Source of the DNA: an uncultured Clostridium sp.
GTDB lineage: Bacteria > Bacillota > Clostridia > TANB77 > CAG-465
Direction: 5' to 3'
Assembly (NCBI GenBank): GCA_948470565.1
Contig: CAOKPF010000015.1
Coordinates: 1-34,348, forward strand
DNA length: 34,348 bases
The translations under genes and the position numbers were made by a program. Shown piece after piece: positions 1-34,348 of this stretch. Position 1 is the first letter of the stretch. Every line of letters begins with the position of its first letter. The notes below the pieces were generated by a model, which was not told the DNA's origin, made no database searches, and saw nothing but the letters and a program-made list of their open reading frames with translations.

Positions 1-272
1 GGTGCTAGTTGCTGTCTATTTTTCAGAAAATTATTTTTTTACTCTTAATTCCTGAGAAAATATACAATTTACAAGACTTTTAAAATTTCCATAAATCTAT
101 TATAAAATATGCAATTAATATAAATATAGTATTATTATAAAAATTTAATATATAAACTTTTATATATTAAAATGTATGAATATTTTTAGTATATTTAGTT
201 ATATTATATTTACTTTTTATTTCTTTAGTGAAATAAATTACAACAAAATTTATTTAAAAGTTATAAAAACTA
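1..272. other. Gene-free AT-rich stretch
   Basis: I see no coding region, RNA gene or strong hairpin here. The sequence is almost entirely A/T and leads into the promoter of the DUF1292 gene. It may hold the end of an upstream transcription unit outside the window. Confidence 0.5.
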
Positions 273-301
273 TATACAAAAGGCAAAATATATAGTATAA
301 T
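273..301 (+). promoter_or_regulatory. Promoter of the DUF1292 gene
   Basis: A perfect -10 hexamer TATAAT lies at 296-301 with a weak -35 (TATACA) 17 bp upstream. It sits 33 bp before the start codon, and the AAGGAGG ribosome site follows at about 321. Confidence 0.5.
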
Positions 302-334
302 ATCTACATAAATCTAATTTAAGGAGGAATTAAA

Positions 335-703
335 ATGGATATTGATAAAGAAGAATTACAAGGTTGTTCTGGTAGTTGCGGTTCTTGTGGCGGTTGTGGA
401 AGTGATGAAGTAAATGAATTATCAGATGGAATGAGTCCAATAATAACACTTACAGATGAAGATGGAAAAGATGCAAAATTTGAAATTTTAGATGTTGTTG
501 TAATGGAAGATTCAAGGGAATTTTTAATAGTTGCTGATGCAGAAAAAAATACTGAAACAGAAGAAGATGTTGAAGTTACAATTCTCGAAATAAAACAGGA
601 AAATGGTGAAGAGGTATATGACACAGTAACTGATGAAGAACTAGCCCAAAGAGTATTTGATGAATTTGTTAGCCAACAAGATGATGTTGATGAAGAAGAA
701 TAA
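335..703 (+). CDS. DUF1292-family protein with Cys-rich N-terminus
   Basis: A 122-aa, very acidic protein. Residues from about 35 on (PIITLTDEDGKDAKFEIL, then a stretch rich in E/D with LxVAD and V-T-I-L-E-I-K) match the DUF1292 pattern, a small beta-rich family found throughout Firmicutes whose role is unknown. The first 22 residues are unusual: Cys at 11, 15, 18 and 21 in the spacing C-x3-C-x2-C-x2-C, separated by Gly/Ser, which could bind a metal or cluster (inference). The start is supported by an AAGGAGG site about 7 nt upstream. DUF1292 genes often lie near the RuvX-like nuclease and alaS, but that context is not visible because the window begins here. Family call fairly sure, function unknown. 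Confidence 0.75.
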   Translation: MDIDKEELQGCSGSCGSCGGCGSDEVNELSDGMSPIITLTDEDGKDAKFEILDVVVMEDSREFLIVADAEKNTETEEDVEVTILEIKQENGEEVYDTVTDEELAQRVFDEFVSQQDDVDEEE

Positions 704-775
704 TTAGTTAAATAATTATACTGTGATAAAGTAATTTTTCGCAGTTTTTTCTTTTTTTATTAGGAGAGTGTAAAA

Positions 776-1477
776 ATGATAATAATATATGATTTTGATG
801 GAACATTAACTCCATATTCATTACCTCAGTATAAAATATTAAGGCAGTGTGGTTATACTGATGAATTATTAATGAAAAGAATTCGTGAAAAAATGGTAAG
901 TGAGAATAACTCAAATTTATATGAAATGTATTATAAAGAGTATTTGAAGATTTTATCTGAAAAAAATATAGCAATAACTGATAAAAATATATGTTTGGGC
1001 GCTGATACAGCTAAGTTTAATAATGGTGTTGAAGAATACTTTGAAAAATTTCAAAATTTAAAAACTGGGGTAAAACATTATATTATTACTTCTGGATTAA
1101 AGGACTACGTTTGTAATACAGTAATTAGTAAATATATAAATGGAGTTTATGGGGTTACATTAAAGAAAAAAGATGGTATTTATGTGGATATAGATAATCT
1201 AATGCCTGCTGAAGAAAAAGTTGAGGCTATAAAAAATATTCAAAAGAAAAATAATAATACAAATCAAATAATATATTTTGGTGATGGTTTAACTGATAAA
1301 TTTGCATTTGAATATGTACATAGTATAGGCGGTGAAAATGTATTTATTTGTGTTAATGATAATTCAGAAGTAATTTATAGAAGTTTGAATATATATGGTA
1401 TTATAAATCAATATTTTTTTGCTGATTTTAGTAAAAATTCTAAAATATATAATTATATACAAAGTAAAATATTATAG
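776..1477 (+). CDS. HAD-superfamily phosphatase (phosphoserine phosphatase-like)
   Basis: A 233-aa cytoplasmic hydrolase of the haloacid dehalogenase superfamily. Motif I is YDFDGTLT at residues 5-12 (nucleophile Asp6, acid/base Asp8). Motif II is the ITSG segment near 105-108. Motif IV is FGDGLTDKFAF near 164-174, binding Mg2+ through its Asp residues. The helical cap between motifs I and II (about residues 20-85) resembles the C1 cap of SerB-like and UMPH-like enzymes. The substrate cannot be told from the sequence. The start codon follows AGGAGAG. The gene lies 72 bp after the DUF1292 gene, with a weak hairpin and T-run between, so it may be a separate unit. Superfamily sure, specificity unknown. 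Confidence 0.8.
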   Translation: MIIIYDFDGTLTPYSLPQYKILRQCGYTDELLMKRIREKMVSENNSNLYEMYYKEYLKILSEKNIAITDKNICLGADTAKFNNGVEEYFEKFQNLKTGVKHYIITSGLKDYVCNTVISKYINGVYGVTLKKKDGIYVDIDNLMPAEEKVEAIKNIQKKNNNTNQIIYFGDGLTDKFAFEYVHSIGGENVFICVNDNSEVIYRSLNIYGIINQYFFADFSKNSKIYNYIQSKIL

Positions 1478-1543
1478 TTAATATATTTTGTGATATTATT
1501 ATAAATTATTTTTTGCAAAAAATTTGAAATTTTTGAATATCTA

Positions 1544-1572
1544 TTTACAATTTTTAACTTTTAGTATATTAT
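1544..1572 (+). promoter_or_regulatory. Promoter of the 510-aa protein gene
   Basis: TTTACA at 1544-1549, a 17-bp spacer and TATTAT at 1567-1572, 31 bp before the ATG at 1603. A good sigma-A-like match in the only intergenic gap before the gene. Confidence 0.6.
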
Positions 1573-1602
1573 ATTATTGTAATTTTTTATAGGGGTAGAA
1601 GT

Positions 1603-3135
1603 ATGAATGTAAAATTAATATATCAAAATGAAAATAAAAATACATTAGCTGAAAGTATAACAGCTTCATTTGAGAGAAATCCTAAGAAGGTATATTTCTT
1701 TTGGGGTTGTATGAAAGAGAGTGGTTTTAGAATTGTAGAGGAAGAGTTTTTTGATACTAAAGCTAAATTATTCTTTGCTGTTGGAATTGATAAAAAAAAT
1801 ACAACTAGAAATATGCTAGAAAGTATGCTAGATAGAACTAAAGACGTATATGTTTATTCAAATAATCAAGTTGCAGAATTTGATAGTAATGTGTCTATAT
1901 TTGAGTATACTAATGAAGCAGTGATTTATGTTGCAAATTCTAATATTTCAGAAAGTGGTATAAAAGATGATATGTCTCTATATACTGAGATTATTTATGA
2001 TTTTTCTGAAGATGAAGACAAACAGGAATATAAACAAATGATAAAAAAGATAACTTCTAATTTAGAGGAACTAAAATTTATAAAAATAAATAAGACTACT
2101 GTTGAAAAGTTAGTGGAAGATAAAGAGATATTCTCTACTAGACAATATAACCATAAAGTACAAAGTATAGCTGAATTGTTAGGAAAATCTAATACAGCAT
2201 CACCAGAAAATATTGAAAAGAAAAAACAAGAAATTGATGATGTGTATACTAGTGATGTGTCAATTCCTAAGATTGATTTATCAGATATGACAATTGATAT
2301 TCAAGATATTGACTTGTCAGATGTAGAAAATGAAATTACTGTTTCTGAACCAAGTAGTGAGAGTACTAGTAAAGAAGTTGAAGTTGACTTTGAGGATACT
2401 AAGGATGATGAATTAACTCAAGAAAAAATTGATGAATTATATGGAGTAAAAGAGGATAAAATTGATAAAGATAATGAGCTATATGATGAAACAATGGAAG
2501 ATATGGCATTTGATGACAGTGGAACTTTAGATATAGGCAATTTACTATTTTCAAAAGCAGATTTAAAACTTGATGTATCAGAAGTTAAGAAAAACGACAA
2601 AAATATTAGTGAAGAAAAAAATAGCAATAAAGAGAAAAATGAATTTGAAGAAGAAGAAGAGGTTGTACAAGTAAAGAAAGTTAATCTTAATAATGTTACT
2701 AATTTTATATTTGAACTTCCTAGTAGACCTACAAAAGGTCAAGATATTAATAGTATTAGAATACCAAATTATATTAGGACAATGATACCTGACTTTTTTG
2801 AATTAAATGAAAAGGGGAAAAATATAACTGAAGACGGCGTAACTATTAGGGAAAGAGAGATAAAAGTAGAAGTAGTAGATGCAAAAAGTGGTGAAAAGTA
2901 TACTGATAGAAATGCTAGAATTGCTCATAGAACTGGTCAAACTTATTTTGTAATTACAACTGATGTTTTAAAAAATATAACATATTCAGAAAGTGATATT
3001 ATAAGAGTTATAAAGCTTGCAGGAGATATTTATCATTTAGAAATTATTTCTAAAGATATGCAAGAATATAAGCTTTGGAGTAAAGTTTGTACACAAAAGT
3101 TTAAATCCTCATCTAGAAAGTATGGTATGATGTAG
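1603..3135 (+). CDS. 510-aa protein: possible PLD-like N-domain, acidic linker, conserved C-domain
   Basis: Three visible parts. (a) About residues 1-165 form an alpha/beta domain. Its segment KAKLFFAVGIDKKNTT, followed by DVYVYSNN and then AVIYVANSNIS, reads like a phospholipase D/restriction-endonuclease-type half, but I see no HKD catalytic motif. (b) About 200-365 is a long, very acidic, low-complexity region rich in D, E, S and K. (c) About 370-510 is a compact basic/hydrophobic domain containing IPNYIRTMIPDFF and RIAHRTGQTYFVITTD, which could be DNA-binding (inference only). A 92-aa gene with its own promoter follows. The 3' third of the gene is repeated at 3783-4425 as a broken copy. 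Function not recognised; the PLD assignment is tentative. Confidence 0.6.
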   Translation: MNVKLIYQNENKNTLAESITASFERNPKKVYFFWGCMKESGFRIVEEEFFDTKAKLFFAVGIDKKNTTRNMLESMLDRTKDVYVYSNNQVAEFDSNVSIFEYTNEAVIYVANSNISESGIKDDMSLYTEIIYDFSEDEDKQEYKQMIKKITSNLEELKFIKINKTTVEKLVEDKEIFSTRQYNHKVQSIAELLGKSNTASPENIEKKKQEIDDVYTSDVSIPKIDLSDMTIDIQDIDLSDVENEITVSEPSSESTSKEVEVDFEDTKDDELTQEKIDELYGVKEDKIDKDNELYDETMEDMAFDDSGTLDIGNLLFSKADLKLDVSEVKKNDKNISEEKNSNKEKNEFEEEEEVVQVKKVNLNNVTNFIFELPSRPTKGQDINSIRIPNYIRTMIPDFFELNEKGKNITEDGVTIREREIKVEVVDAKSGEKYTDRNARIAHRTGQTYFVITTDVLKNITYSESDIIRVIKLAGDIYHLEIISKDMQEYKLWSKVCTQKFKSSSRKYGMM

Positions 3136-3163
3136 AAAAGTATATAAAAAATATGTAAAATTA

Positions 3164-3192
3164 TTTACATATATAACAAAAAATGATATAAT
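3164..3192 (+). promoter_or_regulatory. Promoter of the 92-aa gene
   Basis: TTTACA at 3164-3169, 17-bp spacer, TATAAT at 3187-3192, then AGGAGG before the ATG at 3240. The -35 overlaps the right arm of a small hairpin (ATATGTAAA, loop, TTTACATAT) that may end the preceding transcript. Confidence 0.65.
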
Positions 3193-3239
3193 CATATAGA
3201 TATTTTTATGTGACTGATTAATAATTTAGGAGGTATTCT

Positions 3240-3518
3240 ATGAAAATGCTAGAAAAATTAATTGTGGAAAAAATTGACTTATTGCAACAGGAGGAGATGA
3301 GAATACTTAGTATACGGAAAGATGGATATCCAATTGATGATAAAGTACCATTATCTAAGCTTAAGATAAATATAATGATTGAGAATAGTTATATTAGCAA
3401 TAAGGATGAATTACAACTTGTTGACAAGTATAATGCAAGTATAGCTGATGAGGTAGATGTACAAGGTGTAATTCAAAAATTAACAGATTTATATATAGAA
3501 GTATATAAGATGGATTAG
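3240..3518 (+). CDS. Small conserved-looking protein of unknown function
   Basis: 92 aa, probably soluble and mixed alpha/beta, with no signal peptide or membrane segment. An early segment (LIVEKIDLLQQEEMRILSI) is helical. The C-terminal half ends in an amphipathic helix (VIQKLTDLYIEVYKMD). I do not recognise the family. The gene has its own promoter and an AGGAGG site, and is followed at once by a strong terminator, so it is a single-gene unit. An ATG two codons downstream is a possible alternative start. It lies inside the segment that appears to have been tandemly duplicated; no second copy remains after the broken 510-aa copy. Confidence 0.6.
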   Translation: MKMLEKLIVEKIDLLQQEEMRILSIRKDGYPIDDKVPLSKLKINIMIENSYISNKDELQLVDKYNASIADEVDVQGVIQKLTDLYIEVYKMD

Positions 3519-3548
3519 AGTATATATAAATGAATGAAAAAAGTAAAG

Positions 3549-3586
3549 AATCATTGAAGTTACATATGTATTTTCAATGATTTTTT
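3549..3586 (+). terminator. Terminator hairpin, duplicated at 30878
   Basis: 10-bp perfect stem (AATCATTGAA / TTCAATGATT), a loop containing the palindrome ACATATGT, then a T-run. All but one base of this 38-bp unit recurs at 30878-30915. Confidence 0.8.
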
Positions 3587-3620
3587 GTAATTTTGCTATT
3601 AAATGAAAATTTTAATGTAC

Positions 3621-3781
3621 TTATGGCTTTTTTGCACATAAACTTTGTATAGGACAGTTATCACACTGAGGTCTTCTAGTTATACATACAGCTCCTCCAT
3701 GAACTATAAGTAAATGGTTTATTTGATTCCAATATTTTTTATCTAGTAATGTCGTTAAATCTTTTTCTGTTTTTCAGGTGT
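3621..3781 (-). pseudogene. Truncated duplicate of the nth 3' end
   Basis: This 161-bp stretch is about 90% identical by eye to the last ~160 bp of nth (5188-5354), in the same minus orientation, including the C-terminal Fe-S cysteine region. It ends abruptly at CAGGTGTA (3775-3782), where the sequence switches to the 510-aa gene copy. A missing T in the T-run near 3774 also shifts the frame. It cannot encode an enzyme because the whole catalytic part is absent. Confidence 0.9.
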
Positions 3782-3782
3782 A

Positions 3783-4425
3783 ATGGAAGATATGGCATTT
3801 GATGATAGTGGAACTTTAGATATAGGCAATTTACTATTTTCAAAAGCGGATTTAAATCTTGATGTATCAGAAGTTAATAAAAATGACAAAAATATTAGTG
3901 AAGAAAAAAATAGCAATAAAGAGAAAAATGAATTTGATGAAGAAGAAGAGGTTGTACAAGTAAAGAAAGTTAATCTTAATAATGTTGCTAATTTTATATT
4001 TGAATTTCCTAGTAGGGCTATTAAAGCTCAAGATGTTAATAGTATTAGAATACCAAATTATATTAGGACAATGATACCCGATTTTTTTGAATTAAATGAA
4101 AAGGGAAAAAAATATAACTAAGGATGGCATAACTATTAGGGAAAGGGAGATAAAAGTAGAAGTAGTAGATGCAAAAAGTGGTGAAAAGTATACAGATAGA
4201 AATGCTAGAATTGCTCATAAAACAGGTCAAACTTATTTTGTAATTACAACTGATGTTTTAAAAAATATAACATATTCAGAAGGTGATATTATAATGGTTA
4301 TAAAACTTGCAGGAGATATTTATCATTTGGAAATTATTTCTAAAGATATGCAAGAATATAAACTTTGGAACAAAGTTTATACACAAAAATTCAATTCTTC
4401 ATCTAGGAAATATGGTATGATGTAA
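3783..4425 (+). pseudogene. Truncated, frameshifted duplicate of the 510-aa gene 3' end
   Basis: Starts at the ATGGAAGATATGG that corresponds to 2494 in the intact gene and runs to the same stop (YGMM). The acidic linker and C-domain are about 95% identical to the parent by eye. It lacks the N-terminal 297 residues and any ribosome site. One inserted base in the G/A run near 4105 (GGGAAAAAAA versus GGGGAAAAA) breaks the frame, giving two overlapping pieces (3783-4121 and 4096-4425). Almost certainly non-functional, left by a tandem duplication (see findings). Confidence 0.9.
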
Positions 4426-4441
4426 GTTTAGAATAAAAGGG

Positions 4442-4480
4442 GAGGAAACAGTCTTGAGTTCAAGATTGTCTCCTCTTTTT
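4442..4480 (+). terminator. Strong rho-independent terminator
   Basis: 16-bp stem (GAGGAAACAGTCTTGA / TCAAGATTGTCTCCTC, two G-U pairs), 2-nt loop, then TTTTT. It sits just after the broken 510-aa copy and may also serve the converging minus-strand gene at 4498. Confidence 0.85.
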
Positions 4481-4497
4481 ACTATAATTTTATATTG

Positions 4498-4827
4498 TTA
4501 TTTTTTATAAATCTCGTAATCTTGTATATCTCCTATTATCTTTTGGTAAAGCTCATTTAGCTGTTCTTTTTGGTCAGTTATTGGTGTACGCATTGTTACA
4601 CGACTCAGAGCAGAACTGTCCAATTCAGCTATCGCAATGGCTACATTATCCCGAACTTTTTTTAGTTCAGTTATTGAAGCTACATTAATGTATTTTTTGT
4701 AAAACTCATCTAATGGTACTTTTTTAGCTAGTTCATAACATTCTTTAATAAAAGAATATTTTTCCTCGAATCCTTCCCACTCTTTTGTACTTTTGATCAA
4801 TTCAAAATAATAAGTTAAATCTTTCAT
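4498..4827 (-). CDS. Small helical protein of unknown function
   Basis: 109 aa, starting at the ATG (MKDLTYYFEL) that follows an AAGGAGG site by 6 nt; an upstream in-frame ATG at 4869 has no ribosome site. The protein is predicted mostly helical and charged, with YxLIKSTKEWEGFEEKYSF and a conserved-looking SRVTMRTPITDQKEQLNELYQ stretch. There is no signal peptide or membrane segment. I do not recognise the family. It has its own promoter (4874-4902, minus strand) and stands between the duplication scar and nth. Confidence 0.6.
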   Translation of the reverse strand: MKDLTYYFELIKSTKEWEGFEEKYSFIKECYELAKKVPLDEFYKKYINVASITELKKVRDNVAIAIAELDSSALSRVTMRTPITDQKEQLNELYQKIIGDIQDYEIYKK

Positions 4828-4873
4828 ATTCTCCTCCTTAAATATAATAGGATTATTAATATTTACCATTTAT

Positions 4874-4902
4874 AGTATAACAAATTTTTAGTGGAAAGTC
4901 AA
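4874..4902 (-). promoter_or_regulatory. Promoter of the 109-aa gene
   Basis: Read on the minus strand: TTGACT, 17-bp spacer, TATACT, about 45 bp upstream of the chosen ATG. Confidence 0.55.
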
Positions 4903-5191
4903 GTATTATGTCAATTTTAGCGTGCCTTGTTCTAATAAGAAAGTAAAATATAGTATTTCTTCAAAAATTATAGAAAAATATGTAATATAAAATGTGTTTA
5001 ATGCAAATTTAGAGTCTATATTGTAGAAGAGTAGTATTGCAAGATTTGTTAAAAATTTGAAAAATAGCATTGCTTATTTTTCTAGTAGAGTTTATATTAT
5101 ACATTGCTCTAAAGTCTAGAGTATAAATGAACTATATTAATACTATTTTTTTGTTTTTTATCAAATGTTAATAAATATTATAAAATTTTAT
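4903..5191. other. Intergenic stretch with an orphan hairpin
   Basis: No coding region seen. One hairpin stands out: GAAAAATA at 5059-5066 and its complement at 5075-5082, with an 8-nt loop and no gene attached. By position this is the remainder of the second duplicated unit, in which an equivalent of the 92-aa gene would have been expected but is not present. Confidence 0.4.
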
Positions 5192-5857
5192 TTATGGATT
5201 TTTTGCACATAAGCTTTGTATAGGACAGTTATCACATTGAGGTCTTCTAGCTATACATACAGCTCTTCCATGGACTACAAGTAAATGATTTATTTGATTC
5301 CAATATTTTTTATCAAGTAATGTAGTTAAATCTTTTTCTATTTTTTCAGGTGTATTTGAGTTTGAAAATCCTATTTTTCTAGATATTCTTGTAACATGTG
5401 TATCAACTGCAATACCTACAGTTTTATTAAAACACTCTTGTAAAATAATGTTGCTAGATTTTCTTCCAATACCTCTAAGTGTATATAGTTCTTCCATTGT
5501 ATTAGGAACTTTTCCATTAAAGTTGTTTACAATTATATTTGCCGTATCTAATATACTTTTTGATTTATTAACATAAAATCCACATGGTTTTATTATAGTT
5601 TGTAAGTCTTCTAGGTTTGCTTTTGCTAAACTATATACATTAGGATATTTTTCAAAAAGAATAGGAATAATTTGATTTACTCTAGCATCAGTACACTGTG
5701 CAGCAAGTATTAAAGCTATAACTAGTTCAAGATCTGTACTATAATTTAATCCACATATTGCATTAGGATATGCTTTTAGTAGTTCTTTTACAATTTGTAC
5801 ACTTTCTTCTTTATTTTTTTTTATATATTTTGTCTGTTTTAAATTTTCTTTTTTCAA
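5192..5857 (-). CDS. nth: Endonuclease III (DNA N-glycosylase/AP lyase)
   Basis: Base-excision repair enzyme that removes oxidised pyrimidines and nicks the abasic site. All hallmarks are present. The numbering here counts from the upstream GTG at 5869. The helix-hairpin-helix LRGIGRKSSN is at 131-140 with catalytic Lys137. The catalytic Asp156 is in VDTHVTRIS. The [4Fe-4S] cysteines 205, 212, 215 and 221 have the exact C-x6-C-x2-C-x5-C spacing. Length (about 221 aa) is normal. The best start is TTG at 5857, because AAGGTGGTG lies about 8 nt upstream of it; the GTGs at 5869/5866 overlap that ribosome site. Promoter at 5901-5929. Its 3' end is duplicated at 3621-3781. Confidence 0.95.
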   Translation of the reverse strand: MKKENLKQTKYIKKNKEESVQIVKELLKAYPNAICGLNYSTDLELVIALILAAQCTDARVNQIIPILFEKYPNVYSLAKANLEDLQTIIKPCGFYVNKSKSILDTANIIVNNFNGKVPNTMEELYTLRGIGRKSSNIILQECFNKTVGIAVDTHVTRISRKIGFSNSNTPEKIEKDLTTLLDKKYWNQINHLLVVHGRAVCIARRPQCDNCPIQSLCAKNP

Positions 5858-5900
5858 AATGTTCACCACCTTGTATAATTTTACATATTATATATTAAAT

Positions 5901-5929
5901 ATTTTACAATATTTTTATCCATTTGTCAA
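5901..5929 (-). promoter_or_regulatory. Promoter of nth
   Basis: On the minus strand: TTGACA (5924-5929), 17-bp spacer, TAAAAT (5901-5906). The -35 overlaps the plus-strand ribosome site of the divergent micro-gene at 5944. Confidence 0.65.
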
Positions 5930-5943
5930 AGGAGGGATAGTTT

Positions 5944-6096
5944 ATGTTTATGGGTGCTTTTAGGAAAACTATAGGACTATTTTTACTTTCATTTGGAGTT
6001 GGAGTTGCAATTGCAATATTTTTACCTGTATGGTGTTGGATTGCTATTGTAGCTGTCGTATTAGCAATAATTGGAATTACATGGCTATTTTGCTAA
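5944..6096 (+). CDS. 50-aa hydrophobic membrane peptide upstream of spoVM-like gene
   Basis: A micro-gene with a strong AAGGAGGG site 7 nt before its ATG. The product has a short basic head (MFMGAFRKT) and two hydrophobic segments, about residues 9-27 and 31-50, separated by PVW; it ends in Cys. It is a small two-helix membrane peptide. Only 15 bp separate its stop from the next micro-gene, which has its own AGGAGG, so the two are one transcript. I cannot name a family; the coupling to a SpoVM-like peptide suggests a sporulation-time membrane role (inference). Confidence 0.65.
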   Translation: MFMGAFRKTIGLFLLSFGVGVAIAIFLPVWCWIAIVAVVLAIIGITWLFC

Positions 6097-6111
6097 AAGG
6101 AGGTAACAAAT

Positions 6112-6180
6112 ATGAAGATAGTTGTATATCAACCTGGTAAATTTATGAAGATGATATTAAAAACAATATTTAAAATATAG
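6112..6180 (+). CDS. spoVM: SpoVM-like amphipathic peptide
   Basis: 22-codon gene with AAAGGAGG 8 nt upstream. The peptide MKIVVYQPGKFMKMILKTIF... has the SpoVM pattern: a short beta-like head (MKIVVY), a Pro at position 8, then a basic amphipathic helix with Lys on one face and Met/Ile/Leu/Phe on the other. In Bacillus, SpoVM (26 aa) marks the curved forespore membrane and anchors SpoIVA for coat assembly; Clostridia carry versions of the form MK-(I/V)VV-x-x-P-K-F. This one has PGKF and is a few residues short. It is followed by a perfect terminator. The identity rests on pattern and size, not an alignment. Confidence 0.55.
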   Translation: MKIVVYQPGKFMKMILKTIFKI

Positions 6181-6183
6181 TGT

Positions 6184-6211
6184 ATAGTCTAGCTTTGCTA
6201 GACTATTTTTA
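6184..6211 (+). terminator. Terminator of the micro-gene pair
   Basis: Perfect 10-bp stem ATAGTCTAGC / GCTAGACTAT with loop TTT, followed by a T-run. It starts 3 nt after the spoVM-like stop codon. Confidence 0.9.
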
Positions 6212-6224
6212 TGTAAAATGAATT

Positions 6225-6260
<36 letters not shown>

Positions 6261-6290
6261 AATTGCTGTATAAAGTATATGATTACATTT

Positions 6291-6307
6291 ATTTATGGAA
6301 CGTCCCT
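6291..6307 (+). repeat. 17-bp dispersed repeat, copy 1
   Basis: ATTTATGGAACGTCCCT, identical to 32293-32309. Both copies are in intergenic DNA in the same orientation; its GGAACGTCCC core is G/C-rich for this genome. Confidence 0.7.
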
Positions 6308-6491
6308 TATCTATTTTCGTAGAAAATAAACAGAAAATAAACAGATTTTAAAAATGCAGTAGTTTAAGCTTATTTTGGATTTCTAAATAATTTTTTATAT
6401 TTATGGATGCACTACTTTTATGTCATCTTATTGGCTATTTTTTTAATAAACTTTATCTTAAAGTTATTTTTATTACATGACAGTCCCTATT

Positions 6492-6508
6492 TTACTGCTA
6501 AGCAGTAA
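6492..6508. promoter_or_regulatory. Perfect palindrome upstream of the surface-protein promoter
   Basis: TTACTGCT-A-AGCAGTAA: two 8-bp arms around one base, ending 40 bp before the -35 element. It could be an operator; no regulator gene is adjacent. Confidence 0.4.
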
Positions 6509-6548
6509 TATTTATTATAATAAAAAAATACAAATAATAAAAGAACTG

Positions 6549-6578
6549 TTGACATAACACGAAAAAAGTGATATAATA
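6549..6578 (+). promoter_or_regulatory. Consensus promoter of the BIG2 surface protein
   Basis: TTGACA, 17-bp spacer, TATAAT: both hexamers match consensus exactly (coordinates within 1 bp). The mRNA would carry a leader of about 65 nt including the hairpin at 6600-6622. Expected to be a strong promoter. Confidence 0.85.
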
Positions 6579-6599
6579 TCGCTGTATCAAAAATATTAA

Positions 6600-6622
6600 G
6601 AATTCTCTAACTAAGAGAATTC
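6600..6622 (+). promoter_or_regulatory. 5'-UTR hairpin of the surface-protein mRNA
   Basis: Perfect 8-bp stem GAATTCTC / GAGAATTC around TAACTAA, without a T-run, ending about 14 nt before the AAGGAGG site. Such leaders often stabilise abundant mRNAs; no riboswitch class was recognised. Confidence 0.55.
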
Positions 6623-6647
6623 CAAAAATTAAGAAGGAGGAAAAATT

Positions 6648-8276
6648 ATGGCTAAGAAAAATGCAAGATGGCTTGTAGCAATTTTTGCAATGCTGTTTGT
6701 TTTACTCGCATTCAATGCCAATATTGCAGAAGCTGCTAAAACACCTACTACTTCACATACAATGAACGTAGGCGATGAAGCAACTTTTAGTTATGGCAAG
6801 AATAGTAAAGCAAAACTTACGGCTAAAAGTAATAAGCCGAGTATAGTTACTGTGAAATCAGTAAATCAGGAAACACGGAAAGTTACCCTTGTGGGTAAGA
6901 AAAAGGGTACGGCAACTGTAACATTTAAAAATAGCAAATACAGCGCAAAAGTTAAAATTAAGGTAAAAAATATAGCAGTTGAAAGCCTTAGCATTTTAGA
7001 AACTACAAACAATCTGACTATTAGTCAGACTAAACAATTAACAGTAACTGTAAACCCAGTTAACGCTACAAACAAAAAAGTTACGTATACGAGTAGCGAT
7101 CCAACCATTGTTTTTGTTTCATCAGATGGAGTATTGGTTGGTTTAAAAAAAGGAACTGTTGTTATAACCGCGACGACGAAGAATGGCAAGGTTGCAACTT
7201 CAAATGTTACGGTGTATGAAGATAATAAGGGAACTGTTGACAAGGATAATAATAATGGTAATAATAATAACAATAATAACAATAATAACAATAATGGTAA
7301 CTCATCAACATCTCCAGACATTGTAATTAGTAATTCAGAAGTTACGATGCCAATAGGCTCGTATATTGAACTGGTAACATCTGCTTCTAATCCAACTTGG
7401 AGTAGCAGTAATACAAATATTGTAACTGTCGACAAAAAAGGTAAGGTAACAGCAGTTGGAGCAGGAACAGCAGTAGTAACAGTAACTGAAAACGGTAAAA
7501 CAGCAGTTTGCTATTTTACTATTACGAATTCTGGAACTATGAATCCGAGTAATTCCTTGAGTTTGTCTCAGAATTCAATGCTGTTATCGCCAAATGAAAC
7601 TAAGTCTCTTATTGCCAGCAACTATGGGAATAATCTGACGTGGCAAAGTAGTAATACAAATATTGTAACTGTTGACCAAAGAGGAAATGTAACCGGTATA
7701 AGAGAAGGGACAGCAATTATTACAGCAAGTTGCACAAATGGTACAGCAACGTGTACTGTTACAGTGTCAAATAAAATTGGAATTGATTTTATTCAGCTCT
7801 CACAATATTCTCTGAATTTATCAGTGGGAGAAATAAGAACTGTTAGAGCCACTAACTACGGAAATAATTTAAGTTGGTGGAGTAGTAATCAAAATGTTGC
7901 TGTTGTGGATCAGTATGGCAATATAACTGGTATAAGCGAAGGGACAGCAACAATTACGGTAAGTAGTTCGAGTAAGGCATCGGCAACATGTACTGTTACC
8001 GTTTCAAGGAATTCTGCAACTATTGACCCGCAAAATGCATATGTAGAAGTTATAAATCCGGCAAAGAAAATGCAAAGAGGCAGTACTCAGTATTTGCAGA
8101 CAAGTGTAATTCCATATACATTAACAGACACAAGAGTGAAAGTGGAATCGAGTAACTCAAATGTTGTAAGTGTAAAAGGATTTGACTTAACTGCAGTAAA
8201 TAGTGGTACAGCTACCATTACATTGACATTGCTTAGCAGTGGTGCCAAAAAAAGTTTTGATGTAACTGTAGTTTAG
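6648..8276 (+). CDS. Secreted multi-domain Ig-like (BIG2) surface protein
   Basis: 542 aa. A Sec signal peptide (basic MAKKNARW, hydrophobic core, cleavage near NIAEAA-K) is followed by about six bacterial Ig-like domains of the BIG2 type. Their repeated signature is W/Y-x-S-S-N/D-x-x-I-V-x-V-D-x-x-G-x-V-T-G/A-x-x-x-G-T-A-x-I-T-V, at about residues 36-110, 112-190, 223-293, 300-374, 378-454 and 460-542. A Gly/Asn linker (about 198-220) separates the second and third domains. There is no LPxTG, transmembrane anchor or SLH domain, so attachment is unclear. The promoter is consensus and the terminator strong, so expression is probably high. Codon choice is visibly more G/C-tolerant (GGC, GCG, ACG) than in neighbours, suggesting later acquisition or selection on a highly expressed gene. 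The ligand is unknown. Confidence 0.85.
   Translation: MAKKNARWLVAIFAMLFVLLAFNANIAEAAKTPTTSHTMNVGDEATFSYGKNSKAKLTAKSNKPSIVTVKSVNQETRKVTLVGKKKGTATVTFKNSKYSAKVKIKVKNIAVESLSILETTNNLTISQTKQLTVTVNPVNATNKKVTYTSSDPTIVFVSSDGVLVGLKKGTVVITATTKNGKVATSNVTVYEDNKGTVDKDNNNGNNNNNNNNNNNNGNSSTSPDIVISNSEVTMPIGSYIELVTSASNPTWSSSNTNIVTVDKKGKVTAVGAGTAVVTVTENGKTAVCYFTITNSGTMNPSNSLSLSQNSMLLSPNETKSLIASNYGNNLTWQSSNTNIVTVDQRGNVTGIREGTAIITASCTNGTATCTVTVSNKIGIDFIQLSQYSLNLSVGEIRTVRATNYGNNLSWWSSNQNVAVVDQYGNITGISEGTATITVSSSSKASATCTVTVSRNSATIDPQNAYVEVINPAKKMQRGSTQYLQTSVIPYTLTDTRVKVESSNSNVVSVKGFDLTAVNSGTATITLTLLSSGAKKSFDVTVV
7246..7303 (+). repeat. AAT/AAC trinucleotide repeat encoding an Asn-rich linker
   Basis: A run of AAT and AAC codons broken by two GGT codons, encoding mostly Asn. 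Triplet slippage would change linker length without shifting the frame. Confidence 0.85.
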
Positions 8277-8327
8277 CTATAAATTTTATTGTATCTATAA
8301 ACTTATAATATAATAACGCGTTATGAA

Positions 8328-8367
8328 TAAAGAGTAGATTTTTCCCGGGAATCTACTCTTTATTTTT
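8328..8367 (+). terminator. Terminator of the surface-protein gene
   Basis: 13-bp perfect stem TAAAGAGTAGATT / AATCTACTCTTTA around TTTCCCGGG, followed by TTTTT. Confidence 0.9.
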
Positions 8368-8452
8368 GTACTTTTTTGGCTATTTTTCTATAACACCTTG
8401 CAAAAATGAATTACATATAGTAATATATATTATATAATTGAGGTGTATAGTA

Positions 8453-9832
8453 ATGAGAATGTATGATATAATTGAAAAGAAGAGAGATAAAAAAGAGTTA
8501 GAAAAGGAGGAAATTGAATTTTTTGTAAGAGGATATAGTGATGGAACAATACCTGATTATCAGATGTCAGCATTGCTTATGGCAATTTATATAAATGGTA
8601 TGACTAGACAGGAACTTGTATATCTTACATTTGCTATGAGAGATTCTGCCAATATATTAGATTTATCAGAGATAAAGGAAGATGGAAAGTATATTGTTGA
8701 TAAACATTCTACTGGAGGAGTAGGGGATAAAGTAACACTTATAGTATTACCTATTGTTGCATCTCTTGGTGCGAATATATGCAAAATGTCAGGTAGAGGA
8801 CTAGGTTTTACAGGTGGTACTGCTGATAAACTTGAGTCAATTGTTGGATATGATATAAATATCCCAATGGATAGGGCAATTCATCAGGTAAAAGATATCG
8901 GTGTTTGCCTTATATCACAAAGTAGTCAGATTGCTATTGCAGATAAAAAAATATATGCTTTAAGAGACAGTACAGCAACTGTTGAATCAATTGATTTAAT
9001 TGCTGCCTCTATAATGAGTAAGAAGCTTGCTTCTGGTGTAGATAAAATAGTTCTTGATGTAACAGTTGGTAGTGGTGCATTTATGAAAGATTTGGACAGT
9101 GCTAGAAAATTAGCTCAAACAATGGTTGATATTGGTAAACTTGCGGGCGTTGATACCAAAGCTATAATTACATCTATGTCAGAACCACTTGGTAAAAATG
9201 TAGGAAATGCGACTGAAATAAAAGAGGTAATTTCATTTTTGCTTTCTGATGAAGATAATATATTTTCAGAAGAGTTACAAGATTTAAGAGAGGTAGTATT
9301 TGAAATATCTGCATATATGATGAAAATGGCAGGACTGGGAGATGACATTGAAAAAAATAAAGTTGAAGTTTTAAAGGCTATTACATCAAGGAGGGCATAT
9401 GATAAGTTTATTGAACTTGTAAAAGCTCAAGGTGGTCATATATGTAATGTATATATGGACTGGATTGGTATGAGCTTAGATATGCCGGTTATAAATGATA
9501 AAGTGAAATATTTAAAAGAAATTCATTCACAAAATGAAGGCTGTATAGTTGCAATTGATAGCAAGATGATAGGTGAGGCTTTAGTTTGTTTAGGTGGTGG
9601 AAGAATAACAAAAGATGAAGCTATTGATTATGCAGTAGGATTTGAATTTGAAAAAAAAGTTGGTGATAGTGTAAAAATAGGAGATACAATATTAAAAGTA
9701 TTATATAATGATAAGGATAAATTTGAAATTGCATATTCGTATATAAAAAATGCAATTCATATAGAAAATGTAGAACCTGAGCTTAGTAAAACACTTAAAA
9801 ATAAACCCCATATATTAGATATTATTGGGTAA
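8453..9832 (+). CDS. pdp: Pyrimidine-nucleoside phosphorylase
   Basis: 459-aa enzyme of the thymidine/pyrimidine-nucleoside phosphorylase family, which splits uridine or (deoxy)thymidine with phosphate to base plus (deoxy)ribose-1-phosphate in nucleoside salvage. Visible motifs are the phosphate/nucleoside-binding KHSTGGVGDK (about 84-93) and the family signature SGRGLGFTGGTADKLES (about 113-129). The N-terminal helical domain, central alpha/beta domain and C-terminal region (ending near GDTILKVLY) are complete and the length is normal. The start is ATG 8453, with AGGTG 7 nt before it; a TTG at 8438 is in frame but upstream of the ribosome site. Whether it takes uridine as well as thymidine cannot be read off. 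Single-gene unit between two terminators. Confidence 0.93.
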   Translation: MRMYDIIEKKRDKKELEKEEIEFFVRGYSDGTIPDYQMSALLMAIYINGMTRQELVYLTFAMRDSANILDLSEIKEDGKYIVDKHSTGGVGDKVTLIVLPIVASLGANICKMSGRGLGFTGGTADKLESIVGYDINIPMDRAIHQVKDIGVCLISQSSQIAIADKKIYALRDSTATVESIDLIAASIMSKKLASGVDKIVLDVTVGSGAFMKDLDSARKLAQTMVDIGKLAGVDTKAIITSMSEPLGKNVGNATEIKEVISFLLSDEDNIFSEELQDLREVVFEISAYMMKMAGLGDDIEKNKVEVLKAITSRRAYDKFIELVKAQGGHICNVYMDWIGMSLDMPVINDKVKYLKEIHSQNEGCIVAIDSKMIGEALVCLGGGRITKDEAIDYAVGFEFEKKVGDSVKIGDTILKVLYNDKDKFEIAYSYIKNAIHIENVEPELSKTLKNKPHILDIIG

Positions 9833-9852
9833 TAAAAAATGTATAATAAGGT

Positions 9853-9882
9853 AAAAGAGTAGTTTGTCGCTACTCTTTTTTG
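9853..9882 (+). terminator. Terminator of pdp
   Basis: Stem AAAAGAGTAG / CTACTCTTTT with a 7-nt loop, running into T6. It lies between converging genes and could act in both directions. Confidence 0.85.
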
Positions 9883-9925
9883 GCTTATTATTAATTAAAA
9901 TATATAATTTGCAAAATAGAAATAT

Positions 9926-10630
9926 TTAATTATAGTTTTTTAGAATGTAATTTACTGTTGCATTTATATGTGATGTTGTAGTATCAAAAATTGGTATTTG
10001 TAAATCTTCTTGTTGTACTAACATTTCTATTTCAGTACATCCAAGTATTATCCCATTAATTCCAAATTCTTTTATCATTTTTGTTATAACTTCAATATAG
10101 TACTTTTTTGAATTTGGAATAATTTTTCCAATGCAAAGTTCCTCAAAAATTATTCTATCAAGTTCATAGATATTTTTTTCTATCTTAGGTGTATATACAG
10201 TAAGTCCATTTTTTTCTAATCTTTTTATTAAAAAATCTTCTGTCATAGTATATTTTGTTCCAATTAGTCCAAGTTTGGTAATATTTTGTTTTAAACAATC
10301 TTGCGCAACACAGTCAGCGATGTGTAGTATAGGAATACTAATTTGATTTTGTATATAGTCTGCTAGTTTGTGCATAGTATTAGTTGCAATAATAATGATA
10401 TCGGCACCAATACTTTCAAGCTTTTTGGCTTTATCTAATAGTTCATTTTCAATTATTTCCCATCTGTTTTGTTTCATATATGGTTCAATATCTTGAAAAT
10501 TAACACTATACATTATTATTTCAGCCGTAGATAAGTTGCCAAGTTTGTCATTAATAATATGATTAATTCTTTCATAATAATGTAGTGTTGATTCATAGCT
10601 CATTCCACCAATTATGCCAATTTTTTTCAT
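9926..10630 (-). CDS. Aspartate/glutamate racemase-family protein with Thr/Cys active site
   Basis: 234 aa, cofactor-independent amino-acid racemase family (two Rossmann-like halves). N-terminal MKKIGIIGGMSYEST is the family start. The first active-site strand reads IIIATNTMHK with Thr83 where classical Asp/Glu racemases have Cys; the second is ILGCTEIEML with Cys198. This Thr83/Cys pair matches the arrangement reported for E. coli YgeA (L-Asp/Glu-specific racemase), so a one-sided L-to-D preference or weak activity is expected (inference). The start follows AAAGGAGG. The mRNA leader is about 115 nt from the promoter at 10751-10779. D-Asp or D-Glu could feed the cell wall or be catabolised; no neighbour decides. 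Confidence 0.85.
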   Translation of the reverse strand: MKKIGIIGGMSYESTLHYYERINHIINDKLGNLSTAEIIMYSVNFQDIEPYMKQNRWEIIENELLDKAKKLESIGADIIIIATNTMHKLADYIQNQISIPILHIADCVAQDCLKQNITKLGLIGTKYTMTEDFLIKRLEKNGLTVYTPKIEKNIYELDRIIFEELCIGKIIPNSKKYYIEVITKMIKEFGINGIILGCTEIEMLVQQEDLQIPIFDTTTSHINATVNYILKNYN

Positions 10631-10750
10631 AATATACCTCCTTTAAAATTTTGTTAGTTGTTTTGTACAATTATGTATAAACGAAAATTTAAGAGGATAT
10701 GTCCTCCAATAATTAATAAATATAGGAAAAAATATATTTAATACGAATAT

Positions 10751-10779
10751 ATTATACATAATTTTGTATGAAATGTCAA
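10751..10779 (-). promoter_or_regulatory. Promoter of the racemase gene
   Basis: Minus strand TTGACA (10774-10779), 17-bp spacer, TATAAT (10751-10756): a full consensus. The -10 region (TTATACATAATTTTGTA on the plus strand) is nearly repeated in inverted form in the leader at 10666-10680, and a small hairpin GAGGA-TATG-TCCTC lies between them. Confidence 0.75.
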
Positions 10780-10863
10780 TAAAAATATAGTTATTTAGTA
10801 AGGGGAAATATAAAAAAATGTTATAATATAATCACTAAACAAAAAAAGAAAGGATGATTATCT

Positions 10864-11247
10864 ATGAAAAATAAAATAATGCTACAATTGAAGCAGAGTA
10901 TGAAAAACGGAAATGAAGATAATATAATTCGTGAAATGAAATTTTTCTTCAAGGAATTATCTCAAAAACAGTTAAATATTTTATTTAGAGAAAAAGAACC
11001 ATTAAATCCTGAATATGTTTATGGAGATGTTTTTGTAGTAGATATTGGGAAATTTGAAAATTTTGAAATTTCAGCTTTGGAGTTATCATCTGGCTCGCGG
11101 ATATTAGAACATGACCACTCTAATAATAAAGAATATTATATTATTTGGAAAGGTGAAGACCCAAAGCCATGTTTGATTGGTGAGAGCCATAGTTTAGTAA
11201 ATAATACTAATGGTGTATTGTATGTACTTTCTATAAAGATAAATTGA
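10864..11247 (+). CDS. Unknown 127-aa protein with a possible cupin-like C-terminus
   Basis: No signal peptide or membrane segment. Residues 1-45 are helical and charged; from about 50 it is beta-rich. EHDHSNNKEYYIIWKG near residues 81-96 recalls the first cupin motif (H-x-H with a downstream E), which would bind a metal, but the second cupin motif is not clear: only a GESH-like segment follows. I do not recognise a closer family. AAAGGATG lies upstream of the ATG and a TATAAT about 28 bp further back; it appears to be a single-gene unit. Confidence 0.55.
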   Translation: MKNKIMLQLKQSMKNGNEDNIIREMKFFFKELSQKQLNILFREKEPLNPEYVYGDVFVVDIGKFENFEISALELSSGSRILEHDHSNNKEYYIIWKGEDPKPCLIGESHSLVNNTNGVLYVLSIKIN

Positions 11248-11330
11248 TTAATTAGATTTTTGCAAAATTAATACAACAAAAGAAAATTCTATGATATTTC
11301 TCTTTAAAAAATTATTTTTTGTCTTTTAAA

Positions 11331-11373
11331 AATATCCTATAAATGCTATTAATTAAAAAATTTATAGGATATT
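11331..11373. terminator. Hairpin between converging genes
   Basis: Perfect 13-bp stem AATATCCTATAAA / TTTATAGGATATT with a 17-nt A/T-rich loop. It is placed to end both the 10864 gene and the minus-strand 11382 gene; the T-runs are imperfect. Confidence 0.6.
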
Positions 11374-11381
11374 ATCTTATT

Positions 11382-11765
11382 TTAATATCTAATACTATTA
11401 AAAATCCTATTCATTTTATATCTGTACTTTATATTTTTTGTACTTTTTATAACGTTATTTAATATAACCGCTATAATTGTTGCTATTGTTTCAAATAATA
11501 TAGCAAGTATTCCAGAATATGTTAAAAAAGAATATGAATTTAACACGTTTTTTAGTCTATATAGTGTATTTGATATAGTATTTCCTATAATATCAATTAT
11601 ATTGTTTGTATCTATATATTTATTTTCTAATTTTACATTATCGTTATTTTTTAAATTGTTTATATATGAGTTTTCTATATTTCCATATTCATCTATTTTT
11701 GTACATAAAAAATTTACACTGATTGGAATTAAAATTAAAAGTATGCAAATAAATATTTTTTTCAT
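11382..11765 (-). CDS. Small membrane protein of unknown function
   Basis: 127 aa. An N-terminal hydrophobic stretch (residues 2-20, ICILLILIPISVNFLC) may be an uncleaved signal anchor or a lipoprotein-like signal: Cys21 lacks a clean lipobox. A second hydrophobic segment spans about 83-107 (YSGILAILFETIATIIAVIL). The region between (about 25-75) is Asn/Asp/Lys-rich and would be extracellular; the tail is basic and cytoplasmic. AAGGAG precedes the ATG. No family recognised. Confidence 0.55.
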   Translation of the reverse strand: MKKIFICILLILIPISVNFLCTKIDEYGNIENSYINNLKNNDNVKLENKYIDTNNIIDIIGNTISNTLYRLKNVLNSYSFLTYSGILAILFETIATIIAVILNNVIKSTKNIKYRYKMNRIFNSIRY

Positions 11766-11876
11766 GTTTTTCTCCTTGATATTTTATGTTTAGTATTCTA
11801 TCACAAAATATGTAATTTGTAAAGGATAAAATTACAGGTGTTAAATTAGAGTATAAAATATATGCAATTTTTTCAA

Positions 11877-11905
11877 TTGCAAACTCTGTCATAATCTGTT
11901 ATAAT
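11877..11905 (+). promoter_or_regulatory. Promoter placed directly on a start codon (leaderless candidate)
   Basis: TTGCAA (11877-11882), 17-bp spacer, TATAAT (11900-11905). Transcription would be expected to start near 11912, which is the GTG of the next gene. Confidence 0.65.
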
Positions 11906-11911
11906 ATAGCT

Positions 11912-12661
11912 GTGGAAAAGATGAAAGATTATTTATTTGTAGATAATAGAATGAAAGCTGTATATAAAGAGTATTTGAAAAATCTTGGGGTTATTTTAGT
12001 AGAAATCCCGTGTAATACAAGGTTATATAATGAAATTTCAAGTCATGTGGATATAATGTGTACTAAAGTGTCTGATACGCTAATATTAGAGAAATCTTTG
12101 TATGATTATTTATTAAGTAGTAAGGATTGTAATATAGATAAGTTATTAAAATGTAGTAATGTAGTCTGTGGAGAAAGTACAGTTTTAGGTAAATATCCAC
12201 TTGATGTACAATATAACTTATGTGTTATAGGAAATAATGCAATACATAATTTTAAATATACAGATAGTGTACTAAAAAATATACTGATTAAGAATAAATA
12301 TAATCTTGTTAATATAGCTCAAGGGTATAGCAAATGTAGTATAGCAGTAATAGATGAAAATTCTTGTATTGTTACAGATAAAAAAATATATGAGATTTTA
12401 AAAAATAATGGAATTGATACATTATTGCTGGAAAAAACGCCAGATATAAAATTGCTTAGTAAAGATGGAAAATATTCTAATATGAATGGATTTATAGGTG
12501 GAGCTATGGCAAGGATTTTTGACAAAGTTGTAATATTTGGTGATATAAAATATACAAAAAATGTAGAACAAATAATAAAGTTTATACAAAGTAAAAATCT
12601 TGAGATAGTTGATTTTAAAGAAAATGATTTAGTTGATTATGGTTCGATTGTTAAATTTTAA
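11912..12661 (+). CDS. GME-fold protein, DUF6873-like (amidinotransferase/dimethylargininase superfamily)
   Basis: 249 aa, soluble. The repeated short beta segments and the sequence MNGFIGGAMARIFDKVVIFGDI near residues 190-212 look like the DUF6873 family, which has been assigned the guanidino-group-modifying enzyme fold. The usual dimethylargininase Cys-His-Glu triad is not obvious, so enzymatic activity is uncertain. Start: GTG 11912 or ATG 11921. No Shine-Dalgarno site is present, and the -10 hexamer ends 6 bp before the GTG, implying a leaderless or nearly leaderless mRNA. pcrA begins 10 bp after its stop, so the two are probably cotranscribed. Confidence 0.55.
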   Translation: MEKMKDYLFVDNRMKAVYKEYLKNLGVILVEIPCNTRLYNEISSHVDIMCTKVSDTLILEKSLYDYLLSSKDCNIDKLLKCSNVVCGESTVLGKYPLDVQYNLCVIGNNAIHNFKYTDSVLKNILIKNKYNLVNIAQGYSKCSIAVIDENSCIVTDKKIYEILKNNGIDTLLLEKTPDIKLLSKDGKYSNMNGFIGGAMARIFDKVVIFGDIKYTKNVEQIIKFIQSKNLEIVDFKENDLVDYGSIVKF

Positions 12662-12671
12662 GGAGGATTTT

Positions 12672-14963
12672 ATGAGTGAACTTTTAGATAAATTAAATGA
12701 TAAACAAAGGGAAGCAGTAGAATTTGTTAATGCCCCTTTACTTATACTTGCAGGGGCTGGAAGTGGAAAGACACGTGTGCTTACATATAAAATTGCGTAT
12801 TTGTTAGAACAGCAAATTGTAAAGCCATGGGAAATTCTTGCAATTACTTTCACAAATAAAGCAGCAAAAGAGATGAAAGAAAGAGTTGGAACTCTCGTTA
12901 ATGGAGAAGATGCCAGTAGAATTTGGCTTGGTACTTTTCATTCAGTTTGTGTAAGAATACTAAGAAGAGAAATTGAATTACTTGGATATTCAAGAGATTT
13001 TAATATATTTGATGAACTGGATAAAGATAAATTACTAAAAGAAATAATGAAAAATATGAATATTGATGATAAACAATATCCAATAGGTAGTATAAAATAT
13101 GAAATAAGTAATGCTAAAAATAATATGAAGACACCTGAAAACTATGCAGAAGATGTAGTTGGAGATTTTAGAAGAGAGAAAATCGCACAGGTGTATAGAG
13201 AATATCAGGCTAGTTTGAAAAAGAATAATGCAGTAGATTTTGATGATATTATAATGTTAGTTGTTGAGATTTTTTTGAAAAATAGTGATGTGTTAAGCTA
13301 TTATCAAAATAAATTTAAATATATTCTGGTAGATGAATATCAAGATACGAACAAAATACAGTTCTTGCTAATAAGCCTTATTTGTTCTGCGCATGGTAAT
13401 ATTTGTGTCGTTGGAGATGAGTCACAAAGTATATACGGTTTTAGAGGAGCTGATATTTCAAATATTCTAAACTTTGAGAAGGAATTTCCAAGTAGTAAAA
13501 TTGTAAAATTAGAGGAGAACTATAGAAGTACACAGACAATACTTAATGCAGCTAATGAGGTTATTAAAAATAATAAATCTAAGATTGATAAGAACCTTTG
13601 GACACAAAATAATGATGGAGAAAAAATTGAGTATAAAACACTTGGAAATGAGTATGAAGAGGTAGAGTATATTGTCGAAAAAATAGATGAGATATGTAGA
13701 AGACAAAAAATGAAATATTCAGATTTTGCAGTACTTTTTAGAACTAATGCACAATCCCGTGTATTAGAGGAAGTGTTTATGCGTTCAGGTACACCATATA
13801 GACTTATAGGTGGCTTAAAGTTCTATTCAAGAAAAGAAATAAAGGATCTTACAAGTTATTTAAAACTTATACAAAATACTAATGATAATATTGCATTAAA
13901 AAGGATAATAAATGAACCTAAACGTGGTATTGGTGATACAGCAGTGGAAAAATTACAGCAAATTGCAGATGAAAAGGGTCTTTCAATATTTGAAACTCTA
14001 TGTGATAATGATAATTTGGTTGGACTTAGAAGTGCTGGCAATATTATGATGTTTAGAGATATGATAAAAGAATTAATTAGCAAGAAAGATGAAATAAAAA
14101 TATCTGAGCTAATGAAACTTGTATTAATAAATTCAGGATATGAGGAAATGTTAAATAAAGATGGGACTAAAGAGGCTGAAATACGTTTTGATAATTTTCT
14201 AGAATTTATTGGTGTAGCAACTGAATTTGAAAAGGAAAATGCTGAAAATACATTAGGTGATTTTTTGGAGAGTATAGCTCTTGTGTCAGATGTTGACAAT
14301 TTGGATAACGATACTGAGGCAGTAACACTTATGACCATACATAGTGCTAAAGGACTTGAATTTGAAGTTGTATTTTTAGTTGGAATGGAAGAGGATTTAT
14401 TTCCATCAAAAAGGGCAATTGATGAAGATGAAGAGGTTGAAGAGGAAAGAAGACTATGTTATGTTGCAATTACTCGTGCAAAACAAGTGTTATACATAAC
14501 TAATACAAGGAAAAGGACATTGTATGGTTCTACAACTTATCGTTTGCCATCTAGATTTATTGATGAAATACCAGAAGAACTATTTAGTGAAAGTTCACAG
14601 GATAAGTTTAATAGATCAAGGAAAAAGAATAAATATTTGGATGATGAATTTACAATTGCAAATAACTATGCAAGTGGTAATATAGAGGATTATTTTACAT
14701 CTCCTAAGAAAAATAAAGGTCAAAAGGTTGGTATGAGTGTAGATAGTTTCTTAAAAAATATAAACAGTAAGCCAAATGTAATAAAAGAAAATAGTAGTAA
14801 AGATTATAGTGTTGGTATGAAAATAAAACATAAAAAGTTTGGTATAGGTGTTATAAAAGAAATTGTCCCTGAGGGCGATGATTTTAAACTTGGTATAGAA
14901 TTTGAAAAGTTTGGCTTTAAAAGACTTATGGCAAACTTTACACCATTGGAGGTAATTGTATAA
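12672..14963 (+). CDS. pcrA: ATP-dependent DNA helicase PcrA (UvrD/Rep family)
   Basis: 763 aa, superfamily 1A 3'-5' helicase acting in repair, removal of RecA filaments, rolling-circle replication and transcription-replication conflicts. Q-motif LNDKQREAV (8-16), Walker A GAGSGKT (28-34), motif Ia ITFTNKAAKEM, Walker B VDEYQDTN, motif III GDESQSIYGFRGA, motif IV NYRST, motif V TIHSAKGLEFE and motif VI RRLCYVAITRAK are all visible. After about residue 640 comes a Lys/Asn linker and a C-terminal Tudor-like domain (VGMKIKHKKFGIGVIKEI), the part that binds RNA polymerase in PcrA. The start is ATG 12672 after AAGGAGG; an in-frame upstream extension to 12633 overlaps the previous gene and lacks a ribosome site. 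Complete and of normal length. Confidence 0.96.
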   Translation: MSELLDKLNDKQREAVEFVNAPLLILAGAGSGKTRVLTYKIAYLLEQQIVKPWEILAITFTNKAAKEMKERVGTLVNGEDASRIWLGTFHSVCVRILRREIELLGYSRDFNIFDELDKDKLLKEIMKNMNIDDKQYPIGSIKYEISNAKNNMKTPENYAEDVVGDFRREKIAQVYREYQASLKKNNAVDFDDIIMLVVEIFLKNSDVLSYYQNKFKYILVDEYQDTNKIQFLLISLICSAHGNICVVGDESQSIYGFRGADISNILNFEKEFPSSKIVKLEENYRSTQTILNAANEVIKNNKSKIDKNLWTQNNDGEKIEYKTLGNEYEEVEYIVEKIDEICRRQKMKYSDFAVLFRTNAQSRVLEEVFMRSGTPYRLIGGLKFYSRKEIKDLTSYLKLIQNTNDNIALKRIINEPKRGIGDTAVEKLQQIADEKGLSIFETLCDNDNLVGLRSAGNIMMFRDMIKELISKKDEIKISELMKLVLINSGYEEMLNKDGTKEAEIRFDNFLEFIGVATEFEKENAENTLGDFLESIALVSDVDNLDNDTEAVTLMTIHSAKGLEFEVVFLVGMEEDLFPSKRAIDEDEEVEEERRLCYVAITRAKQVLYITNTRKRTLYGSTTYRLPSRFIDEIPEELFSESSQDKFNRSRKKNKYLDDEFTIANNYASGNIEDYFTSPKKNKGQKVGMSVDSFLKNINSKPNVIKENSSKDYSVGMKIKHKKFGIGVIKEIVPEGDDFKLGIEFEKFGFKRLMANFTPLEVIV

Positions 14964-14997
14964 TAATATTGCAATTTTTATGAAAGGTATAAAAAAT

Positions 14998-15030
14998 AGA
15001 GAACCCAGCTAAGTAGCTAGGCTCTTTTTT
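14998..15030 (+). terminator. Terminator of pcrA
   Basis: Imperfect stem from AGAGAACCCAGCT pairing with AGCTAGGCTCT, followed by T6. It lies just before the converging gene at 15033. Confidence 0.75.
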
Positions 15031-15032
15031 CT

Positions 15033-15476
15033 TTAGTCTTCTTTTACTAATTTCCAAATTTTTTTAGTGATCTTTTCTGGAATATATGTATCTTCGTAAG
15101 ATTCCACAAAAGCTGGTTTGTTTTCTTCGAAAATTACATTATATTCTCTTATATTATCCTTAGTATATCTTTCTACAGTAACTTCAGTTATTTCTTCATT
15201 TGAGTAAAAACTTCTTGCTATTGATGAATTTATTATATCTTTTGTGTCGATTACTAAAAATACTCCTTTGCCTGTCTTTAGTATTTTTACATAATCAAAT
15301 ATTTCTTTGGCATCCTCATATGAATGTCCGAGCCCTTCGAACTCTTGTTGAGTTTCGTCAAGGTTATTTTTGGACAATTCTTTTACAGTCAAGTGCTTTG
15401 CAGCATATATAGATTGACTTTGTAAAAAGATTGAAAAGATAACAGCAAAAACAAAAGTTTTTAAGATATTTTTCAT
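15033..15476 (-). CDS. Small secreted protein of unknown function
   Basis: 147 aa, starting at the ATG at 15476 with AGAGAGGA just before it; this start gives a clean Sec signal peptide (MKNILKTFVFAVIFSIFLQ, cleavage near SIYA-AKH). The mature part, about 120 residues, is charged, with alternating beta/alpha segments (YVKILKTGKGVFLVIDTKDI, EEITEVTVERYTK), and has no Cys or membrane anchor. I do not recognise the family. Its consensus promoter is at 15559-15587. The sequence just before the start (TTGCCAG, then AAAGAGAGGA) resembles the leader of the gene at 27360. Confidence 0.6.
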   Translation of the reverse strand: MKNILKTFVFAVIFSIFLQSQSIYAAKHLTVKELSKNNLDETQQEFEGLGHSYEDAKEIFDYVKILKTGKGVFLVIDTKDIINSSIARSFYSNEEITEVTVERYTKDNIREYNVIFEENKPAFVESYEDTYIPEKITKKIWKLVKED

Positions 15477-15558
15477 AGTGTCCTCTCTTTCTGGCAACAA
15501 TTGCTGCCGATAAAAATTTTTAAGTTAAAAAATAATAAATATAATTTCCCTATTTATA

Positions 15559-15587
15559 ATTATATAACAAATTTTGTATTATGTCAA
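15559..15587 (-). promoter_or_regulatory. Promoter of the secreted-protein gene
   Basis: Minus strand TTGACA (15582-15587), 17-bp spacer, TATAAT (15559-15564): full consensus, giving a leader of about 75 nt that contains the imperfect inverted repeat GGCAGCAATTGTTGCC. Confidence 0.8.
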
Positions 15588-15674
15588 GTGCAAAATAAAG
15601 ATTTTAAGAAAATTATGTAAATTTAATAAAAATATTTGAAAGATTATATGGCTATCTAGTAATTTTTCAAAATT

Positions 15675-15724
15675 AAGAAGGGCAAATAAAATGATATAAA
15701 AATTATTATTTACTCTTCTTTTTT
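15675..15724. terminator. Terminator of the acylation operon
   Basis: Imperfect stem AAGAAGGGCAAATAA / TTATTTACTCTTCTT with T-rich flanks on both sides, 13 bp beyond the last gene of the minus-strand operon. Confidence 0.5.
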
Positions 15725-15736
15725 ATAATAAATGTA

Positions 15737-16831
15737 TTATTTTAGTATACTACTATTATTTAATATAGTAGTACTATATATAAACAATACATCTTGTTTA
15801 TTAAATTCAATATAATTTGCTATATCTTTGCTTTTTATATATCTAGTATCAATTAATGTAATTTTTGAATAAGCTTCTGTAAAAAGTGGTACTAGACTGC
15901 TTGAAAAAGAATCTCTAAAAACAATTAATTCTTTATCATATTTACAATTTTTGTTAGTTATAGTAATTAGAGGAGTAGCACCAGATAAATATATGTCATA
16001 TTTGTCATAACTAGTAAGCTTTTCTATATTATAAATTTGGGTTTTAATGTTATCCTCATAATTATATACAGTTGCCTCGTCAATGACCTTATTTGTTAAA
16101 TTATAGATAATGTCCTTTTTATTTTTTAATCTAATTTGACCTGAGTATGTTCCATCAAAGCTAGTAATATAGTTTTTATTGAATGATAGTGTAAGTCTAT
16201 CTATAAAGTTCATTTCTGTTCCAATTTTGTTTACTACATTTTGTAAATTTTCTTGTTTCCAATGTATATCAGTTAAGTAATAATCATCTAAGCTTAAACA
16301 GTCAAAAATATTAATATATTGAACATTTTGTAAATTTTGTTTCATAATTAATTCTAGTTTTTTATAGTCTATACGTATATATTCATTTTGATTAGTAAAA
16401 TAATTTTTATCAGGAATAATTGAGTAGTAACATTTCATACCTTTTAAGTAGTTTTTTTGTATTTCATTTATTTTTTTTGTAGCATTTAATACTGATTTTT
16501 CATTTAGTGGGTACTCAATTTTTATAATACTATTTTTGTATAGATATAAATTATTATTATCTTTTTTTTGGAATAATTTTAATTCTAGATTTGATTTTAA
16601 TTGTAAAAAATTATCTCTTTGTATAATTTGATCGGTTACATAATTATCAAATTCATTAGAGAAACTTCCACTTATTATCTTGTTAAAATTTATTTCCGGA
16701 AATCCGTTTAACTTTCTTCTTTCTGTAATTGATATTTCAGTATCTTTATTTAATAAATTTAGTATAAAAAATAGTATTAGTGTAGATATAAATAATATTG
16801 ATACTACTATATTTTTTGTTTTATTTGACAT
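15737..16831 (-). CDS. DHHW/AlgJ-like partner of MBOAT acyltransferase
   Basis: 364 aa. One N-terminal membrane anchor (residues 8-27), with the rest extracellular. TDIHW at 187-191 takes the place of the D-H-H-W motif of the DHHW family (AlgX/AlgJ relatives), and a Ser-containing FRDSFSSS near 310 resembles the catalytic Ser block of SGNH-type acetyltransferases, with the Asp/His of TDxHW completing a triad. Such proteins receive an acyl group exported by an MBOAT protein and put it on a surface glycan. It lies 21 bp after the MBOAT gene in the same direction. The second position of the motif is Ile rather than His, a mild divergence. The glycan target is unknown; no biosynthesis genes are adjacent. 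Confidence 0.75.
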   Translation of the reverse strand: MSNKTKNIVVSILFISTLILFFILNLLNKDTEISITERRKLNGFPEINFNKIISGSFSNEFDNYVTDQIIQRDNFLQLKSNLELKLFQKKDNNNLYLYKNSIIKIEYPLNEKSVLNATKKINEIQKNYLKGMKCYYSIIPDKNYFTNQNEYIRIDYKKLELIMKQNLQNVQYINIFDCLSLDDYYLTDIHWKQENLQNVVNKIGTEMNFIDRLTLSFNKNYITSFDGTYSGQIRLKNKKDIIYNLTNKVIDEATVYNYEDNIKTQIYNIEKLTSYDKYDIYLSGATPLITITNKNCKYDKELIVFRDSFSSSLVPLFTEAYSKITLIDTRYIKSKDIANYIEFNKQDVLFIYSTTILNNSSILK

Positions 16832-16852
16832 ATAAATCTCCTTAAATATTAA

Positions 16853-18250
16853 TTAAAATCTAAAATACAAGAATGGATTGTATGAGTTGTCTACTAAATA
16901 TGAAGTTACAAATAGTAGTAGCATTATTGCAAACATGGGCTCACAAAGATTTATTAACTTTTCCAACTTGTTATTTTGTTTTAATATTTTAATTATATTT
17001 TTAAAACATGGTGTAGCACCAATTATTGCGATTACTAAAATTACAAAATAACTTTTTAAATAGTAGATTGTAAATTTATTTATAAATTCCTCACCATTCA
17101 TACCGAAAAGCCCTGTAATATCTGTTAGAGCTTGAGTAATATCATTTGCGTTAAAGATAATAAAACTAATCATAACAATAAATAATACATATATATGTTG
17201 TAATATTTTTGGTAATTTATCTAGTAATTTTAATAAAAATGTTTTTTCAATAATTAGCAATACACCAAATAATATTCCCCATGTAATGAATGTCCAATTA
17301 GCACCATGCCAAAGTCCAGTGAGCATCCATACAACCAAGATATTTCTAATTAATTTTAATTTTCCAACTCTATTACCTCCAAGTGGAATATATACATAAT
17401 CTTTAAACCAAGTTCCAAGTGAAATATGCCACCTTCTCCAAAATTCTGTTATACTTTTTGAAATATAAGGGTAATTAAAGTTTTCTAAAAAGTTAAAACC
17501 AAACATTTTGCCAAGTCCTATTGCCATATCAGAATATGCAGAAAAATCAAAGTATATTTGAAGACAAAATGCAATTGCATAAATCCAGTAAAATGCTATA
17601 CTTTTTTCGTTGGATTGCAAAAAAATTTCACAAAGTTTACCTAAATTATTTGCAATTAATACTTTTTTTGAAAGACCTATTACAAATCGCTCAACACCAA
17701 TTGAAAACTTTTCAAAATTATGAGTTCTACTGTTTAACTCCTTTTCTATATCAATATATCGTACAATTGGCCCTGCTACTAATTGTGGAAATAGTGATAT
17801 ATAAGTTGCAAGTTTTATAAAATTTTTTTGAGCTGGTACTTTTTCATTATATACATCTATTAAATAGCTTAAAATTTGAAATGTATAAAATGAAATTCCA
17901 ATAGGTAGTGCTAAATTTAGTAGTGCAAGTTTTGAATTAAATATATTATTTATATTAGAGATTAAAAAATCTGAATATTTAAATAATATAAGTGTACTTA
18001 GACTAATTATAACAGATGTAGTTAAAAATATTTTTTTCTTACTTTTATATTTGTTCATTAAAATTCCATGTATATATGCTGATAGTATTGAAAGTATCAT
18101 TACTAGTATATAAACAGGCTCCCCATAAAAGTAAAATAATAGGGAGCTTAATAATAATATAACGTTTTTATATTTTGTTGGTGTAACAAAATATATTACT
18201 AATACACATGGTAAGAAATAATATAAAAAGCTTATACTTGAGAAAACCAT
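16853..18250 (-). CDS. MBOAT-family membrane O-acyltransferase (AlgI/DltB-like)
   Basis: 465 aa, about ten or more membrane helices. It begins with the typical MVFSSISFLYYFLP. Family signatures are WRRWHISLGTWFKDYVYIPLGGNR (about 271-294) and LTGLWHGANWTF (about 310-321) with the invariant catalytic His315. It moves acyl, usually acetyl, groups across the membrane to an extracytoplasmic transferase, here presumably the DHHW-like protein encoded next. GGAGG precedes the ATG; the DUF4358 gene ends 9 bp upstream, so the three genes form an operon. The absence of dltA/dltC argues against teichoic-acid D-alanylation and for O-acetylation of a surface polymer (inference). Confidence 0.92.
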   Translation of the reverse strand: MVFSSISFLYYFLPCVLVIYFVTPTKYKNVILLLSSLLFYFYGEPVYILVMILSILSAYIHGILMNKYKSKKKIFLTTSVIISLSTLILFKYSDFLISNINNIFNSKLALLNLALPIGISFYTFQILSYLIDVYNEKVPAQKNFIKLATYISLFPQLVAGPIVRYIDIEKELNSRTHNFEKFSIGVERFVIGLSKKVLIANNLGKLCEIFLQSNEKSIAFYWIYAIAFCLQIYFDFSAYSDMAIGLGKMFGFNFLENFNYPYISKSITEFWRRWHISLGTWFKDYVYIPLGGNRVGKLKLIRNILVVWMLTGLWHGANWTFITWGILFGVLLIIEKTFLLKLLDKLPKILQHIYVLFIVMISFIIFNANDITQALTDITGLFGMNGEEFINKFTIYYLKSYFVILVIAIIGATPCFKNIIKILKQNNKLEKLINLCEPMFAIMLLLFVTSYLVDNSYNPFLYFRF

Positions 18251-18259
18251 TATTACCTC

Positions 18260-18793
18260 CTACTTTTGTAATTCTTTACCTACTTTTCCGCCAACAGTAT
18301 TTTTAAATTCATCATATACAGGTTTTGCCCATTCATCACTAGACATTATCAAGAAAATGATATTTCCATAATTTGTAACATATACTTTTTCTGCTTCAAC
18401 ACATATCCATTTTCTTGTATCAATGTTGTCTAACATTTCTTGTTTCATTTCTTCAATATTTGCATTATTAGATACTTTTACTAATACTGCTGAATATGCT
18501 TGAGCACTTATAAATGGTTCAGACAATACGATTCCCTCAATATTGCTTGTAGATTTTAAACCAGTTGCAGCTGTTACTGCTAATTCATCAGAAATATCAA
18601 TTTCATTTGTTTCTATATTAGGTAGAGTATCACCTAATTTTTCATAGATGGAATTCATAGTATTTATCATTTCTTGTGTCGTTTGTAGTTTACTTGTATT
18701 TGTTGTATTATTATTACTTTTTAATAGTAATACTAAAGCAGCAAATACAATAATTGTGATAGCTACTATAATTCCAATAGTAGATTTTTTCAT
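18260..18793 (-). CDS. DUF4358 domain protein, membrane-anchored
   Basis: 177 aa from ATG 18793 (AGAGAGG upstream). One N-terminal helix (residues 6-25) followed by a secreted domain. The segments LGDTLPNIETNEIDISDE and AVLVKVSNNANIEEMKQEMLDN, then NIIFLIMSS, fit DUF4358, a Clostridia family regularly found beside MBOAT and DHHW genes. The role is unknown; by position it is an accessory of surface-polymer acylation. First gene of the three-gene minus-strand operon. Confidence 0.7.
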   Translation of the reverse strand: MKKSTIGIIVAITIIVFAALVLLLKSNNNTTNTSKLQTTQEMINTMNSIYEKLGDTLPNIETNEIDISDELAVTAATGLKSTSNIEGIVLSEPFISAQAYSAVLVKVSNNANIEEMKQEMLDNIDTRKWICVEAEKVYVTNYGNIIFLIMSSDEWAKPVYDEFKNTVGGKVGKELQK

Positions 18794-18844
18794 ATATACC
18801 TCTCTTTCTAGTATCAATATAGCATAATTTGAATAAAAAAGCAA

Positions 18845-19305
18845 GTATTAGAATAAAAATTTATAATTTAGTTAAAATATGAAAAAAAGGTTAAAATTTT
18901 CATAAAATATAGTATATTTATTATGAAAAATACTTGATTTTTATAATAAAAAATGTCTAATGAGCATAGAAAGTATATGTTCTTGCATGTGGTTGGTGCA
19001 AGTAATAAATCATATCATTTTGTAAATTGTTAGTTCTTTGTTCTTTTAAGAAATAGGGGACTTTTGTAAATACAAATTTGAAATCTAGAGTATTACTTAT
19101 ATATTTTTGAACAATTATATACTTCTTTTAAGATTTATTAATGAAAGTGTTTAGAATTAAGTATTTTTATCACTAAAATAATGAAAGCAAAACAAGAAAG
19201 AACAATATTATAATGGAAATAAAACAATGTTATATTTATTATTATAAGATGAGAAGTTAATTAAAAATTGTGAGAAAAAATTCATTAGATAAAACTATTT
19301 TTTCT
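18845..19305. other. Gene-free stretch before the TA-like island
   Basis: No intact coding region, RNA gene or strong hairpin seen. Short open stretches in several frames are broken by stops. It could be the decayed 5' part of the relic that becomes readable at 19306. Confidence 0.4.
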
Positions 19306-19664
19306 ATGAAAATAGATGATAGTGATATTATATGATTTATTCCAATGAGTAGTAGAATTGATAAATATAAGTTTATTATTGAAAGAAAAATTGAAAAATA
19401 TAAGAAATGAGATCTATTGTAATTGGAAATTATGGTGGGAGAACATGCATTTTTAGTAAAAATTATTTTTCCTATAACAAAGAAATATATAGATCATATT
19501 GATACAGTAAATGGTAAATAAAGGTTCTATCTGAAACTAGACGTATAATACTAGATAAAGTAAATAAATTCATTAAATTAAAAGAGAATAGAATTAATCT
19601 GATATTTCCTGATGTTGCTCAAATATAAAGACCTTTATTAGAAGAGTTAGCAAGGGGAAGTTGA
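19306..19664 (+). pseudogene. Decayed toxin-like gene, copy A
   Basis: No open frame survives, but after repairing stops and two frameshifts one protein reads through. Segments in order: FIPMSSRIDKYKFIIERK, IEKYKK, (frameshift) IVIGNYGG, EHAFLVKIIFPITKKYIDH, IDTVNGK, (frameshift) RRIILDKVNKFIKLKENR, INLIFPDVAQI, RPLLEELARG. In-frame TGA/TAA codons interrupt it at several points. The FIPMSS start and AFLxxxxFPIT strand recall small ToxN/AbiQ-like or MazF-like RNase toxins, a weak resemblance. The middle part is repeated in relic copy B at 20570. Confidence 0.6.
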
Positions 19665-19767
19665 ATTTATAAATTTGAGTAGGATATAGAAACAAATACT
19701 AAGTTGTTTGAGTTATGTAGTTTATAACATATATTATTTAATTTAGTACATATTATAAATGTAAATA

Positions 19768-19797
19768 TTGACAAAATCACTATATAGTGATTTTATA
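19768..19797 (+). promoter_or_regulatory. Promoter with a perfect 22-bp operator palindrome
   Basis: TTGACA at 19768-19773 overlaps a perfect palindrome at 19773-19794 (arms AAAATCACTAT and its complement) that fills the whole spacer; the -10 would be the TTTTAT/TATATA around 19791-19800. A repressor bound there would block RNA polymerase, the usual layout for an autoregulated toxin-antitoxin operon. The HTH-bearing protein at 20087 is the natural candidate. Confidence 0.7.
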
Positions 19798-19819
19798 TAT
19801 ATAATAAGGAGGAAAGAAT

Positions 19820-20053
19820 ATACCAGTACTATCAAGATTTTATGGAATTACGATAAGAATGTATTTTCAACAAAGCGAGCACAATCCACCACATATTCAT
19901 GCAATTTACGGTGAATATGTTGCAGTAATAGATTTTCAAGAAAAGAGGATAATTGAAGGGGAATTACCCAAAAAGGCTTTAGAATTAGTAATAGAATGGA
20001 TTTGCATTCATGAAAAAGAATTAAAAGATATATGGGATATTCAAAATTTTTAA
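19820..20053 (+). CDS. DUF4160 protein (putative toxin-antitoxin component), ATA start
   Basis: About 78 aa. From the ATA codon at 19820 it reads (I/M)PVLSRFYGITIRMYFQQS, then HNPPHIHAIYGEYVAVID and IIEGELPKKALELVIEW. This is the complete DUF4160 pattern, whose members start M-P-x-(I/L)-S-x-F-Y-G. An AAGGAGG site lies exactly 7 nt before the ATA, and the first ATG (19859) is 13 codons in, has no ribosome site and would remove the first conserved strand. So either ATA is used as a start or the start codon has mutated. The DUF2442 gene follows after 33 bp; such pairs are common and are usually treated as TA-like modules, with the biochemical activity undetermined. Confidence 0.75.
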   Translation: MPVLSRFYGITIRMYFQQSEHNPPHIHAIYGEYVAVIDFQEKRIIEGELPKKALELVIEWICIHEKELKDIWDIQNF

Positions 20054-20086
20054 AATATAAAACCATTAGAATAAGGAGGTGGATTT

Positions 20087-20521
20087 GTGTTTCATAAAAT
20101 AAAGAATGTAACTGCACTGCCTGGTTATAAAATACTAATTCAGTTTTCTGAGGGAATTACAAAAATTTATAATTTAAAAGAATTAATTAAAAAAAATTCA
20201 ATGTTTCAGAAGTTAAAAAATGAGCAGTTATTTTATAATGTTGAAGTTGATATTGGTGGATATGGAGTAATATGGGATGATAATATAGACATTTCCTGTG
20301 ACGAATTATTTGAAAATGGTAAAACTATAAAAACTCCATTTGATGGATTAATGGCTTTTAGTGATGCAACTTTAATTTGGGGATTAAATGAAAGTACACT
20401 TAGAAAAGCAATATCATATGGAAAACTGATAAATGGAATTGATGTATGTAAATATGGAAAGCAATGGGTAGTTTCAAGTAAGGCGATGGAAAGAGAATAT
20501 GGAATATTAAAAAATAAATAA
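20087..20521 (+). CDS. DUF2442 protein with C-terminal HTH (putative antitoxin/repressor)
   Basis: 144 aa. The N-terminal half (about 1-80) is the DUF2442 fold: an LPGYKILIQFSEGITKIYNLKEL sheet, later VEVDIGGYGVIWDDNIDISCDELF. The C-terminal half (about 95-144) has SDATLIWGLNESTLRKAIS followed by GKQWVVSSKAMEREYG, a helix-turn-helix like that of the NE0471 structure family. Start GTG 20087 after AAGGAGGTG. With DUF4160 it forms a two-gene cassette, and its HTH probably binds the palindrome in the promoter at 19768 (inference). Confidence 0.75.
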   Translation: MFHKIKNVTALPGYKILIQFSEGITKIYNLKELIKKNSMFQKLKNEQLFYNVEVDIGGYGVIWDDNIDISCDELFENGKTIKTPFDGLMAFSDATLIWGLNESTLRKAISYGKLINGIDVCKYGKQWVVSSKAMEREYGILKNK

Positions 20522-20569
20522 TATAATTGCAATTAATTAAAAATAATATAGAGTTAACTTAAATTTATA

Positions 20570-20698
20570 GGTGGCAGGATAGCTTTTCTAATACAAAATA
20601 TGTTTTTTATAACAAAGAAATGTATAGACAATATTGATACAGTAAATAGTCAAACTATAAAGTTTCCATTGAAACCAGTTATATGTAATAAAAAATGA
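20570..20698 (+). pseudogene. Decayed toxin-like gene, copy B (fragment)
   Basis: An open fragment with no start or ribosome site, reading GGRIAFLIQNMFFITKK then CIDNIDTVNSQTIKFPLKP before a TGA. It matches relic A (EHAFLVKIIFPITKKYIDH, IDTVNGK) at about 80% of bases over some 85 bp. Only the central portion remains. Confidence 0.6.
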
Positions 20699-20737
20699 GT
20701 AATGAGAAAATACTAATTTATGCACTTTCTCATTACT
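20698..20737 (-). terminator. Terminator of the 158-aa gene
   Basis: 12-bp perfect stem AGTAATGAGAAA / TTTCTCATTACT; on the minus strand it is followed by CATTTTTTA. It ends the gene at 20775 and also abuts relic B. Confidence 0.75.
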
Positions 20738-20774
20738 TATTTTATTAAATCACTATAAATATATAAAAATTATA

Positions 20775-21251
20775 TTAAATATATGCTTGCACAATTCCAA
20801 GAAATTCTTTTTCTAATAGTATTATTAAACTACCTTTAGATATAAATTGCAGTCCACTTACATTTTCATTTGGTAGCCTACGAATAGCTCTATTAAATGA
20901 ATTAATCATTGTTTCACCTAGTATTGCTTCATTTATAATTTGAGAATTTATTAATTCTAAAATATTTTCTAAAAAATCGTATTTATCTACACAAGAAAGT
21001 GTTGTATTTATTGCTTCATTTATTATTTTTTTATAAAAATAAAGCTTAAAATTTTCATATATATTGTCAAAGGACAAATCTTTGTATATTTTTTCATTAT
21101 GGAATTTTATAAAATTTAAAATTTCGTTTATCTTGTCTGTAATAGCAGTATCAAAAGTAGAAAATAATATTTGTAAATTTTCTTTTATTCTTGGCTCCTC
21201 AATTATGCTTAGTGTGTTTGGATCAATTTTAATATCAATTTTATGTGCCAT
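20775..21251 (-). CDS. Unknown helical protein, 158 aa
   Basis: Starts at ATG 21251 (MAHKIDIKIDPNTLSII), which follows CGGAGG; the open frame extends upstream to 21320 but without a ribosome site. Apart from the short N-terminal strand it appears all-helical (FDTAITDKINEILNFIKFH, ISKGSLIILLEKEFLG near the end), with no membrane segment or signal. I do not recognise a family. It is transcribed divergently from comEC, with about 185 bp between the starts. Confidence 0.5.
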   Translation of the reverse strand: MAHKIDIKIDPNTLSIIEEPRIKENLQILFSTFDTAITDKINEILNFIKFHNEKIYKDLSFDNIYENFKLYFYKKIINEAINTTLSCVDKYDFLENILELINSQIINEAILGETMINSFNRAIRRLPNENVSGLQFISKGSLIILLEKEFLGIVQAYI

Positions 21252-21402
21252 ATCTATACCTCCGTTTTTAATTATTATATTTTTTTGTTGCATTGTATTT
21301 AGCATATTTATGCTAAACATTAATATTAATTCTTGTGGATTATATCATACACCTGTTATTATGTCAAGATTAGTATATGTTTGTCAGAAATGCAAATTTT
21401 AC

Positions 21403-21430
21403 TTGAAAAAATATTTAAAGTATGTATAAT
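21403..21430 (+). promoter_or_regulatory. Promoter of comEC, directly on the start codon
   Basis: TTGAAA (21403-21408), 16-bp spacer, TATAAT (21425-21430). The expected transcription start (about 21437) is the ATG of comEC. Confidence 0.6.
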
Positions 21431-21436
21431 AAAAGT

Positions 21437-23743
21437 ATGAAGAGGTTATTTCAAAAAATTATTAATTCTAACCAAAAAATTCATTGCGTTATTTTTATCT
21501 GCATAGTTTTTGTTTTTAGGCTATGTTTCTTAATATATAATTTTAATTTCAAATATCAGACGATGGAAAATACTGAAACATTTCAAGTAATGGTTATTGA
21601 GTTACAAACTGTTACTGATAAAAAGATATCATATTTAGTAAAGTATGATAATAACAAGTTTATTCTAAATATTTACACTAATAACTATAATACCGAGAGG
21701 ATTTCAAAAGAGTTCTTAAGCTATAAATATGGGGATATATTGCAATTATCTGGAAAAATAACGATACCTTCAAAACTTAATAATCCATATGAATTTGATT
21801 ATAAAAAATATTTAAATTCTAATAATATAGTTGGAGTTATATCAACGTATAATGTTACGAATATAAATAACGTTACAGGTAACATAATATATAATTTTGC
21901 TTATAAAATAAAAAATGAAGTGTCACAAAAAGTTGATAGTGATATGCCAAAAGATGTAGCAGGATTATTTAAGAGTATTATATATGGTGATGATGTTAAT
22001 TTAACAGATGAGGTAAAAAATAATTTTGATAAAAATGGAATTTTGCATTTAATAGCTGTTTCAGGTTCACATTTAGCAATTTTAGTAAGTTTGATAAAGT
22101 TATTTGAAGATAAATTTAATAAAAATGTACATTTAATAATAACTATATTAGTTATAATAATATTTTGTGTTATGACATCTTTATCACTTTCAGTTATAAG
22201 AGCTGGAATAATGGTAGTTTTATCAATTGTTTTTAAATATATAAATAAAAATATATCAACTTTAAAGAGGATTTTAATTTCATTTCTGATAATTTTTGTA
22301 TATAATCCATATTGTATATATAGTACAGGTATGTTATTATCATATATAGCAATTATTAGTATTTCAATTTATTATGAACAAGTAAAATCATATTTTGATA
22401 TTATGTTAAAACGCTTATTTTACAAAAAGTACTATAATAGAGTTAAATTTAATAAATTAAAATTAAAAGATTATATATATGTAATTTTATCTAAGATTTT
22501 TTCTATGTTATATATTAGTATTTCAGTAAATATCTTATTAATTCCAATTCAAGTTTATTATTTTGGAAAATTTGAAATCACATCAATTATTTCAAATATA
22601 ATAATTGTACCTATAACAATGTTTCAAGGAATTTTAGGTTTTATAACGTTATTTTTGTTTTGGGTACCATATTTGTCTAGCATTTTATTTAGTGCAAACT
22701 CGTTGTTATTAAATATAGTAATATATGTATCTAAATTTGTAGCTAACTTAAACTTACCTGCTATATGCTTTCCAAGACTTAATATAATATATATTTTGTT
22801 GTACTATTTAATTTTGTTATATTATAATTATTCAAAGTATATTAAGTATAAAATGAGTAAAAATATTTTTAATAGAATAGATATATTACATCGTATTTTA
22901 GTTATTTTTTTAACAATATCTGTATGTATAAACTATATTTATATAATGTATTTTGAAAGTTATGTTATATATTTTAATATTGGGCAGGGGAATATGTCAC
23001 TAATTAGAGAGAACGGAAAAACAATAATTATTGATATTGGATCTACTCAAGAAACTCTTCCTGCATCTGTACTTGCAAATTTTATTAGAGCAAAAAATAT
23101 TAACAAAATTGATTTGCTATTTATTACACATATGCATATAGATCATATAAGTGGTGTTTTTTGTTTAAATGATTATGGTATTAGTATAAGTAAAATTGCA
23201 TATTCTCCTCCTAAAGAGGCAAATGTAGAGTTATATGACACATTCATTACTTTTGTGCAAGAAAATAATATTAGCTTAGTTACATTACAAGAATTCGATA
23301 AATTAGAGTATAATAATATTTGTATAGATGTATTATCACCACCAGATAATAGCAAAATAATTGCTGATGATATTTTAAATGCAAACAGTTTAGTATTACT
23401 CATTTGTGTGAATAACAAAAATCTACTTTATATGGGAGATGCTACAAAAGAAACAGAAGATAGTATTTTTGATAGAGTTAAGTATATAAATGATGAGAAG
23501 AGAATTTATGAAATATTAAAAAAACTAAATAATATTTATTGTCTACAAGTTGGACATCATGGTTCAAAAACGTCAACTTCAAGTAAATTACTAGATAATA
23601 CTAAAATATATCATGCAGTTATATCAAGTAAAAAACGAGTATACAATCACCCATCACAAGAAACTTTAGATATATTAGACAAGTACAATATAAATACAAA
23701 AATAACTGAAAATATGGGAGCTATAAAATTTAATTTAAATTAG
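21437..23743 (+). CDS. comEC: ComEC/Rec2 DNA-uptake channel protein
   Basis: 768 aa from ATG 21437. Full ComEC architecture: N-terminal membrane helices and DUF4131-type soluble domain (about 10-160); the multi-helix competence domain containing AVSGSHLAILVSL (about 205-220), typical of the channel; more helices to about 505; then a C-terminal metallo-beta-lactamase-like domain with FNIGQGNMSLI (about 512-522), ITHMHIDHISG (about 562-572) and QVGHHGSKTSTS (about 702-713). It carries single-stranded DNA across the membrane in natural transformation. An in-frame ATG at 21422 overlaps the -10 hexamer, so ATG 21437 is preferred, with no Shine-Dalgarno site. A BofC-like gene follows 55 bp later. 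Confidence 0.93.
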   Translation: MKRLFQKIINSNQKIHCVIFICIVFVFRLCFLIYNFNFKYQTMENTETFQVMVIELQTVTDKKISYLVKYDNNKFILNIYTNNYNTERISKEFLSYKYGDILQLSGKITIPSKLNNPYEFDYKKYLNSNNIVGVISTYNVTNINNVTGNIIYNFAYKIKNEVSQKVDSDMPKDVAGLFKSIIYGDDVNLTDEVKNNFDKNGILHLIAVSGSHLAILVSLIKLFEDKFNKNVHLIITILVIIIFCVMTSLSLSVIRAGIMVVLSIVFKYINKNISTLKRILISFLIIFVYNPYCIYSTGMLLSYIAIISISIYYEQVKSYFDIMLKRLFYKKYYNRVKFNKLKLKDYIYVILSKIFSMLYISISVNILLIPIQVYYFGKFEITSIISNIIIVPITMFQGILGFITLFLFWVPYLSSILFSANSLLLNIVIYVSKFVANLNLPAICFPRLNIIYILLYYLILLYYNYSKYIKYKMSKNIFNRIDILHRILVIFLTISVCINYIYIMYFESYVIYFNIGQGNMSLIRENGKTIIIDIGSTQETLPASVLANFIRAKNINKIDLLFITHMHIDHISGVFCLNDYGISISKIAYSPPKEANVELYDTFITFVQENNISLVTLQEFDKLEYNNICIDVLSPPDNSKIIADDILNANSLVLLICVNNKNLLYMGDATKETEDSIFDRVKYINDEKRIYEILKKLNNIYCLQVGHHGSKTSTSSKLLDNTKIYHAVISSKKRVYNHPSQETLDILDKYNINTKITENMGAIKFNLN

Positions 23744-23798
23744 TGGAATTTTATGTATATTTTATGTAAAATTGTAAAATATATTATTAGGTGATTAT

Positions 23799-24401
23799 AT
23801 GGAAGAAAATACAAGGTATAGAATATTTGTTGCAGTAGCGCTCTTAATGCTATTATCATTTGGAATATTTATAGGATTTAGAAGTACAAAAAATAATCAG
23901 GCAGGTACAAGTAGTGATATAGATGCAACAGCAGTTGTAAAAAATCAAGATGAAGATTATAATAATGAAAATGAAGATATGCTTAATGCTAATAATACTA
24001 AAAAATATGATATTAAGGTAGTATATGAAACATTTTATTCATTATGTAATGAAACAATAAGGAAAGAGGAACTAGTATATGATACTACTATAAAAGAATT
24101 AGAAGAAAGCATATTTTCTAATAAGGATAATAGAGATTATGAAGTAATTGAGGAAAGTAATGAAAAACTAGTTTTAAGAAAGACTTTGAATAGAAATTGT
24201 CCTAACCATTATATGGTAAAAATAGATAATGGTAGTGTAGTTATATATAACATTGTTGATAGCACAGTAAATACTGTATATAAAACAATAGATACACAAC
24301 TTGAATTAATTAGACCAGAAATGTTGGAAGAATTAAATAGTGGTATAAAAGTTGATAGTGAAGAGGAGTTAAATTATATCATAGAAGACTTAGAAAGTTA
24401 A
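23799..24401 (+). CDS. Membrane-anchored protein with BofC-like C-terminal domain
   Basis: 200 aa. One N-terminal helix (residues 8-26), then an acidic Asn/Asp linker (about 30-67) and an extracytoplasmic domain. The domain carries VVYETFYSLCNETIRKEE, NCPNHYMVKIDNGSVVIYN and, at the end, LNSGIKVDSEEELNYIIEDL, which fit the BofC C-terminal domain. In Bacillus, BofC is a forespore-secreted inhibitor of SpoIVB that tunes sigma-K activation. The N-terminal BofC domain is replaced by a plain linker. Start ATG after AGGTGA. The family resemblance is by pattern only; a sporulation role is inferred. Confidence 0.55.
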   Translation: MEENTRYRIFVAVALLMLLSFGIFIGFRSTKNNQAGTSSDIDATAVVKNQDEDYNNENEDMLNANNTKKYDIKVVYETFYSLCNETIRKEELVYDTTIKELEESIFSNKDNRDYEVIEESNEKLVLRKTLNRNCPNHYMVKIDNGSVVIYNIVDSTVNTVYKTIDTQLELIRPEMLEELNSGIKVDSEEELNYIIEDLES

Positions 24402-24478
24402 AATAATTACATATTTTTATAATTTTATCATAAATAAACAAGTATTGGCATATTGTTTAATATGAAAGAAGGTATATG

Positions 24479-24895
24479 ATGTTTGATGAAATTATAAATA
24501 AAATTAGATGTAGTTTTGGAATGAATAGAAATTCTCAAAATAGGCGATATAATAGAAGTAGGGCAGTACTTAATTATAAACTTCTTACATATGATGATGC
24601 AAGAAAAATGATTGAAGATAAAAAAGTAACTTTAATAGATGTAAGAAGTGCAGCAGAATTTGAGGTTATGCACATTAAAGATGCTATTAATATTCCTGTA
24701 AATGAGATAGAACAAAGAATTTTTACATATCCTCAAACTCAAGATTTGATGATATATTGTACAACTGGTACTAGAAGTAAAAGTGCAATTCAAATATTAA
24801 ATTCATTAGGTTATGCTAATATATTTATATGGGAATATGCAGCTCTTGCCAATTTTCCATTTAAAGATATGTTAGAATACAAAGCTAAAACATAG
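24479..24895 (+). CDS. Rhodanese-like domain protein
   Basis: 138 aa with a single rhodanese domain after a basic 40-residue head. LIDVRSAAEFEVMHIKDAIN (about 57-76) is the family entry motif, and IYCTTGTRSKSA (about 98-109) is the active-site loop with the persulfide-carrying Cys and the C-x-x-G-x-R-S shape. It is likely a sulfurtransferase for sulfur trafficking or cyanide detoxification; the acceptor is unknown. Two adjacent ATGs (24476, 24479) follow GAAGG; the second has the better spacing. Same strand as comEC and the BofC-like gene, with a 77-bp gap. Confidence 0.85.
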   Translation: MFDEIINKIRCSFGMNRNSQNRRYNRSRAVLNYKLLTYDDARKMIEDKKVTLIDVRSAAEFEVMHIKDAINIPVNEIEQRIFTYPQTQDLMIYCTTGTRSKSAIQILNSLGYANIFIWEYAALANFPFKDMLEYKAKT

Positions 24896-24971
24896 AGTAT
24901 ATAAATATATCATTAAATTGTGTATTTAGTATATTTAAAATCTAAGTTATTAAGTAAAATAACATATATTA

Positions 24972-25002
24972 AGACGCTGTATTGTCAAAAATTACAGCGT
25001 CT
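24972..25002. terminator. Hairpin between converging genes
   Basis: Perfect 10-bp stem AGACGCTGTA / TACAGCGTCT with an 11-nt loop, G/C-rich for this genome. No long T-run follows on either strand, so it may need another factor or act as an mRNA 3'-end stabiliser. Confidence 0.55.
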
Positions 25003-25044
25003 AGTAATATTCATTATGAACATTAATATTAGAATATATAATTA

Positions 25045-26739
25045 TTATATTTCATAAATATAGTATTTTTCAAATCCTTCAAATATTATTACAAATTTTT
25101 TTAGATTTTCTTTATTTTCTAGTCTTTTATCTTTTATATATCTTTTCATTTGCTCTATTCCGATATCCTTTAAACTATCAAGTTTTATACTTTTTGCCTT
25201 TTCTTTATTCAAATATTTTAGCTCTATTATAGCTTCATATTTTGCGTTACTTGATACAGATTTTTCTATGAATATGTCAGCAAAGCCTTGCAATGCAGGA
25301 AATTCGCCATACACATAATATTGATTACTTAAACTAAATATTAATGAGTATATATATTTTAACATTTTCTCATTGAAATTTTCTTTATCTCTAACACTTT
25401 GATGTAATAAAAAACTACTTACGATGTTAGTAATTGGTTCTATATTACCATTTTCACCAAATTGTTCGATACCATTATCAATATCATTTACATTTAATTT
25501 ATATTCTTTATTTTTCGTAATTATATTTTTAAAGTAATTTGCATATAAAATTTCTGAAACATAGTTTGGAATGCAAAAATTAACTAGTGTAGTTACTTCT
25601 TTTATAGTTATATATCCTTGATAATATAATAAGGATAAAAAACTATTTTCGTCAAAGTTATTATCATTTAATTCAAATTGTCTAACTATATTACCTTTTA
25701 CCTTACCATATGTTACTAATTCTACTAATTTTTCATGATTTTTCTTAGGTGTTATTAAATTTACAAAACTTTCTATTTTATTACCAGTGGTTGCTAAATT
25801 ATTATCTACTAAATCACGTGGAGCTTTTCCAGAATTCACGTAGTTCCTTAAATAATACATTACTAAAGTGGCATTAAATATATGTTCTTCATTGTCAAAA
25901 CTAAACTTATACCCGTCATAATTTTTCTTTAATTCATCATATACATGATTTTTTAAGTTAGCTTTTTTAATTAACTCTTTTACTTCATCTTCAGTAAAAC
26001 CACACATTGCAGTAAAGTCTGCTTCTAATGATATATTAGTTGCTATATTAAATCCTGAAGTTAGACTATCAAGTGTTAGAGGTGCCACTCCTGTTGCAAA
26101 AAATCTATCTACTATACTATTTGTACTTTCAGAGTAATCTTTTATTACTTCATAAAAAGCCCTAACAAATCCCCCTTGACCTAATGCTTTTACGAAACCA
26201 GAAACATTACTTTCTATCATACCATTGGTAAAATGATCGTATTCATCTATTATTATATATATTTTATTTTTTAATTTTAAACTTTTAAACCTTGATAATA
26301 AATTTAGTAATGTCAAAGAAGCATCTTCCTTTTTAACTATTTGTATATTTAAATCATACTTTTCTATAAATTCTATGCAAGAAATATATACTCTTTCATT
26401 AAAAATATTTTCAATTTCTCTTTCTGTTTTATTATTACTTATATTCATTCCAGAAAAATTGAAGTTTAAAATATAATAATTATTTTTATTTTTTGTAGGA
26501 TTATCATATATGTATAATCCCTTAAATAGTTTTTCAAAGTTATCTTTTTCGTATATATCATAATAATATGATATCATGCTAGTAAAAAGACTTTTTCCAA
26601 ATCTACGAGGACGCACATATATTGAATTAATATAATTTTCTAAATTTTCTATATACATAGTTTTATCTACATATACATAATTTTCATCTCTTAGTACTGC
26701 AAAATCAGATTTTCCATAAGGTATTTTTATTTTTTCCAT
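25045..26739 (-). CDS. AAA-ATPase-like / PD-(D/E)XK nuclease-like protein
   Basis: 564 aa, the two-domain family with an N-terminal 'AAA-ATPase-like' domain and a C-terminal PD-(D/E)XK nuclease-superfamily domain, common in gut bacteria and often multicopy. The N-terminus has IPYGKSDFAVLRDENYVYVD and the P-loop-like RPRRFGKSL (43-51); a Walker B-like KIYIIIDEYDHF is near 160-171. The C-terminus has the nuclease-like core GFADIFIEK ... YEAIIELKYL (D ... E-x-K). The biological role is undetermined; mobility or defence links have been suggested for the family. Intact and of usual length; GGAAGTGA precedes the ATG. Confidence 0.85.
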   Translation of the reverse strand: MEKIKIPYGKSDFAVLRDENYVYVDKTMYIENLENYINSIYVRPRRFGKSLFTSMISYYYDIYEKDNFEKLFKGLYIYDNPTKNKNNYYILNFNFSGMNISNNKTEREIENIFNERVYISCIEFIEKYDLNIQIVKKEDASLTLLNLLSRFKSLKLKNKIYIIIDEYDHFTNGMIESNVSGFVKALGQGGFVRAFYEVIKDYSESTNSIVDRFFATGVAPLTLDSLTSGFNIATNISLEADFTAMCGFTEDEVKELIKKANLKNHVYDELKKNYDGYKFSFDNEEHIFNATLVMYYLRNYVNSGKAPRDLVDNNLATTGNKIESFVNLITPKKNHEKLVELVTYGKVKGNIVRQFELNDNNFDENSFLSLLYYQGYITIKEVTTLVNFCIPNYVSEILYANYFKNIITKNKEYKLNVNDIDNGIEQFGENGNIEPITNIVSSFLLHQSVRDKENFNEKMLKYIYSLIFSLSNQYYVYGEFPALQGFADIFIEKSVSSNAKYEAIIELKYLNKEKAKSIKLDSLKDIGIEQMKRYIKDKRLENKENLKKFVIIFEGFEKYYIYEI

Positions 26740-26850
26740 ATCTTCACTTCCTATATATATATGATATCATACAAATATGCATTTTTCAATTATTAAAAAT
26801 ATATTTTGTAATTATTTATATGACATCTTATACTTTACTTAAAAATATTT

Positions 26851-26894
26851 TGTAACAGAAATGTAACAGAAATGTAATAAAATTGACCTTGATT
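26851..26894 (+). promoter_or_regulatory. 11-bp periodic repeats resembling a Pho box
   Basis: TGTAACAGAAA at 26851 and 26862, TGTAATAAAAT at 26873 and a degenerate fourth unit TGACCTTGATT at 26884 that contains the -35. The exact 11-bp period of TGTAA (TTACA on the other strand), placed just before a -35 element, is the layout bound by PhoB/PhoP-type response regulators. Identity of the regulator is inferred. Confidence 0.55.
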
Positions 26895-26917
26895 TTATAA
26901 AAACTATACGATATAAT
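26889..26917 (+). promoter_or_regulatory. Promoter of the 81-aa gene
   Basis: TTGATT (26889-26894), 17-bp spacer, TATAAT (26912-26917); the leader to the ATG is about 45 nt with GAGGTG near its end. Confidence 0.7.
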
Positions 26918-26969
26918 ATAAAAGTAATAAATAAGATAAGTAAATAAAAAAACAAAAGAGGTGTAATGT

Positions 26970-27215
26970 ATGAAAGAATTTTGGAAAAATGAATGGGAAT
27001 TATTTAAGATGGATTTAGAAAATGTAAAAGATTTTCTTAGTCAACCTGTAGAACTTACTTTATGGGGAAAAAGCGATTTGATGTTAAAACCATCTATTAA
27101 TGAAATACAAGAGAAAGCAGATACTGTAGGATTCTGGCAAAACGAATGGAATCTTCTTATGGAAGATATTCAAAATGCAAAAGATTTTTTAATGCAACCT
27201 ATAACATTTAAATAA
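26970..27215 (+). CDS. 81-aa protein with an internal duplication
   Basis: Two copies of a 23-residue unit: FWKNEWELFKMDLENVKDF (starting at residue 4, ending LSQP) and FWQNEWNLLMEDIQNAKDF (starting at 55, ending LMQP), with 14 of 23 positions identical, offset by 51 residues. Each unit is an acidic, Trp-rich amphipathic helix ending in Q-P. The spacer between is polar. No signal or membrane segment. I do not know the family. It is a single-gene unit with a strong promoter, the 11-bp repeats upstream, and its own terminator. Confidence 0.7.
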   Translation: MKEFWKNEWELFKMDLENVKDFLSQPVELTLWGKSDLMLKPSINEIQEKADTVGFWQNEWNLLMEDIQNAKDFLMQPITFK

Positions 27216-27228
27216 TATAAAATAAATG

Positions 27229-27254
27229 CGGTATAGTTTACTATATCGTTTTTT
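27229..27254 (+). terminator. Terminator of the 81-aa gene
   Basis: 8-bp stem CGGTATAG / CTATATCG (one G-U pair), loop TTTA, followed by T6. Confidence 0.85.
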
Positions 27255-27306
27255 ACTTCAAATATTTATATTATGTAGGTTTTGTGAATGCGGCTATAAA
27301 TAAAAA

Positions 27307-27338
27307 TGTATAGAATTTTTATTTATAAATTCTATACA
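27307..27338 (-). terminator. Terminator of the 112-aa gene
   Basis: 12-bp perfect stem TGTATAGAATTT / AAATTCTATACA; on the minus strand T-rich sequence follows. Confidence 0.75.
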
Positions 27339-27359
27339 CTTTTAGCTTAGCTGAAAATA

Positions 27360-27698
27360 CTATTCATAAATTTTTTTAATAAATTCCTTAACATATTCAG
27401 AGAAATAGTCTGATTTGTAAAATTCATCAAGAGTTTTATATGAATTTATTATATTTTCAGTTTCTTCTGTTTCTGTAACATATCCAACATTGATTTTCAC
27501 TATTTTTAATTCTGCATCAAGATATACTATACAGTCTAAGCTTGTAGTAGTTTTGTAGCATTCAAAAGCTATTTTATCAAATGTTGTGAAATATATTTTA
27601 AATTTATGTTCTTTTCTAAGAATATTTATATCATTTACATAATTTTCTTTGTGAGCTATATTTTCAATCTTTTTTCTATTTTTCTCAAATTTTTTCAT
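27360..27698 (-). CDS. Unknown 112-aa protein
   Basis: Starts at ATG 27698 (MKKFEKNRKKIENIAHKEN) after GTGAGG. The first 40 residues are strongly basic and helical; the middle is beta-rich (FKIYFTTFDKIAFECYKT, CIVYLDAELKIVKINVGYV); the end is an acidic/aromatic helix. No signal or membrane segment. Family not recognised. Its leader shares TTGCCAG and AAAG(T/A)GAGGA with the secreted-protein gene at 15033, though the proteins themselves do not look related. Confidence 0.5.
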   Translation of the reverse strand: MKKFEKNRKKIENIAHKENYVNDINILRKEHKFKIYFTTFDKIAFECYKTTTSLDCIVYLDAELKIVKINVGYVTETEETENIINSYKTLDEFYKSDYFSEYVKEFIKKIYE

Positions 27699-27777
27699 AG
27701 CTTCCTCACTTTCTGCTGGCAAATACCAACTAAACCATTTTTTTATTAAAAAAATACATATATTTTCTACAGTTAGT

Positions 27778-27806
27778 ATTATATATTTAATTCAATGTTA
27801 CGTCAA
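27778..27806 (-). promoter_or_regulatory. Promoter of the 112-aa gene
   Basis: Minus strand TTGACG (27801-27806), 17-bp spacer, TATAAT (27778-27783); leader about 70 nt. Confidence 0.7.
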
Positions 27807-27856
27807 GTGATTTTTGAGAAATTTATCAGTTTTTATATTTTTTTATGTACTTATTT

Positions 27857-28090
27857 GTTACCATTCACGGATATAGTAAGATAAATGAAACACTGTTATA
27901 TCAGCAAATATCTATCTTGTAAAAAAATAAATTTTACAAAACAACATTAATTTTATAGTATTTTAATCATAAAAATAAATTTTAGTATTAATTTTTATTA
28001 TATATTTTTAATAAAATTATTACTTAAATTAAGGCAGTACAAAAGTATTAATGCCATAAAAAATATAATTTTACACCCATGAATGGTAAC
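27857..28090. mobile_element. MITE-like element 1, 234 bp, 8-bp target duplication
   Basis: Terminal inverted repeats GTTACCATTCACGG (27857-27870) and CCATGAATGGTAAC (28077-28090) match at 13 of 14 positions. They are flanked immediately outside by the same 8 bp, ACTTATTT, at 27849-27856 and 28091-28098. The interior is A/T-rich and has no open frame of note. This is the structure of a non-autonomous transposable element; an 8-bp duplication is typical of IS256/ISL3/IS6-type transposases, but the parent family is not identified. Confidence 0.75.
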
Positions 28091-28188
28091 ACTTATTTTT
28101 TTAGATTTTCTGTAAACATTATTTTTTTGTAGATAAATCATGTTATTTTATAATAATAATTTTTATACTGTTTTTATTTTATTTTTCC

Positions 28189-28217
28189 TTGACAAAGTTT
28201 GTTATAAAGTATAAAAT
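28189..28217 (+). promoter_or_regulatory. Promoter of the prepilin-like operon
   Basis: TTGACA (28189-28194), 17-bp spacer, TAAAAT (28212-28217), 25 bp before the first ATG, with AGAGGAG as ribosome site. It lies just outside MITE-like element 1, about 100 bp downstream of it. Confidence 0.8.
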
Positions 28218-28242
28218 ATATATGTAATTTAGAGGAGAATAT

Positions 28243-28716
28243 ATGAAAGAAAAAAGAGGAATAACATTGATTGTATTAACCGTGACAATTGTTGTATTGG
28301 TAATTCTTGCAACAACTATTGTGTATACGGGCAGTGATTTGGTTAATGATACCAAAAAAAGTGAATTTGCAAAAGAGATATATACAATTAAAACTATGTT
28401 AAAAGAGTATAATTTTAGAGAAGGTAAGTATCCAGTTGTGGATAAAATTGATATAAGTCTAAGTAGTTTTGATAGTAGTTTTGTAAAACAGTTTTCAAAT
28501 GAAAGTGGTTATTCATCAGGAACTATTAGTTTATCTGAAATAGATTTGTATGAACTTGGAGTAGATAATATTTCTAGGGGAACTGGAGAAACATTAAAAG
28601 ATAAGTACTTTGTATCAGAAGAAACAGGAAATGTATATTATTTAGAAGGCGAAAAATATGGAAAAAATATATATTACACTTTAACTGATGAATTAAAAGG
28701 TTATATAGGAAAATAA
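28243..28716 (+). CDS. Prepilin-like protein 1 (short)
   Basis: 157 aa. A short basic leader (MKEKRG) is followed by ITLIVLTVTIVVLVILATT, a type IV prepilin-type cleavage site and membrane helix; processing after Gly6 by a prepilin peptidase is expected. Position 5 of the mature helix is Val, not the Glu of classical pilins. The globular part (about 40-157) includes LKEYNFREGKYP, a pattern seen in pseudopilins (helix, then Y-x-x-x-x-x-x-Y-P). First of three tandem paralogues, 11 bp before the second. It may be a minor pilin or a surface protein using the same sorting route; no peptidase, ATPase or platform gene is in the window. Confidence 0.75.
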   Translation: MKEKRGITLIVLTVTIVVLVILATTIVYTGSDLVNDTKKSEFAKEIYTIKTMLKEYNFREGKYPVVDKIDISLSSFDSSFVKQFSNESGYSSGTISLSEIDLYELGVDNISRGTGETLKDKYFVSEETGNVYYLEGEKYGKNIYYTLTDELKGYIGK

Positions 28717-28727
28717 TAGGTGGTTAT

Positions 28728-29774
28728 ATGAAAAAAGGTATCTCTTTAATAATTTTAGCAGTTACTATAATTATAGCAACACTTCTTGTTACTACTGTAA
28801 CTATTTCAGGTAAAAAAACTATGGATAATGCTATAAAAGTAGAATTTGGAACTGAATTAGAGATGGTTCAAGAAAGTGTAGATAACTATTATTCAGAAAA
28901 TGGTAGTTATCCTACATTAGATTTGTATAATTTTAGTACAGTAGCATTTAGTAGTATAGAATTAGAGCAATTTGAAGGTGAAAATATAAATTCATCTAAC
29001 ATAGATATGTATGAGTTGGATATGTCAAAATTAGTATTATCTGATTTAAGTTATGGTAATAGAAAGAAAAATAACGATGTGTATTTAGTATCTTCAATTA
29101 CAGGAAGAGTATATTATGCAGCTGGTGTCACTATTGCAGAAAATAGGTGTTATACATTAACTGATGATATAAAAAGGGCAATAAATTATGTTGAGACTAA
29201 TAATGTTCATGGTAATGATATTACTTTTCATAGTTCTACTGATGAATGGACCAATTCAAGAGTAGCTACTACTATAAATGTTCCTACGACGTATAAAGAT
29301 GTAAGTGTTACAGCTATAAAGGATAATAATCTTGAATATACAATAAAACCAGATAATACAACATTGGATGGGTCTAAGTATGTTGTAGATTCAATAGATG
29401 GAAACTACGCAGTTGTTGTAAATTATTTAGATGAGGAAAGTACTGATAAAAAAAGCAAAATGCTTAATATAACTAATTGTGATACATCGGCTCCAATTGT
29501 CGAAATAAGTGATGTAAAAGTTATGAAAAATTCAGATACAGGAGAGGAATATAGATACATTAATATTGTAAAAAAACAAGATGATTTGAGTGGAATAAAA
29601 TATATAAAATATGCAAACGAGTATATAGAACAATCTAGTATGAAGGAATATTTTTCTAGTAATGGTATAGTTATTAGAAATGATAGTATTAGTATTGATG
29701 ATGGAGTAAGTAATATTACTTTGTATGTAGAAGATAATGCAGGAAACTATAGTTTTCTTAATATTAATGTTTAG
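28728..29774 (+). CDS. Prepilin-like protein 2 with Ig-like C-terminal extension
   Basis: 348 aa. Leader MKKG, then ISLIILAVTIIIATLLVTT (mature position 5 is Ile). The pilin-like part (about 25-150) shares with its neighbours QESVDNYYSENGSYPTLD, then MYELDMSKL and VYYAAG. About 165-348 is a beta-rich extension with SPxxSIxD-like features: APIVEISDV, then DDLSGIKYIKYANEYI and YVEDNAGNYSFLNINV, the pattern of Ig/cadherin-like adhesive domains. Protein 3 has the same extension, protein 1 lacks it. Probably surface-exposed at a fibre or membrane. Stop is 9 bp before the next start. Confidence 0.75.
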   Translation: MKKGISLIILAVTIIIATLLVTTVTISGKKTMDNAIKVEFGTELEMVQESVDNYYSENGSYPTLDLYNFSTVAFSSIELEQFEGENINSSNIDMYELDMSKLVLSDLSYGNRKKNNDVYLVSSITGRVYYAAGVTIAENRCYTLTDDIKRAINYVETNNVHGNDITFHSSTDEWTNSRVATTINVPTTYKDVSVTAIKDNNLEYTIKPDNTTLDGSKYVVDSIDGNYAVVVNYLDEESTDKKSKMLNITNCDTSAPIVEISDVKVMKNSDTGEEYRYINIVKKQDDLSGIKYIKYANEYIEQSSMKEYFSSNGIVIRNDSISIDDGVSNITLYVEDNAGNYSFLNINV

Positions 29775-29783
29775 AGGTGTTAT

Positions 29784-30842
29784 ATGAAAAGAGGAATTTC
29801 ACTAGTTGCTTTAATGTCTACAGTTGTAATTTTGCTTGTACTAGTAAGCTCAATAACAGTAACAGGAGTAAGTACAATGAATAAAGCTAATATGATGTCG
29901 TTTGCAACTGAGCTAAAAATGATACAGGACTCTTTGAATTCATACAATATTAAATCAGATGGTGCTTTACCAATAAAAGACGCAGTTATTATTGATTTAT
30001 CTAAAGTAAATAGTAAAGATATAGTTCAATTTGATGGAGAAAATATTGTAGATAACAAAGTTACAATGTATGAAATAGATTATGATAAATTAGATATTAG
30101 TAGTTTAAAACATGGGATAAATAAACAGGAAAATGATATATATGTATACTCAAAAGATACTGGAGATGTATATTATGCCAAAGGTAATCAAATAGGTGGA
30201 AATACATATTTTAAATTAGTAGGTGATTTAGAAAAGTCTTTGAATAGTGATTATGGAAATAAAAAATCTGCTAATAGTAAGGTGATTATATTTGAAACTA
30301 GTTCTACTAATTGGACTAGAGAAGCGGTTACTGTTAATGTAAAAATACCAATAGAGTATACAGTTTCTTCTGTAAAGGTTGATGACAATAAAGTAGAAAA
30401 AACAAATAATGATGAGTTGTATAATATATATGAATGTAAGGTAAATAGTAATAGTGATATAACTGTATCATATTTAGATAATGGCGTGACAAATACAACA
30501 AAGTATAGTGTAACTAATATTGATACAGAAGAGCCAGTTTTGAGTATAGATAAGGATAATCAAAAAATATTAGAAAAAACTAATGGAGATAAGGTGGCAT
30601 ATATTAATATAATTGATAAAAAAGATAATCTTAGCGGTATTAAAACTATAAAATACGAATCGTATAAAGTTACCAATAATATTAATGAGTATTTTGAAAA
30701 TAATGGAACAAAAGTTACTGGAAATAACATAGTTATAAAAGATGGTACGATGATAGTTACAGTGTATGCTGAGGACTATGCAGGAAACTGGATTGCATAT
30801 TATGTAGATATTTCAAGTAATGTTATAAGTACATATAAATAA
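29784..30842 (+). CDS. Prepilin-like protein 3 with Ig-like C-terminal extension
   Basis: 352 aa, paralogue of protein 2 over its whole length. Leader MKRG, then ISLVALMSTVVILLVLVSS; mature position 5 is Ala. The pilin-like part has MIQDSLNSYNIKSDGALPIK and VYYAKGNQIGGNTYFKL; the extension has EEPVLSID, KKDNLSGIKTIKYESYK and VTVYAEDYAGNWIAYYV. Last gene of the operon; a terminator follows 36 bp after the stop. By architecture it belongs with prepilin-like adhesins; the partner and assembly machinery are unknown. Confidence 0.75.
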   Translation: MKRGISLVALMSTVVILLVLVSSITVTGVSTMNKANMMSFATELKMIQDSLNSYNIKSDGALPIKDAVIIDLSKVNSKDIVQFDGENIVDNKVTMYEIDYDKLDISSLKHGINKQENDIYVYSKDTGDVYYAKGNQIGGNTYFKLVGDLEKSLNSDYGNKKSANSKVIIFETSSTNWTREAVTVNVKIPIEYTVSSVKVDDNKVEKTNNDELYNIYECKVNSNSDITVSYLDNGVTNTTKYSVTNIDTEEPVLSIDKDNQKILEKTNGDKVAYINIIDKKDNLSGIKTIKYESYKVTNNINEYFENNGTKVTGNNIVIKDGTMIVTVYAEDYAGNWIAYYVDISSNVISTYK

Positions 30843-30877
30843 TTATATTTTTAATTGGAGATGTAAAAGAGTTAAAA

Positions 30878-30915
30878 AATCATTGAATTTACATATGTAT
30901 TTTCAATGATTTTTT
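30878..30915 (+). terminator. Terminator of the prepilin-like operon, twin of 3549
   Basis: Same 10-bp stem AATCATTGAA / TTCAATGATT, same loop with ACATATGT, T-run after. One base in the loop differs from the copy at 3549-3586. Confidence 0.85.
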
Positions 30916-30986
30916 ATTATAATTTATGAAATAGCTTTTTGTATCTTCTAAGATAAAACGTATTTCAAAATATTAGATTAAAAATT

Positions 30987-31220
30987 CAGGATAAAATCGC
31001 GTTTAGTGCGTTTGAGTCGATCTTAAATCATGAAAATTTAACTACTAATAATATAATTTACATAAAACAATAGTATTTTGTTTTAATATTATAAAATTTG
31101 TTTTTCAGGTTTTTTGATTTAAAATTCAAATAAATCCTAAAATATAGCCTTTTTACAATATGCAGTCAAAAATTATGTAAAATATTGTACGTGAAACGAA
31201 GTATACGCAATTTTATCCTG
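30987..31220. mobile_element. MITE-like element 2, 234 bp, 8-bp target duplication
   Basis: Terminal inverted repeats of 29 bp match at 24 positions; the outermost 11 (CAGGATAAAAT) are identical, then GCGT and CGTTT blocks agree. TAAAAATT stands directly outside both ends (30979-30986 and 31221-31228). No open frame of note inside. The termini differ from those of element 1, so it is a different family. It ends 18 bp before the -35 of the DprA-like gene. Confidence 0.75.
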
Positions 31221-31238
31221 TAAAAATTTTAATATGAC

Positions 31239-31267
31239 TTGAATTTAAGCGTTATCTATGTTACAAT
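31239..31267 (+). promoter_or_regulatory. Promoter of the DprA-like gene
   Basis: TTGAAT (31239-31244), 17-bp spacer, TACAAT (31262-31267), then AGGTGA before the ATG at 31284. Confidence 0.65.
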
Positions 31268-31283
31268 ATATACAGGTGAAAAA

Positions 31284-32183
31284 ATGCAAGAACAAATAAT
31301 TTACTTATGGTTGTATTTAATAAAAGGTATGAATTATTATTTGTATAATCAATTTCTAAAGTCATTTAATTCTATTCAAAATATATTTAATTTATCAAAG
31401 ACTGAATTTTTATTTAAAGAAATTTTAACTTATAAAAATCTACATATTTCAGCTGAATTATTAAACGAATTTACCAATCCAGAACTAAAAATTAAATCTG
31501 AAAAGCTTTTTTTTAAATTACAGCAATTACATTTTGATATTATACCAATTAATTCAAATCGATATCCAAAAGTATTACTAAATAATTTAAATCCACCACT
31601 TTGTATTATACATACTGGAAATGGGAAGAATATTAATTCAAAAAATTTAAAATTTTCTATTTTTTATAACTCTAATTTTAGTTCAAATGGAAAAACTGTT
31701 TATAATATTTTTTCAAAATATTTGTTAGAACAATGTGATGTTGTAAATATATATAATAATTTTGATAATATAAATGTATTAGATAATATAAAAAATATGA
31801 ATAATACAGTACAGATATTTGATTTTAATATAATTAGAAAAAGTAATATAAATAATTATTTTGACTACTTTGAAAAAGGTTATTTTAATTCTAATGATAT
31901 AATACTAACAGATAATAGGAGCAAAATTGCTTCAATTGAAATGATGTGTAATTTTGTTGATTATTATATTGTACCAGAATCAGGATTAAACAAGTATATT
32001 TTTATTATAAGTGAGCTTATAGCAGAAAATAGTAAGGAGATTCTTGTGGTACCAGCTAATATATACAATAAAACTAGTTATTTTTCAAATTATTTAATTA
32101 AACAAGGGTGTGATATATTGCTTAGTGTAAATGACATAAAATATTATATAGATAATTATAATAAAGATAACGGTATTAACTAG
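31284..32183 (+). CDS. Divergent DprA-like protein
   Basis: 299 aa from ATG 31284 (the open frame extends upstream, but that part is promoter). An N-terminal helical region is followed by NRYPKVLLNNLNPPLCIIHTGN (about 92-113), the DprA entry motif Y-P-x-x-L-x-x-I-x-x-P-P-x-x-L-Y-x-x-G. It ends in the DprA-type segment EILVVPANIYNKTSYFSNY then LIKQGCDILLS (about 253-283), equivalent to V-P-G-N-x-x-x-x-S-x-G-x-N-x-L-I-x-x-G-A. In between, the Rossmann-core motifs that hold ssDNA and RecA in DprA (S-R-x-x-S-x-Y-G, then S-G-x-A-x-G-I-D) are absent or unrecognisable. It is therefore a degenerate DprA relative rather than a clear RecA loader. Together with comEC it hints at a competence system. Confidence 0.65.
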   Translation: MQEQIIYLWLYLIKGMNYYLYNQFLKSFNSIQNIFNLSKTEFLFKEILTYKNLHISAELLNEFTNPELKIKSEKLFFKLQQLHFDIIPINSNRYPKVLLNNLNPPLCIIHTGNGKNINSKNLKFSIFYNSNFSSNGKTVYNIFSKYLLEQCDVVNIYNNFDNINVLDNIKNMNNTVQIFDFNIIRKSNINNYFDYFEKGYFNSNDIILTDNRSKIASIEMMCNFVDYYIVPESGLNKYIFIISELIAENSKEILVVPANIYNKTSYFSNYLIKQGCDILLSVNDIKYYIDNYNKDNGIN

Positions 32184-32469
32184 GGATTTTAACAATTTTA
32201 TTAATTTGTGATAGGTGTTTATTATAAAATATATAGAAGTTTGGTAATGTATTATTTAAGAGACTATATAAAGATTGGAAATGTACTAGAGGATTTATGG
32301 AACGTCCCTAAAATTATATAAATATTTATTATATAAAATTTCAATAGAAAACAAAAATGATTACACTGTTATTCTAATACTTAAATTATGTCTAATTTTT
32401 GATATCATTTTAAAACAGGTTATGAATAAATAATTTCATATTTTTATCTTATTAATTTAAAAAATTGTA
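32184..32469. other. Intergenic stretch with dispersed 17-mer
   Basis: No coding region seen. It contains ATTTATGGAACGTCCCT at 32293-32309, identical to 6291-6307. No terminator is obvious after the DprA-like gene. Confidence 0.45.
32293..32309 (+). repeat. 17-bp dispersed repeat, copy 2
   Basis: Identical to 6291-6307, same orientation, again in a non-coding gap. Confidence 0.7.
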
Positions 32470-32498
32470 TTTACAAAAAAAATAAATTAGTATATAAT
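32470..32498 (+). promoter_or_regulatory. Promoter of the DUF5050-like gene
   Basis: TTTACA (32470-32475), 17-bp spacer, TATAAT (32493-32498); leader about 30 nt. AGGT is 3 nt before the ATG, and GGAAAGAGAG lies further upstream. Confidence 0.7.
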
Positions 32499-32535
32499 GA
32501 TATTATAAGTTTTTTGGAAAGAGAGTTGACAGGTC

Positions 32536-33669
32536 ATGACAAGATTGCAATTAAATCCTGATGAGAAGTTAACTAGAAAAGAATATTTGAAAAGAAAGAA
32601 AAAACAATCAAGAATTTTCAAACCCAGAAGTAAAGTATCATATATATTTATTATGGTTATGACTGTGGCACTTGTTTATGCTTGTGTACAATTATATATA
32701 TATAAAATGACTAATAATTTTAAGTATGTAGCAGATGATAGTGTTCAAAATCAGACAGTGTATAGTATATATTATGTTACAGAAGGTTATACTTATGATC
32801 CCGTATATACATTAAATAATGTACGTTCTGATGGCTTTGATGATGATGTAATTTATGCTAATAGTGGGCTTCATACAATAACTTTAAATGAAGATTATGT
32901 ACTTGGAATAAAGGATAATCTGTTATATAAATTAGATAGAAAAAGTAATAAGTTAGAAAAATTAACAGAAAATCAAATTTCAAATTATACTCAAAAAAAT
33001 GATATAGCATATTACATAACTAGTGCTGGAAAATTAGGTAAAGTAGACATAGAAAATGGACAAGCCGTTGAATTTAATATTACTGATGTGTCCGAAATTT
33101 TAGTAGATGATAATTATTTATATGTGGCTATTGATAAAAAAACTAAAAAAGTTTTAGAAAGATATGATCTGAATGGAGAAAATAGACAAGAAATTGTTAC
33201 AAATTGTAATGTATCATATATTATACAAGATGTAGATACTATATATTTTACTAATAAAAATGATGGAAATAAAATATATAGGGTTGGTAAAAATGGCACT
33301 AATTTAAGTAAGGTAGACGATATAGTTGGTGTTGCAGATAATGGTATTATGAAATATATAAATGGTAATAATTATATGTTTGTTAATAATGGGTATTTGT
33401 ATTATATAGATATTGATGATAATAATACATTATGGAGTATAAAATTAGATACTTTGGAAAAGGAGCAGATTTTATCATCATCTATTGAATATTTACAAAA
33501 TATAGAAAATACAGTATTTTTTAAACAAAAAGGTGAGATGGGAATATATTTATACAATTATGATACAAAGTTTATATCACAAATTACTAAAAGAAAAATG
33601 AAAGAATTTTGTGTGGATTCAAGACATGTTGTTGAAGAGATAAAAAATAAAAATTTAGAAAAGAGCTAA
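32536..33669 (+). CDS. Membrane-anchored beta-propeller-like protein (DUF5050-like)
   Basis: 377 aa. A cytoplasmic basic head (about 1-33, KEYLKRKKKQSRIFKPRSK), a single membrane helix (about 35-57), then a long extracellular region of short repeated beta units: YVLGIKDNLLYKLDRKSNK, DNYLYVAIDKKTKKV, DTIYFTNKNDGNKIYRVGK, NNGYLYYIDIDDNNTLWSI. The repeated 'x-x-x-Y-Y/F-x-x-x-x-x-x-x-I-Y-x-x-x-x-x-G' pattern is that of DUF5050/LRP1-type six-bladed propellers in Clostridia. No catalytic residues are apparent; a sensor or adhesion role is possible. It stands alone between promoters. Confidence 0.7.
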   Translation: MTRLQLNPDEKLTRKEYLKRKKKQSRIFKPRSKVSYIFIMVMTVALVYACVQLYIYKMTNNFKYVADDSVQNQTVYSIYYVTEGYTYDPVYTLNNVRSDGFDDDVIYANSGLHTITLNEDYVLGIKDNLLYKLDRKSNKLEKLTENQISNYTQKNDIAYYITSAGKLGKVDIENGQAVEFNITDVSEILVDDNYLYVAIDKKTKKVLERYDLNGENRQEIVTNCNVSYIIQDVDTIYFTNKNDGNKIYRVGKNGTNLSKVDDIVGVADNGIMKYINGNNYMFVNNGYLYYIDIDDNNTLWSIKLDTLEKEQILSSSIEYLQNIENTVFFKQKGEMGIYLYNYDTKFISQITKRKMKEFCVDSRHVVEEIKNKNLEKS

Positions 33670-33770
33670 AAAATATATTTTTATACAAATAATATATTAC
33701 TATTAAAATTTCACTTTTTATGGTAGTTAATAGTGATAATAATCAAATGTGCATTAATATATATTTTTTA

Positions 33771-33799
33771 TTGAAAAAAAATATAAAAATTATTAAAAT
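33771..33799 (+). promoter_or_regulatory. Promoter of the (AC)n micro-gene
   Basis: TTGAAA (33771-33776), 17-bp spacer, TAAAAT (33794-33799), 19 bp before the ATG at 33819. In such A/T-rich sequence this could be chance, but position and spacing are right. Confidence 0.5.
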
Positions 33800-33818
33800 A
33801 AAAGAGGTGAATACTAAT

Positions 33819-33961
33819 ATGAATAAAATTATGTTAAATAAGGACAGTGAAAATGCGATGATACTACACACACACACACACACGTAGATGTATTAAATAA
33901 TAGAAGAAAAAAGCAAGGTGTAACTGCGCCAAAAAATACATATATAAATACCAATAGTTAA
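33819..33961 (+). CDS. Micro-gene split by an (AC)9 tract; phase-variation candidate, currently out of frame
   Basis: ATG 33819 follows GAGGTGA with an 8-nt spacer. The frame reads MNKIMLNKDSENAMIL, then H-T-H-T-H-T, and meets TAG at 33885 immediately after the (AC)9 tract, giving 22 aa. In the frame reached by losing one AC unit (or gaining two), it would continue VDVLNNRRKKQGVTAPKNT to TAA 33959, a 46-aa product. That downstream frame has no start of its own: a TGA lies just upstream at 33848. The long-frame stop sits inside the left arm of a strong terminator, and a promoter is in place, so the unit looks like a complete gene in its OFF state. Function unknown; a pseudogene is the alternative. 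Confidence 0.55.
33866..33883 (+). repeat. (AC)9 dinucleotide tract inside a micro-gene
   Basis: Nine uninterrupted AC units, the only AC tract of this kind seen in the window and out of keeping with its A/T-only low-complexity runs. A change of one unit alters the reading frame. Confidence 0.95.
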
Positions 33962-33987
33962 GTAAGAATACTTAGCTATTGGTATTT
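33946..33987 (+). terminator. Terminator overlapping the micro-gene's long-frame stop
   Basis: 19-bp stem AAATACCAATAGTTAAGTA / TACTTAGCTATTGGTATTT with one G-U pair and loop AGAA. The stop TAA of the long frame (33959-33961) is in the left arm. The T-run is short. Confidence 0.8.
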
Positions 33988-34077
33988 GTACTGTTAAAAA
34001 ACTGAAAATATGTTCTATTTAATATTATATATAACGTATAGTTAGCAGTGAAAAAAATATTAAAGGAGGAAAAAATA

Positions 34078-34348
34078 ATGGAAAAAAAGGGAAAAAAGAA
34101 AAAAAATGAGGGTATAAATCTTATAGTGTTAGTAATAACAATAGTAGTAATTATAATAATTGCAGGAGCAGTAATACTAAATATAAGTAATAATAATCCA
34201 ATAACAGAAGCTAGAAAGGCAAGATTTCTATCAGATATAGATACATTCAAAAGTGAGCTTAGTATGTATAAGTTAAGTAAACAGGAAAATCAAATGGGAA
34301 ATTATGATGGTACAAAGTTATATGCTGATAAAATTTCAGTAACAGATG
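34078..34348 (+). CDS. Prepilin-like protein 4, partial (runs off window)
   Basis: The first 90 codons of a gene whose end is outside the window. AAAGGAGG lies 8 nt before the ATG. A long basic leader (MEKKGKKKKNEG) precedes INLIVLVITIVVIIIIAGAV, a prepilin-type membrane helix with Val at mature position 5. Then comes ITEARKARFLSDIDTFKSEL, like the helix following the anchor in pseudopilins, so cleavage after Gly12 is expected. It resembles the three prepilin-like proteins at 28243-30842 but is not part of their operon. The intact length and any C-terminal domain are unknown. Confidence 0.7.
   Translation, partial: MEKKGKKKKNEGINLIVLVITIVVIIIIAGAVILNISNNNPITEARKARFLSDIDTFKSELSMYKLSKQENQMGNYDGTKLYADKISVTD

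Follow-up and report, generated by a model that had tools for sequence, protein, structure and literature searches.

The AC repeat near the end of the analysed DNA is, at a rough probability of 80%, the switch of a phase-variable, translation-coupled transcription attenuator that would control the next gene, and the unit would not serve to make a peptide. The window, i.e., the whole analysed stretch of 34,348 nucleotides, is an entire contig of an uncultured Clostridium sp. (CAOKPF010000015.1), and the tract lies approximately 465 bases from its end. The (AC)9 tract, start codon, ribosome site, promoter-like hexamers, and open frame listed by the original prediction were all found in the sequence where it had placed them (Table 1).

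Table 1. Features of the leader unit in the window; n is the number of AC units.
Feature	Positions	Strand	Remarks
Promoter-like TTGAAA-17-TAAAAT	33771..33799	+	upstream of leader
Ribosome-binding site of leader, GAGGTG	33804..33809	+	sequence
Leader ORF at n = 9	33819..33884	+	ATG 33819; 22 aa, MNKIMLNKDSENAMILHTHTHT; stop TAG 33885-33887
(AC)9 tract	33866..33883	+	proposed slippage switch
Tail frame VDVLNNRRKKQGVTAPKNTYINTNS	33884..33961	+	reached only if n = 2 mod 3 (n = 8, 11); stop TAA 33959-33961, hairpin 5' arm
22-bp hairpin	33943..33990	+	proposed attenuator; 5' arm 33943-33964, loop 33965-33968, 3' arm 33969-33990; T-run poor
Proposed controlled gene, AGGAGG + ATG 34078	34064..34348	+	pilin-N-terminus-like surface protein, truncated by contig end

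The repeat unit is not a multiple of three and is located inside a translated-looking leader ORF with a ribosome-binding site. It lies outside the controlled coding sequence, in a separate leader, and not within the gene as classical coding repeats do. The leader encodes 22 aa at n = 9 and 46 aa at n = 8, in the latter case with the stop codon buried in the hairpin stem, as had been predicted; at n = 11 the product is 48 aa and not the expected 46 aa. What had been called a terminator is a strong hairpin (−27.1 kcal/mol, z −7.4, 0/200 shuffles) but not a canonical terminator, as its 3' flank ATTTGTACTG has no canonical T-run and a consensus terminator scan called no intrinsic terminator at this hairpin. 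The leader RNA is unstructured and holds no antiterminator (leader z +1.26), and an Rfam search of the window returned no family. The neighboring prepilin-like gene is that of a surface protein with a pilin-like N-terminus, of which the 90-aa fragment present gave no Pfam match.

In the proposed mechanism, transcription would start at the leader promoter, and a ribosome would begin at the leader ATG and traverse the AC tract, in which slipped-strand mispairing would alter n. At n = 2 mod 3, the ribosome would go on for approximately 25 codons, stop inside the hairpin and keep it open, whereupon RNA polymerase would read on and the pilin-like surface gene would be ON. At n = 9, the number present in the window, or n = 7, which most sister copies have, translation would stop 0 to 5 codons past the tract, the hairpin would form, and the gene would be OFF. 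Since such a switch recurs ahead of many paralogous surface genes, the subset expressed in any one cell would be small and would change at random. The frames, the hairpins, the recurrence of the unit, the genes behind it, and the upkeep of the frame without a conserved peptide can be seen in the sequence, whereas we infer that slippage happens in vivo, that the hairpin terminates transcription, and that expression goes ON and OFF.

A DNA search of the own genome (G000) returned nine related leaders with n = 6, 7 (six times), 9, and 11, which excludes, across paralogues, the fixed (AC)9 that had been named as an outcome refuting the original prediction. A strong promoter lies at a constant position in these copies (sites in 9/9 vs 0.5 in shuffles), and in the eight copies other than that of the window it reads TTGAAA/TTGCAA-18-TATAAT at one fixed distance. 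Within the genus, sampled with one genome per species, ACT(AC)8 occurs 126 times in 6/28 genomes (among them G002 with 27, G010 with 28, G017 with 15, G039 with 49, and G021 with 5 occurrences), and the reversed-pattern control gave 0. The own and several related genomes contain 5 to 49 unit copies each, and 123 units with their flanks were gathered from six genomes of the genus. The genes that follow nearly always belong to two paralogous surface families, one pilin-like (21 genes, GISLIVLVITII...) and one signal-anchored (57 genes, KRKVSIFTIFLWLFLITT...). The leader heads of 12 codons (M-x-TK/NK-...-L) are fairly conserved across several relatives, and the DNA before the tract is conserved among copies. 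A promoter between hairpin and gene is found in few units; in G010, a promoter-like match lies there in 4/14 units. Many copies are located at contig ends because the units are repetitive, while assembly artefacts are an unlikely source of the AC tracts, as the design recurs in independent assemblies. On contig C57, the own genome also has another leader family, distinct from the first but built alike, with a hairpin of −30 kcal/mol and a T-run. Frame switching via the AC tract, as originally predicted, is strongly supported by these paralogues and relatives.

The sequence between tract and hairpin is the most informative part of the unit. In the terminator-bearing genomes, one post-tract frame remains open as far as the hairpin, where its stop codon falls in the 5' arm, the loop, or the 3' arm. 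The two remaining frames are usually closed within about 20 nt, and alternative repeat numbers shift the stop from before the hairpin to a position in or near it. The relatives have a hairpin plus T-run in most units, except for G039. Among distinct tails, the long frame reaches the hairpin uninterrupted in 21/24 cases in G010, 19/20 in G002, and 9/10 in G017, where shuffling leads to expect 1.1, 2.6, and 0.55, respectively; these comparisons give an effect size and not exact probabilities, since the paralogues are non-independent. The distance from tract to hairpin in G010 ranges from 60 to 87 nt and is 0 mod 3 in 24/25 units. At the same time, tail pN/pS values of 0.98, 1.10, and 1.73 correspond to an absence of amino-acid constraint, and the tail peptides are unrelated between genomes. 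A mechanism based on ribosome transit predicts that selection acts on the open path and not on the peptide, a pattern that would be unexpected if the peptide were the product.

The latter had been the claim of the original prediction, namely a phase-variable small peptide whose 46-aa form is functional and is toggled by slippage. It draws on a complete expression unit and on the fairly conserved heads. However, the second half is unconserved as a protein, the stop is nearly always placed at the hairpin ahead of a surface gene, and two genomes encode YIHT in place of HTHT. A peptide function was rejected on pN/pS, and we regard this explanation as improbable. Homologues with neither half conserved, the other refuting outcome that had been named, do not describe the data as worded: frame and length are conserved, whereas the sequence drifts.

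The two genomes in question (G001 and G040) carry (TACA)5-19 in place of AC behind the same leader head, and in these leaders, too, the long frame ends in the hairpin with a pilin-like gene next. Judged by this exchange, it is the frame-shifting that is conserved, and neither the HT peptide nor the AC sequence. The TACA repeats argue against a role for the HT peptide, for His/Thr codons, or for an AC-binding factor. They also bear on the idea that the AC tract works at the DNA or RNA level, either as a recombination seam for the shuffling of surface genes or as a target for regulator binding, with the reading frame being incidental. Copies at many contig ends, the conserved pre-tract sequence, and two own-genome copies that are identical for approximately 1 kb of the gene and then mosaic would agree with such a site, but it has little chance of being the correct explanation, as it leaves unexplained the open frame to the hairpin in nearly every copy, the 0 mod 3 distances, and the TACA change. 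An AC-binding regulator was rejected on the TACA relatives, and recombination among unit copies may take place in addition to switching.

An amino-acid attenuator, in which the HTHT run would sense the charging of His- and Thr-tRNA as in the his and thr operon leaders, could account for an alternating run of His and Thr codons followed by a hairpin. Nevertheless, surface-protein genes instead of biosynthetic genes lie downstream, a competing antiterminator is missing, the hairpin would remain free if the ribosome stalled in the tract, and Tyr-Ile-His-Thr replaces the run in relatives. His/Thr attenuation was rejected on the TACA relatives and the missing antiterminator, and its probability is very small. 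A decayed micro-gene with no present role is similarly hard to believe, since promoter, start, frame, and hairpin are retained together in most copies, even though n = 9 is out of frame and intact parts are missing in some copies (the ACG start of G017:C12, and C2:55443 without a long tail). The leader with the ACG start (G017:C12:2064) precedes a gene resembling an IS200-type transposase and is probably a dead switch.

Returning to the translation-coupled attenuator, the tract lengths allow a prediction of the state of each unit. On this reading, the window unit is OFF, like most units of the genus, where only 3/65 are predicted ON (binomial P 2e-8 against one third, a value not to be taken at face value as paralogues share ancestry and n). 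Outside the genus, 7/29 units are predicted ON. The repeat number varies among paralogues with very similar leaders in G307 (n = 9 to 16) and G039 (n = 5 to 20) and is near-uniform in other genomes, with n = 11 in 22/24 units of G002 and n = 12 in 13/15 units of G017. Only 3/23 pairs with near-identical flanks differ in n. The near-uniform values and the few differing pairs suggest that slippage may be slow or that n may be under selection.

The near-uniform n, the few differing pairs, the poor T-run of the window hairpin, and the promoter-like matches between hairpin and gene in G010 count against the attenuator, and the units of two genomes do not fit its simple form. In G039, none of 43 units has a terminator after the leader, and in the six units of G052 the long frame stops 31 nt after the tract and at least 37 nt before the best hairpin. 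In G039, about 40 or about 108 nt separate the tract from the start of the surface gene, and pairing is possible between the post-tract sequence and the leader head around the tract.

Beyond the genus, CT(AC)9 was found in 31/385 sampled genomes of the order, distributed over 14/48 genera, with three control hits in all. In ten genomes outside the genus, the long-frame stop lies in the hairpin in 29/42 units, and a few more read just through it. The head CTTGNNNCTCTACACACACACACAC was found in none of 391 genomes searched across the class, a sample in which the order is thinly represented and the cassette bearers known outside the genus are absent, and which shows only that the head is not common elsewhere. 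In some other genera of the order, a similar head, ETLDTL/ESLDAL-(HT)n, is fused into long frames of HsdS (PF01420), acyltransferase (PF01757), and DNA methylase (PF01555), all of them typical phase-variable functions. Such genes with an in-frame (AC)n (L297, L296, L314, L315, and L374) are candidate phasevarion and surface-modification switches that share the head of the leaders. We give even odds to a wider reading, in which a short head, an (AC)n or (TACA)n repeat, a tail, and a hairpin make up a portable frame-switch cassette that is restricted, within the sampling, to one order of uncultured Clostridia. This cassette would have been copied before dozens of paralogous surface genes and, minus its hairpin, into restriction-modification and acyltransferase genes. 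Together, these would provide genome-wide antigenic variation, with most surface genes held off by attenuation and few on at once.

The closest known counterpart is found in Streptococcus gallolyticus, whose pil1 and pil3 are both governed by GCAGA repeats within a leader ORF (Danne et al. 2014, PMC3894217). There, short leaders stop upstream of the terminator (OFF) and long ones in or next to it (ON), mutants of the pil1 leader start and terminator behave as the attenuation model expects, and read-through needs leader translation (PMC3894217). The units described here share the short non-triplet repeat within a leader ORF, the position of the stop relative to the hairpin, and the pilus or surface gene downstream. 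They differ in the repeat unit (AC or TACA instead of GCAGA), in scale (up to about 49 per genome vs two loci), and in the surface proteins (pilin-like and signal-anchored proteins vs LPXTG pili). Moreover, the pil1/pil3 mechanism is experimental, whereas ours is predicted from sequence, and the likeness drawn here is one of design. In the literature searched, no report of repeat-switched attenuation was found outside the two S. gallolyticus pilus loci and a close relative.

Other systems share single elements of the design. In the E. coli pyrBI attenuator, a ribosome translating the leader into the terminator prevents termination, as proposed here, but control is exerted by UTP-dependent pausing and not by repeat slippage. 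The vlhA (GAA)n family of Mycoplasma gallisepticum likewise comprises numerous paralogues for surface proteins, most of them off and every one equipped with a repeat; this repeat, however, lies in the promoter region and acts by length instead of reading frame. In phase-variable hsdS and methylase genes (phasevarions), slippage in classical coding repeats changes the reading frame, with the repeat inside the controlled gene, whereas the window tract is placed in a separate leader. Related hsdS genes that switch by recombination have also been described (PMC7394358).

The mechanism is hence already known in kind and would appear here in a new form and at a much larger scale, a view well supported by the comparison. 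New are the repeat units, the genome-wide use over paralogous surface genes, the order-wide spread, and the (AC)n head in HsdS, DNA methylase, and acyltransferase frames. If large surface-gene families of uncultured gut Clostridia are, as seems likely, routinely controlled by such units, this would amount to a general mechanism with interchangeable repeat units. The ON/OFF state would then be readable from DNA, with n mod 3 predicting the expressed surface genes, and this prediction could be checked in existing metagenome and metatranscriptome data without cultivation.

Additional signs of variability were observed among the surface genes. Two switched genes of the own genome (L026 and L025, on G000:C36 and C74) share an identical coding sequence for the first ~1.07 kb, then become mosaic, and are nearly identical again at the end; their leaders and AC7 tracts are near-identical as well. 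This pattern suggests gene conversion or segment exchange between the two copies. Furthermore, diversity-generating retroelements were detected in G000:C57 at about 1509-1941 (L345) and in G021:C20 (L349:1436 and 3762). In their 90-nt template/variable pairs, all mismatches fall at a template A (10/10 and 19/19), and reverse transcriptases lie nearby. The C-terminus of one AC-switched surface gene in G021 shows homology to the template repeat of that genome (35 mismatches, of which 16 are at A), so a hypervariable family may include some of the switched surface proteins.
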